Positions 1 to 64,000 of a stretch of 64,000 nucleotides of DNA are shown here, one piece after another. The notes under the pieces are model-generated. The model was not told the DNA's origin, ran no database searches, and saw nothing but the letters and a program-made list of their open reading frames with translations. A program made the translations under genes and the position numbers. How positions within the stretch are numbered: the first letter of the stretch is position 1; each line of letters begins with the position of its first letter. Origin of the DNA: Alphaproteobacteria bacterium (lineage in GTDB: Bacteria; Pseudomonadota; Alphaproteobacteria; SP197). The stretch is taken from assembly GCA_009694045.1 (NCBI GenBank), contig SHVY01000008.1, forward strand, positions 1 to 64,000. The letters are read 5' to 3'.

Positions 1-105
1 CGCTACGAGCATCACCAACGGCCGTTTCGGGCTGCTGATCGCTCCATTTCCCGTCATCAAGGCGCACTCCTCCCGTCGTTGCCCTTATCTCCGGCACCGC
101 CCGCG

Positions 106-487
106 TCACGCCGGAGATGGCGGCGGCCGGAGTTGCGCGATCAGCCGCGGGATTTCCTCGAACAGGCCCCTCGGCACCGCGACCTCGGCCATCTGGAACG
201 TGACGTAGCGCGCATGCGTGACGATCTTGGCCCCGATCTTCACGAGCTTCTCTCGCAGGCTGGTCAGCGACCACTTCGCGACCGCCTCGGGCAATGCCAG
301 TGTCCGCATGAAGTTGGCGACATTAGTAGGCCAGCGCGTGAATCAGCCCGAGGGCATCATCGAGTTCGCGGTAGGCCAGCAATCCGGCGTCGGACGTGAC
401 CCGCGAACCGTGGAACTCCAGTTTCAGGCGGCGGTTAAAAACGGGCCGCAGTGGACCGCGATCCGATTCACCCTCCGGGTTCCGCAT
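106..487 (-). pseudogene. Internally deleted, frameshifted IS1380-family transposase remnant
   Basis: Reverse-strand reading from 487 gives [48 protein letters not shown] (IS1380 N-terminus-like), running directly into HALAY / NVANFMRTLALPEAVAKWSLTSLREKLVKIGAKIVTHARYVTFQMAEVAVPRGLFEEIPRLIAQLRPPP (C-terminus-like). The catalytic core is missing and there is a one-base frameshift at the LAY/NVANF join (tactaatgtcgcc). Confidence 0.75.
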
Positions 488-688
488 CCAAGCTGCCCTT
501 CAACACCCTAGCCTATAATATTTATACCATAAATGGGACATTTTCGGCATTAGATGTAGCGGTCACTTGGGAAATGCAGGCTTAAATCATTGCACGCGGC
601 GCCCGGCTGTCAAGAACGGTGCCGCTCGGGTCAAGCAGGAGATGGGTTCCGGGTCGATCATGCCCATACAGAAGGGCTGAAAAGGGCC

Positions 689-1690
689 ATGGACACGCTG
701 CCGCCGCATGACGAGCTCCTGAACCGGATCGAGGCGCTGGCCACGGCGGCACTGCCCCGCTGGGGCCTCGCGGGCGCGCGTCTGACGATGATCAACCATT
801 CGGAGAACACGACCTACCGGGTCGATCCACGGGGTGGTTCGCGGCCCGTGGTCCTGCGCGTCCACCGCCAGGGCTACCACACGGTCAACGGCATCCGCAG
901 CGAACTCGCCTGGATGCGGGCGTTGCAGGCCGAGGCCGGGGTGCGGACGCCGCAGGCCATCCCCGGCGAAGACGGCCAGGACATCCAGTCGGTCGCGCAC
1001 GGCTCCCTGCCCCACCCCCGGAACTGCGTGCTGTTCGCCTTCATCGACGGCGCCGAGCCCCGCCAGGACGGCGACCTGATCGCGCCGTTCAAGCGGTTGG
1101 GCGAGGTCACGGCCCGCACCCACCGGCATGCGATCGGCTGGAAGCGGCCACCCTGGTTCGAACGTCTGACCTGGGATTTCGAGCACAGCCTGGGCGCGCA
1201 CCCGAACTGGGGTCCCTGGACCGACGGGCCCGATCTCACGCCCGAACGGCGCGCGCTGCTGGGGCGGCTGGTCGACGTGATGGCGGCGCGCCTGGTGCGC
1301 TTCGGCAAGGGCCCCGACCGCTACGGGCTGACCCACGCCGATTTCCGCCTGGCCAACCTGCTGGTGCACGAGGGCGAAGTCCGGGTCATCGATTTCGACG
1401 ACAGCGGCTTCGGCTGGTTCCTCTACGACGCCGGCACCGCGGTCAGCTTCTTCGAGCATGCGCCCGAGGTGCCCGCGCTGATGGCGGCGTGGATGGAGGG
1501 CTACCGCCGGGTGCGCCCGCTCGCGTCCGACGACGAACGCGAGCTTTGGACGTTCATTCTGCTGCGCCGGATGATCCTGTTCGCCTGGATTGGCTCCCAT
1601 GGCGAGACCGACCTCGCGCGGGCCGAAGGCCCGGCCTACAGCTTCCATACCTGCGAGCTGGCCGAACGCTACCTCGCGCGGTTCGGCTGA
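689..1690 (+). CDS. APH-family small-molecule phosphotransferase (candidate aminoalcohol kinase of the BMC)
   Basis: ORF with APH motifs YGLTHADFRLANLLV and VIDFDDSGFGWFLYD; first gene of the BMC operon; in-frame ATG at 689. Confidence 0.8.
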   Translation: MDTLPPHDELLNRIEALATAALPRWGLAGARLTMINHSENTTYRVDPRGGSRPVVLRVHRQGYHTVNGIRSELAWMRALQAEAGVRTPQAIPGEDGQDIQSVAHGSLPHPRNCVLFAFIDGAEPRQDGDLIAPFKRLGEVTARTHRHAIGWKRPPWFERLTWDFEHSLGAHPNWGPWTDGPDLTPERRALLGRLVDVMAARLVRFGKGPDRYGLTHADFRLANLLVHEGEVRVIDFDDSGFGWFLYDAGTAVSFFEHAPEVPALMAAWMEGYRRVRPLASDDERELWTFILLRRMILFAWIGSHGETDLARAEGPAYSFHTCELAERYLARFG

Positions 1691-1706
1691 TGTGGAGGAG
1701 ATGACG

Positions 1707-2993
1707 ATGGCGAGTCTCGAAAAACAGCAATTCATCGAGGATTCCAAGCGCTTCTGGAACCCGGGCAAGACCCAGGCTTGGCAGGACATGGAGGTCGATC
1801 TCGTCATCGACCGGCGCGAGGGCTACTTCCTCCACGACCTCGACGGCCGCCGGCTGATCGACGTCCACTTGAACGGCGGCACCTACAACATCGGCCACCG
1901 CCACCCCGAGCTGATCGAGGTGATCGAGCGCGCCATGGGCCGGTTCGACATGGGCAACCACCACTTCCCCTCGCTCGGCCGCACCGCGCTGGCCAAGGAA
2001 CTGGCCCGCATCTGCGGCGGCGACATGCACTACACGATCTACGGCTCGGGCGGGGGCGAGGCGATCGACATCGCCATCAAGACCGCGCGCCATGCCAAGC
2101 AGAAGCGCAAGATCGTCTCGATCATTCGCGCCTACCACGGCCACACCGGACTCGCCGTATGCGCCGGCGCCGACCGGTTCTCCAAGCTGTTCCTGTCCGA
2201 CCGTCCCGACGAATTCACCCAGGTGCCGTTCAACGACCTGAACGCCATGGAAGACGCCATGCGGGCGAAGGACGTGGCCGCCGTCATCATGGAGACGATC
2301 CCCGCGACCTACGGCTTCCCCATGCCCCTGCCCGGCTACCTCAACGAGGTCGAGAAGCTGTGCCGGCGCTACGACGCCCTCTACATCGCCGACGAGGTGC
2401 AGACCGGGCTGATGCGCACCGGCGAGATGTGGGGCTATCAGCGCTACGGCGTGAACCCGGACATCCTGGTGACCGGCAAGGGCATCTGCGGCGGCATGTA
2501 CCCGATTGCCTGCGTCGTGGTGCGCGAACCCTACGCCGGATGGCTCAAGGAGGACGGCTTCGGCCACATGTCGACCATGGGCGGGGCCGAGATCGGCTGC
2601 CTGGTGGCGATGAAGGTCCTGGAGATCCTGGAGCGCCCCACCGTGCGACCCATGGTCAACTACATCGCCGAGACCATGCGCAACGGCCTCAACGAGATCA
2701 TGAGCCTGTACTCCGATTTCTTCGTCGGCATCCGCCAGTGCGGCGTGGTGATGGGGCTGGAGTTCGACTACCCCGAAGGCGCCAAGCCGGTGATGAAGCA
2801 CCTGTACGAGAACGGCGTCTGGGCGATCTTCTCCACCCTCGATCCCCGGGTGCTCCAGTTCAAGCCGGGGATTCTCATGACCGCCGACCTCTGCCAGGAG
2901 CTCCTGGAGCGGGTGGAACGCTCGATCGGCCTCGCCCGCGCCGAATGTCTGGGCAAGAGCCTGGGCAAGAGCCGCCTGAGACACGCCGCATGA
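1707..2993 (+). CDS. Class-III PLP aminotransferase fold protein (candidate aminoalcohol-phosphate phospho-lyase)
   Basis: Class-III motifs: YGSGGGEAIDIAIK, DALYIADEVQTGLMRTGEMWG, PLP-lysine region DILVTGKGICGGMYPIA. GGAGG RBS at ~1693 favours the ATG at 1707. Follows the kinase and precedes a BMC aldehyde dehydrogenase. Confidence 0.85.
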   Translation: MASLEKQQFIEDSKRFWNPGKTQAWQDMEVDLVIDRREGYFLHDLDGRRLIDVHLNGGTYNIGHRHPELIEVIERAMGRFDMGNHHFPSLGRTALAKELARICGGDMHYTIYGSGGGEAIDIAIKTARHAKQKRKIVSIIRAYHGHTGLAVCAGADRFSKLFLSDRPDEFTQVPFNDLNAMEDAMRAKDVAAVIMETIPATYGFPMPLPGYLNEVEKLCRRYDALYIADEVQTGLMRTGEMWGYQRYGVNPDILVTGKGICGGMYPIACVVVREPYAGWLKEDGFGHMSTMGGAEIGCLVAMKVLEILERPTVRPMVNYIAETMRNGLNEIMSLYSDFFVGIRQCGVVMGLEFDYPEGAKPVMKHLYENGVWAIFSTLDPRVLQFKPGILMTADLCQELLERVERSIGLARAECLGKSLGKSRLRHAA

Positions 2994-4552
2994 CCGCGAT
3001 CGTCCGCGAACTCCTGGCCGGCAAGCGGCGCGAGACCGGCGCCGCCGACCTGATGTTGCAGACCGCCGAATGGGCGGCCGCGGCCTTCGCCGGGATGAAC
3101 CGGGGCGCGGTCGAGGCCATCGTCCGCGCCGCCGCCGATGCGGGTTTCGCCCACGCCGGTCGGCTCGCCGAGGCGGCCGTCAAGGAAACCGGCTTCGGGG
3201 TCGCCGCCGACAAGAAAATCAAGAACGAGCTGTGCTCGCGCGGCATCCACGAGGCCTATCGCGACCGCGACTACTGCGGCAAGCGGGTGCGAGCCGAGGA
3301 CAAGATCGTCGAGATCCCCCGCCCCGCCGGCGTGGTCTTCGCCCTGACCCCCTCCACCAATCCGGTGTGCACGGTCTACTTCAAGGTGCTGCTCGCGCTG
3401 ATGACGCGCAACGCCATCATCGTCTCGCCCCACCCGCTCGCCAAGGCCTGCTCCACCGAGGCGGCGCGGGTCATGGCGGCGGCGGCCGAGCAAGCCGGGG
3501 CGCCGGCGGGCGTCGTGCAAGTGATCGAGGAGCCGAACCTCGCGCTGGTCGACTACGTCATGCGCTCGCCACGGGTCGGCGTGATCCTCGCCACCGGCGG
3601 CACGCCGATGGTCCGGGCCGCCTATGGTTCGGGCACTCCGGCGATCGGGGTCGGCCCGGGCAACGCGCCGGTGCTGGTGGATGCCTCGGCCGACGTCGAG
3701 GCCGCCGCCCGGCGCATCATCGATTCGAAATCCTTCGACAACTCGGTCCTGTGCACGAACGAGAGCGTGGTGATCGCCGAAGAGGCGATTTACGACAAAC
3801 TATCGACCGCGCTCGGCCGCGCCGGAGCCTATTTCGCGAAAACCGACGAGGTCGATCGCCTCCGCGCCGTCCTGTTCGACGGCGGTTCCTTCAACGTCGC
3901 CCTGCTCGGGCGCTCCGCCGCCACCATCGCGCAAACGGCCGGGTTCCGGGTGCCCGCGGCGACCCGGGTGCTGATCGCGCCGCTCGATCGGGTCGGCGTC
4001 GACGAACCCCTCTCCCGGGAAAAACTCTGCCCTGTCCTAGGCTTGGTGCGCGTTCCTCAGGTCAACTCTGGGATCGCCACCGCCCGCGCCCTGGTCCGCT
4101 TGTCCGGAGCCGGCCATTCCGCCGCGATCCACAGCAGAAACCCAGCTAATATCATGGCCTTCGCGGCGGCCGTTAAAGTTCTACGCGTGGTCGTCAACAG
4201 TTCCTGCAGCCAGGGTGCGGCCGGTTTCTCCACCCACCTCGCCCCCACCTTCACGATCGGCACCGGCTTCTTCGGCCGCTCCTCGGTGGGCGAAAATATC
4301 GGCCCAGATCAGCTCGTTAACTGGACCCGCATCGCCTACGACACCGCCGAGCCCCTGGGCGATTTCAGCGGCCTGGAACCCTGGTCGCGCCTCCTCCCCG
4401 CCGCCACCGGCCGCGAAGCGCCGATCTCGCTGGGCGTCCTGCAAGAAGGCGCTGTGAAGGCGACCCCGGCCGTGCCGGACGAACTTTCGGTGGTGCGCGA
4501 CGAAATCCGCCGCGTCGTGCTGGAAGAGCTGCGCCGAGCGCTCAAGGGATAG
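2990..4552 (+). CDS. CoA-acylating aldehyde dehydrogenase, PduP/EutE-like, microcompartment type
   Basis: Read in the frame of ORF 1778..4552 from the ATG at 2990 (ATGA overlap with the upstream stop). TPSTNPVCTVYFKVLLALMTRNAIIVSPHP, catalytic Cys region SKSFDNSVLCTNESVV, GPGNAPVLVD. C-terminal amphipathic helix SVVRDEIRRVVLEELRRALKG resembles an encapsulation peptide. Confidence 0.88.
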   Translation: MTAIVRELLAGKRRETGAADLMLQTAEWAAAAFAGMNRGAVEAIVRAAADAGFAHAGRLAEAAVKETGFGVAADKKIKNELCSRGIHEAYRDRDYCGKRVRAEDKIVEIPRPAGVVFALTPSTNPVCTVYFKVLLALMTRNAIIVSPHPLAKACSTEAARVMAAAAEQAGAPAGVVQVIEEPNLALVDYVMRSPRVGVILATGGTPMVRAAYGSGTPAIGVGPGNAPVLVDASADVEAAARRIIDSKSFDNSVLCTNESVVIAEEAIYDKLSTALGRAGAYFAKTDEVDRLRAVLFDGGSFNVALLGRSAATIAQTAGFRVPAATRVLIAPLDRVGVDEPLSREKLCPVLGLVRVPQVNSGIATARALVRLSGAGHSAAIHSRNPANIMAFAAAVKVLRVVVNSSCSQGAAGFSTHLAPTFTIGTGFFGRSSVGENIGPDQLVNWTRIAYDTAEPLGDFSGLEPWSRLLPAATGREAPISLGVLQEGAVKATPAVPDELSVVRDEIRRVVLEELRRALKG

Positions 4553-4555
4553 CGG

Positions 4556-5164
4556 ATGGCCGAACTGCGCTCCTTCATTTTCATCGACCAGTTGCAACCA
4601 CAGACCATGTGCTATCTGGCCACCTGGATGCGGGGCCGGCTGCCGCGCGCCAACATGGCGGCGCAGATCATCGAAGTCGCTCCCGGCCTCGACATCGAAC
4701 CCCTGACCGACGTTGCCCTGAAGCACGCCGAGGTCGGCGGCGGCGTCTTGGTGGTGGAGCGCCAGTTCGGCTACCTGGAGTTCCACGGCCGCTCGACCGC
4801 CGCGGTCAAGGCCGCGGCCCGCGCGGTCCTCGACGTGCTGGGGGTGAGCGAGGAGGCCGCGATCCGCCCCCAAATCCTCGCCTCGCGCATCGTCACGGGG
4901 ATCGATCCGGTGCACGCGTTCCTCATCAACCGCAACAAGATCGGCTCCATGATCCTGCCGGGCGAATCGCTCTTCGTCCTCGAGATGCAGCCGGCTTCCT
5001 ACGCGATCCTCGCCGCCAACGAGGCGGAAAAGGCGGCGGAGATCAAGATCGTCGACTACCGCATGATCGGCGCCACGGGCCGGGTCTATCTGTCGGGCGA
5101 GGAGTCGTCCTTGCGCGCCGGCGCCGAGGTCGCCGAGCATACCCTCGCGGCCTTGGCGCATTGA
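4556..5164 (+). CDS. BMC-T (tandem BMC-domain) shell protein
   Basis: Two BMC-like units: AAQIIEVAPGLDIEPLTDVALKHAEVGGGVLVVERQFGYLEFHG and SLFVLEMQPASYAILAANEAEKAAEIKIVDYRMIGATGRVYLSGEESSLRAGAEVA. Confidence 0.85.
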   Translation: MAELRSFIFIDQLQPQTMCYLATWMRGRLPRANMAAQIIEVAPGLDIEPLTDVALKHAEVGGGVLVVERQFGYLEFHGRSTAAVKAAARAVLDVLGVSEEAAIRPQILASRIVTGIDPVHAFLINRNKIGSMILPGESLFVLEMQPASYAILAANEAEKAAEIKIVDYRMIGATGRVYLSGEESSLRAGAEVAEHTLAALAH

Positions 5165-5171
5165 GGGCCCC

Positions 5172-5573
5172 ATGATCGACGGCGAAACCCTCCGCTCCCT
5201 GGTCCGCGACGCGATCGCCGGCGAACTCGCCGGCTTGCGCAAAGGCGCCAAGGCGGCGCCGATCGCCATCGGCAGTGACGCCGATTTGCGGGCCTTCGCC
5301 CGGGACGTCTTGCGGCTGGCCGAGGATGCGGCCGTCCGGGCGGCGATCGCGGCTGGGACCTATCCGTTCACCCTGGCGACGGGGGCGGGTCCGGCGACCG
5401 GACAAGGCAATCCCGTCGCCACCATCGACAAGGGCGTGGTGACCGAAACCTCGCTCACGCGCCTGCCGAAGGGAATCGTCAAACTGTTGCTCGCCGACGG
5501 CGTCACGGTGACGCCGCTGGCCAAGGACCGGGCCCGGCGGCTCGGCATCACCATCGAGAGGTTGAAGCCATGA
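5172..5573 (+). CDS. Conserved BMC-associated protein of unknown function
   Basis: 133-aa ORF embedded between shell genes; N-terminal MIDGETLRSLVRDAIAGELAGLRKG looks like an encapsulation-peptide helix; C-terminal LLADGVTVTPLAKDRARRLGITIERLKP. Confidence 0.6.
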   Translation: MIDGETLRSLVRDAIAGELAGLRKGAKAAPIAIGSDADLRAFARDVLRLAEDAAVRAAIAAGTYPFTLATGAGPATGQGNPVATIDKGVVTETSLTRLPKGIVKLLLADGVTVTPLAKDRARRLGITIERLKP

Positions 5574-5848
5574 TCCGTGGACATGTCGTGGGCAGCGTCT
5601 GGGCGACCAAGCGCCTTGAAAGCATACCGGCGGGCGCCTTTCTGGAAGTGGAAACCGCCGGCGGCGGGTGCTTGGTCGCCTTCGATGTGCTCGGTTGCGG
5701 CGAAGGCGAGGAGGTCTTGATCGTTTCCGGCTCGACTGCCGCGGCCTGGCTTGGCGGCGGCAAGATCCCGATCGACGCTCTCATTATCGGGTCGATCGAT
5801 CACCGCGGCGGCGAGTCTCCGCCGGCACGCAGCGGTTCGCGAAAATAG
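5570..5848 (+). CDS. BMC-P pentameric vertex protein (EutN/CcmL family)
   Basis: MIRGHVVGSVWATKRLESIPAGAFLEVE...GCLVAFDVLGCGEGEEVLIVSGSTAAAW...PIDALIIGSID is typical of EutN/CcmL; ATGA overlap with the upstream ORF. Confidence 0.9.
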   Translation: MIRGHVVGSVWATKRLESIPAGAFLEVETAGGGCLVAFDVLGCGEGEEVLIVSGSTAAAWLGGGKIPIDALIIGSIDHRGGESPPARSGSRK

Positions 5849-5876
5849 TTTTCACCCCTAGCAACGGAGAATCACC

Positions 5877-6158
<282 letters not shown>

Positions 6159-6185
6159 CCTGGACCGCCGGGGAAAGGGCGGGGC

Positions 6186-6809
6186 GTGACCCAGCTCCGC
6201 GTCTATCTGCTGATCGAGCGGCTGGCCCGCCAGTTCGCGGCGTATATGGCGACGCCGACGCGGGCCCGCGGCTACCCACCCATGGAGGGCGAGTCGAGCC
6301 TGATCATCGAGGTGGCGCCGGCGCTCGCCATCCACCGGATCTGCGACCTCGCCCTCAAACACGCCCCGGAGATGGAGCCGGGCCTGCTGTACGTCGAGCG
6401 TCAGTACGGCCTCCTCGAGCTGCATTCGGCCGACCTCGACGCCCTCGGGCGCGCGGGTGCTGCGATCCTCGCCGGCATCGGCGCCAAGGCCGGCGATCAG
6501 CTCAAGCCGCGTACGCTGTACTCGGACATCATCGCCGACATCGCCGATCAGCATGCGATCGTCGTGAATCGCACCCGCGAGGGGTCGATGATTCTCCCGG
6601 GGCAATCGCTCCTGCTCTACGAGATGGAACCGGCGCTGTTCGCCTCGGTGGCCGCGAACGAGGCGGAGAAGGCGGCCCCGGGGATAACCCTCGTCGACGT
6701 GCAGATGATCGGCGCGAGCGGACGCCTGTTCCTGGCCGGTTCCCGCGAGGATTGCGAACGCGCCCGCACCCGGGTGGACGAAGTGCTGCGGTCGGTCGCC
6801 GGGCAGTAG
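6186..6809 (+). CDS. BMC-T (tandem BMC-domain) shell protein, paralogue of 4556..5164
   Basis: GTG start; SLIIEVAPALAIHRICDLALKHAPEMEPGLLYVERQYGLLELHS and SLLLYEMEPALFASVAANEAEKAAPGITLVDVQMIGASGRLFLAG align with the first BMC-T. Confidence 0.83.
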   Translation: MTQLRVYLLIERLARQFAAYMATPTRARGYPPMEGESSLIIEVAPALAIHRICDLALKHAPEMEPGLLYVERQYGLLELHSADLDALGRAGAAILAGIGAKAGDQLKPRTLYSDIIADIADQHAIVVNRTREGSMILPGQSLLLYEMEPALFASVAANEAEKAAPGITLVDVQMIGASGRLFLAGSREDCERARTRVDEVLRSVAGQ

Positions 6810-6811
6810 AC

Positions 6812-8428
6812 CTACCCGGCGTCCTCGAGCACCATCGCCGCGCCCTTCTCGCCGATCATCATGGCGGGGGCGTTGGCGTTGCCCGAGGTCAGGGTGGGAA
6901 AGATCGACGCGTCGATCACCCGCAAGTGGGCGATGCCGTGGACCCGCAAGCGGTGATCGACGACGGCCCGCGTCGGGTCGGGTCCCATCGCGCAGGTGCC
7001 AACGGGATGGAACACCGAGTAGGCGCGCGCCTGCACGTCCGCGAGCAGATCGGCATCGGTCACCGCGGCAGGGCCCGGCTTGATCTCCTCGGCGATGACT
7101 CGCGCCATGGACGGGGTCGCGGCCAAGAGCCGGAGGAACCGGGCGCCTTCCAACAACTCCTGGCGATCGAAGTCCGTGGCGGCGTAATTCGGGTGAATGA
7201 CCGGCGGCACGTGCGGATCGGCCGAACCGATGCGTAGGAAACCAAGGCTCTCGGGCCGGCAGGGCGAGATGCTGGTGTAGAAACCGGGGAAGGGGTCGGG
7301 GCTCATCAGCGGCCGCACCCCGACCGGCGCCCGTTCGTATGTCAGCGGCGAGAAGTAGAGCTGGATGTTGGGTCGCGCGAGGCCGGGGCGGGAGCGATAG
7401 AATCCGCCACCCTGGTTGAGGCTCAAGGATAGGGGCCCCCGCCGGGTCAGCACGTAGCGCAGGCCGGCGCGCAGCTTGCCAACCCAGGTGTTGAGCTCGT
7501 CATTGAGGCTCGGCACGGCCGCGCGATAGGTGTGGTCGTAGCAAAGGTGGTCCTGCAGATTCCGCCCCACCGCCGGGCTCGCGTGGCGCACCGCGACCCC
7601 GCAATCGCGCAGGGTTTCGGGCGGGCCGATGCCGGACAGTTGCAGAAGTTGGGGCGAGTTCACGGATCCGCCGCACAGGATCACCTCGCGCGCCGCGTGC
7701 GCCTCGACGCTTCGCCCGCCACGATCGAAGACCACGCCGGTGGCGCGGGTGCCATCGAGCACGATCCGGGTGACGAGGGCCCCGGTGACGATCCTGAGGT
7801 TGGGGCGCCGTCGCGCCGGCCAAAGGTAGGCCCGCGCGGCCGATAGCCGGAGTCCGTCGCGGGTGGTGATCTGATAGTGGCCGACGCCTTCGATGGTGGC
7901 GCCGTTGAGGTCTGGGCTCGCCGGGATGCCGGCCTCGACGCCCGCTTTGATGAACACGTCGGTCAGGGGGTGGACCAGGCCGTCGATCGTGGTCACGTGC
8001 ACCGGTCCGCCGGCGCCGTGGTACGGGCCTGCGCCAAGGGCGTGATCCTCCATCCGTCGATAGACCGGCAGGACGTCGCGCCAGCCCCAGCCGGGGTTGC
8101 CCAGCGCCTCCCAATCGTCGAAGTCCCCGGCCTGGCCGCGCGAATAGACCATGGCGTTGATCGAGCTGGACCCGCCCAACACCTTGCCGCGTGGCCAGTA
8201 GCTTGGGCGGCCATCGAGGCCGGGGACGCCTTCGGTCCGGTACATCCAATTGACCCTGGGATCGTGGAAGCACTTGCCGTAGCCGATCGGGGTCTGGATC
8301 CAGAACCGCAGGTCGGACGGTCCGGCCTCCAGCAGCAGGACCCGGTAGCGCCCGGATTCGCTCAGCCGGCTAGCGACGATGCAGCCGGCGGAGCCGGCGC
8401 CGACCACGATGTAGTCGTAAGTTTTCAC
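6812..8428 (-). CDS. GMC-family FAD-dependent oxidoreductase (choline/alcohol dehydrogenase-like)
   Basis: N-terminal YDYIVVGAGSAGCIVASRLSE; WPRGKVLGGSSSINAMVYSRG; C-terminal FHPVGTCAMG...VIDASIFPTLTSGNANAPAMMIGEKGA. Confidence 0.9.
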   Translation of the reverse strand: MKTYDYIVVGAGSAGCIVASRLSESGRYRVLLLEAGPSDLRFWIQTPIGYGKCFHDPRVNWMYRTEGVPGLDGRPSYWPRGKVLGGSSSINAMVYSRGQAGDFDDWEALGNPGWGWRDVLPVYRRMEDHALGAGPYHGAGGPVHVTTIDGLVHPLTDVFIKAGVEAGIPASPDLNGATIEGVGHYQITTRDGLRLSAARAYLWPARRRPNLRIVTGALVTRIVLDGTRATGVVFDRGGRSVEAHAAREVILCGGSVNSPQLLQLSGIGPPETLRDCGVAVRHASPAVGRNLQDHLCYDHTYRAAVPSLNDELNTWVGKLRAGLRYVLTRRGPLSLSLNQGGGFYRSRPGLARPNIQLYFSPLTYERAPVGVRPLMSPDPFPGFYTSISPCRPESLGFLRIGSADPHVPPVIHPNYAATDFDRQELLEGARFLRLLAATPSMARVIAEEIKPGPAAVTDADLLADVQARAYSVFHPVGTCAMGPDPTRAVVDHRLRVHGIAHLRVIDASIFPTLTSGNANAPAMMIGEKGAAMVLEDAG

Positions 8429-8435
8429 GGGGATG

Positions 8436-9308
8436 TTAGGCCGGCGTGTCCTGCAACCGCAGCGAGCCGGCGATCTCGATGTCGACGATCTGGGCTTGGC
8501 GGGCCGCTTCGGCGGCGCGTGCCTCCCGGCGGCGGCGACGGAGTTCGAAGACCACGGCGGCGATGATCGTCGCGGCGATGATGATGAAGGCCAGGGCGTT
8601 GACCGCCGGCGTCACGCCCTGACGCACCTTGTTCGCGATGAAGATGGTGAAGGTGTTCTCCGCGCCGATCGAGAAGTAGGTGGTGGTGTAGTTCTCGAAC
8701 GACTGCAGGAACGCGAGGGCGGCCGCCGACAGGAACGCCGGACGCATGTAGGGGACGGTGATGCGCCAGAACACCTGCCGCGGATTGGCACCGAGATCGA
8801 GGCCCGCCTCCTCGAGCGTGGTGTCGAAGCGCTGCAGGCGCGCCATGAAGATCAGCATGCAGTAGGCCGAGACGAAGCTCGATTGCGCCAGCGCCGCAGT
8901 CCACCAGGAGGCGCGGAAGCCGAGCTGCTGGCTCCAGAAGATGAAGGCCGAGATGCCGAGCACGATCCCGGGCGCCAGGATCGGCGAGACCAGGATGGCG
9001 TAGATCAGGCCCTTGGCGCGCACTTGCAGGCGCACCAGCATGAGCGCGCCGCCGAGCCCGAGGGTGATCGAGATCGCGACCACCAGCAGGGCAATGTAGA
9101 CGCTGTTCTCCAGCCCGCCCCACATGCGCTGGTCCTCCCACGCCGCACCGAACCACTCGAGCGTGAAGGTGAAGTCGCGATGGGTCGGGATGCGGCTGGT
9201 GTTGAAGGCGAGCAACGACATGTACGCCATCGGGAACAGCATGTAGCCGAAGAAGATCACGAGGTAGGCGCGGGTCGCCCAGGTGATGAGGGTGCGGCTG
9301 TCGTTCAT
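8436..9308 (-). CDS. ABC transporter permease, spermidine/putrescine type (PotC-like)
   Basis: Polytopic permease with EEAGLDLGANPRQVFWRITVPYMRPAFLSAA (EAA-loop region); adjacent to PotB- and PotA-like genes. Confidence 0.85.
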   Translation of the reverse strand: MNDSRTLITWATRAYLVIFFGYMLFPMAYMSLLAFNTSRIPTHRDFTFTLEWFGAAWEDQRMWGGLENSVYIALLVVAISITLGLGGALMLVRLQVRAKGLIYAILVSPILAPGIVLGISAFIFWSQQLGFRASWWTAALAQSSFVSAYCMLIFMARLQRFDTTLEEAGLDLGANPRQVFWRITVPYMRPAFLSAAALAFLQSFENYTTTYFSIGAENTFTIFIANKVRQGVTPAVNALAFIIIAATIIAAVVFELRRRRREARAAEAARQAQIVDIEIAGSLRLQDTPA

Positions 9309-9318
9309 GGCGCCGCCC

Positions 9319-10221
9319 CTATCGCGTGATGTCGCGCAACGTGACGCGGAACGCCCGCATCATGAACATCACGAACACGAGGCACACCAGCTCGAGCACC
9401 AGGGAATAGGCCGACCCGCCGTTCCAATTCAGCACCGAGAACTGCGATTCGATCGCCTGGGTGAACCAGAAGCTGGATTTGCCGCCGAGCAGCACGGGCA
9501 CGATGTAGGACCCGGCCGTCAGCATGAAGGTGACGATGCAGCCCGAGGCGATGCCGGGCTTGGCATGGGGGATGACGATGCGACGATGCACCCGCACCCA
9601 GCTCGCGCCCAGGTCCCGGGCCGCCTCCACCTGATTCTTGTCCAAGCTCTCCATGGCGTTGAACATCGGAAAGATCATGAACAGCACGTACGAGTAGATC
9701 AGTCCGACGAACAGCGCGACGTTCGAATCGATAATGGGGAGCTCGTAGTTGAAGAACTCGAACGGCTGGAACCCGAGCCCGACGAAGGCTTGGTTCACGA
9801 GACCATGCTTCGCCATCAGGGTCCGCCAAGCGTAGGCGCGCAGCACCTCGTTGACCCAGTAGGGGATCAGCAGGCAGAGCATCAGGATGCTCAGCCATTT
9901 GTTGGTGGCGACCTTGGCCAGGTAGTAGGCGAGCGGATAGCAGATCACGAGGGCAAGGACGGTGATGACGCCGCTGGTCAGCAGCGTGCGGATGAAGGTC
10001 CGGAGCGCGAGGTCGTCCTGGGTATCGACCAGCGGCAGGAACGAGTAGACGGTGAAGCCCGCCTCGGCCAACCCTTTCTTGACCGCGCCGGGGTTGGCGT
10101 GGAAGGCGTAGTCGATCAGCATCAGGTGCGGGATCAGGATCAGCAACAGCGCCCACACCGCCACCGATCCGAAGATGAAGGCGACGCCCAGCGTCCCGAA
10201 CCGCTTGACCGCCTCACGCAC
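9319..10221 (-). CDS. ABC transporter permease, spermidine/putrescine type (PotB-like)
   Basis: Probable GTG start (VREAVKRFGTLG) inside ORF 9319..10398; VEAARDLGASWVRVHRRIVIPHAKPGIASG EAA-loop region. Confidence 0.85.
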   Translation of the reverse strand: MREAVKRFGTLGVAFIFGSVAVWALLLILIPHLMLIDYAFHANPGAVKKGLAEAGFTVYSFLPLVDTQDDLALRTFIRTLLTSGVITVLALVICYPLAYYLAKVATNKWLSILMLCLLIPYWVNEVLRAYAWRTLMAKHGLVNQAFVGLGFQPFEFFNYELPIIDSNVALFVGLIYSYVLFMIFPMFNAMESLDKNQVEAARDLGASWVRVHRRIVIPHAKPGIASGCIVTFMLTAGSYIVPVLLGGKSSFWFTQAIESQFSVLNWNGGSAYSLVLELVCLVFVMFMMRAFRVTLRDITR

Positions 10222-11305
10222 GGGCGAGGCTCCCCTGGGGCAGCACGGTCGCGTGGTCGCGCCCGAAATAGGTGGAAAGCAGCGCACCGGTCGCGAAGCT
10301 CGGCACCGCGCCATCGTTCGACATGGTGACGATGATGGGGCGGCCCTTTGGATTGGCGAGCGAGATGTTGACCGTGATGCCTTCGAACACCTCGCCAAGC
10401 ACCGTCGAAGTCAGGGCGTTCTCGTCGGCCTCGCCGGACGGCGCGAGCCGGAGCCGCTCGGGCCGCACGAACACGAAGGCCTCGTCGCCTTGCTTCAGCC
10501 CGCGGGGATTGCCCCCCAACAACCGGCCGAACGACGTCTCGACCTGGGCTACCCCGTCGGACGCGGCCACGACCCGGCCGGCGAACAGGTTGTTCTCGCC
10601 GACGAACGACGCGACGAAGGCGGTTTCCGGCTGATTGTAGATGTCGGAGGAAACGCCTACCTGCTCCACGTGACCCTGGCTCATCACCGCCACCCTGTCG
10701 GACATGGCGAGCGCCTCGCCCTGATCATGGGTGATGTAGATGAAGGTGATGCCGGTGCGCTTCTGGATGGCCCGCAGCTCCGCCCGCATGTGCTGGCGCA
10801 ACTTGAGGTCGAGCGCCGAAAGGGGCTCGTCGAGCAGCAACACCTTCGGCTCGACCGCGAGCGCGCGGGCAATGGCGACCCGCTGCTTCTGCCCGCCGGA
10901 AAGTTCGTCGATGCCGCGATCGGCGAAGCCCGGCAGGGCGATCAGATCCAAGAGCTGCTCGACCTTGCGCAGGCGCGCCGCCTTGCCGACGCCGCGCACC
11001 TCGAGCGCGAACCCGATGTTCTCGGCGACCGACATCAGGGGGAACAGCGCCAGGTTCTGGAAAATGAGCGCGGTCGGGCGCCGGTTCGGCCCGAGGCCGA
11101 CCAGGTCCTGCCCGCCCAGGGAGATCGATCCCTCGCTCGGATCGATGAAGCCCGAGACCATGCGCAGGATCGTCGTCTTGCCGCAGCCTGACGGCCCCAG
11201 GAACGAGAAGAACTCGCCTTCCTGGATGGTGAGGTTCAGATCATGGACGGCCGTGAAGTCGCCGAACCGCTTGACGACGTGGTTGAAAACCAGATCGTTG
11301 CCCAT
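10214..11305 (-). CDS. ABC transporter ATP-binding protein (PotA-like)
   Basis: Walker A LGPSGCGKTT, signature LSGGQKQRVAIARAL, Walker B VLLLDEPLSALD, C-terminal TOBE-like region; start MGNDLVFNHVVKRFG. Confidence 0.92.
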   Translation of the reverse strand: MGNDLVFNHVVKRFGDFTAVHDLNLTIQEGEFFSFLGPSGCGKTTILRMVSGFIDPSEGSISLGGQDLVGLGPNRRPTALIFQNLALFPLMSVAENIGFALEVRGVGKAARLRKVEQLLDLIALPGFADRGIDELSGGQKQRVAIARALAVEPKVLLLDEPLSALDLKLRQHMRAELRAIQKRTGITFIYITHDQGEALAMSDRVAVMSQGHVEQVGVSSDIYNQPETAFVASFVGENNLFAGRVVAASDGVAQVETSFGRLLGGNPRGLKQGDEAFVFVRPERLRLAPSGEADENALTSTVLGEVFEGITVNISLANPKGRPIIVTMSNDGAVPSFATGALLSTYFGRDHATVLPQGSLARA

Positions 11306-11374
11306 CGCCCTCCCCCGCCGCGTGGATGCCGTGCCCACGCGATCCTTTGCGCCCATCGTACCGGCGATGCCGCC

Positions 11375-12487
11375 TCATGGGAACTCGCTCATTTGGTAGC
11401 GCGAACGGGCGAGCCATTCCGGCTCGATCTCGATGCCCCAGCCGGGTTCGTCGGTCACCTGCGCCGCGCCGCCGACGATGCGGTACGGGTCGCGGCGGAA
11501 GAGGCCGTACTGCCACGGGTAGTAGTCGGGGCCTTCGATGGAGAATTCCATATACTTGCCGGGGTTCGGAATCGCCCGCAGCAGGTGCATGGTGAAGAGC
11601 GTCACGAGCCCCCAGTTGGCGGCGTGGGGCGTGATCTTCATCCCCGCCGTCGCCGCCAGGCGGCAGACCCGGAGCGTCCGCGCGATGCCGCCCAGGTAGA
11701 GGATGTCGGGCTGCGGAATATCGACGACGTGATCGCCGATCATGCGGCGCCAGACGGTCATCTCGCAGTCCTGTTCGCCCCCGGAAACGGCGACCGACAG
11801 TGCGTCGGTGACCTGCTTGGTTTGGGCCAGCTCCCAATAGGGACAGGGCTCTTCGAAATGCTCGACGCCTTCGCCTTCGAGCACGCCACCCACCGCGATC
11901 GCACGCGGCGGCGAGAATCCGGAATTGGCGTCGACCAGCAGCGAAGCATCGGGGCCGAGCGCACGGCGGATCGCGGGCACGATCGCCTCGGTGCGGCCCG
12001 GCCATTCGTCGACATCATGGCCACACTCGGCGCCGACCCTGAACTTGAAGGCGTCGAAACCGTGCTCGCCACGCAACCGGGTAAACCGCTCGGCCTCGGC
12101 GGCCGGGGTGATGTCGCGTTTCATCGACGATGCGTAGGCGCGCAAGGGTCCGGGTGTTCCGCCCAACAGTGCCACGACGGGCTTGCCGGCGGCCTTGCCC
12201 CAGAGGTCCCACAGCGCCGTGTCGAACCCGCCCATCGCCCGCTTGATGTACGAACCGGGGAACTTGTGTTCCTTCTCCTCGACGCGGTCGAGGAGCGCGT
12301 CCAGGGCCGCGAGGTCCCGCACCTCGGCGCCCAGAACATGGGGCGCCACCTGGCGATGCAGGACCTGACAGCTGATGTCGGCATGGTAGGTCGAGACCTG
12401 GCCCCAGCCTTGCGCGCCATCCGACCGGGTGACGCGCACGAAGCCGACGAAGGCGTTGGTGAAAGTCTCCAGACGGGTGATCCGCAC
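11375..12487 (-). CDS. Enolase-superfamily (mandelate racemase / muconate lactonizing) enzyme
   Basis: MRITRLETFTNAFVGFVRVTRSDGAQGWGQ...FDTALWDLWGKAAGKPVVALLGG...SLLVDANSGF...HFEEPCPYWE...DILYLGGIARTLRVCRLAATAGMKITPHAAN. Confidence 0.88.
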   Translation of the reverse strand: MRITRLETFTNAFVGFVRVTRSDGAQGWGQVSTYHADISCQVLHRQVAPHVLGAEVRDLAALDALLDRVEEKEHKFPGSYIKRAMGGFDTALWDLWGKAAGKPVVALLGGTPGPLRAYASSMKRDITPAAEAERFTRLRGEHGFDAFKFRVGAECGHDVDEWPGRTEAIVPAIRRALGPDASLLVDANSGFSPPRAIAVGGVLEGEGVEHFEEPCPYWELAQTKQVTDALSVAVSGGEQDCEMTVWRRMIGDHVVDIPQPDILYLGGIARTLRVCRLAATAGMKITPHAANWGLVTLFTMHLLRAIPNPGKYMEFSIEGPDYYPWQYGLFRRDPYRIVGGAAQVTDEPGWGIEIEPEWLARSRYQMSEFP

Positions 12488-12557
12488 CGATCCCTCGCGA
12501 AAACAAGGGACGCGCCGCTCCAGCCGGAGCGGCGCGCCCAGAATGACGGAATCGCGG

Positions 12558-13733
12558 CTAGGCGGCCGAGATCTTGTCGGCCAGGCCCTGGCGCTTCTCC
12601 AGGAACCAGGTCCGCTCGATGCCCTGCAGCCAGAGGTTGTCGATGGCGTCGCCCGGATAGGCGTCCTGGAAGTTCTTTTTGAACGAGTCGGACGTAAAGG
12701 CGTCGAAGCCCGTCACCACCGAGTTGTACCCGGTGTTTTCGGACACGATGCCGCCGATCTCCGGCTGGAACGCGAAGTTGATGAAGGCGTAGGCCTGATC
12801 GATGTTCGCGGCGCCCGAGGTCAAGGCGATGGTGTCGATCCACATCAAGGCGCCCTCGACGGGGGCCAGATAGTTGTACGGCCGGCCCTGGTTCTTGAGC
12901 TGGAAGATCGGGCCGTCCCACGTCTGGCCGATCACCGCGCCGTCCTGCTCGAAGCCGGACTGGGTGTCGGCGGTGCCCTTCCACCAGTTGGCGATCTGCG
13001 CCTTGTTGGCGATCACGAACTCGGCGGCGGTGCCGTAGCCGAGATCGAACGCCTCCTCGTCGTCGTACGCCTTCTGCATGGTGCCCGCCGGCAGCTTGCC
13101 CTCGCGCTCCATCCACAGGCCGGTGCCGAGCATGATCGACCGCTGGCGGCACAGCATCTTGCCGGCGTTCTCCGGCGCCCACAGATCGCCGAACGACGCC
13201 TTGCCGTACTCGAGCTGCAGCACCTCGGTGTTGTAGGCCAGCGCCTCGGTGCCCCAATCGTACGGCAGCGCGTACCAGGCATCCCCCTGCCGCGCCCCGA
13301 GGCTGGCGGCCTTGTCCATCATGCTGGGGACGATGTTGCCGATGCTCGCGGCCTTCGCCGGGTCGAGAACGCCGAGATTGCCGTTTTCGACATGGGCGCC
13401 GATCCACGCGACGGACGGCGAGGTCAGATCCCAGCCCACGCCGCTGGCCGCCTTCAGCTTGTTGAGGCAATCCTCGTTGGACGAGAACGTGGTCACGTTC
13501 ACGGCGATGCCGGTGTCGGCCACGAAGCGGTCGATCAGGGGCTGCGGCGCGTAGTCTTCCCAGGTGAACCAGTTCAGCTCACCCGACGAGGACCGTGCGT
13601 CGCGCGAGAAAGCCGGGGCCAGGAGCCCGACCGCGCCGAGCGCGGTGGCACTCTTCAGGATGGCACGGCGGCTGGCCTGCGCCGCCCGTACCGTGGCCAG
13701 CGCACTGCGCTGGCCCTTGTTCAATGTCGTCAT
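12558..13733 (-). CDS. Extracellular solute-binding protein, spermidine/putrescine type (PotD-like), Tat-type signal
   Basis: SRRAILKSATALGAVGLLAPAF signal; GELNWFTWEDYAPQPLIDRFVADTGIAVNVTTFSSNEDCLNKLKA is typical of PotD/F-type binding proteins. Confidence 0.85.
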   Translation of the reverse strand: MTTLNKGQRSALATVRAAQASRRAILKSATALGAVGLLAPAFSRDARSSSGELNWFTWEDYAPQPLIDRFVADTGIAVNVTTFSSNEDCLNKLKAASGVGWDLTSPSVAWIGAHVENGNLGVLDPAKAASIGNIVPSMMDKAASLGARQGDAWYALPYDWGTEALAYNTEVLQLEYGKASFGDLWAPENAGKMLCRQRSIMLGTGLWMEREGKLPAGTMQKAYDDEEAFDLGYGTAAEFVIANKAQIANWWKGTADTQSGFEQDGAVIGQTWDGPIFQLKNQGRPYNYLAPVEGALMWIDTIALTSGAANIDQAYAFINFAFQPEIGGIVSENTGYNSVVTGFDAFTSDSFKKNFQDAYPGDAIDNLWLQGIERTWFLEKRQGLADKISAA

Positions 13734-13892
13734 CGATTGAGTCTCCCCTGTAATCAGTTGGCTTGAACCATTGCGGATGTCTTGATCGCACAAGTGAGTG
13801 TCAGAACGATGACAGTCGCTCGCGCTCGACGGAATGCTTTTCCGTTGCGGCGAATTGTAGATCGGGACAAAAGTCCGCACAAGCGGGAGACG

Positions 13893-15422
13893 TCAGCCCG
13901 CGCCCTTCGTGAGCTCCTCCTTACGCCGCGCCACGAATGCCTCGAGCGCCTCCAGCCGGTCCTGGGGCATGGCTGGCGGCTCATAGACGTCGAGCAGCGC
14001 CTGCCAGACCTGGGTCGCGCGCGCCTCGGCCTCGACCGCGCCCGCCTCCGCCCAAGTCCCGTAGTTGCGCCAATCGGACAGGAAGGGCGTGTAGAACGCC
14101 TGTTCGTAGCGTTCCATGGTGTGGGGCGAACCGAAGAAGTGCCCACCCGGCGCCACGTCGCGAATGGCTTCGAGGCCCATGCTCGCCTCGTCCGTGGCGA
14201 TGGGCGTCAGCATCTCGGCGATCTGCTGCAGCATCTCGGCATCCATGACGATCTTCTCGAACGAGGCGGTGAGCCCCCCTTCGAGCCAGCCGGCGCCGTG
14301 GTAGAGCAGGTTCGAGTGTCCCATGACGGACGCCCAGATCGACATCTGCGATTCATACACGGCCTGGGCGTCCGCCGCGTTGCTGGTGCAGGCGTTGGAT
14401 GACCGGTACGGCAGCCGATAGCGCCGCGCGAGCTGGCCGGCCGCGAGCGTCGCCTTGGCGTTCTCGGGCGTTCCGAACGTCGGCGCTCCGGACCGCATGT
14501 CCACGTTCGAGGTGAAGGCCCCGTAGATCACGGGCGAACCGGGCCGCACCGCCTGAGTGAGGGCGATGCCGGCCAGCGCCTCGGCGTTCTGCTGGGCCAG
14601 TGCCGCGGCCAGGGTCACGGGCGTCATGGCTCCCATGAGGGTGAACGGGGTCACGCAGACGCATTGGCCCCATTCCGACATCGTCATGAGACCTTCCGCC
14701 AGCGGCTCATCGAGGCGCCGTGGCGAGTTCACGCTGATGATGGTCGTCACGCCCGGCGACTCCCGCATCTGCTCGCGGGTGATGCCGCGCGACAGCGCCA
14801 TGATGTCGATGCCGTCCATCGCCCGATCGCGACCGACCGAGGTGCAGTGAAAGGCGCGGTCGGTGTAGACGACGTTGTCGTGGTAGCAATCGAGGTGCCG
14901 GGTTTCGGCCGCGAGTTCCACCGGCGCGATCGGCTGGTTGCCGACCATGTGGATGATGTTGAAGCTCTGGGCCAGGCTCAGCAGCCGGCGGTAGTCGGTG
15001 CGGTTGCCGTTGCGCCGGCCGTTCACCCGGTCATGGACGTTGGGCGGCCCCGCCACAAGGCCGAACACGATCGCATCGCCGCCCATGGTGACGGCATGGT
15101 CGGGATTGCGTGGCGTCAAGGTGACGCTCGACGGGGCCGTCCGGATCAAATCGGCGATCAGGGCGCGATCGAAGGTGACGACCGTGGTCGCCTCGTCCAC
15201 CTTGGCACCCTTGGAGCGCAGCAGGGATCGGGCCTCGCCGCTCATCACCTCGATGCCCATTTCCTCCAGGATCCGCATGGAGGCATCGTGGATGGCATCG
15301 ACCTGTTCGGGCCGCAGAACTTCGACGGGGGGAAACGGATTGCCGACCCGCCGCCATGGAAGCTGGCGGATCTCGGCCTTCTCGCGCACGCGCCCGGCGC
15401 GTCGCGCATTACTTCTCGTCAT
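13893..15422 (-). CDS. Trimethylamine methyltransferase (MttB) family protein, no in-frame amber codon
   Basis: 509-aa ORF (MTRSNARRAG...): EVLRPEQVDAIHDASMRILEEMGIEV...GGDAIVFGLVAGPPNVHD...GAFTSNVDMRSGAPTFGTPENAKATLAAGQLARRYRLPYRSSNACTSNAADAQA. Confidence 0.87.
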   Translation of the reverse strand: MTRSNARRAGRVREKAEIRQLPWRRVGNPFPPVEVLRPEQVDAIHDASMRILEEMGIEVMSGEARSLLRSKGAKVDEATTVVTFDRALIADLIRTAPSSVTLTPRNPDHAVTMGGDAIVFGLVAGPPNVHDRVNGRRNGNRTDYRRLLSLAQSFNIIHMVGNQPIAPVELAAETRHLDCYHDNVVYTDRAFHCTSVGRDRAMDGIDIMALSRGITREQMRESPGVTTIISVNSPRRLDEPLAEGLMTMSEWGQCVCVTPFTLMGAMTPVTLAAALAQQNAEALAGIALTQAVRPGSPVIYGAFTSNVDMRSGAPTFGTPENAKATLAAGQLARRYRLPYRSSNACTSNAADAQAVYESQMSIWASVMGHSNLLYHGAGWLEGGLTASFEKIVMDAEMLQQIAEMLTPIATDEASMGLEAIRDVAPGGHFFGSPHTMERYEQAFYTPFLSDWRNYGTWAEAGAVEAEARATQVWQALLDVYEPPAMPQDRLEALEAFVARRKEELTKGAG

Positions 15423-15528
15423 GGGCCAACCCTTCTCGGCCGCGGGGCGCGGGTGCGGGGCCTCGGCACCATGAGGCGATAGCACGCGGCGGCCAACGAA
15501 ATCCAGCCCGCGGCCCCCTCGCCCTTGA

Positions 15529-15831
15529 TCAGGCGGGTCCCTCGAACCGGGGGTAATCGCTGTAACCCGCGGCACCGCCGCCATAGAACAGGTCGGTCTT
15601 CGGCTGCGCCAACGTCCAGCCCCGGCGCATCCGCTCCGGCAGGTCGGGGTTGGCGATGAACGGCACGCCGAACGCGGCGAGGTCGACCAGACCGCTCCCC
15701 AGCCAGGACTCGGCGGCACGGGACTCCAGGGCGCCGCACAGGATGATGGGGCCGGGAAAATGCCGGCGGAACCGGCGCAGGAAGTCCGAGGGAATCCGGC
15801 GCACCGGTCCCGAGGCGCTGCGCTGGCACAA
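15529..15831 (-). pseudogene. C-terminal remnant of an NADH:flavin oxidoreductase / old yellow enzyme
   Basis: RRIPSDFLRRFRRHFPGPIILCGALESRAAESWLGSGLVDLAAFGVPFIANPDLPERMRRGWTLAQPKTDLFYGGGAAGYSDYPRFEG matches the OYE C-terminus; the rest of the barrel is absent upstream. Confidence 0.75.
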
Positions 15832-15992
15832 CGAACATGCTTATCGGGGGTGAAATGACCATCCGGTACCATGTGACGGTGTCCTGGCTGGGCGACGAAT
15901 GGCAGGACCTGAATATTCAGGATTTACCGCTCAAAGCGCTACAACCCTGGGTCGCTCGGTCAAGTCGGGTGATGACAATTGAGAGGGGATGG

Positions 15993-16029
15993 ATTTCCGG
16001 TTCGCCGCGGTTCGCGGCGCCCCGGAAAT
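15993..16029. repeat. Imperfect palindrome / REP-like hairpin
   Basis: ATTTCCGG-TT-CGCCGCG-GTT-CGCGGCG-CC-CCGGAAAT: 8 bp + 7 bp stems with a 2x2 internal loop. Confidence 0.7.
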
Positions 16030-16045
16030 GACAACTATTAGTTAT

Positions 16046-17056
16046 TCACCGCGCCGCTTGGGAACGCTGAGCCGCCGCCGGTCCGAACGACGCGGCGTAG
16101 AAACGATACCAGTTCATGCCGAGGATGGCGGTCACGTCGGCCTCGGCGAACCCCACGTTCCGCAGACCCGCCCGGATGTTGGGGAAATCGCGGCTACCGC
16201 AAAACCATGGCGGCTGCGGCGGCAGCACCGGCTTGCCGAGACCGGGGGTCTCCGACCCGCTCTTGTTCCAGCGGCCGTCGCGCATCCACTTGATGATGGC
16301 GTCGGTCTGGTCCTGGCCCAGGTCCGAGCCGATGGCGATGTGGCGAACGCCCATCAGTTCGGCGGTCCGCGCCACCATCTCGGAAAAACTCTCCAAGGTG
16401 CACGCCGCGCCGCCCGCCAGATGGTTGGCGTAAAGCGAGAACCCGAGGATGCCGCCGGACGCCGCCAGGGCCTTCAGGACCGTGGCCGACTTGTTGCGCA
16501 GCACCGGGTGCCAGGCATGGGGATTGGCGTGGGTGATGGCGATCGGCCGCTCGGACAGCTCGATCGCCTGCAGGGTGGAACGCTCGGCCGAGTGCGACAT
16601 GTCCACGACCATGCCGACCCGGTTCATCTCGCGGATCACCTCGCGGCCCATCCGGGTGATGCCGGCGTCGTCCGCCTCGTAACAACCCGCGGCCAGCAGG
16701 GACTGGTTGTTGTAGGTGAGCTGCATGAAGCGCACGCCGAGGGTGTGCAGAATCTCGACCAGGCCGATGTCGTCCTCGATCGGCGAGGGGTTCTGCAGGC
16801 CGAGGAAGATCGCCGTCCGGCCGCTGGCCCTCGCCCGGTCGATGTCGGCCGCGCAGCGCCCCGGCATGATCAGGGACGGATAGGTTTCGAACCGCCGGTT
16901 CCAATCGACGATACGCTCGACCGTCTCGCGGAAATCCTCGTGATAGGCGACGGTCACGTGCAGGCCGTCGATGCCGGCCCCGCGAATTTCGCGGAACAGG
17001 GATTCCGACCAGTTGCCGTACTGCGGCCCGTCGATCAGGAACCCGGGTTCGGCCAT
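16046..17056 (-). CDS. Membrane dipeptidase (peptidase M19 family)
   Basis: MAEPGFLIDGPQ...IFLGLQNPSPIEDDIGLVEILHTLGVRFMQLTYNNQ...VGMVVDMSHSAERSTLQAIELSERPIAITHANPHAW...HIAIGSDLGQ. Confidence 0.85.
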   Translation of the reverse strand: MAEPGFLIDGPQYGNWSESLFREIRGAGIDGLHVTVAYHEDFRETVERIVDWNRRFETYPSLIMPGRCAADIDRARASGRTAIFLGLQNPSPIEDDIGLVEILHTLGVRFMQLTYNNQSLLAAGCYEADDAGITRMGREVIREMNRVGMVVDMSHSAERSTLQAIELSERPIAITHANPHAWHPVLRNKSATVLKALAASGGILGFSLYANHLAGGAACTLESFSEMVARTAELMGVRHIAIGSDLGQDQTDAIIKWMRDGRWNKSGSETPGLGKPVLPPQPPWFCGSRDFPNIRAGLRNVGFAEADVTAILGMNWYRFYAASFGPAAAQRSQAAR

Positions 17057-17060
17057 CGCT

Positions 17061-17894
17061 TCACCGCGAGCGGAACGGGTGGGCGGGATAGACGCCGAGC
17101 ACCTTGACCCGGCGCGAGAAGAACCCAAGTTCCTCCAGCGCCATGCGGACCGAGGGATCGTCCGGATGCCCTTCGATGTCGGCGTAGAACTGGGTCGCCG
17201 AGAAGCTGCCGTCCAGCATGTAGCTTTCCAGCTTCACCATGTTGACCCGGTTGGTGGCGAAGCCGCCCAGGGCCTTGTAGAGGGCGGCGGGGACGTTGCG
17301 CACCTGGAAGACGAACGTGGTCATCACCAAGCCGGCAGCGGGATCGGGGTCCGCCGGCTCGCGGTCGAGCACGATGAAGCGCGTGGTGTTGTGGGCGGCG
17401 TCCTCGATGCCTGCCGAGAGTATCTCCAGGCCGTAGATCTCGGCCGCGATCTTGGAGGCGATGGCGGCCTGGGTGGGATCCTTGAAGCGGGCCACGTCGG
17501 CGGCGGCGCCGGCCGTGTCGGCATGCACCTGGGCGTTCAGGCGATGCTCGCGTAGAAACTTCCGGCATTGGCCCAGGGCATGAACGTGGGAATGCACGGC
17601 CTTGAGCCCGGCGATCGTCGCCCCCTTGGGCGCCAAAAGGTGATGACGGACCCCCTGGAAGTGCTCGGCGACGATGTGTAGGCCCATCTCCGGCAACAGG
17701 TGATGCACGTCGGCGACGCGGCCGGCGACGCTGTTTTCGATCGGGATCATGGCGAGATCGGCGTCGCCTTTCGCCACGGCCTCGAACGCCGCCTCGAAGG
17801 ATTCGCAGGGCAACGGTTCGTGAGTCGAATAGGCCTCGCGGCAGGCGAGGTGCGAATAGGCACCAGGTTGGCCTTGGAAGGCGATGGTCGGCAA
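17061..17894 (-). CDS. pheA: Prephenate dehydratase
   Basis: IAFQGQPGAYSHLACREAY, PIENSVAGRVADVHHLL, NTTRFIVL, ACT-domain region KLESYMLDGSFSATQFYADIEGH. Confidence 0.93.
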   Translation of the reverse strand: MPTIAFQGQPGAYSHLACREAYSTHEPLPCESFEAAFEAVAKGDADLAMIPIENSVAGRVADVHHLLPEMGLHIVAEHFQGVRHHLLAPKGATIAGLKAVHSHVHALGQCRKFLREHRLNAQVHADTAGAAADVARFKDPTQAAIASKIAAEIYGLEILSAGIEDAAHNTTRFIVLDREPADPDPAAGLVMTTFVFQVRNVPAALYKALGGFATNRVNMVKLESYMLDGSFSATQFYADIEGHPDDPSVRMALEELGFFSRRVKVLGVYPAHPFRSR

Positions 17895-17923
17895 GCGCTT
17901 GGCCGTGGGGTTGACGTCGGGGC

Positions 17924-18673
17924 TCAGGGCGCGGCCAACTGCGCGCGCGCCCGTTCGAGATCGGCCGGAGTATCGACACCGAGCGGAACGGTGTCAACGC
18001 GGGCCACGGCGATGCGCATGCCCGCCTCCAGGGCGCGCATCTGCTCCAGCCGCTCGCGCAGCTCGAGGGGACTGGGCGGCAACCGCACGAACCGATCAAG
18101 GGCGGCCCGGGTGTAGGCGTAGAGGCCGATGTGGTGCCAGCGCGGGCCGTCGCCCCAGGGGGCGACCGCGCGGGTGAACGTGAGCGCGGTCCCCGCGGCG
18201 CCATCCGGCTGCCAGGCGACCACGGCCTTGACCACGTTCGGGTTCGCCTCCTCCGCGGCGCGCGGGATGCGGCAGGCAAGCGTCGCGATGTCCGCGTCGA
18301 GCTCCGCAAGGACGCGGACCGCCGCCTGGGGCAATTGGGGATCGAGGGTCGGCAGATCGCCCTGGAGGCAGACCACGACGTCGTGGAGGCGCGACGGATC
18401 GATCGAGTCGAGCGCCCGGTGGACCCGATCGGACCCCGACGGCAGATCGGGCGGCGTGAGCACGGCCCGGCCGCCCGCCCGTTCGACCGCGTCGACGATC
18501 GCCGCATCGCCGCAGGCGACGATCACGGGGCCGAGGTCCGCCTCCATGGCGCGCCGCCAGACGTGAACGATCATGGGAACGCCGTGGATGTCGGCCAGCG
18601 GCTTGTTCGGCAGCCGGGTCGAGGCTAATCGGGCCGGGATGACGACGACGGGTGCGGAGGCGGGTTCGGCCAT
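17924..18673 (-). CDS. kdsB: 3-deoxy-manno-octulosonate cytidylyltransferase
   Basis: VVVIPARLASTRLPNKPLADIHGVPMIVHVWRRA; VVCLQGDLPTLDP; GLYAYTRAALDRFVRLPPSPLELRERLEQMRALEAGMRI. Confidence 0.92.
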   Translation of the reverse strand: MAEPASAPVVVIPARLASTRLPNKPLADIHGVPMIVHVWRRAMEADLGPVIVACGDAAIVDAVERAGGRAVLTPPDLPSGSDRVHRALDSIDPSRLHDVVVCLQGDLPTLDPQLPQAAVRVLAELDADIATLACRIPRAAEEANPNVVKAVVAWQPDGAAGTALTFTRAVAPWGDGPRWHHIGLYAYTRAALDRFVRLPPSPLELRERLEQMRALEAGMRIAVARVDTVPLGVDTPADLERARAQLAAP

Positions 18674-18805
18674 GCCTGCTCCGGGGCGGACCATTCGCCC
18701 CTTCCGGACCTTATAGAGATTGGACAGTGTCCCGTGAAGTGGCTAATCTCCGCGCGCCTCCAGTCGGGGGACGGCGGGATTCGGGTGACTCGGACATTGG
18801 GTGCC

Positions 18806-19351
18806 ATGGAATTCAACAAAATCGCAGGCGGGCTGCTGGGCTCGCTGCTTCTTCTGATGGTCGTCAGCATAGTCGGCGACACGCTTTATCCCCGATTCGG
18901 CCAAGGACACGGCGAGGGGGGCGAAGAGGCCGCCATGGCCTATGTCGTCGAAGTGACCGAGACGGCGGGCACGGCCGAGGCCGCCGCCGAGGAGCCGTTG
19001 GGCGTACGTCTGGCGGCGGCCGACGCGGCCAACGGCGAGAAGGTCGCCAAGAAGTGCGCGAGCTGTCACACCTTCGATGCCGGCGGCGCCAACAAGGTCG
19101 GACCGAACCTGCGTGACATCGTCGGCGCGCCGCGCGCCCACGCGGCCGGCTTCCCGTACTCCGACGCCATCATCGGCCTGGGCGGGACCTGGGGTTACGA
19201 CGAGTTGGATCAGTATCTGACCAGCCCGAAGAAATATGCGCCCGGCACCAAGATGACCTTCGCCGGGCTGAAGAACGCGAAGGACCGGGCCGACCTGATC
19301 GCCTACCTGGCGACGGTGACCACGGCCCCGCCGCCGCCGCCCGCGCCTTAA
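18806..19351 (+). CDS. Membrane-anchored c-type cytochrome (CycM-like)
   Basis: N-terminal TM MEFNKIAGGLLGSLLLLMVVSIVGDTLYP, heme motif KKCASCHTF, KMTFAGLKNAKDRADLIAYLAT. Confidence 0.92.
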   Translation: MEFNKIAGGLLGSLLLLMVVSIVGDTLYPRFGQGHGEGGEEAAMAYVVEVTETAGTAEAAAEEPLGVRLAAADAANGEKVAKKCASCHTFDAGGANKVGPNLRDIVGAPRAHAAGFPYSDAIIGLGGTWGYDELDQYLTSPKKYAPGTKMTFAGLKNAKDRADLIAYLATVTTAPPPPPAP

Positions 19352-20508
19352 CTTCGGAACGGTTCCGGGTCGATGACGCCACCCGATCCAACGGCCTCGG
19401 CCGCGGCGTCGAAGTAGCGGCGCAGGCGGGGGACCACGATCGCTTCGGTGTAACAGGCCATGGCCCGCCGATAGCCGGCGTGCCCAAGCCGGTCGCGCAA
19501 GGCCGGGTCGCCGAGGAGCCGTCGCAGGGCCTCGGCCAGGGCGGCGGGATCGCCGGGCGGCACCACGAGGCCCGTTTCGCCGTCGCGGGTCACGTCGATC
19601 ACGCCGCTGTCGACCCGCGAAGTCACCACGGGCCGGCGGCATAGCTGGGCCTCCACCTGGACCTCGCCGAAGGCCTCGGCGCGGTTGAGGCAGGGCAGAA
19701 CGAAGACGTCGGCGGCGTGGTAGACGGCGACCTTCGTCGTCTCGTCCACGGTCCCGAGAAAGCGCACCCGCTCCGCGACTCCCAGTCGGACCGCCTCCGC
19801 TTCATAGCTCCGCCGCATGGGACCATCGCCAGCGATCAGCAATCTCGCGGCCGGCAGGCGGGCGAGGGCCGCCAGCAGGACCTCGACCCCCTTGTAGTGG
19901 ACGTGGCGGCCGACGAAGGCGAGGACCGGCCCCTCGCCCGGAAGTGATGCGCGGAGCGCCGCTGCTCTCTCGAGGACCGCGGGCGACGCGGCGAACCGCT
20001 CGGCGTTCACGCCGTAGGGGATCGCCACCAGCCGGGCGCGAACCGCGGCGAGTTCGGGCGACGTCTCGCCGTAGCGCGGCGACAGAACCGTCACGCCGAC
20101 GGCGCGCCGCAGGAGACGGCGGTAGAACGGGTGGGTCACCCGGGACAGGGTCTTCTGGCGCACCACGTCGGAATGGTGGGTTACCACCACCGGAACCCGC
20201 GGCAAGGCCATGAGGCAGGCGAGCACCCCCAGGGGATTGGGCGCGTGCAGGTGGATGAGGTCCGGGCGCAACCGCCGGAGCTCGCGGAAGAGACCGGGCG
20301 CGATCTCCTGACTGGCGATGTTGCCGACGCTCGCGACCCGCGTCACCGACACACCACCAACCGACTCGCGAACGGTGCGATTCTCCCGATTGAACACCAG
20401 CACGTCCACGTGATGCCGGTCGATCAGGGCTTCGGCGCAGAACCGAGTGTAGTTCTCGATGCCGCCATGGTCCGGCGCGTAGTACTTACCGAGCTCGACG
20501 ATCCGCAT
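19348..20508 (-). CDS. Glycosyltransferase family 4
   Basis: MRIVELGKYYAPDHGGIENYTRFCAEAL...GPVLAFVGRHVHYKGVEVLLAALARL...FVLPCLNRAEAFGEVQVEAQLCRRPVV. Confidence 0.88.
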   Translation of the reverse strand: MRIVELGKYYAPDHGGIENYTRFCAEALIDRHHVDVLVFNRENRTVRESVGGVSVTRVASVGNIASQEIAPGLFRELRRLRPDLIHLHAPNPLGVLACLMALPRVPVVVTHHSDVVRQKTLSRVTHPFYRRLLRRAVGVTVLSPRYGETSPELAAVRARLVAIPYGVNAERFAASPAVLERAAALRASLPGEGPVLAFVGRHVHYKGVEVLLAALARLPAARLLIAGDGPMRRSYEAEAVRLGVAERVRFLGTVDETTKVAVYHAADVFVLPCLNRAEAFGEVQVEAQLCRRPVVTSRVDSGVIDVTRDGETGLVVPPGDPAALAEALRRLLGDPALRDRLGHAGYRRAMACYTEAIVVPRLRRYFDAAAEAVGSGGVIDPEPFRS

Positions 20509-20525
20509 GGGGCACGGGCGCGGGC

Positions 20526-21521
20526 TCAGCCGGCCGGGCGGTCGAGATACCAGCGCACGGTGCGGCGCAGGCCCTCGGCGAGCCCGACCTCGGCCGACCA
20601 GCCCAGGCGGTCCCGGGCCTTGGTCGTGTCGGCGAAGTTGCGGCGCATCTCGCCGGCAAGGGGCGGCGCGTGGCGCACCGCCACGTTCGTGACGCCGGCG
20701 TCGCGGAGGATCGGCACCAGGGTGTCCGCCAGCTCGCCGACCGACGTTTCGCGGCTGGTGGCGATCTGGAACAGCTCGCCCGCGATTCCGGGAACCGTCG
20801 CGGCGAGACGAATGGCGCGCACCAGGTCATCGATGTAGATGAAGTCTCGGGTCTGGCCGCCGTCACCGAACAGCTCGAGAGGTTCGGCGGCAAGCGCCCG
20901 GCGGACGAACTTGGCCACGACGCTGCCCTTATGGCTGGACCGGGGGCCATAGACATTGCTGAAGCGGAGCGCGACCGTCGCCAACCCGAATCCGTGCGCG
21001 AACGCCGAGCAGTAGCCTTCGCCGGCCAGCTTGCTGGCGCCGTAGGGTGACATCGGTCGGGCCGCCAGGCGCTCGTGGATCGGCGGATCGGCGGCCCCGA
21101 GCGGCGCCCCCGACGAGGCGAAGACGAACCGTTCCACCCGCGCCGTTCGCGCCGCCAGAAGGGCGTTCAGGGTGCCCTCCACGTTGGCGCGGCAATCGCT
21201 CATCGGATCGTCGAGCGATTGCTGCACGCCGGTCGATGCCGCGAGATGAACCAACACGTCCGCCCCGGCGGCGGCCCGGATCAGGAGGCCGGCATCGAGG
21301 ATATCGCCGACGACCAGCTCGACCCCGGCGTTGCCCCCCCGGCCGAGCGGCCGCAGCGTGGCGGCATCCAGGCGATGGACCGACCCAACCCCCGCCAGCG
21401 CCGCCGCGCTCCCGACCGTCAGGTTGTCGATGACCCGAATGGCGTGGTTGCCCTCGGCTTCGAGGGCGGCGATCAGGCTGGTCCCGATGAACCCGCAGCC
21501 GCCGGTGATGAGCCAGCGCAA
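20526..21521 (-). CDS. NAD-dependent epimerase/dehydratase
   Basis: RWLITGGCGFIGTSLIAAL Rossmann motif; SPYGASKLAGEGYCSAFAHGFGLATVALRFSNVYGPRSSH. Confidence 0.88.
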   Translation of the reverse strand: MRWLITGGCGFIGTSLIAALEAEGNHAIRVIDNLTVGSAAALAGVGSVHRLDAATLRPLGRGGNAGVELVVGDILDAGLLIRAAAGADVLVHLAASTGVQQSLDDPMSDCRANVEGTLNALLAARTARVERFVFASSGAPLGAADPPIHERLAARPMSPYGASKLAGEGYCSAFAHGFGLATVALRFSNVYGPRSSHKGSVVAKFVRRALAAEPLELFGDGGQTRDFIYIDDLVRAIRLAATVPGIAGELFQIATSRETSVGELADTLVPILRDAGVTNVAVRHAPPLAGEMRRNFADTTKARDRLGWSAEVGLAEGLRRTVRWYLDRPAG

Positions 21522-21524
21522 GCC

Positions 21525-22673
21525 TCAGCTCCAACGGACGCGGGGAAGGATCTTCCGGGCGTCGATCCGATCGCGATGGGCGATGACCTGCCCCAGCATG
21601 GCCGTCAGAATCCCGGTGGTCATCGGATGCGGCTCTAGACCGAGCTCGGCCAGCCCCTTGTGAGCGGGGTTGTAATAGTGCTCCTCCCGCTCCTTGCGCG
21701 GGTTCGCGAGGTTCTGCACCGTGACGGCCAGGTGCATCGCGCGACCGGCGATCTGGACATGTTCGGCAAGCTGGTTGACCGTGAACGTCTCGGTGAACTG
21801 GTTGAAGATGCGCAGCTCGCCTCGCTGCGCCGGGCTCGACGCGGCCAGCTCAATGCACTGGAGCGTATCCAGCAGGTTGAGGTAACCCCGGGTCTGACCG
21901 CCCTTGCCGTAGACCGTAAGGGGCACGCCGGCGACCGCTTGCACGAGGAACCGGTTCACCACGGTGCCGAAAATGTCGTCGTAGTGGAAGTTCGGCAGCA
22001 GCCGGCCGTCGCGATCCGATTCAGGGGTCGACAGACCGTAGACCGGCCCCTGCATCAGGTCGGTCACCCGCAAGCCATGCACCCGGACGTAGAACCACAG
22101 CAGATCGGTGTCGAGCACCTTGGTCGTGTGGTAGAGCGACCCCGCGGCCCGGGGAAACAGGAAGCGATCCTTCCGCCCTTTGTGTTCGATATCGATCCAG
22201 CCTTCCTCGATGTCGATGTTGGGGGTGCCGTACTCGCCCATGGTGCCGAGCTTGACGATGTGGCAATCGGGCGCGTGTTCCATCGTCGCCCAAATCACGT
22301 TGAACGTCGCGGTCAGGTTGTTGTGCAGCGTGAGCCAGGCCTCGTCGTAGGCGATCATCGAGTAGGGCGCCGACGGCTGCTCGGCGTAGTGAATCGCCAC
22401 GTCGGGCTTGAAATCGGCGAACACCCGGGCGAGGAACCGATAGTCGGCGCAGTCGCCGATCCGGACTTCGATCGATCGCCCGCCCGCCTGGCGGTAGAAC
22501 GTGGCGCGATCTTGCAGGTTGGGCGTCGGGAACAGCGGCTCCGACCCGGTCTCCTGGGCGATGCGGCGCCGCAGGTAGTTGTCGACCGCCATGACCTCGT
22601 GGCCGCGGGCCGCGAAGTGCATCGACGTCGGCCAGCCCAGGTAGCCGTCACCGCCCAACACGAGAACGCGCAT
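21525..22673 (-). CDS. UDP-sulfoquinovose synthase-like (SqdB/SQD1 family) extended SDR
   Basis: MRVLVLGGDGYLGWPTSMHFAARGHEVMAVDNYLRR; HYAEQPSAPYSMI; KLGTMGEYGTPNIDIEEGWIDIEHKGRKDRFLFPRAAGSLYHTTKVLD. Confidence 0.82.
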   Translation of the reverse strand: MRVLVLGGDGYLGWPTSMHFAARGHEVMAVDNYLRRRIAQETGSEPLFPTPNLQDRATFYRQAGGRSIEVRIGDCADYRFLARVFADFKPDVAIHYAEQPSAPYSMIAYDEAWLTLHNNLTATFNVIWATMEHAPDCHIVKLGTMGEYGTPNIDIEEGWIDIEHKGRKDRFLFPRAAGSLYHTTKVLDTDLLWFYVRVHGLRVTDLMQGPVYGLSTPESDRDGRLLPNFHYDDIFGTVVNRFLVQAVAGVPLTVYGKGGQTRGYLNLLDTLQCIELAASSPAQRGELRIFNQFTETFTVNQLAEHVQIAGRAMHLAVTVQNLANPRKEREEHYYNPAHKGLAELGLEPHPMTTGILTAMLGQVIAHRDRIDARKILPRVRWS

Positions 22674-22676
22674 CGA

Positions 22677-23720
22677 TCAAGTCTCCGTCGTCGTCAGCAG
22701 ATGATGCCGGTGCAGAAATCGACGCAGGGATTCACGATCCATCGGCCGTTCCAGCGCCGAGGTATAGGGGCGGGCCTCGTCGGGGCGCCGGGCGCCCGGG
22801 TAGTCGTAGTTGATGTCGCGATAGACCCCACGGAAGGCCGGCAGCACGGCGAAGTAACGGTCGAGCTCCAGCGTTCGACCCGATTCCTCCTCGCTCAACA
22901 GTTCCTCGTACAGCTTTTCGCCCGCCTTGGCGCCGATGCGGTTGATGGCGATGCGATCGGGCCGATGGTCGTGGTGCGGCGCCAACTCCTCGACCATCAC
23001 ATCGGCGAGGTCGGCGATGCGCACGGTCGGCATCTTGGTGACGAACACCTCCCCGCCACGCATGAGCATGACGGCATCGAGCACCAGACGCGCGGCCTCC
23101 TCGACCGCCATGATGAATCGGGACATGCGGTCGTCCGTCAGGGTCAACGGCCCCCCGGCCGCGATCTGTTTCTTGAACAGGGGTATGACCGAACCGCGGC
23201 TGCCCAGCACGTTGCCGAACCGAACCGAGGCGAGCATCGGCGTGGGGCTTCGGCGATTGGCGTTGGCGGCGGTGATGAGCCGCTCGCCCATCAGCTTCGA
23301 GGTGCCCATGACGTTGGTCGGGTTGACCGCCTTGTCCGACGAGGTGAACAGCACCCGGCCCACGGCGCAGGCGAGCGCCGCATCGATCACGTTGCTGGTA
23401 CCGAGGATGTTGATCTGCACCGCGTTGCGCGGCGCCTCCTCGTTCAGGATCACGTGCTTGTAGGCGGCGGCGTGGATCACGATGTCGACGCCACCCATGC
23501 GCTCGATCAAGGTATCCCTGTCGCGCACGTCGCCGGCGTAGAGCCGCACCCGACCATCCCCCGCATAGGACTCGCGATGGAAGAACAGCTCGGTCTCGTT
23601 GTTGTCGATGCCGATGATCTCGCGAACGCCGAGGTCGAGGATCGCCGGCACGAGCGCGCGGCCGATGGTTCCGCAGACGCCCGTGATGAACACGGACGTG
23701 TCGCGCCAGCTATCCTGCAT
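22677..23720 (-). CDS. CapD-like polysaccharide biosynthesis protein (UDP-sugar 4,6-dehydratase family)
   Basis: SVFITGVCGTIGRALVPAILDL; HAAAYKHVILNEEAPRNAVQINILGTSNVIDAA; SSDKAVNPTNVMGTSKLMGERLI; RFGNVLGSRGSVIPLFKKQI. Confidence 0.9.
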   Translation of the reverse strand: MQDSWRDTSVFITGVCGTIGRALVPAILDLGVREIIGIDNNETELFFHRESYAGDGRVRLYAGDVRDRDTLIERMGGVDIVIHAAAYKHVILNEEAPRNAVQINILGTSNVIDAALACAVGRVLFTSSDKAVNPTNVMGTSKLMGERLITAANANRRSPTPMLASVRFGNVLGSRGSVIPLFKKQIAAGGPLTLTDDRMSRFIMAVEEAARLVLDAVMLMRGGEVFVTKMPTVRIADLADVMVEELAPHHDHRPDRIAINRIGAKAGEKLYEELLSEEESGRTLELDRYFAVLPAFRGVYRDINYDYPGARRPDEARPYTSALERPMDRESLRRFLHRHHLLTTTET

Positions 23721-24897
23721 CGGTCGTTTCGTCTCCGGGCCGCGAGGCGGCTCTCTTAGCAGATCGGTCCGCGTCGACCAAGCCGCAAGCGCCCGCCCGC
23801 CCGGCGGCGGCGAGGAAGAACGCCCGGTAGCGGGCGACCTGCCAATCCCAGGCGAGGTCCTCGGGCATCGGGTCCGGCCGCCAGTCGCCGGCCTGGATCA
23901 GGCGTGCCATGTCTTCGGGACCGCGGGCGATCCGGCTCACCAGGTGCGCCACATCGCCCGTCGGGGCGGCGATGACCGGCACGCGCGCCGCCAGCGCCTC
24001 GAACACGACGTTGGGCACGCCGCCTTCCGTGCGCGAGGGGAAGACGACGGCGTCCGCCGCCTGGTAGTACGCCGGCACGTCCGCATGCGGGACGGGCCCG
24101 GCAAGGTGGACGAGTTCAGGGCCGAGGGCCGCGAACTCGGCCACGAACGGCCCTTCCCCAACGATGCAGAATTGGACGGCGCCACCGGCCGCGCCGACCA
24201 GCCGGGCGGCCGCGAGCAGCCGATCGGCGCCCTTGAGGAACGTGAGCCGGCCGACGTAGAGGACCGTTCGCCGATCGGCGGCGAGCCCGAGCCGCCGTTT
24301 CGCCGCCGCACGCTCCGCGGCGCTGGCGGGCCGGAAGGCGCGGACATCGATCGGCTGGGGAAGCACCGCGACCGACCCAGGCGCGCGGCCAGTCCGCGCC
24401 AGCAGCATGGACAGGGACCGCTCGCCGATCGAGACCACGCGATCGCCCCAGCGGTAGGCCGCATCCGCGAGAACCTCATGGATCAGCCAAGCCTTCGCCT
24501 TCGCCACGGGACCCGCGGCCAGGGCCACCTGCTCGTAGCTGTTTCCCGTCATGCGCACGATCGTGGGAACTCCAGCCATGCGCCCGGCCAGGGCCACCGC
24601 CAGCCCCAGGGTCTGCGGCTGGCAGGCGTTCATCAGCAGGTCGGGGCGCTCCCGGCGGCAGTAGGCGCGACATGCCAGGATGCCGGCGAGCGGCTCGAGG
24701 ATCGCCGGACCGGGCGCCCGGTAGGGGAGGATCCGGAAGTGAGCGCGGATGCGGGCGGGCGGGTTCCGGTCGGCGAGCAGAAGATCGCAGTGGAACGTTC
24801 CGTTCAGGATCTCGCCGAGATTGCCGAGGAAGGCGTGGAAGTTGGGCGCGAGCCGCCGGCCGGCGAGCACGCCCAGCCGGGGGAGGTCATCGCCCAT
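23710..24897 (-). CDS. Glycosyltransferase family 4
   Basis: VLYVGRLTFLKGADRLLAAARLV...YYQAADAVVFPSRTEGGVPNVVFEALAARVPVIAAPTGDV; probable start MGDDLPRLGV. Confidence 0.85.
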   Translation of the reverse strand: MGDDLPRLGVLAGRRLAPNFHAFLGNLGEILNGTFHCDLLLADRNPPARIRAHFRILPYRAPGPAILEPLAGILACRAYCRRERPDLLMNACQPQTLGLAVALAGRMAGVPTIVRMTGNSYEQVALAAGPVAKAKAWLIHEVLADAAYRWGDRVVSIGERSLSMLLARTGRAPGSVAVLPQPIDVRAFRPASAAERAAAKRRLGLAADRRTVLYVGRLTFLKGADRLLAAARLVGAAGGAVQFCIVGEGPFVAEFAALGPELVHLAGPVPHADVPAYYQAADAVVFPSRTEGGVPNVVFEALAARVPVIAAPTGDVAHLVSRIARGPEDMARLIQAGDWRPDPMPEDLAWDWQVARYRAFFLAAAGRAGACGLVDADRSAKRAASRPGDETTDAG

Positions 24898-25804
24898 GCG
24901 GCACGAACGTGGCCGCATCGCCGAGGGGCCGGCAGGGGAGACCCGCGAGGTCCCGCAACATCGCCCGCATGAGCCCCGCGCCGCCGGCGATTTCGAGGCA
25001 GGCGGGGTGCAGCAGCAGCGTGGCGAAGCCGGCGCTCAGGAGGCGATCGTCGACTTGCCGCCGGACTCCGTTCCACCACGCATCCGGCGCCGCGCGGGCG
25101 ATCACGATGGGTCGTCGCGGCACCCCCAGTGCGCGGCGCGCCACCTCCCTGGCGGCCTGTGCCAGGTGGCCGCGCCGCCACGGTGGGCGGGCCGCGCGCC
25201 AGGGATGGTCACGCAGCGCCTGCTCGCCCGCCAGCACGTCGGGCCGCAGGTCGCCGTGCGCCATGGTGTCGTGATCGACGTCCGTGTTGATCGGCACCGA
25301 CACCAGGCCCGAGGCGATCCGCTCGATTCGGCCGCGTGCATCGACCGCGTCCGAGACGACGGCCACGTCGGTTCCGGCGAGGACAGACCGGGTGATCGCA
25401 TCGCCGAAGAACGCGTGGGTGCGCCACGCGCGGATGGAACCCTGGGTCGCCTCGCGCAGCGCGCCGAGGGTCCGGGCGACGTCCCTGGCTTGGGCTTCCC
25501 GGGAACCGTAGAACGAGCCCGTGAACCGGTGCCGCAGAGCGTGCCGCCAAGTCGGCCGCAGGCCATTCCAGGTATGTCCACCCACGGCCACGCCCGGGAC
25601 GGCGGCGAGGCGCGCCACCGCGCCCGGGGATTCCCGCGCGCAAAGCCCGGTGAGAAACAGGGTGACGGGCACGCCCGCCTCGGCGGCGAGCCTGGCGAAA
25701 GCTTCGGCGCAGTCGATCTCGGAGCGGGCGCCATGGCGCGCCAGCCACGCCTGATCCCGACCGCCCATGGCGGAATCGTGCACGTCCCCGGTCACGAAGA
25801 TCAA
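24887..25804 (-). CDS. Polysaccharide deacetylase-like protein
   Basis: MIFVTGDVHDSAMGG...FARLAAEAGVPVTLFLTGLCARES...VAVGGHTWNGLRPTW resembles the NodB-like beta/alpha barrel. Confidence 0.6.
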   Translation of the reverse strand: MIFVTGDVHDSAMGGRDQAWLARHGARSEIDCAEAFARLAAEAGVPVTLFLTGLCARESPGAVARLAAVPGVAVGGHTWNGLRPTWRHALRHRFTGSFYGSREAQARDVARTLGALREATQGSIRAWRTHAFFGDAITRSVLAGTDVAVVSDAVDARGRIERIASGLVSVPINTDVDHDTMAHGDLRPDVLAGEQALRDHPWRAARPPWRRGHLAQAAREVARRALGVPRRPIVIARAAPDAWWNGVRRQVDDRLLSAGFATLLLHPACLEIAGGAGLMRAMLRDLAGLPCRPLGDAATFVPHGR

Positions 25805-25813
25805 GGACCCGAC

Positions 25814-26824
25814 TCACGCATACCGCACGAGGTCGACGACCAGGATGCCGAGGACGGTGAGGATGGCGCCGCCCAGCACCGCCACGACGAAGATCTTGAA
25901 CGGTTCCGGATAGGTCGGGAGATCGGAGACCGACACGCTGTCCACGAACTTCGCCGCGAACGGCAGGGACGAACTCGCGAGCAGCAACCGCCGCTCCTCG
26001 CTGACCATGGCCGAGAGCATCGCCGTGCGGTGCTCCTGCAGCGTGATCTCCTCCAGTTTCTCGCGGATATAGGCGATCTGTTCGGCGGATCGGGCGATGG
26101 TGCGTTCCTTGATGATCGCATCGGTCTCGTCCAGGACGAGCTGCAGCAACGCCCGGGCGAACGCCGGATCGCGGTAGCTGAACTCGATCACGTACATTCC
26201 GGTGCCGAGCGGATCGCTGACCGTGAACTCCTTGGTCAGGAAGCCGGCGAGAGTCGTCGGCGTCGGGGGGACCCACGACGGCTGACCGACCAGCTCGCGC
26301 AGCCCCATCTGGAGCCGTGCGAGCGGGCTTGCGGGAGGCAGCCAAGCGACGTTCGCAGCGTCCCACCGGGTGGCCATGAGCTGGCGCAGGACGTGGTGTC
26401 GGGTCTCGAGCCGTTGGGCAAGGGTCGCGGAGGTGAGCACCTGGAGGAACTCCGTGAACGCCGGGGCGCTCGAGGACGCGCCAAGATCGAGGCCGAGCTG
26501 GCTCGCGCCCAGGGCGAGGGAGGACAGCGCGCCACCGAGCTTGCTGGTCGACGTGGATTCGGTCGCGGTGACCACGGTGCGCGCGGTATAGAGCGGCGTG
26601 GTCCTCAGCATCCAGCCATAGGCCGCGAGCGCGGCGAGCGCGCTGACCAGACCGATCAACCACCATTTCCGCGCGATGCGGCGCACGAGCGCAAGCAGCG
26701 AGCCCTCCGGCACCGGCACGAGACGGGGCTCGCCCGGCGCGGCGGGCGCAACCGGTGGTGGATCCACCGGAAACGTCGAGGACGGCGCGGCCGCACCAGC
26801 CCCGGGATCGGTTTCCACGTTCAT
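25814..26824 (-). CDS. Wzz/GumC-like chain-length determinant protein without a kinase domain
   Basis: N-terminal TM WWLIGLVSALAALAAYGWMLRTTPLYTARTVVTATES, long helical region, C-terminal TM FVVAVLGGAILTVLGILVVDLVRYA. Confidence 0.8.
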   Translation of the reverse strand: MNVETDPGAGAAAPSSTFPVDPPPVAPAAPGEPRLVPVPEGSLLALVRRIARKWWLIGLVSALAALAAYGWMLRTTPLYTARTVVTATESTSTSKLGGALSSLALGASQLGLDLGASSSAPAFTEFLQVLTSATLAQRLETRHHVLRQLMATRWDAANVAWLPPASPLARLQMGLRELVGQPSWVPPTPTTLAGFLTKEFTVSDPLGTGMYVIEFSYRDPAFARALLQLVLDETDAIIKERTIARSAEQIAYIREKLEEITLQEHRTAMLSAMVSEERRLLLASSSLPFAAKFVDSVSVSDLPTYPEPFKIFVVAVLGGAILTVLGILVVDLVRYA

Positions 26825-26895
26825 CGGCGCGCAGACTACGCGCACCGCGGGGTACTTGCCAGCCTCACGCTATGGGGGCACGATCCGATCGGAAC

Positions 26896-28209
26896 ATGAC
26901 CCCCTACCTTCTGCAGCTTTCGCACATCACGGAACCGCAGATCAGCGTCTTCTATGTGCTGTTCGCGTACGGGCTGTTCGGAACCATCCTGGTTGGGGTC
27001 CTCCGCGCATCCGGCGCCGACCGGCGCCAGACCCTCGACTACGTGGTGCTGTTCACGTGGTTCGTCGGCGTAGTCGGGGTCGTCTTCTGGGTGGTCGGGG
27101 CCGTGCGCCTTCCGCCCGACTCGCGGTTCTACTGGCGGGTCGCGACGATGATCTCGAAGGCCGGCTTCTCCGACGCCGCCCTCGATTCGGGATTGATGCG
27201 GGGCCTCTCCAATCTGGGCGTGAACACGTTCCTGCTGTTCGAAGCTGCCGTCGCATCAATTCTTCCACCACGCTATGATATCTTGCAGATCATGAATATT
27301 TTCATCGTCTGCCTGGCAATTTTCGTGCAAGACCGCATTGCTCGCATGATGTTCGGCGCGAAATTTTCATATCTTATACCAATTTTGTTTTTCATTTATT
27401 TCGCCCTATATTGGAGATGCCTGCACAACAACCGGGAACCCCTGGTTCTGCTTTTCCTGGGTCTGTGGATCTGGGGATTGCTCCGCTGGTACGGTGGCGG
27501 CCCGAGATGGGCGCTCGTCGTCGCCGTCCTCGCCGGCATCATGGTCGTCATGCTGCGCGCCGAGAACGTCGTCATCATGATGGCGTTCGTCGCCCTGTAC
27601 GCCCTGGCGACGGCCCGCAGTGCCCTGGTGCTGGTGCCGCGCCTGGCGGTGATCGTGGTGGCGGCGGGGATCGCCGTGGCCATGGCCTTCGAGATCACCT
27701 ACGGCGATCCCCTGCGGGCGGTGAACTTCGCGCGCACATTGCGCATGGATGGGGGCTATTTCCTCGTGCTGCCCGAGCTTGAATCGTATGTCGACGTGCT
27801 GTGGCAGTTCCCGATCAGCCTGTCCTTCTTCCTGGTTCCCATCAAACCGTGGGAGGTGTGGATCGGCGCCGAGTACATCCTGGACTACGTGCATTCGCTC
27901 ACCGCGCTCGCGATCCTCGTTGCCCAGGTGGTGGGGATCCGGCATGCCCTGGTCCACCACCCGCGGCGGCGGATTCTCGCCGTCCTCGCCCTGTCGCTTC
28001 TGGCGATGGCGTGCATCTACTCCCTGCCCGAGGTGTCGGCCGAGTCGGCCGCCCGGCATTCGCTCTTCTGGTATTACGGCTTGATGTTCTTCGCCGCCCT
28101 CGGCGTCGAGCGTACCCGGGTAGGATTGGCGAGGCTCGCCCGCGCCTATCGCAGGGACGGCCGCCTGGGTCCGCTTCCCGCGCCGCAACGGGGGGCGAGG
28201 GGCGCGTGA
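26896..28209 (+). CDS. Polytopic membrane protein, candidate Wzy/EpsG-type polymerase
   Basis: Many hydrophobic segments; located between a Wzz-like protein and a beta-helix polysaccharide protein; contains an AT-rich internal tract. Confidence 0.6.
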   Translation: MTPYLLQLSHITEPQISVFYVLFAYGLFGTILVGVLRASGADRRQTLDYVVLFTWFVGVVGVVFWVVGAVRLPPDSRFYWRVATMISKAGFSDAALDSGLMRGLSNLGVNTFLLFEAAVASILPPRYDILQIMNIFIVCLAIFVQDRIARMMFGAKFSYLIPILFFIYFALYWRCLHNNREPLVLLFLGLWIWGLLRWYGGGPRWALVVAVLAGIMVVMLRAENVVIMMAFVALYALATARSALVLVPRLAVIVVAAGIAVAMAFEITYGDPLRAVNFARTLRMDGGYFLVLPELESYVDVLWQFPISLSFFLVPIKPWEVWIGAEYILDYVHSLTALAILVAQVVGIRHALVHHPRRRILAVLALSLLAMACIYSLPEVSAESAARHSLFWYYGLMFFAALGVERTRVGLARLARAYRRDGRLGPLPAPQRGARGA

Positions 28210-29825
28210 CGCTGTCGCGCCGCGGCGCCATGGGCTGGGCGACGGCACTCGGACTCTCGGATCCGATGGCGCCGGCCTCCGCCGCCGCGGACGAGGGAGC
28301 GGAGACGGCGGCGCCGTTCCTCGATGCTCGCGCCTTCGGGCTCAGGGGCGACGGCGTGACCGACGATGGGGCCGCCCTTCAGGCTGCGATCGACTCCCTG
28401 CCCACGGTGCGCGACCAGACCCGATCCGGCGGCGGCACGATTCTGCTGCCGCCGGGCGAGTTCCGCATCGACCGGACGCTGGTGCTCGACCACGGCATCA
28501 CGCTCCGGGGCGCCGGCCACAAGGCGACCGTGCTGGCCGCGTCGCCCGGGCTCGCCGCCCCGATCATCTCCTTCGACCGGGCCGGGCAGCCGCCTTCGGC
28601 GGATCGCATCGTCATCCGCGACCTGTTCGTCCGGGGCGACGGAACGCCTGGCCAGATCGGCATCCTACTGCACAACGTGCACTCCTGGCTCATCGCCGAC
28701 GCCTGGATCGGGTGGTGCGACATCGGCGTGCACCTGGTGGCGACCTGGGTCGGCGAATTCCGCAACGCCCGCGCCACGCGCAACGCGTCGATCGGCCTGA
28801 TGACCGAGAGGAGCGACGACGGCGGGTCGAACCAGATCGTGTTCGGCGCCTCGATCTTCGATCACAACGGGATCGGGATGTCGCTCGACGGATCGCGCTA
28901 CTGCTGGCTGTTCGGGTGCTCGCTCGAGAGCAACGACGTGGGCGGCCTGCGCGTCTCGGACGCGCGCAACATCACCGTGCTCGCCCATTTCGAGGGCAAC
29001 GGTCGGTACAACATCGCCCTGTCGCCGGACGCGGCCGTCGACGGCGCCGCGCGCAACGTCGTCATCACCGGATCGACGCTGTCCATCGCGTCCAAGGACC
29101 GGCGCGTCACCGGGATAGTGATCGGCCGGGCAGAACAGGTCGACATCCGAGGCAACTGGTTCTTCAACCGGCGGACGAACGACGGCTTTGCGACCGGCGT
29201 CGAGCTGGGGAGCCGTGCCCGCGACGTGATGGTGTGCCCACGGTCGAACACGTTCCAGGACGTCGATCGCGCGGTCGCCGTCACCGAGGGCGAGGCGCTG
29301 GCCGCGGCGACCGTCCTCAACGGCGGCGTGCTGCCGCTCAGCCTGTTCGGGAGCTGGTCCGATCTCGCCCGGTTCACGCGCGCGGCGTTCGATCTCGACG
29401 ACCGACACATGGGGCTGGATGTTCTTCTGGATGCCGACGTCGACGGACCCGTGGATTTCGGGGACTTGCCCGCGGGAACCCGGGTGCGTGGCGGACCGGG
29501 CCGCCGGACGCGGACAGTCCGCGTATCGGGCGACCACCTCGGCCCCGACCGCGCGGTCATCGCCCTGCGGCGCGAGGGCCAGGCGGTGGAGAACCTGCGC
29601 GTGGTCCTGGACGGCGCGCCGGAGGGGGCCACGGGAATCCTCCTCGCCGGCCGGGGCCAGGCGGTGTGCGATGTCGAGATCGAGCACGGCGCCCAAACCG
29701 GCGTGCGCGTCGGCTCCGGAGCCGCCCGCGGTGTCCTGCGGGACGTCGCCTGCATCGGTTCCGGACACGCCGTCGAGGATCCCGAGGGCCATGCCGTCCA
29801 GGACAACGTGGTCAGCGAACGCTAA
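28206..29825 (+). CDS. Right-handed beta-helix protein (pectate lyase 3 / glycoside epimerase-lyase fold), signal-like N-terminus
   Basis: LDARAFGLRGDGVTDDGAALQAAIDSLP...GGTILLPPGEFRIDRTLVLDHGITLRGAG plus repeated strand pattern; GTGA overlap with the upstream gene. Confidence 0.85.
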   Translation: MTLSRRGAMGWATALGLSDPMAPASAAADEGAETAAPFLDARAFGLRGDGVTDDGAALQAAIDSLPTVRDQTRSGGGTILLPPGEFRIDRTLVLDHGITLRGAGHKATVLAASPGLAAPIISFDRAGQPPSADRIVIRDLFVRGDGTPGQIGILLHNVHSWLIADAWIGWCDIGVHLVATWVGEFRNARATRNASIGLMTERSDDGGSNQIVFGASIFDHNGIGMSLDGSRYCWLFGCSLESNDVGGLRVSDARNITVLAHFEGNGRYNIALSPDAAVDGAARNVVITGSTLSIASKDRRVTGIVIGRAEQVDIRGNWFFNRRTNDGFATGVELGSRARDVMVCPRSNTFQDVDRAVAVTEGEALAAATVLNGGVLPLSLFGSWSDLARFTRAAFDLDDRHMGLDVLLDADVDGPVDFGDLPAGTRVRGGPGRRTRTVRVSGDHLGPDRAVIALRREGQAVENLRVVLDGAPEGATGILLAGRGQAVCDVEIEHGAQTGVRVGSGAARGVLRDVACIGSGHAVEDPEGHAVQDNVVSER

Positions 29826-31006
29826 CTCCGGCCGGCAAGGTCCCGGTACACGGCCTCGGTCAGCCGCACCGAACCCGCCAGCGCGTGGATCGCGACCGCG
29901 TGGGCGCGCCCCGACCCGACCAAACGCGCGCGGTCGGCGGGGGACAGGGCGGCGAGTTCGGCCAGCGCGTCCGCCATGGCCTGGGAGTCGCCAACGGGGA
30001 CGAGGCGGCCAAACCGTCCTCGCTCCAGGATCTCGGCGGTTCCGCCCACGTCCGTCGCAACGACGGGGAGCCCAGCGAGAAGCCCCTCGACGACGACCAG
30101 GGGGTGTGCCTCGGTCATCGAGGGATGAAGCAGAACGTCCATGCCCGCGAGCAGCCGGGGGACGTCGTTCCGCTGACCAAGGAACCGGACGTCCTCGCCG
30201 AACCCCCCGGCCTGGGCCGCGAGCGTGTCGCGGTCGGGGCCCTCGCCGATCAGGACATAGCGCGCCCGGATGCCGTGATCACGCCGCAGCCGCGCGACCG
30301 CGTCGATGCCGAAGCCCTGGCCCTTGAGCGCCTCGAGGCGGCCGACGGTGACGATCGCGAAGTCTTTGGGGGCGAACCCCAGGTCCCGCCGCACCGCGTC
30401 GCGGCCGTGACCGACGAAGCGGGCGGGATCGATTCCCGTGGGGATCAGGACGATCTTCCGGCGAAACCGCCCGGCCGGGTCCGCCGCCTCGATCACCCGG
30501 TTCGAGACCCCGATCAGGCGATCGAACCCGCGCAGGAAGAGGGCTCGCATGACGACGTCGGCCGGGCCCTGGTTCCACTCGTTGTCGATGTGGATGACGG
30601 TGGGCACCCGACGCCAGGCGCGGCTCAGGAGCGCGACCGTCCGGCTGAGATTCTCGTTGGGGTGGAGCACGTCGGCCCGGAGATCGCCGAGCACCACGGC
30701 CAGACGCCGGCCGGCGCCGAGCACGGCCCACGCCGTCTGTGCCAGGGCCAACGGCCGCCGCGCGAGGTCCCGGCGCCGGACCCTGGGGCAGCGGGCGTTG
30801 ATGTCGCGGACGACGACTTCGACCCCGGCCGCGCGGGCGGCGGCGGCGAGCTCCCCGTCGCTCGAGGTGAGCAGGATGGGTCGGAACAGGGAGCGGTCGA
30901 GGGCCGCCAGCAGCGCGATCCGCGCGATCTGTCCGCCGCCGAGCTGGGAGGCGCCCTGGGCGCCCTCGTCGTAGACGACGATCATAATGTGACAATCCGT
31001 CGTCAA
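29822..31006 (-). CDS. Glycosyltransferase family 4
   Basis: FAIVTVGRLEALKGQGFGIDAVARLRRDHGIRARYVLIGEGPDRDTL...LLHPSMTEAHPLVVVEGLLAGLPVVATDVGGTAEILERGRFGRLVPVGD. Confidence 0.9.
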   Translation of the reverse strand: MTTDCHIMIVVYDEGAQGASQLGGGQIARIALLAALDRSLFRPILLTSSDGELAAAARAAGVEVVVRDINARCPRVRRRDLARRPLALAQTAWAVLGAGRRLAVVLGDLRADVLHPNENLSRTVALLSRAWRRVPTVIHIDNEWNQGPADVVMRALFLRGFDRLIGVSNRVIEAADPAGRFRRKIVLIPTGIDPARFVGHGRDAVRRDLGFAPKDFAIVTVGRLEALKGQGFGIDAVARLRRDHGIRARYVLIGEGPDRDTLAAQAGGFGEDVRFLGQRNDVPRLLAGMDVLLHPSMTEAHPLVVVEGLLAGLPVVATDVGGTAEILERGRFGRLVPVGDSQAMADALAELAALSPADRARLVGSGRAHAVAIHALAGSVRLTEAVYRDLAGRS

Positions 31007-31866
31007 TCCGGCACCGGTCGGCCATAACCGTTGCGGACCAGGACGGGGCCGGCGACACGCTCGATCTCGGCGATGTCGGCCGGCGACAGCCTGCGATGGC
31101 TCGCCGCGTTCATGTCGCGGATCGGCTCGTCGAGGTCATGGACGGCCCACGAGCGCCCGAACGCCGCGGCATCGAGCGGCAGCAATCCCAGGAAGTCGAA
31201 GATCCTGGCCGAGATCGCCGCCGGATCCGCCGTGAACTCCTCGTAGGTCACCGTGATCGCCCGCTCGACCCCGGCCAAGTGGCGCCGCGCCAGCGCGTCG
31301 CTCGCCGCCCATTGCTCGGCGCAGTACGACAGCGGATAGCCGGACGGGAATTCGTCCCGCCCCCATCGCCACGGCCGTGCCTTCCGCCGCAGGCCTTCCG
31401 CCACGGCATAGCCGTCGCGCACCAGGTAGACAAAGTAGGCCGGCTGGAAGTGCGCCGCCAGGAAGGGGATATGGACGACGTTGGCGACCGACTTCTCGAG
31501 CACGTTCGCCGGCGATCGCGGCAGCCACAGGGACCACTGCCGCTTGATGCGCCGCGCCCGATCGGCTTCGCCGGGCCCGGACTCCAGCCGCATTTCAGCC
31601 TCGCAGCGGCACCACATGCGTGACCACCGCCATCGTTCGGGTGGCGGCAGGGCATCGGTCAAGAACACGCCCTCCTGCGGCAGCGGGGCGATCTCGGGGT
31701 GCGAACCGAGCACCGCGGCGAGCAGCGTCGTGCCCGAGTTGTAGCACCCGAGCACGAAGATCCACCGCTTCGGCTTCGGCACCGATCCGAAGGGCGTCAG
31801 GACACGCTGAACCAGCGGCGAGGTGCGCAGCTTGCGGACGAGCTTCGTGGAAAAGGCTATCGTCAC
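31003..31866 (-). CDS. Sulfotransferase
   Basis: KRWIFVLGCYNSGTTLLAAVLGSHPEIAPLPQEG (5'-PSB-type motif) and YFVYLVRDGYAVAEGLRRKA; GTG start at 31866 overlapping the upstream stop. Confidence 0.78.
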   Translation of the reverse strand: MTIAFSTKLVRKLRTSPLVQRVLTPFGSVPKPKRWIFVLGCYNSGTTLLAAVLGSHPEIAPLPQEGVFLTDALPPPERWRWSRMWCRCEAEMRLESGPGEADRARRIKRQWSLWLPRSPANVLEKSVANVVHIPFLAAHFQPAYFVYLVRDGYAVAEGLRRKARPWRWGRDEFPSGYPLSYCAEQWAASDALARRHLAGVERAITVTYEEFTADPAAISARIFDFLGLLPLDAAAFGRSWAVHDLDEPIRDMNAASHRRLSPADIAEIERVAGPVLVRNGYGRPVPD

Positions 31867-32822
31867 GGGCGCAGCCGGAGGATCGGGGCGGCGAGGACAC
31901 GGGAGCGAAAATCCGCGAGCGAATGTCCCGTGCCGATCGGCACCCTCGGCAACCGAAACGGATCGCCGCGCTTGCCAACATAGCCCGGGATCAGGGTCAG
32001 CGCACCCTCGAAACCGGCCTTTCGGACGGCGAGCGCCGTCCGCGCGTCGACCTCGCCCTTGCCGCCGAACGGAAACGCGAACCAGCGCGAGCGCTTCCCG
32101 GTCCAAGCCTCCAACTGGTCCCTGCCGGCGACGATCTCGCGAACCAGGTCGGCGTCGTCGCACACCGTCAGGCTCGGGTGGTTGACGGTGTGCGCCTCGA
32201 AATCCACCGTGTCCTCGCGCGCCGCCTGCCGCAACCGCGCGACCGACGGGAACAGGCTCGGGCCCGGGTCGCCGGCGATGTCGCTCAGTTGCCGCCGCAG
32301 CCGGGCGAGGCTGGGCGGGCCCGTGGTCCGGAACCTGTGTCTGACGATGCGGCACGCCTCGGCGACATCCCTCGCCCCGACGAGCGCCGCGAGCCGATCG
32401 GGCGCGCGCGCCGCCGCCAGATCCATGAGCACCCACAAGGGCGGCGAGCCATGGTCGGCGACGAAGCCCGTGGTCACGAAGACGGTCGGCCGGATGCCGT
32501 ACCGGAGCATCGCGGGAAGCCCGAGATCGAGCGTGTCGGCGTAGCCGTCATCGAACGTGACGGCGACACGCCAGCGACGCGGCGGCGCGGCGCGCCACTC
32601 GATCAGCGCGCCGAGGGGCACGAACTCGCAGAAGCCCGCGAGCCAATCGAGCTGGCGCTCGAAGTCCTCGACCGGCAGCGCCCGCGCGCTTCCCGGCCCG
32701 GTGTCGTCCGCGCGCAGCCTCAGGCGGTGATAGCACAGCACGGCCTGGCGAGGAGCGACACCCGCAAAGGCAACGTAGGCCGCCGTCGCGCGCGTGACGA
32801 TGCGGCGCCCGATGGACCTCAT
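31863..32822 (-). CDS. Polysaccharide deacetylase (NodB homology)
   Basis: WRVAVTFDDGYADTLDLGLPAMLRYGIRPTVFVTTGFV...DFEAHTVNHPSLTVCDDADLVREIVAGRDQLEAWTG. Confidence 0.9.
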   Translation of the reverse strand: MRSIGRRIVTRATAAYVAFAGVAPRQAVLCYHRLRLRADDTGPGSARALPVEDFERQLDWLAGFCEFVPLGALIEWRAAPPRRWRVAVTFDDGYADTLDLGLPAMLRYGIRPTVFVTTGFVADHGSPPLWVLMDLAAARAPDRLAALVGARDVAEACRIVRHRFRTTGPPSLARLRRQLSDIAGDPGPSLFPSVARLRQAAREDTVDFEAHTVNHPSLTVCDDADLVREIVAGRDQLEAWTGKRSRWFAFPFGGKGEVDARTALAVRKAGFEGALTLIPGYVGKRGDPFRLPRVPIGTGHSLADFRSRVLAAPILRLRP

Positions 32823-33910
32823 CGACGCCGCTCCAGACAGGCGCGATAGAACGGCAAGAGGCGCTCCTCGACGATCGCCCCCCAGGTGTGGCCCCTGACC
32901 GAATCCGCCGCTTGCCGCGACATGGTATCCCCCACCCCGGTCACACAGAGCTGGGTGACCAGCGCCCGCAGGTCCGCAGGATCGGACCCGATCAGCCAGC
33001 CGTTCCATCCTTCCCGCACGTAGATTCGGTTTCCCGGCATATCACTCGCGATCACCGGCAAGCCCGTCGCAAGATACTCGATGGTCTTGAGCGGAGGAGC
33101 CAGGGAAGAGAGCGGATTGACAATCAAGGACAGCCCCACGTCCGCGCGCCGCAGATGATCCGCGAGAACAACGCGCGTCACGAACCCGTGAACCCGCATC
33201 AGATCGGGGGCCTGGGCGGCGAGCGCGCGTACGCTCGCCTCGCCATCCCCCTGACCGAAGACGTGAAGCATGGGGCGGCGAGTCGCGCCAGGCGGAAGCG
33301 CGCGCCCGGCGTCGACAATCGCCTGGAACCAGGGGCCGATGAATCGCCGGGCGTTCAGGCTGCCGCTGTAGACCAGGCTCAGATCTCCGCCGCCCGCAGG
33401 TTGGGCCGATGCGGCGGGGAAGAAAATGTCGGAATCGAACCCGAGGGGCAGCGCGGGCAAGCCGGGCCGGCCGAATAGGCGCGCCCCGATCGGCTCGGAG
33501 ATCGCGGCCAGGGCGTCATAGGTCATCGGAGCCAGGCGAGCCGACAGACGATAGGCGCTCCCGAGCAAGCCTTCCCGCACCACCAGGGCGCGGCCGTCCG
33601 CCAGCCATACCGTGCGACCCCGCCGGCCGTGCGCGACCGGGTACGCCTCGCACTTGGGATGCCAGAACACATGGACGATTTCGGGGGCGAACCGCCGGAC
33701 GACGGACCTAATCCCCTGGAGGCGCGCGCCGAGCCGGCGCCACGAGTCGCCGAGGGGAAAGGCGTCGGCAAACGTTCTGACTTCGTCGGCCACGCCCATG
33801 CCGAGCATGCCGACCGTGTGGCCCCGCCGCGCCGTCTCTCGGGCGAAGTTGATGGGCGCCGCGCTGGAAAGTCCTACGCCGCCGGTCGGGCTGATGTACA
33901 GCACCCGCAC
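32819..33910 (-). CDS. Glycosyltransferase (GT4-like)
   Basis: MRVLYISPTGGVGLSSAAPINFARETARRGHTVGMLG...SLVYSGSLNARRFIGPW...LKTIEYLATGLPVIASDMPGN. Confidence 0.82.
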   Translation of the reverse strand: MRVLYISPTGGVGLSSAAPINFARETARRGHTVGMLGMGVADEVRTFADAFPLGDSWRRLGARLQGIRSVVRRFAPEIVHVFWHPKCEAYPVAHGRRGRTVWLADGRALVVREGLLGSAYRLSARLAPMTYDALAAISEPIGARLFGRPGLPALPLGFDSDIFFPAASAQPAGGGDLSLVYSGSLNARRFIGPWFQAIVDAGRALPPGATRRPMLHVFGQGDGEASVRALAAQAPDLMRVHGFVTRVVLADHLRRADVGLSLIVNPLSSLAPPLKTIEYLATGLPVIASDMPGNRIYVREGWNGWLIGSDPADLRALVTQLCVTGVGDTMSRQAADSVRGHTWGAIVEERLLPFYRACLERRR

Positions 33911-33916
33911 GGCGCG

Positions 33917-34843
33917 TCAGCCCGCCGGCCCGCGCGTTGGCCCCTCGCGCCATGACGTCAGATCCCAGCCGAGGAGCGTTTCCAGTCGGTCGAACTCCTC
34001 CGCGTATCGGGCACGAAGTTCGCGATCGACATCGAGCGGAATCGTCGCTCGGGGCGCCGGGCGCAGGTTGGCGTCGCGCATCCGGCGCTTCAGCCGCTTG
34101 CGCACGCGGGCCGGCAGGAAGGGCTTGACCACGTCCTTCCAGATCGCGCGACGTTCCACCATCCGGCGCAGCCAAAAGGAGCGAGGCTGGCTGGCGACAT
34201 TGCTCGTTACACCGGTGCTGATCGGGGCCGTGTCGTCGACGCCAAGGAAGCGGCAAACATCACGGACGATGACCTCCGGCCGATCGGCTAGCTCCTCGAA
34301 CCGCACGACCAGCATGGCTTCGCGACCGAAGAGACCCCAATAGGGTTCCAGGAAACGGCTGTAGAGCCCGTCGCGAAACAGACCCGCCCAGCCCAGCGGA
34401 TTCTCCGCGAGCCGCGTGCCTTCCTTCCCCAGGGCATCCGCGAACGAGCCGGGCTCGCGGCCGTTTCGTTGCCGATGACGAAAATGGGAAAATGCTCGGG
34501 CCACGGGATCTCGCAACACGACCACGAAACGCGGCGTACGGGACCCGTACGCCGCGGCGATCCGCGGGGCGACGAAGGCCGCGTGATGGAGATAGGACGG
34601 CGTCGCATCACCCCGGGCGCGCTTTCCGAGTGCCCGGTTGCCGTAGAACGTGGCGTCGTAATAGCCGAGTCCCTGGCAATACGAATCGTCCTTGTCGAAG
34701 AAATGCGGTTCCTTTTCCTTGGGCAGATAGATATCCGGGTGTTGGCGGAGGAGGTCGAACAAGGTCGTCGTCCCAGCCTTCGCGGCTCCCGGCACGAAGA
34801 AGTTCGGAAGGGTGCCGGCGAGCCGCTCGATGGTCTCGGTCAC
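33917..34843 (-). CDS. Sulfotransferase (heparan-sulfate-type PAPS-dependent family)
   Basis: LPNFFVPGAAKAGTTTLFDLLRQHPDIYLPKEKEPHFFDKD...PRFVVVLRDPVARAFSHFRHRQRNGRE. Confidence 0.9.
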   Translation of the reverse strand: MTETIERLAGTLPNFFVPGAAKAGTTTLFDLLRQHPDIYLPKEKEPHFFDKDDSYCQGLGYYDATFYGNRALGKRARGDATPSYLHHAAFVAPRIAAAYGSRTPRFVVVLRDPVARAFSHFRHRQRNGREPGSFADALGKEGTRLAENPLGWAGLFRDGLYSRFLEPYWGLFGREAMLVVRFEELADRPEVIVRDVCRFLGVDDTAPISTGVTSNVASQPRSFWLRRMVERRAIWKDVVKPFLPARVRKRLKRRMRDANLRPAPRATIPLDVDRELRARYAEEFDRLETLLGWDLTSWREGPTRGPAG

Positions 34844-34880
34844 GGCTCGTCACCCGGTCGCGCGTGGCGGTCGGACGATA

Positions 34881-36680
34881 TCATACGTGCGTGGACTGGG
34901 CGAACGCCCGGAACGCGTCGACGCCCTCGAACAATTCATCGAAGGTGCCCTCCCCCGCGAGCCTGCCGTCGCGAATGAAGAAGATCCGATCGCAGTGGCG
35001 GACGCTCGCCAGCCGGTGCGCGACCATGATGATGGTCTTGGACCCGGAGTACGCGCTGAGCGCGTTCACGATCTCGCGCTCGGAAGCCTGATCCAAGGCG
35101 GCCGTCGCCTCGTCCATCACGAGAACGCTCGGATCGCCGTAAAGCGCTCGGGCGATACAGATGCGCTGCCGCTGCCCGCCGGACAGGCGTCCACCGAGCT
35201 CGCCGACGAGCGTATCAAGGCCGCGCGGCAATTGGTGCACGACATCATCCAGACCCGCCAGCTCGAGCGCGCGCCGCAGCCGATCGGGATCGATCTCGCC
35301 GTCGGGCAAGCCGAAAGCGACGTTGCGACGGATCGTGTCGTCCGCGAGGTAGAACCGCTGGGGGATGTAACCGATCTGTCCGCGCCATGAGACGATCTCC
35401 GTGCCGATGTCCACGCCGCCCACGAGGATACGCCCGGCGGATGGCCGCAGAAGCCCCACCAGCAGGTCGATCAACGTCGATTTCCCGGAGCCCGACGGGC
35501 CGACGAAGGCGACCGCGGATCCCTTGGGGATGCGGAACGAAATTCCCGCCAGAGCTTCCCGCGACGTCCCCGGATAGGCATAGTGCACGTCGGTCGCTTC
35601 GATGTCCCCGGCCGGTCCGAGCCCGGCGGCTTCTTCGCCGCCGGCCTTGCCCTGCGCGCCCTCGTCGCCCCGCTCGAATCGCGACAGGTCGCGGTGCACG
35701 CTGTCCAGCGCCTTGTGGTAGTAGCGGATGTTGCTGACCCCGGACATAATGACACCCGCGGAGGGCAGCATGCGCATCGCGGCGACGGCGAAGAGCGACA
35801 GCATCGGCAGAAGCGACGTGGGTTCCGCGCCTTGCAGTTTCGTCACTGCCACCACGCCGAGCATCGCGAGGACGAGAAGGGTCTCGTTGATCACGCGAGG
35901 AAGCTGATTGACGAACGCGTGAAACCGCTCCGCGTGGGCGAAATCGCGATTGTCGATGTCGTACTGACGCGCAAAATGCTCCGTTCGCCCGAGAATCGTC
36001 AGCTCCTTCACGGCGCCCAGCGCCTGGTTGAGGGATTTCAGCCGCGCAACGGACGAGTCGAAGCGCTGTCTCGCATGCAGCTTCAAACGCCGCTTCAGCA
36101 CCCGTTGGAACGAGAAGATGACGATGCCGAAGAAGGCGATGGCGACAAGCGTCGTCGCCGGGCTGAATACCAGAAGCAACGCGAGAATTCCCACGACGAC
36201 AACACACTCCGAGACGATCGTCAGGATCGGAGAAACGATGTTCCGGATCAGGACGCGGATTTCGTCGTTGACGTTTCTGACCAGCTCGGCGGAATTGTTC
36301 TGCACGTGGAACAGGTAATCCATCCTCAGATAGCGGCGGATGAGCGTGCCGCTCAGATGCAGCTGGAGTTCGTGGATGACGTAGTTCTGGGCGTACTTCG
36401 CCGACGTCCACACGGCCGCCTTCAGGATGAAGGCTCCGGCCAACGCGGGCGTGAGCAGCAGGATCAGATCCTCCGTCGACATCGGCCCGAGAACACCGAG
36501 GACACGGCGGGCGAGGGGGTGGACGACGAACTGCTCGGGGTTCGCGAGCAGAGTCGCGTAGGGCAGCACGAGCCCCACCCCGAAGATGTCCAAGGCGCCG
36601 GCGGCAATGCCCAGCACGAGGACGCCGGCGATGCGGAGTCGGTCACGGCGGTTGAGCAGGCCGAACAGCTTGCGGATCAC
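34881..36680 (-). CDS. ABC exporter with fused permease and ATPase (PglK/MsbA-like flippase candidate)
   Basis: TM domain followed by VAFVGPSGSGKSTLIDLLVGLL, LSGGQRQRICIARAL, VLVMDEATAALD; GTG start at 36680. Confidence 0.9.
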   Translation of the reverse strand: MIRKLFGLLNRRDRLRIAGVLVLGIAAGALDIFGVGLVLPYATLLANPEQFVVHPLARRVLGVLGPMSTEDLILLLTPALAGAFILKAAVWTSAKYAQNYVIHELQLHLSGTLIRRYLRMDYLFHVQNNSAELVRNVNDEIRVLIRNIVSPILTIVSECVVVVGILALLLVFSPATTLVAIAFFGIVIFSFQRVLKRRLKLHARQRFDSSVARLKSLNQALGAVKELTILGRTEHFARQYDIDNRDFAHAERFHAFVNQLPRVINETLLVLAMLGVVAVTKLQGAEPTSLLPMLSLFAVAAMRMLPSAGVIMSGVSNIRYYHKALDSVHRDLSRFERGDEGAQGKAGGEEAAGLGPAGDIEATDVHYAYPGTSREALAGISFRIPKGSAVAFVGPSGSGKSTLIDLLVGLLRPSAGRILVGGVDIGTEIVSWRGQIGYIPQRFYLADDTIRRNVAFGLPDGEIDPDRLRRALELAGLDDVVHQLPRGLDTLVGELGGRLSGGQRQRICIARALYGDPSVLVMDEATAALDQASEREIVNALSAYSGSKTIIMVAHRLASVRHCDRIFFIRDGRLAGEGTFDELFEGVDAFRAFAQSTHV

Positions 36681-36907
36681 GGGCAACGTCCTACCCGTCC
36701 GGCGACGGCGAGGCAACCGTGGCGGCGCGATCGCGCACCCGCCCGAGGAGCTTGACGCCCGCCGGGAGGCGCTGATACCAGGGCGCGCGAAGCGGCCGAC
36801 GAGCCGCCTGACGCGAACCCGGCAAGTGATCGAGCGCGCGGGGTTCGCCTCGATCGGCGTGACAACCGAATCGAGACGCGCCTCCAGGGCGGTTGAACGG
36901 ACAATCC

Positions 36908-37849
36908 ATGGACCGAATCGTTTGGGTTTACTGGCAGAACGTCGCGGGCGTCGACCCGCCGCCTCACATCATCCTCTGCCACCGGATCCTGCAGAAGACC
37001 TGCGTGTCGTGCGATGTGCGACTTGTTACGCCCTCGAATGTCCATGAATTCCTTCCCGATCTCGACCCCCGCGTGCAGAACATCGAGATTCCCGGCCATC
37101 CGCATCGGAGCCTCGCCGTTCGCTGCGCCGTGATCCGCGCGTCTCTCCTGGAGCGATTCGGCGGGTTCTACATCGACCTGGATTGCGTCGCGCTGAGGGA
37201 TTTCGGGGCGCTCTTCACGCTGTTCCGGGACAAGGAGTTCATCGGCATCCGTAGGGACGCGAATCGGGACCGCCCGCCCCCCCGTGCCCGGTTTCCCGGC
37301 GCGAACACGCTCCTCGTCCGCCGGGTTCGCGCCATGAAGGCCCGGCTTGGCCGCGCCCTATCCGGGCGACCTTCGCCGGCACCCGTGTACCGGGGAGCGG
37401 GATCGACGTACATCTCGGTCGGCTCCTACGGATCGGTGCGGGGCGGACGGATCATCTCCGAGTATGCGAAGGCCTTGCGGCGGCGCGTCGCGTCGAAGAC
37501 CGACGTCATGCTCAACGAGCTCGGAGCGTGGACACTGACGCCGATCGTCGATCGCCACCCGGACACCGTTCACCTCATCCCCGAGCGCTTGGTGCAGCCG
37601 ATCGTCAGCCACCGGCAGGACCTGTTTCTCGACACGAACCTCGCGCCCGAGGACATCATCCCGGTCGACTCCCTGTGTCTGATGCTCTTCCACCGTACCT
37701 TCGAGAACGAGCTCAAGGGCGTGGGCCTGAGGGACCTCTACGAACGCGACTATCTCGTGTCGCGCGTGTTCCGCCGCGCGCTGTCGCGCGACGAATTCGA
37801 GGACCTGTACGTGCAGGCCACCGAGCGGCGACTGCCGTTGTTCGGTTAG
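36908..37849 (+). CDS. Glycosyltransferase with DXD-sugar-type motif (capsular polysaccharide synthesis)
   Basis: MDRIVWVYWQNVAGVDPPPHIILCHRIL...LLERFGGFYIDLDCVALRDFGALF...LNELGAWTLTPIVDRHP. Confidence 0.75.
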   Translation: MDRIVWVYWQNVAGVDPPPHIILCHRILQKTCVSCDVRLVTPSNVHEFLPDLDPRVQNIEIPGHPHRSLAVRCAVIRASLLERFGGFYIDLDCVALRDFGALFTLFRDKEFIGIRRDANRDRPPPRARFPGANTLLVRRVRAMKARLGRALSGRPSPAPVYRGAGSTYISVGSYGSVRGGRIISEYAKALRRRVASKTDVMLNELGAWTLTPIVDRHPDTVHLIPERLVQPIVSHRQDLFLDTNLAPEDIIPVDSLCLMLFHRTFENELKGVGLRDLYERDYLVSRVFRRALSRDEFEDLYVQATERRLPLFG

Positions 37850-37895
37850 CGTCAGCCAACTCGGATATCGCGCGGGCCCTGGGCAGACGACTCCG

Positions 37896-39368
37896 ATGCT
37901 GTTCAATTCCGACGTCTTCATCTTCGCCTTCCTGCCGCTGACCCTGGCCGGGTTCTACGCGTTCCGCGAGTGGTTCCCGCACAACACGCCGGCCCGGCTG
38001 TTCCTCCTCGCCGCCTCGCTGGGGTTCTACGGCTGGTGGGATTGGTCGTTCCTGCCGCTGATGATCGGCTCGATCGTCGCCAACTTCGCCCTGGGACGCC
38101 TGCTGCTGGACCGAGCGGATCCGGGTCCGCGCCGGTGGATCCTGGCCGGCGGCATCGCCGCCAACCTAGCGGCGCTCGGCTGGTTCAAGTACGCCATGTT
38201 CGTCGCGGCGAACGTCCGGGCCCTCGCCGGGATCGATCTCGCCGTCGGCACCATCGTCCTGCCGATCGGCATCTCGTTCTACACCTTCACGCAGATCGCC
38301 TTCCTGGCCGATGCCTTCCAGCGCCGGGTCCGCGAGCGGAACTTCGTCGACTACGCCCTGTTCGTGACGTTCTTCCCGCACCTGATCGCCGGGCCCATCG
38401 TCCATCACGCCGAGATGATGCCGCAGTTCGCCGCGACCCACCGGCGCGCGGCGATCGCCAACAACCTGGCGGTGGGGCTGACGATCTTCACCCTCGGCCT
38501 GTTCAAGAAGGTGGTGTTCGCCGACGCGGCCGCCAGGTACGCCACGCCGATCTTCGCCCTCGCGAACCAAGGGGAGACCATCGGGTTCGCCGCCGCCTGG
38601 CAGGGCGCCCTCGCCTACACCGTCCAGATCTACTTCGATTTCTCCGGCTACTCGGACATGGCGATCGGGCTCGCGCGGCTGTTCGGGATCCGGCTGCCAC
38701 TGAACTTCAACTCGCCTTACAAGTCCGCTTCGATCACCGAGTTCTGGCGCCGCTGGCACATGACTCTCTCCCGCTTCCTGCGGGACTATCTCTACATTCC
38801 TCTTGGCGGCAACCGGCTGGGTGCTCGCCGGCGTTTGGCAAACGTGCTGCTGGTCATGCTCCTCGCCGGGGCGTGGCACGGCGCCGGCTGGACCTTCGTC
38901 GTCTGGGGCGGGCTGCACGGAGTCTACCTTGTCGTCCACCAGATTTGGCTGCGACGGGCGACGGTCGGCGGGCCCCCGACCTTCGCGCGCCGCCTGGCGG
39001 CCCAGGCGCTCACGTTCCTGGCGGTCGTCGTCGCCTGGGTGATGTTCCGCGCCGAATCGCTGGACGCGGCCATGGCCATTTTCGGCGGCATGCTGGGTCT
39101 GCACGGCGCGATCGGGGAGCAAAGTCGCACTCAGGGACTGGTAGTGGTGTTCGGGCTTTTTGTGTTGTCGCTCGCCGCGCCCAACACCCAGGAGATCATG
39201 CGTCGATATCGCCCCGCCGAAGGGCGGAACACGATACCGCCTCGGGCCCATCGCGCCGCGTTCACCTGGCGCCCGACCGTCGCCTGGTCGCTCGTGATCG
39301 GAGCGATCGGCGCGGTCTCGATCGCCAACCTGTGGCGCACGAGCCCGTTCCTCTATTTCCAGTTCTGA
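37896..39368 (+). CDS. MBOAT-family O-acyltransferase (AlgI-like)
   Basis: MLFNSDVFIFAFLPLTLAGFYAF...FFPHLIAGPIVHHAEMMPQF...FDFSGYSDMAIGLARLFGIRLPLNFNSPYKSASITEFWRRWHMTLSRFLRDYLYIPLGGNRLG. Confidence 0.95.
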   Translation: MLFNSDVFIFAFLPLTLAGFYAFREWFPHNTPARLFLLAASLGFYGWWDWSFLPLMIGSIVANFALGRLLLDRADPGPRRWILAGGIAANLAALGWFKYAMFVAANVRALAGIDLAVGTIVLPIGISFYTFTQIAFLADAFQRRVRERNFVDYALFVTFFPHLIAGPIVHHAEMMPQFAATHRRAAIANNLAVGLTIFTLGLFKKVVFADAAARYATPIFALANQGETIGFAAAWQGALAYTVQIYFDFSGYSDMAIGLARLFGIRLPLNFNSPYKSASITEFWRRWHMTLSRFLRDYLYIPLGGNRLGARRRLANVLLVMLLAGAWHGAGWTFVVWGGLHGVYLVVHQIWLRRATVGGPPTFARRLAAQALTFLAVVVAWVMFRAESLDAAMAIFGGMLGLHGAIGEQSRTQGLVVVFGLFVLSLAAPNTQEIMRRYRPAEGRNTIPPRAHRAAFTWRPTVAWSLVIGAIGAVSIANLWRTSPFLYFQF

Positions 39369-39375
39369 GGGCGCC

Positions 39376-40626
39376 GTGATCGGCACGCGCGCAAGAACCT
39401 GGGGCCGGCGGTACTGCGGGCGCATCGCGATCGTCGCGTCGCTGCTGCTCGCCGGTGTCGCGCTGATCAATGCGTCAATTGACCCCATGGGTGTTTGGCG
39501 GATCTGGTCCGTCGCGGGGATCAACGCCGAGCGGGTCAAACGCGGCGCGGGCGGCTCGCGGGTCGCGAAGTCCCTGGAACTCTGGCTCCGGCCTTACGAA
39601 ACGATCCTCGCCGGCACCTCGCGCGTCGAGGTCGGCCTGGACCCGGCCAGCCCGTCCCTGGCGGGGCGGCGAGCGTACAACACCGGCCTCTCCGGCACCA
39701 ACATGGCCGAGATCGAGCGCGTCGCTCGGTTCGTGCTCAAGCACAACCCTCCCGGGGACATCGTCATCGGGCTCGATTTCCTCGCCTTCTCGGCCCGTCG
39801 CGGGATGAGCTCCGACTTCGATGCTTCGGGCTTTTCGGGCGCATGGATGCCGCTCGTCCTGGCGCGGTCCCTCGTCGGCGCCGGAGCCCTGGTGGATTCC
39901 GTCGCGACCATCATCGACAATCTCAGGGGAAAGAAAGCCGACACGCGCGCCGATGGGGCGGTCGTCAACGAACTGAAATTCGGATCCGGCTACGACGACG
40001 GCACGCAAGTTCCCGAGCGTTTGCGAAAGCAATTCCTGCTCAATCCCGGCACCTACGCGTGTTACGCCTACGATCCAGGCCGTGTGGATCTTCTCCGCGA
40101 TCTTCTGATCGACGCGCGACGCTCGGGAGTCGGTGCCCATCTCTACGTTTCGCCGATGCACGTCTGGCAGATCGAAGCGGTGCGCGGCCTCGGCCTGCTC
40201 GCGGACTTCAAGCGCTGGCGGATCGACCTCGCCGCCATGGCGGCCGCGGTCGACCGCGCCACGCCTGGGGCGCCGCCGCTCGAGCTCTGGGATTTCGGCG
40301 GCTACAATCCGATCACCACCGAGGATGTCCCCGAGCCCGGAGCGGGCCACGTCATGCGGGGCTACTGGGATGCATCGCACTTTTCCATGCCGATCGGCGA
40401 CCTGGTTCTCGGCCGGTTGCTTCGCGGCGAGGCCACGCCTGGCTTCGGCGTCCTGCTCACGCGCGACAACGTCGGGGCCGAAAACGCCGCGCTCGAGTCC
40501 GGCCACGCGGCGTTCGCCGCCGACCGCCCCGACGAGATGGCGATCGTCGAGGGGCTGATCGCGGAGACGGCGGACGAGCGCACGCGCCTGTGCGGCGCCC
40601 TGGACGTGGAGGTGGGGGTCGATTGA
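39376..40626 (+). CDS. AlgJ/AlgX-like SGNH-type partner of the MBOAT acyltransferase
   Basis: N-terminal TM; ETILAGTSRVEVGLDPASPSLAGRRAYNTGLSGTNMAEIERVARFVLKHNPPGDIVIGLDF (GTSR block I-like); immediately downstream of the MBOAT gene. Confidence 0.65.
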   Translation: MIGTRARTWGRRYCGRIAIVASLLLAGVALINASIDPMGVWRIWSVAGINAERVKRGAGGSRVAKSLELWLRPYETILAGTSRVEVGLDPASPSLAGRRAYNTGLSGTNMAEIERVARFVLKHNPPGDIVIGLDFLAFSARRGMSSDFDASGFSGAWMPLVLARSLVGAGALVDSVATIIDNLRGKKADTRADGAVVNELKFGSGYDDGTQVPERLRKQFLLNPGTYACYAYDPGRVDLLRDLLIDARRSGVGAHLYVSPMHVWQIEAVRGLGLLADFKRWRIDLAAMAAAVDRATPGAPPLELWDFGGYNPITTEDVPEPGAGHVMRGYWDASHFSMPIGDLVLGRLLRGEATPGFGVLLTRDNVGAENAALESGHAAFAADRPDEMAIVEGLIAETADERTRLCGALDVEVGVD

Positions 40627-40676
40627 ACGGGCGGGCCGTTGATGGTACGACGCATCAGGCAGCGGGAACCGTTGGG

Positions 40677-43514
40677 ATGAAGCTAACGATGTGGGCTCGG
40701 CTCGCGTTCGGGATCGCGGTGGCGATCGCCGTCGCCGCGTTCGGCGGCGCGAGCGGGCGGGCGCAGATCATCTCGCCGGACGCCGTGTCACCGGAGTTCA
40801 TCGATCAGGTCCTAGGCGATTTCCTGGCGCGGCAAGGCCGGCCGCAGAGTTCGCCCCTTCCCCGCGAATCGGCGGTCGATGTGTCACGCATGCAGTCCGC
40901 CCAAGGCGGCGTCGCGGGAGCGCAGACCAAGAGCCCGACCGATGCCGGCCTGATCCAGGCGCCGGAACCGCCCCCGGCCGCCACGTTCAAGCCGTCGCCG
41001 CTGGAGGACGATTACTCGGCCCGGCTCGGCGAGCCGATCACGCTGTTCGGGTACGATTTCTTCGCCAATCCGGCGGCGCCGCCTCGGCTCTTCATCGGAG
41101 CCATTCCCGAGGACTACGTTCTCGGCATCGGCGATGAGATCATCATCAACCTCATCGGCATCCCGTCGCAGGTGATCGCCACACGGGTCGATCTCGAAGG
41201 CCAGGTCGTGCTCCCCAACATCGGACCCGTGGCGGCGGCCGGTCGCCGCTTCTTCGAGTTTCGCGCCGATCTCGAGGCCCAGGTCGCGAAACGGCTGATC
41301 GATACCCAGGTCTTCGCATCGCTGGGCAAGATTCGATCGATCGCCGTGGCCGTTCTGGGCGAGGTCGCCAAACCTGGGGTGCACCAGCTCACCGGCCTGT
41401 CGAGCGTGCTCGATTCCCTGTTCGCCGCCGGCGGCGTCAAGCGCACGGGCAGCCTGCGCGGCATCCAAGTCCTGCGCGGGAACGACCAGCACTGGATCGA
41501 TCTCTACGACCTGCTGCTCGGCGTGGCGCCGTCCGACGATCTCACCATGCAGGACGGCGACCGAATCCTGGTCCCCACCATCGGCGCAACCGTCGCGGTG
41601 GCGGGCAAGGTGCGCCGACCCGCGATCTACGAACTCGCGGACGGGTTGACCGGGGCGGGCCTCGAAGAGGTCATGGCGTTCTCCGGAGGCCCCCTGCGGC
41701 GCAGCGGGAACCGGCTTGTGACCCTGAGCATCGACAGCACCGGACGCGAGCAGGTCTCGGAGACCCGGCAGGACGCGGCGGCCGTGGTTCAGGATGGCGA
41801 CATCATAATCGTCGAGTTCGGCGACGACGTGCAGGTCGGATCGATCTTCCTCGATGGCCATGTGCGCGTGCCAGGTCGGCGCTCGCTGGGATCCGCGCCG
41901 AGCGTGGGCTCGCTCATCGCCGACATTCAGTCGCTCGGCGAGTTCCCCTATCTCCTGTTCGCCGTGCTGCGGACCCATGATCCCTACACGAATTCGCCGG
42001 TGTTCGTGCCGATCGACCTGCAGCGCGTTCTCAGTCACGTACAGGACATCCCCCTGAAGGCCGAGGATCGGGTCATCGTCCTGAGCCTGGAGGATGTGCG
42101 CTACCTGTGGTCCGAGGACGTTCAATCGATCCTGGTTGGCGAGGATCCGTTCGATTCCCGGGCCGAGAAACTCGTTGGGTCCGCCACGGCGAACGGATCC
42201 GTCGACGCCAGTGGTTCGGTGCTCGCCGGCCAGGTCTCCGATCAAGGGGTCGCCGCGGCACCGGTCACGGTCGCGAGCGCATCGGACATCGGGGTGTTCT
42301 CGGATGCGTCCGGGGGGCGCAAGGGTCCGTTCTGCCCTGGACTCACCACGCTGTTCACGGTGGCATCGACGTCGGATCCCGACCGGTTCAGCAACGCGGT
42401 CCTGACCGGGGCCAGGGACCTGGAGCGGATCTCCGTGCCGTCCCGCGATTGCCCCGAGATCTACACGACCTATCCGGATCTGCTTCCCTTCGTTCTCGAA
42501 CACGTGGCCTTGGTGAAGGGCGAAGTCCGCATTCCAGGGGTTTACCCGGTCGCGCCGCAGACCCCCCTGAACAACGTCGTCGCCTATGCCGGAGGTGTCG
42601 GCCGCGACGCCGATCTGCGACGGGTCGAGATCCTGCGCGCGAGCCAGAGCAGCGACGGCGCGACGCGGCTGATGCAAGAGGACGTCCTCGACCTTTCCCA
42701 AGGCGGCATGGAGAACGTCTTCGTCTCTCCGGGCGAGACCGTGGTTCTCACGTCCCAGTTCCGCGATCGCGACTCGAAGCCGGTTCTGCTGGTCGGCGAG
42801 TTCGTTCGCCCCGGCCTGTACGAAATCCGTCGTGGCGAGCGGTTGTCCGAGGTGATCGCGCGGGCCGGTGGCTTGACGCCACAGGCCTATCCCTATGGCG
42901 CCGTCTTCACCCGTGAGCGCATCAAGCAGGTGGAGAAGGTCGGTTTCCAGCGGGCCGCGCGCGAGCTGGAGATCGCCCTTGCCTCGGCGCTGTCGCAGCA
43001 ATCGCTCGGGCTCAATGCCGCGGCCGGGGCCAGCGCGCTCACGTCGCTCGCCGATCAGCTCCGCGGCGCCGAGCCCGTGGGGCGCGTGGTCATCGAGGCC
43101 GACCCCACGGTCCTGCAGGTGCGGCCCGAGCTTGACACCGTGCTCGAAGGCGCCGACCGACTGTTCATGCCGAAGCGCCCCAACTCGGTCACGGTGATCG
43201 GCGACGTCCTGAACGAGGGCACGCTCCAATTCCTGCCGGGCGCGCGGGTTGACGAATACATCGATAAGGCAGGCGGCTTCCGGGGATCGGCGGACGAGAG
43301 CCGGGTCTTCGTCATCCTGCCGAATGGCGAGGCCCAACCGGTCTCGGTCTCGGCCTGGAACTACTCGCCGGTTTCGATCCCGCCGGGCAGCACGGTCGTC
43401 ATACCCAAGGAGCCGGCGCCATTCGACGCGCTCGCCTTCATCAAGAACATCACCCAGATCACCAGCCAGCTCGCGATCTCGGCCGCGGCACTTGCCGCGA
43501 TCGACCGGAGATAA
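40677..43514 (+). CDS. Polysaccharide export protein with multiple SLBB domains (Wza-related, 945 aa)
   Basis: Signal peptide, poly-export motif YVLGIGDEIIINLIG...VDLEGQVVLPNIGPVAAAGRRFFEFRADLEAQVAKR, then several SLBB-like units (VAVLGEVAKPGVHQL, VAVAGKVRRPAIYEL, VALVKGEVRIPGVYPV, VLLVGEFVRPGLYEI, VTVIGDVLNEGTLQF). Confidence 0.9.
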   Translation: MKLTMWARLAFGIAVAIAVAAFGGASGRAQIISPDAVSPEFIDQVLGDFLARQGRPQSSPLPRESAVDVSRMQSAQGGVAGAQTKSPTDAGLIQAPEPPPAATFKPSPLEDDYSARLGEPITLFGYDFFANPAAPPRLFIGAIPEDYVLGIGDEIIINLIGIPSQVIATRVDLEGQVVLPNIGPVAAAGRRFFEFRADLEAQVAKRLIDTQVFASLGKIRSIAVAVLGEVAKPGVHQLTGLSSVLDSLFAAGGVKRTGSLRGIQVLRGNDQHWIDLYDLLLGVAPSDDLTMQDGDRILVPTIGATVAVAGKVRRPAIYELADGLTGAGLEEVMAFSGGPLRRSGNRLVTLSIDSTGREQVSETRQDAAAVVQDGDIIIVEFGDDVQVGSIFLDGHVRVPGRRSLGSAPSVGSLIADIQSLGEFPYLLFAVLRTHDPYTNSPVFVPIDLQRVLSHVQDIPLKAEDRVIVLSLEDVRYLWSEDVQSILVGEDPFDSRAEKLVGSATANGSVDASGSVLAGQVSDQGVAAAPVTVASASDIGVFSDASGGRKGPFCPGLTTLFTVASTSDPDRFSNAVLTGARDLERISVPSRDCPEIYTTYPDLLPFVLEHVALVKGEVRIPGVYPVAPQTPLNNVVAYAGGVGRDADLRRVEILRASQSSDGATRLMQEDVLDLSQGGMENVFVSPGETVVLTSQFRDRDSKPVLLVGEFVRPGLYEIRRGERLSEVIARAGGLTPQAYPYGAVFTRERIKQVEKVGFQRAARELEIALASALSQQSLGLNAAAGASALTSLADQLRGAEPVGRVVIEADPTVLQVRPELDTVLEGADRLFMPKRPNSVTVIGDVLNEGTLQFLPGARVDEYIDKAGGFRGSADESRVFVILPNGEAQPVSVSAWNYSPVSIPPGSTVVIPKEPAPFDALAFIKNITQITSQLAISAAALAAIDRR

Positions 43515-43559
43515 CGCCCCGGAAGCGGCTTAAAGGTCGAATCGAGTGGCGAAGCCGCG

Positions 43560-43871
43560 TTAGCACCCGCCTTCGGCGCTTTCGCACGGCGCGACGATGA
43601 AATCGTCGTAGTCGGTCAACCGCGTGGCTTTGTAAACGCGGCTGTCCTTGCAGTGGACCTTGGCCAGGACCGACTGCACGCCCTCGACCAACCGCAACTC
43701 GACCTCGGAAAGATGGTCGATTTCGCAGTCGTAGTCGTACCCCATCTGATCGCGCAGGTTCACTTCCCAACTGGAGTTTTCCGCGGCCACGCCGATCGGC
43801 GTTTGAAAGGCCAGGACGAAGGCCGCCGTCAGGCAGAAAAACCGTGATCGAACTGCGTGCGACGCGGGCAT
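43560..43871 (-). CDS. Small secreted protein of unknown function
   Basis: MPASHAVRSRFFCLTAAFVLAFQTPIGVAAENSSWEVNLRDQMGYDYDCEIDHLSEVELRLVEGVQSVLAKVHCKDSRVYKATRLTDYDDFIVAPCESAEGGC: signal peptide plus Cys-containing mature part. Confidence 0.6.
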   Translation of the reverse strand: MPASHAVRSRFFCLTAAFVLAFQTPIGVAAENSSWEVNLRDQMGYDYDCEIDHLSEVELRLVEGVQSVLAKVHCKDSRVYKATRLTDYDDFIVAPCESAEGGC

Positions 43872-43977
43872 CGGCCCACCTCCGTCCAGATTGGCTGCAC
43901 GTCCGAAGACAGGCTCGAATCGAGCCATGGAATCATGACTTTCTCGGTCAAGCAAGCCTCCGATGGCCACCCATCAC

Positions 43978-45072
43978 CTATTGGATGACGATGCGAGGTG
44001 GGCGGCGGGCATCCGACCCCGACGCGGCATCGAGCTTGCGCGCGACGATATCGGCGATGGCCAGATAGGCGGCGGCGTGGGGCCCGGCGGGTTCGGTGGC
44101 GACGATCGGGGTGCCGCTGTCCGACGTTTCGCGGATCGCCATGTGCAGGGGAATCTCGCCGAGGAAGTCGGTACCAAGCTCGGCCGCCGTTCGGCGTGCC
44201 CCGCCGTGGGCGAAGATCTCCGAGCGACCACCGCAGTGGGGGCAGATGAAATAGCTCATGTTCTCGATGATGCCGAACACCGGCACGTCGACCTTGCGGA
44301 ACATGTTGAGCCCCTTGCGTGCGTCGATCAGGGCGATGTCCTGGGGCGTCGAGACGATCACCGCGCCGGTCAGCGGCACCCGTTGCGCCATCGTGAGCTG
44401 GGCATCGCCGGTCCCCGGCGGCAGGTCGCAGACCAAAACGTCCAGTTCGCCCCAAGCCACCTGGTTCAACATCTGCTCCAGGGCCTGGACGACCATGGGG
44501 CCCCGCCAGATCATCGGCGTGTCCTCGGCGACCAGGAACCCCATCGACATGCACTTGATGCCGTAGCCGATCTTCGGCTCCAAGGTACGATCGTCGGTCG
44601 TGCCAGGCCGCCCCGACAGCGCCATCAGCCGGGGGATCGACGGGCCATAGATGTCGGCGTCGAGCAACCCGACCCGGCGGCCCAGCGCGGCGAGGGCGAG
44701 GGCGAGGTTGACCGCCGTCGTCGACTTGCCGACGCCGCCCTTGCCCGAGGCAACCGCCAGGATCGTCTTGATCCCGGGAATGCCCGGCTTGGCCGCCGTG
44801 GCCGCCGGCTTCGCCTCTGGGGGGCGATGTGCCGTCAGGGCGACCGAGACCGACAGAACGCCCGGCAACCGCTCCACGGCCTGTTCGCAGGCTCGGCGCA
44901 AGGGCTCCTTGCGCTCGCCGTCACGGGCGTCCACCTCGAGCGCGAAGCCGACGTTGCCGTCGCGCACCACTAGGCCGTTCACCATCTTGAGGCCGACGAC
45001 GTCGCCGCCGCGATCGGGATCGATCACCTTGGCGAGGGCCGCGAGGACCTCGGATTCGCTCACTCTCGGCAT
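43978..45072 (-). CDS. Mrp/ApbC/NBP35-type iron-sulfur carrier P-loop ATPase
   Basis: IKTILAVASGKGGVGKSTTAVNLALALAALGRRVGLLDADIYGPSIP; FGIIENMSYFICPHCGGRSEIF; N-terminal MIP18-like domain. Confidence 0.93.
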   Translation of the reverse strand: MPRVSESEVLAALAKVIDPDRGGDVVGLKMVNGLVVRDGNVGFALEVDARDGERKEPLRRACEQAVERLPGVLSVSVALTAHRPPEAKPAATAAKPGIPGIKTILAVASGKGGVGKSTTAVNLALALAALGRRVGLLDADIYGPSIPRLMALSGRPGTTDDRTLEPKIGYGIKCMSMGFLVAEDTPMIWRGPMVVQALEQMLNQVAWGELDVLVCDLPPGTGDAQLTMAQRVPLTGAVIVSTPQDIALIDARKGLNMFRKVDVPVFGIIENMSYFICPHCGGRSEIFAHGGARRTAAELGTDFLGEIPLHMAIRETSDSGTPIVATEPAGPHAAAYLAIADIVARKLDAASGSDARRPPRIVIQ

Positions 45073-45230
45073 GGAGACTCTCCTGCGGGCCAAACGCCAC
45101 ACGACCTTGGCGCGATTGCGTGGCCTACCTAGCTGACATATAAGGCGACGCACCCCATATCACCAAGCGCGATGGCCCAGGGTGCCACGCTATCGCCGCG
45201 CGAGCGGTCGGAACAGGGAGGCGGGAGCTA

Positions 45231-46319
45231 ATGGCATGGTCGAATCAGGGTGGCGGCTCCGGAGGTCCATGGGGCCGCGGACCGCAAGGCCCCCAACCCC
45301 CTGACCTCGAGGACCTGCTGAAGAAGGGCCAGGAGCGACTGAAGCAGTTCGTACCCGGCGGCGTCGGCGGCGGGCGGGGGCTGGCAATCATTGGCGTGCT
45401 GGTGATCCTGGTCTGGGCCCTGACCGGGTTCTACCAGGTTCAGCCGGACGAGCAGGGGGTCGAGCTGGTCTTCGGCAAGTGGGTTTCCACGACCCAATCG
45501 GGTCTCAATTACAACGTGCCCGCGCCGTTCGGCGAGGTCTTCACGCCCAAGGTAACCCGCGTCAACCGGGTCGAGATCGGCTACCGCAGCGACGGCTCGA
45601 CGTCCAGCAGCTCGGCCAGGGAGGTGGCGAGCGAGAGCCTGATGCTGACCGGCGACGAGAATATCATCGACATCAATTTCGTGGTGTTCTGGACGATCAA
45701 CAACGCGGGCAAGTATCTGTTCAACATCCGCGCCCCCGAGGCGACGGTGAAGGACGTGGCCGAAAGCGCCATCCGCGAAGTGGTCGGCAAGACCCCGATC
45801 GAGACCGCCATCGCCGAGGGGCGCAGCACGATCGAAACCAACACCCAGGAGCTCATGCAACGAGTTCTGGACACCTACGGCTCGGGAATCACCATCACCC
45901 AGGTCGAGCTGCAGAAGGTCGATCCGCCGGCCGCCGTGATCGATGCCTATCGCGACGTGCAGGCGGCGCTCGCGGATCGCGAACGGCTCATCAACCAGGC
46001 CGAGACCTACCGGAATTCCATCCTGCCGGTGGCGCAAGGCGAGGCATCGAAGCTCCTTCAGGAGGCCGAAGCGTACAAGCAGGTAACCATCAATCGCGCC
46101 CTCGGCGAGGCCAATCGGTTCTCCGCTGTCTACGACCAGTACGTGCTGGCGAAGGACGTCACCGTCAAACGCCTGTATCTGGAAACCATGCAGGAGATCC
46201 TCCACGGCATGAACAAGGTCATCATCGATTCCGGCGCGGGGACCCAGGGTGTCCTGCCCTATCTGCCGCTGCCCGAGCTCGCTCGCCCGGCGCAATCCGC
46301 GACGGGAGGGACCCAGTAA
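45231..46319 (+). CDS. hflK: FtsH protease activity modulator HflK
   Basis: Gly-rich N-terminus, TM, Band-7 domain (FYQVQPDEQGVELVFGKWV); followed by hflC with an overlapping stop/start. Confidence 0.93.
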   Translation: MAWSNQGGGSGGPWGRGPQGPQPPDLEDLLKKGQERLKQFVPGGVGGGRGLAIIGVLVILVWALTGFYQVQPDEQGVELVFGKWVSTTQSGLNYNVPAPFGEVFTPKVTRVNRVEIGYRSDGSTSSSSAREVASESLMLTGDENIIDINFVVFWTINNAGKYLFNIRAPEATVKDVAESAIREVVGKTPIETAIAEGRSTIETNTQELMQRVLDTYGSGITITQVELQKVDPPAAVIDAYRDVQAALADRERLINQAETYRNSILPVAQGEASKLLQEAEAYKQVTINRALGEANRFSAVYDQYVLAKDVTVKRLYLETMQEILHGMNKVIIDSGAGTQGVLPYLPLPELARPAQSATGGTQ

Positions 46320-47200
46320 TGCGCGTCGGGCTCATCGGACTGCTGATCGTCGCCATTCTGGTCATCATCGTCGGATCCAGCGCCTATTTCACAGTGCATC
46401 AGAACGAACAGGCCATCGTCCTGCAATTGGGTGACCCGAAGCGGGTCATCCGCGATCCGGGCCTGTACTTCAAGATTCCGATCATGCAGGACGTGGTGAT
46501 CTACGATCGCCGCGTCCTCGACTTCAACAACGAGGTCGACGAGGTCGTCGCCAACGACAAGAAGCGCTTGGTGGTGGATACGTTCGCCCGCTACCGGATC
46601 GAGGATCCGCTCAAATTCTTCCAGGCCGTCGGCGTCGAGGCCGCGGCGCGTGATCGGCTCGGCAATCTGCTCAACGCCGCCATGCGGCGGGTGATCGGGT
46701 CGGTCAAGCTGAGCGACGTGGTCTCCGGCGAGCGCTCGAAACTCATGGGTCAGATCAGGGATTTCGTGAATGCCGAGGCCCTGCAGTTCGGGGTGAACGT
46801 CATCGACGTACGCATTCGCCGCGCGGACCTACCGCAGGAGAACAGCGAGGCGATCTACAAGAGCATGCAGGCGGATCGCGAGCGCATCGCAAGGCAGAAT
46901 CGCGCCGAGGGCGAGGAGCAATCCCTGAAGATCAAGGCCGAGACCGATCGGATGCGCGCCGTCATTCTGTCGGAGGCGACACGGGACTCCGAAATCATCC
47001 GCGGCCAGGGCGATGCCGAGGCCGTGCGCATCTTCGCCGAGGCGTTCGGCAAGGACGCGGAGTTCTTCGCGTTCTACCGCTCGATGCAGGCCTATCGCGA
47101 GGCGTTGGGCGGCTCGAACACCACCATGGTGCTGTCGCCCGACAGCGAGTTCTTCAAGTATTTCGGCGGATCCGCCGGATCGCTGCTGGGCGTGCCGTGA
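46319..47200 (+). CDS. hflC: Protease modulator HflC
   Basis: SAYFTVHQNEQAIVLQLGDPKRVIRDPGLYFKIPIMQDVVIYDRRVLDFN...DVRIRRADLPQENSEAIYKSMQADRERIARQNRAEGEE; ATG at 46319 overlaps the hflK TAA. Confidence 0.93.
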   Translation: MRVGLIGLLIVAILVIIVGSSAYFTVHQNEQAIVLQLGDPKRVIRDPGLYFKIPIMQDVVIYDRRVLDFNNEVDEVVANDKKRLVVDTFARYRIEDPLKFFQAVGVEAAARDRLGNLLNAAMRRVIGSVKLSDVVSGERSKLMGQIRDFVNAEALQFGVNVIDVRIRRADLPQENSEAIYKSMQADRERIARQNRAEGEEQSLKIKAETDRMRAVILSEATRDSEIIRGQGDAEAVRIFAEAFGKDAEFFAFYRSMQAYREALGGSNTTMVLSPDSEFFKYFGGSAGSLLGVP

Positions 47201-47235
47201 GGGGCGCCTGAGCGGGGGACGCGTTTCCCCAGATC

Positions 47236-47424
47236 ATGAGCGATTTCCTGACGGCGATCGGCTTGGTGCTGGTCATCGAGGGCGTGGTCTACGCGCTCTT
47301 GCCGGATCAGGCGAAGCAGGCGCTCGCGCTCATGATGAAGCAGCCCGCCCAGACTCTCCGAATCGGCGGGCTGGTGGCGGTCGCGGCCGGGTTCGTCATC
47401 GTGTGGGCGGTCCGCAACCTGTGA
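47236..47424 (+). CDS. DUF2065-like small membrane protein
   Basis: MSDFLTAIGLVLVIEGVVYALLPDQAKQALALMMKQPAQTLRIGGLVAVAAGFVIVWAVRNL, between hflC and degP. Confidence 0.85.
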   Translation: MSDFLTAIGLVLVIEGVVYALLPDQAKQALALMMKQPAQTLRIGGLVAVAAGFVIVWAVRNL

Positions 47425-47467
47425 GGGTTCAGCACTCGCGTCGGTTGTTCGTGGAGGAAGTTGCGTC

Positions 47468-48913
47468 ATGCGTCGCTTGATCCGGACTCTGCTTGGTCTC
47501 GCCCTGGTCCTGCCGATCGGCCCCGCGCTGGCCGGTTCAGCCCCGGACAGCTTCGCGGACTTGGCCGAACGGCTGATGCCGGCGGTCGTCAACATCTCGA
47601 CGACGCAGATCGTTCAGGGCCATCCGGCCCTGCCGCAGATGCCCGACCTGCCCGAGGATTCCCCCTTTCGCGAGTTTTCCGAGGAGTTCTTCAATCAGCA
47701 GCAGCAACAGGACGAGGAGGGCCAAACCCGCCGCGTGACCTCGCTCGGCTCGGGTTTCATCATCGACAAGACCGGCTACGTCGTGACCAACAACCACGTC
47801 ATCGCCGACGCGGCCGAGGTCGCGGTGATCTTCAACGACGATACGCAGCTTTCGGCGGAGATCGTCGCCCGCGACCCGAAGACCGATCTCGCCCTGCTCA
47901 AGGTCGAGGCCGACCATGAGCTGCCGTTCGTGCCGTTCGGCGATTCCGACAAGGTGCGGGTCGGCGATTGGGTGCTTGCCATCGGCAACCCGTTCGGCTT
48001 CGGCAACACGGTCACCGCCGGCATCATCTCGGCCAGGCGCCGGGACATCAATGCCGGTCCCTACGACGATTTCCTGCAGACCGACGCGCCGATCAATCGC
48101 GGCAACTCCGGGGGGCCGCTCTTCAATCTGGACGGCGAGGTGATCGGGATCAACACCGCGATCTTTTCGCCTTCGGGGGGTTCGATCGGCATCGGCTTCG
48201 CCACCCCTTCATCGATTGCCTCCCATGTCATCCGGCAACTGCTGGACGTCGGTCGCGTCCGGCGCGGCTGGCTGGGCGTACGGGTGCAATCGGTCGACGA
48301 CGACATCGCCGAAGCATTCGGCCTCGAAGAGCCTACCGGCGCCCTGGTCGCAAGCGTGGCCGCGGACGGACCCGCCGCCGCGGCCAGCGTCGAGGTCGGT
48401 GACGTGATCGTAACCTTCGACGGCAAGCCCATCGCGTCGATGCGCGAGCTTCCCCGGGTCGTGGCCCAGACCGAGGTGGGCAAGTCCGTCGCGGTCGAGA
48501 TCGTGCGGGCCGGCGAACGCAAGACCGTATCCGTGGTTCTGGGCGAATTGCCCGACGAAGAGATGGTCGCCGCCGCCGAGACCACCGCGGAACCCGCGGC
48601 CCCCGAACAGGAGGCGCCGTTGGGCATGAGCTTGGCACCCCTCACCGATCAATCGCGCCAGACCTATCAGGTCGGCGCGGAGGTGACGGGCGTCCTCGTC
48701 GCCGAGGTCGAGCCGGGCAGCCCGGCCGAAGGTGCCGGGCTCGCCGAGGGCGACGTGGTGACCGAGGTCGATCAGCAACCCGTGACCGAGCCCGAGCACG
48801 TCATCGCGCTGGTCGCGTCCGCCAGGGACGCCGCGAAGAAGAAAATCGTCGTTCTCGTCGATCGGCAGGGCGACCCCCGCTTCGTCGCCATCGACCTGGT
48901 CGACCCCGAGTAG
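47468..48913 (+). CDS. DegP/HtrA-type periplasmic serine protease with two PDZ domains
   Basis: GSGFIIDKTGYVVTNNHVI, DLALLKVE, catalytic INRGNSGGPLFN, two C-terminal PDZ-like regions. Confidence 0.93.
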   Translation: MRRLIRTLLGLALVLPIGPALAGSAPDSFADLAERLMPAVVNISTTQIVQGHPALPQMPDLPEDSPFREFSEEFFNQQQQQDEEGQTRRVTSLGSGFIIDKTGYVVTNNHVIADAAEVAVIFNDDTQLSAEIVARDPKTDLALLKVEADHELPFVPFGDSDKVRVGDWVLAIGNPFGFGNTVTAGIISARRRDINAGPYDDFLQTDAPINRGNSGGPLFNLDGEVIGINTAIFSPSGGSIGIGFATPSSIASHVIRQLLDVGRVRRGWLGVRVQSVDDDIAEAFGLEEPTGALVASVAADGPAAAASVEVGDVIVTFDGKPIASMRELPRVVAQTEVGKSVAVEIVRAGERKTVSVVLGELPDEEMVAAAETTAEPAAPEQEAPLGMSLAPLTDQSRQTYQVGAEVTGVLVAEVEPGSPAEGAGLAEGDVVTEVDQQPVTEPEHVIALVASARDAAKKKIVVLVDRQGDPRFVAIDLVDPE

Positions 48914-48932
48914 CGATCTTGGACGGCCCATC

Positions 48933-49883
48933 GTGCGACCGCGTGGACTCGTCGCCCTTGTCGGACCCACCGCTAGCGGCAAATCCGATCTAGCCGTTGC
49001 CTTGGCGCGTACGTTCGGCGGCGTCGTCATCAACGCCGACAGCATGCAGGTGTACCGCGAACTCGCGATTCTCACCGCGCGACCGACCCTGCCGAACCGC
49101 GCGTCCGTTCCGCACCGATTGTACGGCATTCTGCCGGTCTCCGAGCCGTGCTCGGCGGCACGCTGGTGCGCGCTGGCCCAAACCGAGATCGATGCCGCCC
49201 TGGACGCCGGGGCACTTCCGATCCTGGTCGGTGGTACCGGGCTCTATCTGAAGGCCCTGCTCGACGGTCTCGCCCCGGTCCCCGACGTTCCGCCGACCGT
49301 ACGCCAGGCGGTCCGGGAACGGCTGGCGCGGTTGGGAGTGGAGGGGATGTGGCGCGACCTCGCCCGCCGCGATCCCGCGATCGCCGCGACGTTGCAGCCC
49401 GCCGATCGCCAAAGGATCCTGCGAGCCTTCGAGGTCGTGGAGGCCACCGGCCGCCCCCTCTCCGTCTGGCAGGAGTTGCCGCGCGAGGGTGCCTGGCCGG
49501 GACGCGTCCTCACCCTCCTCCTGGATCCGCGCCGGGACTGGCTCTACCGCCGCTGCGACGCGCGGTTCGCCCGGATGCTCGCCCACGGGGCCCGCGACGA
49601 GGCGGCGGCGATTCTCGGCCTCGATCTCGACCCCGGCCTGCCCGCCATGAAGACCCTCGGTCTGCGGGACCTCATGGACCATCTTCGCGGCACCATCGGC
49701 CTGCTGGCCGCCAAGGCCCGCGCCCAGCAAGCCACCCGCAACTACGCCAAACGGCAGACCACCTGGTTCCGGCACCAGCTTCCCCAGGCGATCCAGTGCA
49801 CGGCCACGTCCCGAACTCAGCTCGAGCCCCGGATGCGGAGCGCCATCGGCGACTTCCTACAGGAGTTGACCGTTTCCGACTAA
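48933..49883 (+). CDS. miaA: tRNA dimethylallyltransferase
   Basis: LVALVGPTASGKSDLAVALARTFGGVVINADSMQVYRELAILTARP; GTGLYLKALLDGLAP; QQATRNYAKRQTTWFRHQ. Confidence 0.95.
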   Translation: MRPRGLVALVGPTASGKSDLAVALARTFGGVVINADSMQVYRELAILTARPTLPNRASVPHRLYGILPVSEPCSAARWCALAQTEIDAALDAGALPILVGGTGLYLKALLDGLAPVPDVPPTVRQAVRERLARLGVEGMWRDLARRDPAIAATLQPADRQRILRAFEVVEATGRPLSVWQELPREGAWPGRVLTLLLDPRRDWLYRRCDARFARMLAHGARDEAAAILGLDLDPGLPAMKTLGLRDLMDHLRGTIGLLAAKARAQQATRNYAKRQTTWFRHQLPQAIQCTATSRTQLEPRMRSAIGDFLQELTVSD

Positions 49884-50006
49884 CCGCCTAATTTCAATAG
49901 CTTGCCGTGGGGGCGTGTCCCCGCGCAATGGTGTGCGCCTGTTCGCCTACCGCGGGTGACGCGATTGTGCGCGCCCGTCGGCGGCGTTCTCGCAAGGAGA
50001 AGGATC

Positions 50007-51770
50007 GTGGCTAACCAGCGTATGACCGGAGCGGAGATCGTCATCAAAGCCTTGGTGGATCAAGGCGTTGATGTCATTTTCGGCTATCCTGGCGGCGCGG
50101 TCCTGCCGATCTACGACGCGCTGTTCCAGCAGGACAAGGTCCGCCACATCCTGGTTCGCCACGAGCAGGGCGCCATGCACGCGGCCGAAGGCTACGCGCG
50201 CTCGACCGGCAAGGTCGGGGTGGTGCTGGTCACCTCGGGGCCGGGTGCCACCAACTGCGTGACGGGCCTGACCGATGCGCTGATGGACAGCATCCCGGTG
50301 GTGTGCTTGACCGGCCAGGTACCGACCCACCTGATCGGCAACGACGCCTTCCAGGAAGCCGATACCGTGGGGATCACGCGGCCCTGCACCAAGCACAATT
50401 ATCTGGTGAAGGACAGCAACGACATCGCCCGCATCATCCACGAGGCGTTCCATGTGGCGCGCTCGGGACGCCCGGGTCCGGTGGTCGTGGATCTGCCGAA
50501 GAACGTGGTCGTCAACCAGGGCACCTACCAGACTCCGGCCCAGAGTCGAACCAAGAAGTACAACCCCCAGGTCAAGGCGGACATCGCCCGCGTCGAGCAG
50601 GCGGTCGAACTCCTGGCCGGGGCGAAGCGGCCGATCATCTATGCTGGCGGCGGCGTGATTAACGCCGGTCCGGCGGCCTCCCAGCTCCTGGCTTCCTTCG
50701 CCAAGCTGACTGGCTATCCGGTGACGCTGACCCTGATGGGCCTGGGCGCCTTCCCGGCATCGGACCCGCAGTTCCTCGGCATGCTTGGGATGCACGGAAC
50801 ACTGGAAGCCAACTACGCCATGCATGGCTGCGACGTCATGCTGTGCCTGGGCGCCCGGTTCGACGACCGGGTGACCGGTCGGCTCGACGCGTTCTCGCCC
50901 GGGTCCAAGAAAATCCACGTCGATATCGATGTCTCCTCGATCAACAAGAACGTGCGGGTCGATCTTCCCGTGGTCGGCGACGCGGCCTACGTGCTGGAGG
51001 ACATGATCAAGGTATGGAAGTCCCGCCAGTATCGCGCGGACGAGGCGGCCTTGAAGGCGTGGTGGGCGACGATCGATGGCTGGCGCAAGCGCGACAGCCT
51101 GCGCTACCAGCCGTCCAAGGACATCATCAAGCCGCAGTACGCCCTGCAGCGGCTGTTCGCGGCGATCAAGGGCCGCGACGACGTGTTCATCTCGACCGAA
51201 GTGGGCCAGCATCAGATGTGGGCGGCGCAGTTCATCGGGTTCGAGAAACCGAACCACTGGCTGACCTCGGGCGGACTCGGCACCATGGGTTACGGCCTGC
51301 CCGCCGCCATGGGTGCCCAGGTCGCGAACCCCAAGGCGCTGTGCATCGACGTGGCCGGCGAGGCTTCGATCCTCATGAACATCCAGGAGATGTCGACGAT
51401 CGCCCAGTACCGGCTGCCGGTGAAGGTCTTCATCCTCAACAACCAGTACATGGGGATGGTCCGCCAGTGGCAGGAGTTCTTCTTCGGCGGCCGTTACTCC
51501 GAGAGTTACATGGACTCTCTGCCCGATTTCGTGAAGCTGGCCGAGGCCTTTGGCGCCGTCGGCCTGCGCGCGACCAAGCCCGAGGACGTGGACGGCCTGG
51601 TCAAGGAGATGCTCGACTGCCCCAAGGCGGTGATCGCCGACGTGATGGTGGACAAGACCGAGAACTGCTACCCGATGATCCCGGCAGGTGCCGCGCACAA
51701 CGAGATCAAGCTCGGCCCCGAGGGGGGGGTCACGAGCTCGGTCAACGACGAAGGCATGGTCCTCGTCTAG
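50007..51770 (+). CDS. ilvB: Acetolactate synthase large subunit
   Basis: MTGAEIVIKALVDQGVDVIFGYPGGAVLPIYDAL...HEQGAMHAAEGYARSTGKVGVVLVTSGPGATN...GLGTMGYGLPAAMGAQVANP; GTG start at 50007. Confidence 0.95.
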   Translation: MANQRMTGAEIVIKALVDQGVDVIFGYPGGAVLPIYDALFQQDKVRHILVRHEQGAMHAAEGYARSTGKVGVVLVTSGPGATNCVTGLTDALMDSIPVVCLTGQVPTHLIGNDAFQEADTVGITRPCTKHNYLVKDSNDIARIIHEAFHVARSGRPGPVVVDLPKNVVVNQGTYQTPAQSRTKKYNPQVKADIARVEQAVELLAGAKRPIIYAGGGVINAGPAASQLLASFAKLTGYPVTLTLMGLGAFPASDPQFLGMLGMHGTLEANYAMHGCDVMLCLGARFDDRVTGRLDAFSPGSKKIHVDIDVSSINKNVRVDLPVVGDAAYVLEDMIKVWKSRQYRADEAALKAWWATIDGWRKRDSLRYQPSKDIIKPQYALQRLFAAIKGRDDVFISTEVGQHQMWAAQFIGFEKPNHWLTSGGLGTMGYGLPAAMGAQVANPKALCIDVAGEASILMNIQEMSTIAQYRLPVKVFILNNQYMGMVRQWQEFFFGGRYSESYMDSLPDFVKLAEAFGAVGLRATKPEDVDGLVKEMLDCPKAVIADVMVDKTENCYPMIPAGAAHNEIKLGPEGGVTSSVNDEGMVLV

Positions 51771-51779
51771 GGCCGCGTC

Positions 51780-52292
51780 ATGAGCAATCCGGTGAATGAA
51801 CGACGGCACACCATCGCCGTCCTGGTGGACAACGAACCCGGCGTCCTCGCCCGGGTCATCGGCCTGTTCTCGGGGCGCGGCTACAACATCGACAGCTTGA
51901 CGGTCGCCGAGGTCAGCGCCGAGAAGACGCAATCGCGCATCACCGTAGTCACCCGCGGCACGCCGATGGTGATCGAACAGATCAAGGCACAACTGGGCCG
52001 ACTGGTCCCGGTCCACAAGGTCAGCGACCTGACCATCGAGGGGCCGCACGTCGAGCGCGAGCTGGCGCTTCTGAAGGTTGCCGGGACTGGCGAAAAGCGG
52101 GTCGAGGCCCTGCGCATCGCCGATGTCTTTCGGGCCCGGGCGGTCGACAGCACCACGGCGTCCTTCGTCTTCGAGGTCACGGGAACGTCGGACAAGGTCG
52201 ACGCGCTCATCAGCCTGATGATGCCCTTGGGCTTGGTCGACGTCTCGCGCACCGGGGTCGTCGCCATCGCCCGCGGCCCGAAGCCGCTCTGA
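51780..52292 (+). CDS. ilvN: Acetolactate synthase small subunit
   Basis: HTIAVLVDNEPGVLARVIGLFSGRGYNIDSLTVAEVS ACT domain; directly follows ilvB. Confidence 0.95.
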   Translation: MSNPVNERRHTIAVLVDNEPGVLARVIGLFSGRGYNIDSLTVAEVSAEKTQSRITVVTRGTPMVIEQIKAQLGRLVPVHKVSDLTIEGPHVERELALLKVAGTGEKRVEALRIADVFRARAVDSTTASFVFEVTGTSDKVDALISLMMPLGLVDVSRTGVVAIARGPKPL

Positions 52293-52309
52293 TCCAAGGC
52301 GGCTAGGCG

Positions 52310-52936
52310 ATGGAGTACGTGCTGCCGCTTACCGGGGTGGTGTTGGCGCATCTGCTGGCGACGATCAGTCCCGGCCCCAGCTTCATCCTGGTGTCCCGGA
52401 TCGGCATGACTCGATCGCGCCGCCATGGCCTGCTGGCTGCTTGCGGCATGGGGATCGGCGCGGCCATCTGGGCCACCGCCGCCCTGTTCGGCCTTGCGGC
52501 CGTCCTGGAACAACACGGCGAGATCCACGCGCTTCTAAGGCTGGGCGGGGCCCTATTCCTGGGTATTCTTGCCATTTCTCTGTGGCGCGGGGCCAGCAGG
52601 CCGCAGCCGCCGGTCGTGGCCAACCCGCCAGGGTCGGCGGACCTGATGCAAGCGTTCCGAACGGCGCTTCTGGTTCAGCTCACCAACCCGAAGGTCATGG
52701 TGTTTTTCGGCAGCATCTTCGTCAGCCTGCTTCCTCAAGGATTGCCGGCGTGGATGTCCGCCGCCGTGATCACCCTGATTCTCGTCAACGAAACCGCGTG
52801 GTACGCGATCGTGGCCACGGCGTTCTCGACGGCGGGGCCGCGCTTGGTCTATCAGAGGGTCCGCGCGCCGCTCGACCGAGTGCTGGCGGGGGTTTTCGCC
52901 GCTCTGGCCGTCAAGCTCGTGCTCGACCGAACCTAG
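52310..52936 (+). CDS. LysE-family translocator
   Basis: GVVLAHLLATISPGPSFILVSRIGMTRSRRHGLLAACGMGIGAAIWATAALFGL; AFRTALLVQLTNPKVMVFFGSIF. Confidence 0.92.
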   Translation: MEYVLPLTGVVLAHLLATISPGPSFILVSRIGMTRSRRHGLLAACGMGIGAAIWATAALFGLAAVLEQHGEIHALLRLGGALFLGILAISLWRGASRPQPPVVANPPGSADLMQAFRTALLVQLTNPKVMVFFGSIFVSLLPQGLPAWMSAAVITLILVNETAWYAIVATAFSTAGPRLVYQRVRAPLDRVLAGVFAALAVKLVLDRT

Positions 52937-53995
<1,059 letters not shown>

Positions 53996-54010
53996 GACCC
54001 CATTATTTCT

Positions 54011-54044
54011 CCCCTCCCCTTGCGGGAGGGGTTAGGGGGAGGGG
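54011..54044. repeat. REP-like hairpin / possible terminator downstream of ilvC
   Basis: CCCCTCCC-cttgc-GGGAGGGG stem with a second G-rich arm (GGGGGAGGGG) that can pair with the same left arm. Confidence 0.65.
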
Positions 54045-54181
54045 TAGCGCGCCGCCTGCGCGAAGCCGTCGCGCCGGTTGGCGCGCCGCCGCGCGACGCG
54101 GCTTCGCTTCGGCGAAGACAGGTCGGCACGTCGCCTACGTCAGCGGCGCTTGCTGGCATCTCGTCCAAGGAAGGAGCCATC

Positions 54182-54478
54182 ATGCGGATGTTCGACCCCC
54201 CGCACCCCGGTGAGATCATCCGGGAGGACTGCTTGAAGCCGCCGGGTCTTTCGGTCACCGCGGCAGCCAAGTGGCTCGGCGTTTCCCGTCAGTCGCTCTC
54301 CGAATTGCTGAATGGTCGGAACGGTGTCTCTCCGGACATGGCGATCCGACTCGAAAAAACCGGATGGAGCACCGCGGAAACCCGGCTTCGGGTTCAGCTC
54401 AAGCGCGATCTCTGGCATGCTCGGAAGCACGCCAAGCGCATCAAGGTCGCGCCATTTCCGACGACGAGCGCAGCCTGA
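54182..54478 (+). CDS. HigA-family addiction-module antitoxin-like HTH protein (orphan)
   Basis: [76 protein letters not shown]; no HigB ORF seen either side. Confidence 0.85.
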
Positions 54479-54829
54479 CGGCTACCCGATCGGTGCCGGG
54501 GACGAAAAACCGTAAATATCTCTGGCCTTCCGGATCGTCCTTAATCTATCCTTAACACCGTAGCGGAGATGATCTCCGCGATCCGTATGAGTTGTACGGC
54601 CGAGAACCTTGTTGGTCTTGATTATGTCGGCGAATCAGTGCGTTAGCGATAGACGAGCCGGTTCAGCCCGAACCGTGCGCGGTTTCGCACCGACTGGGAC
54701 CGTTCGGTTCGGCGGGTCGTGGCTTCGACTTAGGCGCCCCTGAACGGGTGCCGCGGGTGCGTGGTGACCGTTCGGGGGACTTGCGCGCCCGTCCTTCGTC
54801 GAAACCATTGACCTAGGGGAGATCCTCCC

Positions 54830-57530
<2,701 letters not shown>

Positions 57531-57556
57531 CGCGAGGGGGCTGACCGCGGACGACC

Positions 57557-58432
57557 ATGAAGGACGCGCAGTTCCGGCGTTTCGCCCTGCCGTTTCGCGG
57601 CGTCGTTCAGCGTTCCGCCATCGGCTTGCTCGTCCTCGTCGCGGTCACCTTCATGGCCCTGGATCAGGCGGGCAGTCCAGCGGTCGAATCCCTGAGAACC
57701 CGCACGGTCGACACGCTTCAGCCCTTGCTCGAGGTTCTGTCGCACCCGGCGACGTTCGCCCGACGCGGGGCCGACGATATCAGCCGCTTCTTCCATGTTT
57801 ACGCCGACAATCGGCGGCTGCGGGAGGAAAACACCCGCCTCCTTGCCTGGCAGGACGTCGCACGCCGCCTTGAAAAGGAGAACTTGAACCTCCGCAATCT
57901 CGCGACGATCGCCCCCGAGGCCAGGGCCGCGTTCACCACCGCCCGGATCGTCGCCACATCCGGCGGCGCCTTCGTGCGCACGGTGCTGGTCAATGCCGGC
58001 CGCCAGGACGGCGTGACCAAGGGCCAGGCCGTGGTCGCGGCCGAGGGCCTGGTCGGGCGGGTCGTCGAGGTCGGCGATCGCACCGCCCGGGTGCTTCTGC
58101 TCACCGACCTGAACAGTCGAATTCCGGTGCGCCTCGAATCGACCCGCGACAGCGCCATCCTGGCCGGCGACAACTCGGACCGCCTGCGCCTGAACTTCCT
58201 GCCGGCCGATGCCGTGCCAACCCAGGGCGATCGGGTCATCACCTCCGGCGAAGGCGGTCAGATCCCGCCGGGCTTGCCCGCTGGCCTGGTCGTGGGGGTC
58301 GAGGACGGCAGCGTCATCGTTCGGCCCCTGGTCGATTGGCAGCGCCTCGAGTTCGTCAATGTCCTCGACTATGCCGTTCCGGGCGTGCTGCCGCAAACCC
58401 GCGAGGCGGGGCAACCTGACACCCTATGGTAG
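57557..58432 (+). CDS. mreC: Rod-shape-determining protein MreC
   Basis: N-terminal TM, coiled coil RRLREENTRLLAWQDVARRLEKENLNLRNL, GRQDGVTKGQAVVAAEGLVGRVVEVGDRTARVLLLTDLNSRIPV; follows mreB. Confidence 0.93.
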   Translation: MKDAQFRRFALPFRGVVQRSAIGLLVLVAVTFMALDQAGSPAVESLRTRTVDTLQPLLEVLSHPATFARRGADDISRFFHVYADNRRLREENTRLLAWQDVARRLEKENLNLRNLATIAPEARAAFTTARIVATSGGAFVRTVLVNAGRQDGVTKGQAVVAAEGLVGRVVEVGDRTARVLLLTDLNSRIPVRLESTRDSAILAGDNSDRLRLNFLPADAVPTQGDRVITSGEGGQIPPGLPAGLVVGVEDGSVIVRPLVDWQRLEFVNVLDYAVPGVLPQTREAGQPDTLW

Positions 58433-58941
58433 CGGGCCTCGAGTTTCGCTGGCGCGACGGGCCGGCCGTCCTCGCTCCCCTGTTGACGACGTTCACGGCG
58501 GTCCTCGTCGGAACCATGCCGCTCGGCATCCCCTTCGTCGGCCCAGTGATGCCGCCTCTCTGCCTGATGACCGTGTTCTTCTGGACCATTCATCGACCGC
58601 AACAGTTTCCCCGGGTCGCCACGTTCGGCTTCGGCCTCGTCGCCGATGCCCTGGGCGGCCAGGCGTTCGGATCGACCGCCCTTATTCTCGTCGTCGTACA
58701 GCTTCTCGTGTCGTCGCAGCGCCGATTCTTCGTCGGCAAGCACTTCGCTCTCACCTGGTGGGGGTTTCTTCTGGTCGCGCCGGCGGCGGCCATGGTTGCG
58801 TGGTTCCTCAACGCCGCCGTCCACGGGGCCTTCGTGCCGTTGGGGCCGGTCCTGGTTCAGCTTGTCCTCACCCTCGTCCTGTTCCCGCCGGTCGCCTGGG
58901 TCCTTGGCCTGATCGACCAGGCGCTGCCGCGGCCGGTCTGA
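58426..58941 (+). CDS. mreD: Rod-shape-determining protein MreD
   Basis: Hydrophobic protein of about 170 aa with CLMTVFFWTIHRPQQFPRVATFGFGLVADALGGQAFGSTALILV, between mreC and mrdA. Confidence 0.88.
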   Translation: MVAGLEFRWRDGPAVLAPLLTTFTAVLVGTMPLGIPFVGPVMPPLCLMTVFFWTIHRPQQFPRVATFGFGLVADALGGQAFGSTALILVVVQLLVSSQRRFFVGKHFALTWWGFLLVAPAAAMVAWFLNAAVHGAFVPLGPVLVQLVLTLVLFPPVAWVLGLIDQALPRPV

Positions 58942-58942
58942 C

Positions 58943-60763
58943 GTGAACCGGGGGACGGGTCGGTCCAAGACGTTCGCCCGCCGCGCGGCGATCCTCGGCG
59001 GCGGCAAGGTGCTGCTGCTGACTGGCCTGGGCGTCCGCCTCCACGATCTGCAGGTGAAGAACGCCGACCGCTATGCCCTGCTCGCCGAGGAGAACCGGAT
59101 CAACCTGCGACTGCTGGTGCCGCGGCGGGGCCACCTGCTCGACCGGTTCGGCATCGGCGTCGCCATCAACCAGCAGAACTACCGGCTGCTGATCACGCCC
59201 GAACACTCCGGGGACGTCGATGCGACCCTCTCGGAGCTCGCGGCCCTTCTCGAGCTCGATGCCGAGACCAAGGCCCGCGTCCTCCGCGAGGCACATCGAG
59301 CACAGAGCTTCCTGCCCGTGACGGTGCGCGAGAACCTGACGTGGGACGAGGTCGCGCTGGTGGAGGTCAACGCCCCCGATCTTCCCGGCGTGACCGTGGA
59401 AGCCGGGCGCAGCCGCTTCTACCCGTTCCACGACCTCGCGGCGAATATCACCGGCTATGTCGCCGCGGTGTCGGAGGCGGAACTGACCGACGATCCGCTG
59501 GTGCGTCATCCGGACTTCCGGATCGGCAAGAGTGGCGTCGAGAAGTCGTACGACACCCAACTTCGGGGCGAACCCGGCACCAGTCAGGTCGAGGTCAACG
59601 CCTATGGGCGGGTGATCCGGGAGCTCGCGCGCGACGAAGGCCGGCCCGGCGACGACATCGAGCTGACCATCGACATGGGTTTGCAGGAGATGGCGGTGCG
59701 GCGTTTCGGCACCGAATCCGGTTCGACCGCCGTGATCGACGTCAAGACCGGCGATGTCCTCGCCCTCGTGACCGTGCCCAGCTACGACCCCGAGCCATTC
59801 ACGCGGGGACTGACCCGGCAGGAGTGGAAAGCCCTGGTCGAGGATCCCCGTGGTCCCCTCAACGACAAGTCGATCGCCGGGCAGTATCCGCCCGGGTCCA
59901 CGTTCAAGATGATGGTCGCGCTCACGGCCCTCGATTCCGGCATCCTCGGACCGGGCCACGGCGTCTTTTGTCCCGGCCAGATGGTGCTCGGCAATCGGAC
60001 ATTCCACTGTTGGAAGAAGGGCGGCCACGGCAGCCTTACGATGGTCAATGCCCTGCAGCAGAGCTGCGACGTCTACTTCTACGACGTAGCCCGGCGCGTA
60101 GGAGTCGATCGCATCGCGGCCATGTCCCAGCGCTTCGGGCTCGGTGCCGTCACCGGTCTCGATCTGCCGGGCGAGAAGCCAGGCCTGACCCCGACGAGCG
60201 CGTGGAAGGAGGCGGTCAAGGGGGAGAAATGGCAGCACGGCGACACGGTCGTCATCGGGATTGGCCAGGGCTATATGCTGACCACGCCGATTCAACTCGC
60301 CCTCATGGCCGCGCGCATCGGGTCGAATGGACATGCGGTGAGCCCGCGCCTGACCCGTCTCAAACCCGAAGCCCCGCCCGACGCGATGATCGGGCTAAAA
60401 CCCGAGCACCTCGCCCTCGTGCGCGAGGGCATGAACCTGGTGACCAACAGCGAACGCGGCACGGCCTATCGCGCGCGGATCGCCGAGCCCGGATTCGAGA
60501 TGGCGGGGAAGACCGGGACCGTGCAGGTCCGACGCATCACCAATGCCGAGCGCGATGCCAAGCGCAAGCTCGAGGATATTCCCTGGGCCCAGCGCGACCA
60601 TGGTCTGTTCGTGGCCTACGCACCGGTTCACGATCCACGCTACGCCATCGCCGTCGTCGTTGAGCACGGCGGCTCCGGCTCCAAGGCGGCGGCACCCATC
60701 GCCCGTGACATTCTCTACGAGGCACAAAGGCGGCACTCCGCCGGATTGCTGGCCCGCTCATGA
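58943..60763 (+). CDS. mrdA: Penicillin-binding protein 2
   Basis: RGHLLDRFGIGVAINQQNYRLLI; SxxK motif YPPGSTFKMMVALTAL; SCDVYFYDVARRVG; KTGTVQV; GTG start at 58943. Confidence 0.95.
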   Translation: MNRGTGRSKTFARRAAILGGGKVLLLTGLGVRLHDLQVKNADRYALLAEENRINLRLLVPRRGHLLDRFGIGVAINQQNYRLLITPEHSGDVDATLSELAALLELDAETKARVLREAHRAQSFLPVTVRENLTWDEVALVEVNAPDLPGVTVEAGRSRFYPFHDLAANITGYVAAVSEAELTDDPLVRHPDFRIGKSGVEKSYDTQLRGEPGTSQVEVNAYGRVIRELARDEGRPGDDIELTIDMGLQEMAVRRFGTESGSTAVIDVKTGDVLALVTVPSYDPEPFTRGLTRQEWKALVEDPRGPLNDKSIAGQYPPGSTFKMMVALTALDSGILGPGHGVFCPGQMVLGNRTFHCWKKGGHGSLTMVNALQQSCDVYFYDVARRVGVDRIAAMSQRFGLGAVTGLDLPGEKPGLTPTSAWKEAVKGEKWQHGDTVVIGIGQGYMLTTPIQLALMAARIGSNGHAVSPRLTRLKPEAPPDAMIGLKPEHLALVREGMNLVTNSERGTAYRARIAEPGFEMAGKTGTVQVRRITNAERDAKRKLEDIPWAQRDHGLFVAYAPVHDPRYAIAVVVEHGGSGSKAAAPIARDILYEAQRRHSAGLLARS

Positions 60764-61911
60764 GCGTCCGCGACGTCAAGCGCGACTGCATGACGATCCC
60801 CGAGAAGCTCGGGCAGGTCTCGTGGGGCCTGATCCTCGTGCTTGGCCTGGTTGCTTCAGTCGGGTTCGCTATGCAGTACTCGGCGGCGAACGGTAACTGG
60901 CAGCCCTGGACCCTGCCCCAGATGGCACGCTTTGGGGTCGGCATCGCGGCGCTGATCGCCATAGCGATGGTCGATGTCCGCTTCTGGCACCGTCACGCCT
61001 ATCTCGTCTATGCCGTCGCTATCGTCCTCCTCGTGATCGTCGACTTCTTCGGGACCGTCGGCATGGGGGCGCAGCGCTGGCTCGATCTCTATGTCATCCA
61101 GGTCCAGCCCTCCGAGGTCGCCAAGATCGCACTGATCCTCGCCCTCGCCCGCCACTTCCACGCCCTACAGGCCGAGGATGTCGTCCGATTCTGGCCGCTT
61201 CTGGTGCCGGCGGGGCTGGTCCTGCTGCCGGCGGCGCTCGTCATGAAGCAGCCGGACCTCGGCACCGCGGCCATGCTGCTGGCCAGCGCCGGCGTCATCT
61301 TCTTCGTCGCCGGAGTGCGCTTGCGTTGGTTCGCGATCGCCATCGTCCTCGTGCTGGCGTCGCTGCCCCTTGGCTGGAAGATGATGCACGACTACCAGCA
61401 CGATCGCATTCTCACCTACCTGGACCCGGAGCGAGATCCCCTCGGCACCGGCTACCACATTCTGCAATCGAAGATCGCGCTGGGTGCCGGTGGTCTCTTC
61501 GGCAAGGGCTTCATGGAGGGAACCCAGAGCCACCTGAGCTTCTTGCCCGAGCGCCAGACCGATTTCATCTTCACCATGCTGGCCGAGGAGTTCGGCCTCG
61601 TCGGCGGCGTGGGGCTGATGCTGCTGTACGGGCTCGTGGTCGCCTTCGGCTATGCCATCAGCCTGCGCTCCGCGAGTCAGTTCGGTCGGCTCCTGGGGCT
61701 GGGCCTCACCAGCGTCTTCTTCCTCTACGTTCTCATCAATATCGCCATGGTCACGGGCCTCGTCCCGGTGGTGGGCGTGCCGCTTCCGCTCGTGAGCTAC
61801 GGCGGCACGTCGATGATGACCCTGCTGTTCGGCTTTGGCCTGATGATGAGCGTCCACGTCCACCGCGACGTTCCGGTGCCCAGGCGCCCCGGCGGCCACG
61901 CCACCAACTGA
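60760..61911 (+). CDS. rodA: Rod-shape-determining protein RodA (SEDS family)
   Basis: GAQRWLDLYVIQVQPSEVAKIALILALARHFH; KQPDLGTAAMLL; FLPERQTDFIFTMLAEEFGLVGG; VPLPLVSYGGTSMMTLLFGFGLMMSVHVHR. Confidence 0.96.
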   Translation: MSVRDVKRDCMTIPEKLGQVSWGLILVLGLVASVGFAMQYSAANGNWQPWTLPQMARFGVGIAALIAIAMVDVRFWHRHAYLVYAVAIVLLVIVDFFGTVGMGAQRWLDLYVIQVQPSEVAKIALILALARHFHALQAEDVVRFWPLLVPAGLVLLPAALVMKQPDLGTAAMLLASAGVIFFVAGVRLRWFAIAIVLVLASLPLGWKMMHDYQHDRILTYLDPERDPLGTGYHILQSKIALGAGGLFGKGFMEGTQSHLSFLPERQTDFIFTMLAEEFGLVGGVGLMLLYGLVVAFGYAISLRSASQFGRLLGLGLTSVFFLYVLINIAMVTGLVPVVGVPLPLVSYGGTSMMTLLFGFGLMMSVHVHRDVPVPRRPGGHATN

Positions 61912-61971
61912 CGCGATGGTCCCCAGGCATCCGTTACGTCGCCGCGCCCGGATGTGTTACCAAGCGGTGGC

Positions 61972-62628
61972 ATGGACCCGGCGCCCCGCATGAAGCAACG
62001 ATCGCCCCTGAACAAACGCCTGCGACGGGTCGGCAGGGCACTCGGCCTCATCTCCTACTATCAGAGCCGCCGGGACTCCGCGAACGACCAGCGCTGGGCG
62101 ATCATCGCCCGGCACCTCGACGGGGTCGACCGCAGCCTTCTCGACATCGGTTGCAACATCGGCATGATCACCCGGCTGGCGGCCGAGCACGGATTGTTCG
62201 CCCTTGGCATCGACGTGCTGGACGAAGCCATCGAGGAATCCCAGAGACTGCATCGCGGCGTCCCCCGCCTGGCCTTCGCCACCCTCGAGCTCGACCCGTC
62301 CACCATCGCATCGCTGCCCGCGTGCGACGTCACCCTTCTGCTCTCTGTGCACCATCGCTGGAGCCACCATCACGGCGAGCCCGCATCCTGGGCCATGGTG
62401 GCCGGCGTCCTCGCCAGGACCAAGGCGCTGTTCTTCGAGCCGGCGAGCTCCCATATCCGTTATGGCAACGCGCGCCCCGACTTCGTCGAGAACGATGCGG
62501 CATCGATCCGCGACTACGTCGAACGCCACATGCGCGAGGCCGGTCGCGGCGCCCGCTCCTTGTCCTACCTCGGCGCCACGCCGTCCCTGGGCATCGAGCC
62601 CGAACGGCACCTGTTTCTCATTCGCTAG
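61972..62628 (+). CDS. Class-I SAM-dependent methyltransferase-like protein
   Basis: RSLLDIGCNIGMITRLAAEHGLFALGIDVLDEAIEESQRLH is the SAM-binding motif region. Confidence 0.72.
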   Translation: MDPAPRMKQRSPLNKRLRRVGRALGLISYYQSRRDSANDQRWAIIARHLDGVDRSLLDIGCNIGMITRLAAEHGLFALGIDVLDEAIEESQRLHRGVPRLAFATLELDPSTIASLPACDVTLLLSVHHRWSHHHGEPASWAMVAGVLARTKALFFEPASSHIRYGNARPDFVENDAASIRDYVERHMREAGRGARSLSYLGATPSLGIEPERHLFLIR

Positions 62629-62692
62629 TGGCCGACCCAAACCCATGTTTCGCCATCACCGTGTATGGGACGGCCCACGGCATGAGAGTCTT

Positions 62693-62747
62693 CCTGGGGT
62701 TTCGGGCCGACGGATCGGGTTCGATCCGTCGGAGTTGAAACCCTAGG
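62693..62747. repeat. Long near-perfect inverted repeat (hairpin)
   Basis: CCTGGGGTTTC-ggg-CCGACGGATCG-ggtt-CGATCCGTCGG-agtt-GAAACCCTAGG: 11-bp perfect inner stem plus an 11-bp outer stem with one mismatch. Confidence 0.7.
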
Positions 62748-62757
62748 TTCCGCGATC

Positions 62758-63870
62758 GTGTCCGCGCCCACCGCGTCCGACGTCGCCATGGCGATGAGGA
62801 CGGTGGCCGAGATCGAGGGCAGAATCCCCGAACTTGCCGCCCCGGACGCCGCCCGGGAATTCCGCCGCATCGGGCGAGTCCTGCTGGCGTCACGGTTCCT
62901 CGCCCGACTCCTGTCCCCGCGCCCGGATCGGGAAGCCTGGGGCCGGGTGCGTGCGACCTCGCGCCTCGGCCGGGTGAAAATCGCCGTAGCGCTCCCGCTC
63001 GCGCCGCGCATCGCGGCCCCGGTGAAGGCCGATCTGGTCATCGTCAAGAACGGCATCCGCGCGGTCTACGCCGACCGGCCGTTCACCCTGAAGATCGCCG
63101 ACCCGCGCAAAACGGGAGCGTCCTATCGCCTTCGCCAGGAGATCGCGGCGCGGCGGCGCCTCGTCGCGACCGCCGAGATTGACGTTCCGACCCTCTTCGA
63201 CACCGGCCAATCGCCGACCTCCGCGTTCCTGGTCGAAACCTTCGTCCTGGGCACCCGCCACGAACGGAACCTTCCCCACCCGGAGCGTTTCGCCGCCCAG
63301 CTCTTCCGCTTCCATATCGCCAACGGCGCGTGCATCCGCCCGATTTCCGAGGCGATCGACATGGATGCGGAATGGCGGCGGTTCCGCGATGGGGCCGCCG
63401 CCCTCGGCTACCGTACTCCGCCAGGGCTCGATTCTCTGGTCGCGGACGCCGGGAACTCCGGCATCCTCCATGGCCTTTGCCACGGGGATCTTTCAGCGGA
63501 GAATCTCCTCGCCCACCCGGGAGACCGCTGGACAATCCTCGACTGGGAGTACGCCCGCGACGACCCGATCTTCACCGACGTGGCGAAGCTCGCCGTCGGA
63601 AACCCGTCGTTCGGAAACCAGTACTGCGCCGAAGCCGACGCCTGGGTACGGGGCCAGGATGGCCGCGCCCTGGTGGGCGTCGTTCAGCTCGCGCTCGGTG
63701 CCATGGTCGCGGTCAATCGCCGGGCTGATTGGATCGCCGAGTCCGCGGATCGCGCGGCCGCGATCCGCACCTTCCGGCGCAAGGCGGATCGCTTCATCCA
63801 GCTCATCGCGACGGCGCTGAGGGCGGATCGAGCAGGGCTAGATAACTCCGCGCCGCCCGCTCGGCGCTGA
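62758..63870 (+). CDS. APH-like phosphotransferase
   Basis: GILHGLCHGDLSAENLLAHPGDRWTILDWEYARDDPIFTDVAKLAVGNPSF: kinase-fold catalytic motifs HGDLSAENL and ILDWEY. Confidence 0.78.
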   Translation: MSAPTASDVAMAMRTVAEIEGRIPELAAPDAAREFRRIGRVLLASRFLARLLSPRPDREAWGRVRATSRLGRVKIAVALPLAPRIAAPVKADLVIVKNGIRAVYADRPFTLKIADPRKTGASYRLRQEIAARRRLVATAEIDVPTLFDTGQSPTSAFLVETFVLGTRHERNLPHPERFAAQLFRFHIANGACIRPISEAIDMDAEWRRFRDGAAALGYRTPPGLDSLVADAGNSGILHGLCHGDLSAENLLAHPGDRWTILDWEYARDDPIFTDVAKLAVGNPSFGNQYCAEADAWVRGQDGRALVGVVQLALGAMVAVNRRADWIAESADRAAAIRTFRRKADRFIQLIATALRADRAGLDNSAPPARR

Positions 63871-64000
63871 ACGCCCTGCCCCATTCCCGCAGGCGCGGGC
63901 GGTCGATCGGCTCGTCCAGGGTCGCCTCGATCGCGGCCGCCATCGCCGCCTCGTCGCCGACCGGCACCAGCCGGCCGAAGCGTCCCTCATCCAGGATTTC
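63803..64000 (-). CDS. Glycosyltransferase C-terminal fragment (continues beyond window)
   Basis: Reverse strand from 64000: EILDEGRFGRLVPVGDEAAMAAAIEATLDEPIDRPRLREWGRAFSAERAARSYLALLDPPSAPSR*, matching the GT4 signature EILERGRFGRLVPVGD seen at 29822..31006. Confidence 0.72.
   Translation of the reverse strand, partial: EILDEGRFGRLVPVGDEAAMAAAIEATLDEPIDRPRLREWGRAFSAERAARSYLALLDPPSAPSR

Follow-up and report, generated by a model that had tools for sequence, protein, structure and literature searches.

CcmN and CsoS2 are shell–cargo linkers of carboxysomes. How metabolosome shells are attached to the enzymes inside them is not yet settled, and EutQ and PduM are described cases that bear on it. 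In Salmonella EutQ, residues 9–41 (H1/H2) act on the side of the shell, and the encapsulation peptides (EPs) of the cargo are held by H3/H4; EutQ lacking residues 62–99 (H3/H4) remains with shells, EutQ lacking residues 9–41 remains with the cargo core, EutQ, EutM, and EutL bind one another, and deletion of eutQ separates shell and core (PMC12487888). PduM is needed for normal Pdu assembly by a mechanism called unresolved in 2025, its residues 1–23 suffice for reaching the core, and it was stated to have no known sequence homology outside Pdu (PMC12108088). Core and shell are partly separated in a pduM deletion, and when residues 1–37 of PduB are missing, PduM remains with the core with no significant shell association (PMC9132943), which suggests that the shell contact of PduM, if any, is weak or indirect.

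A conserved gene of RMM-type loci

Within the window (the whole stretch of DNA that was analyzed, 64,000 nucleotides of an alphaproteobacterial contig, SHVY01000008.1), a 133-residue ORF lies between the genes for BMC-T and BMC-P and shares an ATGA stop/start with the latter; its coordinates and sequence are as the initial annotation had given them (Table 1). The stop codon of BMC-T 1 is followed by 7 nt and then the start of the ORF, ahead of which lies a ribosome-site-like stretch, GAGG, at positions 5163–5166. Six neighbors have Pfam matches that confirm them (APH, aminotransferase III, Aldedh, BMC, EutN_CcmL, and BMC), and BMC-T 2, which has no Pfam match, is assigned by its likeness to BMC-T 1. 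An APH kinase, a class-III aminotransferase, an aldehyde dehydrogenase, two BMC-T, BMC-P, and BMC-H are thus found together, the combination by which an RMM-type locus was recognized, and this is an RMM-type microcompartment locus. Beside it on the minus strand (window positions 6812–15872) are a GMC oxidoreductase, an ABC transporter with a solute-binding protein, a mandelate racemase/enolase family protein, and an MttB-family methyltransferase, possibly an amine-catabolism neighborhood.

Table 1. Features of the RMM-type locus and of the 133-residue protein (window coordinates)
Feature	Coordinates	Strand	Basis
APH-family phosphotransferase (RMM kinase position)	689..1690	+	Pfam APH
Class-III aminotransferase	1707..2993	+	Pfam aminotransferase III
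Aldehyde dehydrogenase with C-terminal EP-like helix (RDEIRRVVLEELRRALK)	2990..4552	+	Pfam Aldedh; C-termini compared
BMC-T 1	4556..5164	+	Pfam BMC; partner in co-occurrence test
Putative RMM linker protein (the 133-residue protein)	5172..5573	+	ORF check; about 25 relatives
N-terminal EP-like amphipathic helix, residues 4–23	5181..5240	+	AlphaFold; amphipathicity tests; aligned N-termini
Middle domain, residues 29–70 (SDADL-AFA ... GRHxFxL)	5256..5381	+	Conservation; AlphaFold
Flexible linker of variable length	5382..5417	+	pLDDT below 50 at residues 71–79
C-terminal module, residues 83–131, common to PduM, TIGR02536, EutQ, and EutT; predicted shell-docking	5418..5564	+	
ATGA stop/start overlap of the 133-residue ORF with BMC-P	5570..5573	+	Kept in 24/27 loci
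BMC-P (EutN_CcmL)	5570..5848	+	Pfam
BMC-H	5877..6158	+	Pfam BMC
BMC-T 2	6186..6809	+	46% identity to BMC-T 1

Single-sequence searches of the 133-residue protein against Pfam, the PDB, and genome contigs match nothing, and no Pfam or NCBIfam model reaches its cut-off with it. Profile searches in two collections retrieve about 25 distinct relatives from Alphaproteobacteria, Gammaproteobacteria, and Actinomycetota, found in Dongia and other Rhodospirillaceae-type bacteria, Hyphomicrobiales, one gammaproteobacterium, Nocardioides, Mycolicibacterium, and Leucobacter. In all loci with relatives the gene occupies the slot between BMC-T 1 and BMC-P, and in 24 of 27 its stop codon runs into the start codon of BMC-P, an arrangement implying that translation of the two is closely coupled. 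Co-occurrence with RMM-type loci, which the initial annotation had proposed as a check, is complete: an RMM BMC-T is present in 11 of 386 genomes of the class, and the gene is found in exactly those 11 and in none of the 375 others. The ORF represents a real conserved family strictly associated with RMM loci.

The C-terminal module and its relatives

The C-terminal module of about 45 residues, folded alone by AlphaFold (pLDDT 89, pTM 0.65), is predicted to form a beta-alpha-beta-beta-alpha-beta unit. A linker followed by a small domain ending VTVTPLAKDRARRLGITIERL had been recognized at the outset; what had been missed is that this domain is a BMC-specific module common to PduM, TIGR02536, EutQ, and EutT. 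Profile comparisons indicate homology with PduM and TIGR02536, in which the module forms the C-terminus, and with EutQ and EutT, in which it forms the N-terminus. On its own, the 133-residue protein matches NCBIfam models weakly (TIGR02536, E 0.007, 16 bits versus a curated cut-off of 152.6; the PduM model TIGR04493, E 0.015, 15.2 bits versus a cut-off of 50). Among its relatives, 22 of 24 match TIGR02536 (best E 2.5e-5) and 10 of 24 match TIGR04493 (best E 1.8e-5), and the Pfam model of PduM (PF15953) reaches a best E of 0.0018 among family members. A PduM family search of 299 proteobacterial genomes found none, and PduM sequences were therefore taken from plasmid records. Comparison by hhalign gives a score of 30.9 (P 2.3e-5) against PduM, and for the module a probability of 92% (P 6e-7) against EutQ and 94% (P 1e-7) against EutT, with 0 of 200 column shuffles scoring as high in each case.

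A profile built from RMM sequences only and run on 1,797 ORFs (Pdu and Eut loci plus the whole window) returns microcompartment proteins only at E < 0.02: an 89-residue Eut protein (1.6e-6), the C-terminus of a phosphotransacylase (PTAC; 2.9e-5), PduM (1.5e-3 and 9e-3), and TIGR02536 (0.014). When iterated, this profile gathers PduM, TIGR02536, EutT, EutQ, the PTAC C-terminus, and the 89-residue Eut protein, with no further ORF of the 1,797 below E 0.1. With an EutQ-only profile, TIGR02536 and the RMM proteins rank directly behind EutQ (E 0.015 for the 133-residue protein), and with an EutT profile the module of one RMM protein (G702, L071) lies near EutT (E 2.8e-7).

The specificity of the module was assessed in six-frame genome searches: all 11 places found at E ≤ 1e-4 in 399 proteobacterial genomes belong to RMM, Eut, or Pdu genes, and the matches outside microcompartment loci, at E above 1e-3 (L075–L079 and L084), are weak and were taken as chance. 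A cytochrome c555 profile match was rejected because a short helical match is repeated three times in one chain. Foldseek finds no match at E ≤ 0.001 for the whole model or for the module alone, and a weak likeness to Cas1 (E about 0.2–0.4), which is without sequence support, was also rejected. Searching the PDB with a profile of the module returns only myc-tag, antibody, and ribosomal-protein noise; thus no solved structure contains the module by sequence.

Domain layout compared with Pdu and Eut proteins

AlphaFold places a helix at residues 4–23, with lower confidence at 21–30. We took as an EP an amphipathic terminal helix of 15–20 residues joined to a flexible linker. The EP-like N-terminus described in the initial annotation gains some support from this predicted helix and from the family-average amphipathicity, which is significant at the best angle within 85–110° (p = 0.006, with data and shuffles treated alike, in a test devised after a peak at 90° had been seen); in the single sequence the hydrophobic moment of residues 6–23 does not exceed that of shuffles (p about 0.16), and the family average at 100° alone is not significant (p = 0.21). 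A helix much like it closes the aldehyde dehydrogenase encoded in this locus, and a C-terminus like that of this enzyme is present in all RMM loci compared. An encapsulation-peptide role for the N-terminal helix is plausible, not proven.

The middle domain is modeled as a strand-helix-helix-strand unit spanning residues 29–68, and the linker that follows is predicted to be disordered. The pTM of the whole 133-residue model is low (0.36), which is normal for a protein whose parts are connected flexibly. In three relatives from a single genus (L031:883-1743, L032:1498-2355, and L033:889-1734), a SnoaL_2 (NTF2-like) domain is inserted in the linker, as identified by a Pfam match in L031 (PF12680, E 2.5e-19) and by a like insert seen in the other two, which suggests that the two ends of the protein work as separate parts.

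PduM (TIGR04493, PF15953) shares with the RMM protein the C-terminal module and a gene directly upstream of BMC-P, the order pduM–pduN paralleling that of the 133-residue gene and BMC-P; its N-terminal signal helix has a putative counterpart in the predicted helix of the RMM protein. The middle region of PduM, however, bears no likeness to that of the RMM protein beyond shuffles; derivation of the latter as a shortened PduM middle was rejected, with 109 of 200 shuffles scoring as high, and the unrelated middle indicates that the 133-residue protein is not PduM proper. TIGR02536, from the eut locus of Clostridioides difficile, has the same helix–middle–linker–module layout and is likewise encoded directly upstream of EutN/BMC-P but is longer and has a different middle. 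The RMM module aligns over nearly its whole length with the N-terminal H1/H2 region of Salmonella EutQ, and each protein has a further, helical portion for contact with the cargo, a putative one in the RMM protein; the order in EutQ is reversed, with the module first, then H3/H4, and then the cupin acetate-kinase domain (PF06249), which Pfam does not find in the 133-residue protein. EutT carries the module at residues 1–45, fused, unlike in the RMM protein, to a cobalamin adenosyltransferase.

Two further Eut loci distribute the module differently. In the one C. difficile locus that was read, the module is missing from a cupin EutQ (L042:17926-18393) and is found instead on a TIGR02536 protein encoded separately (15261-15986), whereas enterobacterial EutQ itself bears the module, an apparent split of the two roles of the enterobacterial protein. 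The Acetoanaerobium locus has three copies, in an EutT-like protein, at the C-terminus of an EutD-type PTAC (L040:20200-21099), and in the 89-residue protein (21138-21404), none of which adjoins BMC-P.

A proposed shell–core linker and its alternatives

We consider it likely that the 133-residue protein is a shell–core linker of the RMM microcompartment, with its N-terminus in the core and its C-terminal module on the shell. Such a protein would link the shell and core of the aminoacetone/1-amino-2-propanol (RMM) organelle: the N-terminal helix would attach to the enzyme core by helix contacts of the EP type (the aldehyde dehydrogenase encoded nearby ends in a similar helix); the flexible linker would lead to the 45-residue module; and the module would dock on the shell, in the way that its homologue in EutQ, H1/H2, docks where EutM and EutL meet. 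The protein would then act as PduM and the N-terminal part of EutQ do, with its domains in the order seen in PduM. CcmN and CsoS2 follow the same shell–cargo linker logic (discussed in PMC12487888), although no relation in sequence to them is expected. Shell binding by the module and core binding by the N-terminus are what we infer as the simplest reading of these likenesses, and the translational overlap would presumably set the amount of the protein relative to BMC-P. The early suggestion of an assembly protein, scaffold, or cargo adaptor with an EP-like N-terminus is supported.

Since the module is also carried by enzymes (EutT and the EutD-type PTAC), it may serve as a shell address in general and need not always belong to a linker. 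Extended to the RMM protein, and with EutQ added to these enzymes, this would make the module a shell address or ligand-sensing tag for minor proteins at the inner shell face, and the protein itself a passenger, or a partner or chaperone of BMC-P, as their overlap in 24 of 27 loci might suggest, that forms no bridge. Most RMM members, however, have no catalytic domain, the EP-like helix stands at the opposite end as it does in PduM and TIGR02536, and deletions of EutQ and PduM separate shell and core (PMC12487888, PMC9132943), all of which leave this reading improbable, if worth keeping in mind. It is quite unlikely that the protein merely fills or scaffolds the core, carrying an EP tag and remaining with the cargo without ever contacting the shell: PduM does remain with the core and not the shell when PduB residues 1–37 are missing (PMC9132943), but the RMM module is homologous to H1/H2 of EutQ, and EutQ without H3/H4 goes with the shell (PMC12487888).

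A missing enzyme of the pathway, also raised in the initial annotation, finds little room. A small enzyme or cofactor-recycling subunit targeted by an N-terminal EP would fit with the description of RMM loci as lacking a recognized PTAC and alcohol dehydrogenase (PMC4207490), and with the SnoaL_2 domain in the linker of three relatives. That insert, however, was seen in a single genus, and Pfam and NCBIfam searches match no enzyme family to the protein or its relatives; none had been recognized in the initial annotation either. The family alignment holds no catalytic-looking set of conserved polar residues, its invariant residues clustering instead in a TPLA motif and at hydrophobic and glycine positions, and part of the 133 residues is a disordered linker. 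These features argue that the protein is not an enzyme, and we regard an enzymatic role as very improbable indeed.

For the preferred shell–core linker, the comparison reaches beyond RMM, as a single small module connects EutQ, in which the part played by the module has been measured, with PduM, TIGR02536, EutT, and the RMM protein, and the RMM locus supplies a comparison that was missing for PduM. We give an even chance to the broader proposal that metabolosomes have this 45-residue module in common as a domain for docking on the shell and that PduM, TIGR02536, and the RMM protein are one bipartite linker class in three organelle types, each binding the core with an N-terminal helix and the shell with the C-terminal module, with EutQ order-swapped. 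If true, this would account for PduM and lead one to expect a linker of like kind in other metabolosomes. The homologues of PduM found here outside Pdu suggest what its C-terminus does and raise a testable question, whether that C-terminus docks on the shell; for the RMM organelle they provide a named part, and for engineering a short candidate shell-docking tag.

The shell–cargo linker class is already known; its RMM member, the common module, and the link to PduM appear to be new, as judged from titles and abstracts and from excerpts of locus descriptions. Among titles and abstracts no paper connects PduM with TIGR02536-type proteins, the 2025 EutQ study (PMC12487888) does not mention PduM, and the excerpted RMM locus descriptions list shell proteins and enzymes with no mention of the 133-residue gene. 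An earlier listing as an unnamed conserved gene is possible in the mycobacterial organelle literature or the supplement of the 2021 BMC catalogue. Module-bearing sequences may also appear under another family name: residues 6–92 of Escherichia coli EutQ (L039:16303-17004) align with the N-terminal part of NF007991, the EutA model of NCBIfam (E 1.6e-9), which suggests that some EutA proteins or gene models bear the module.
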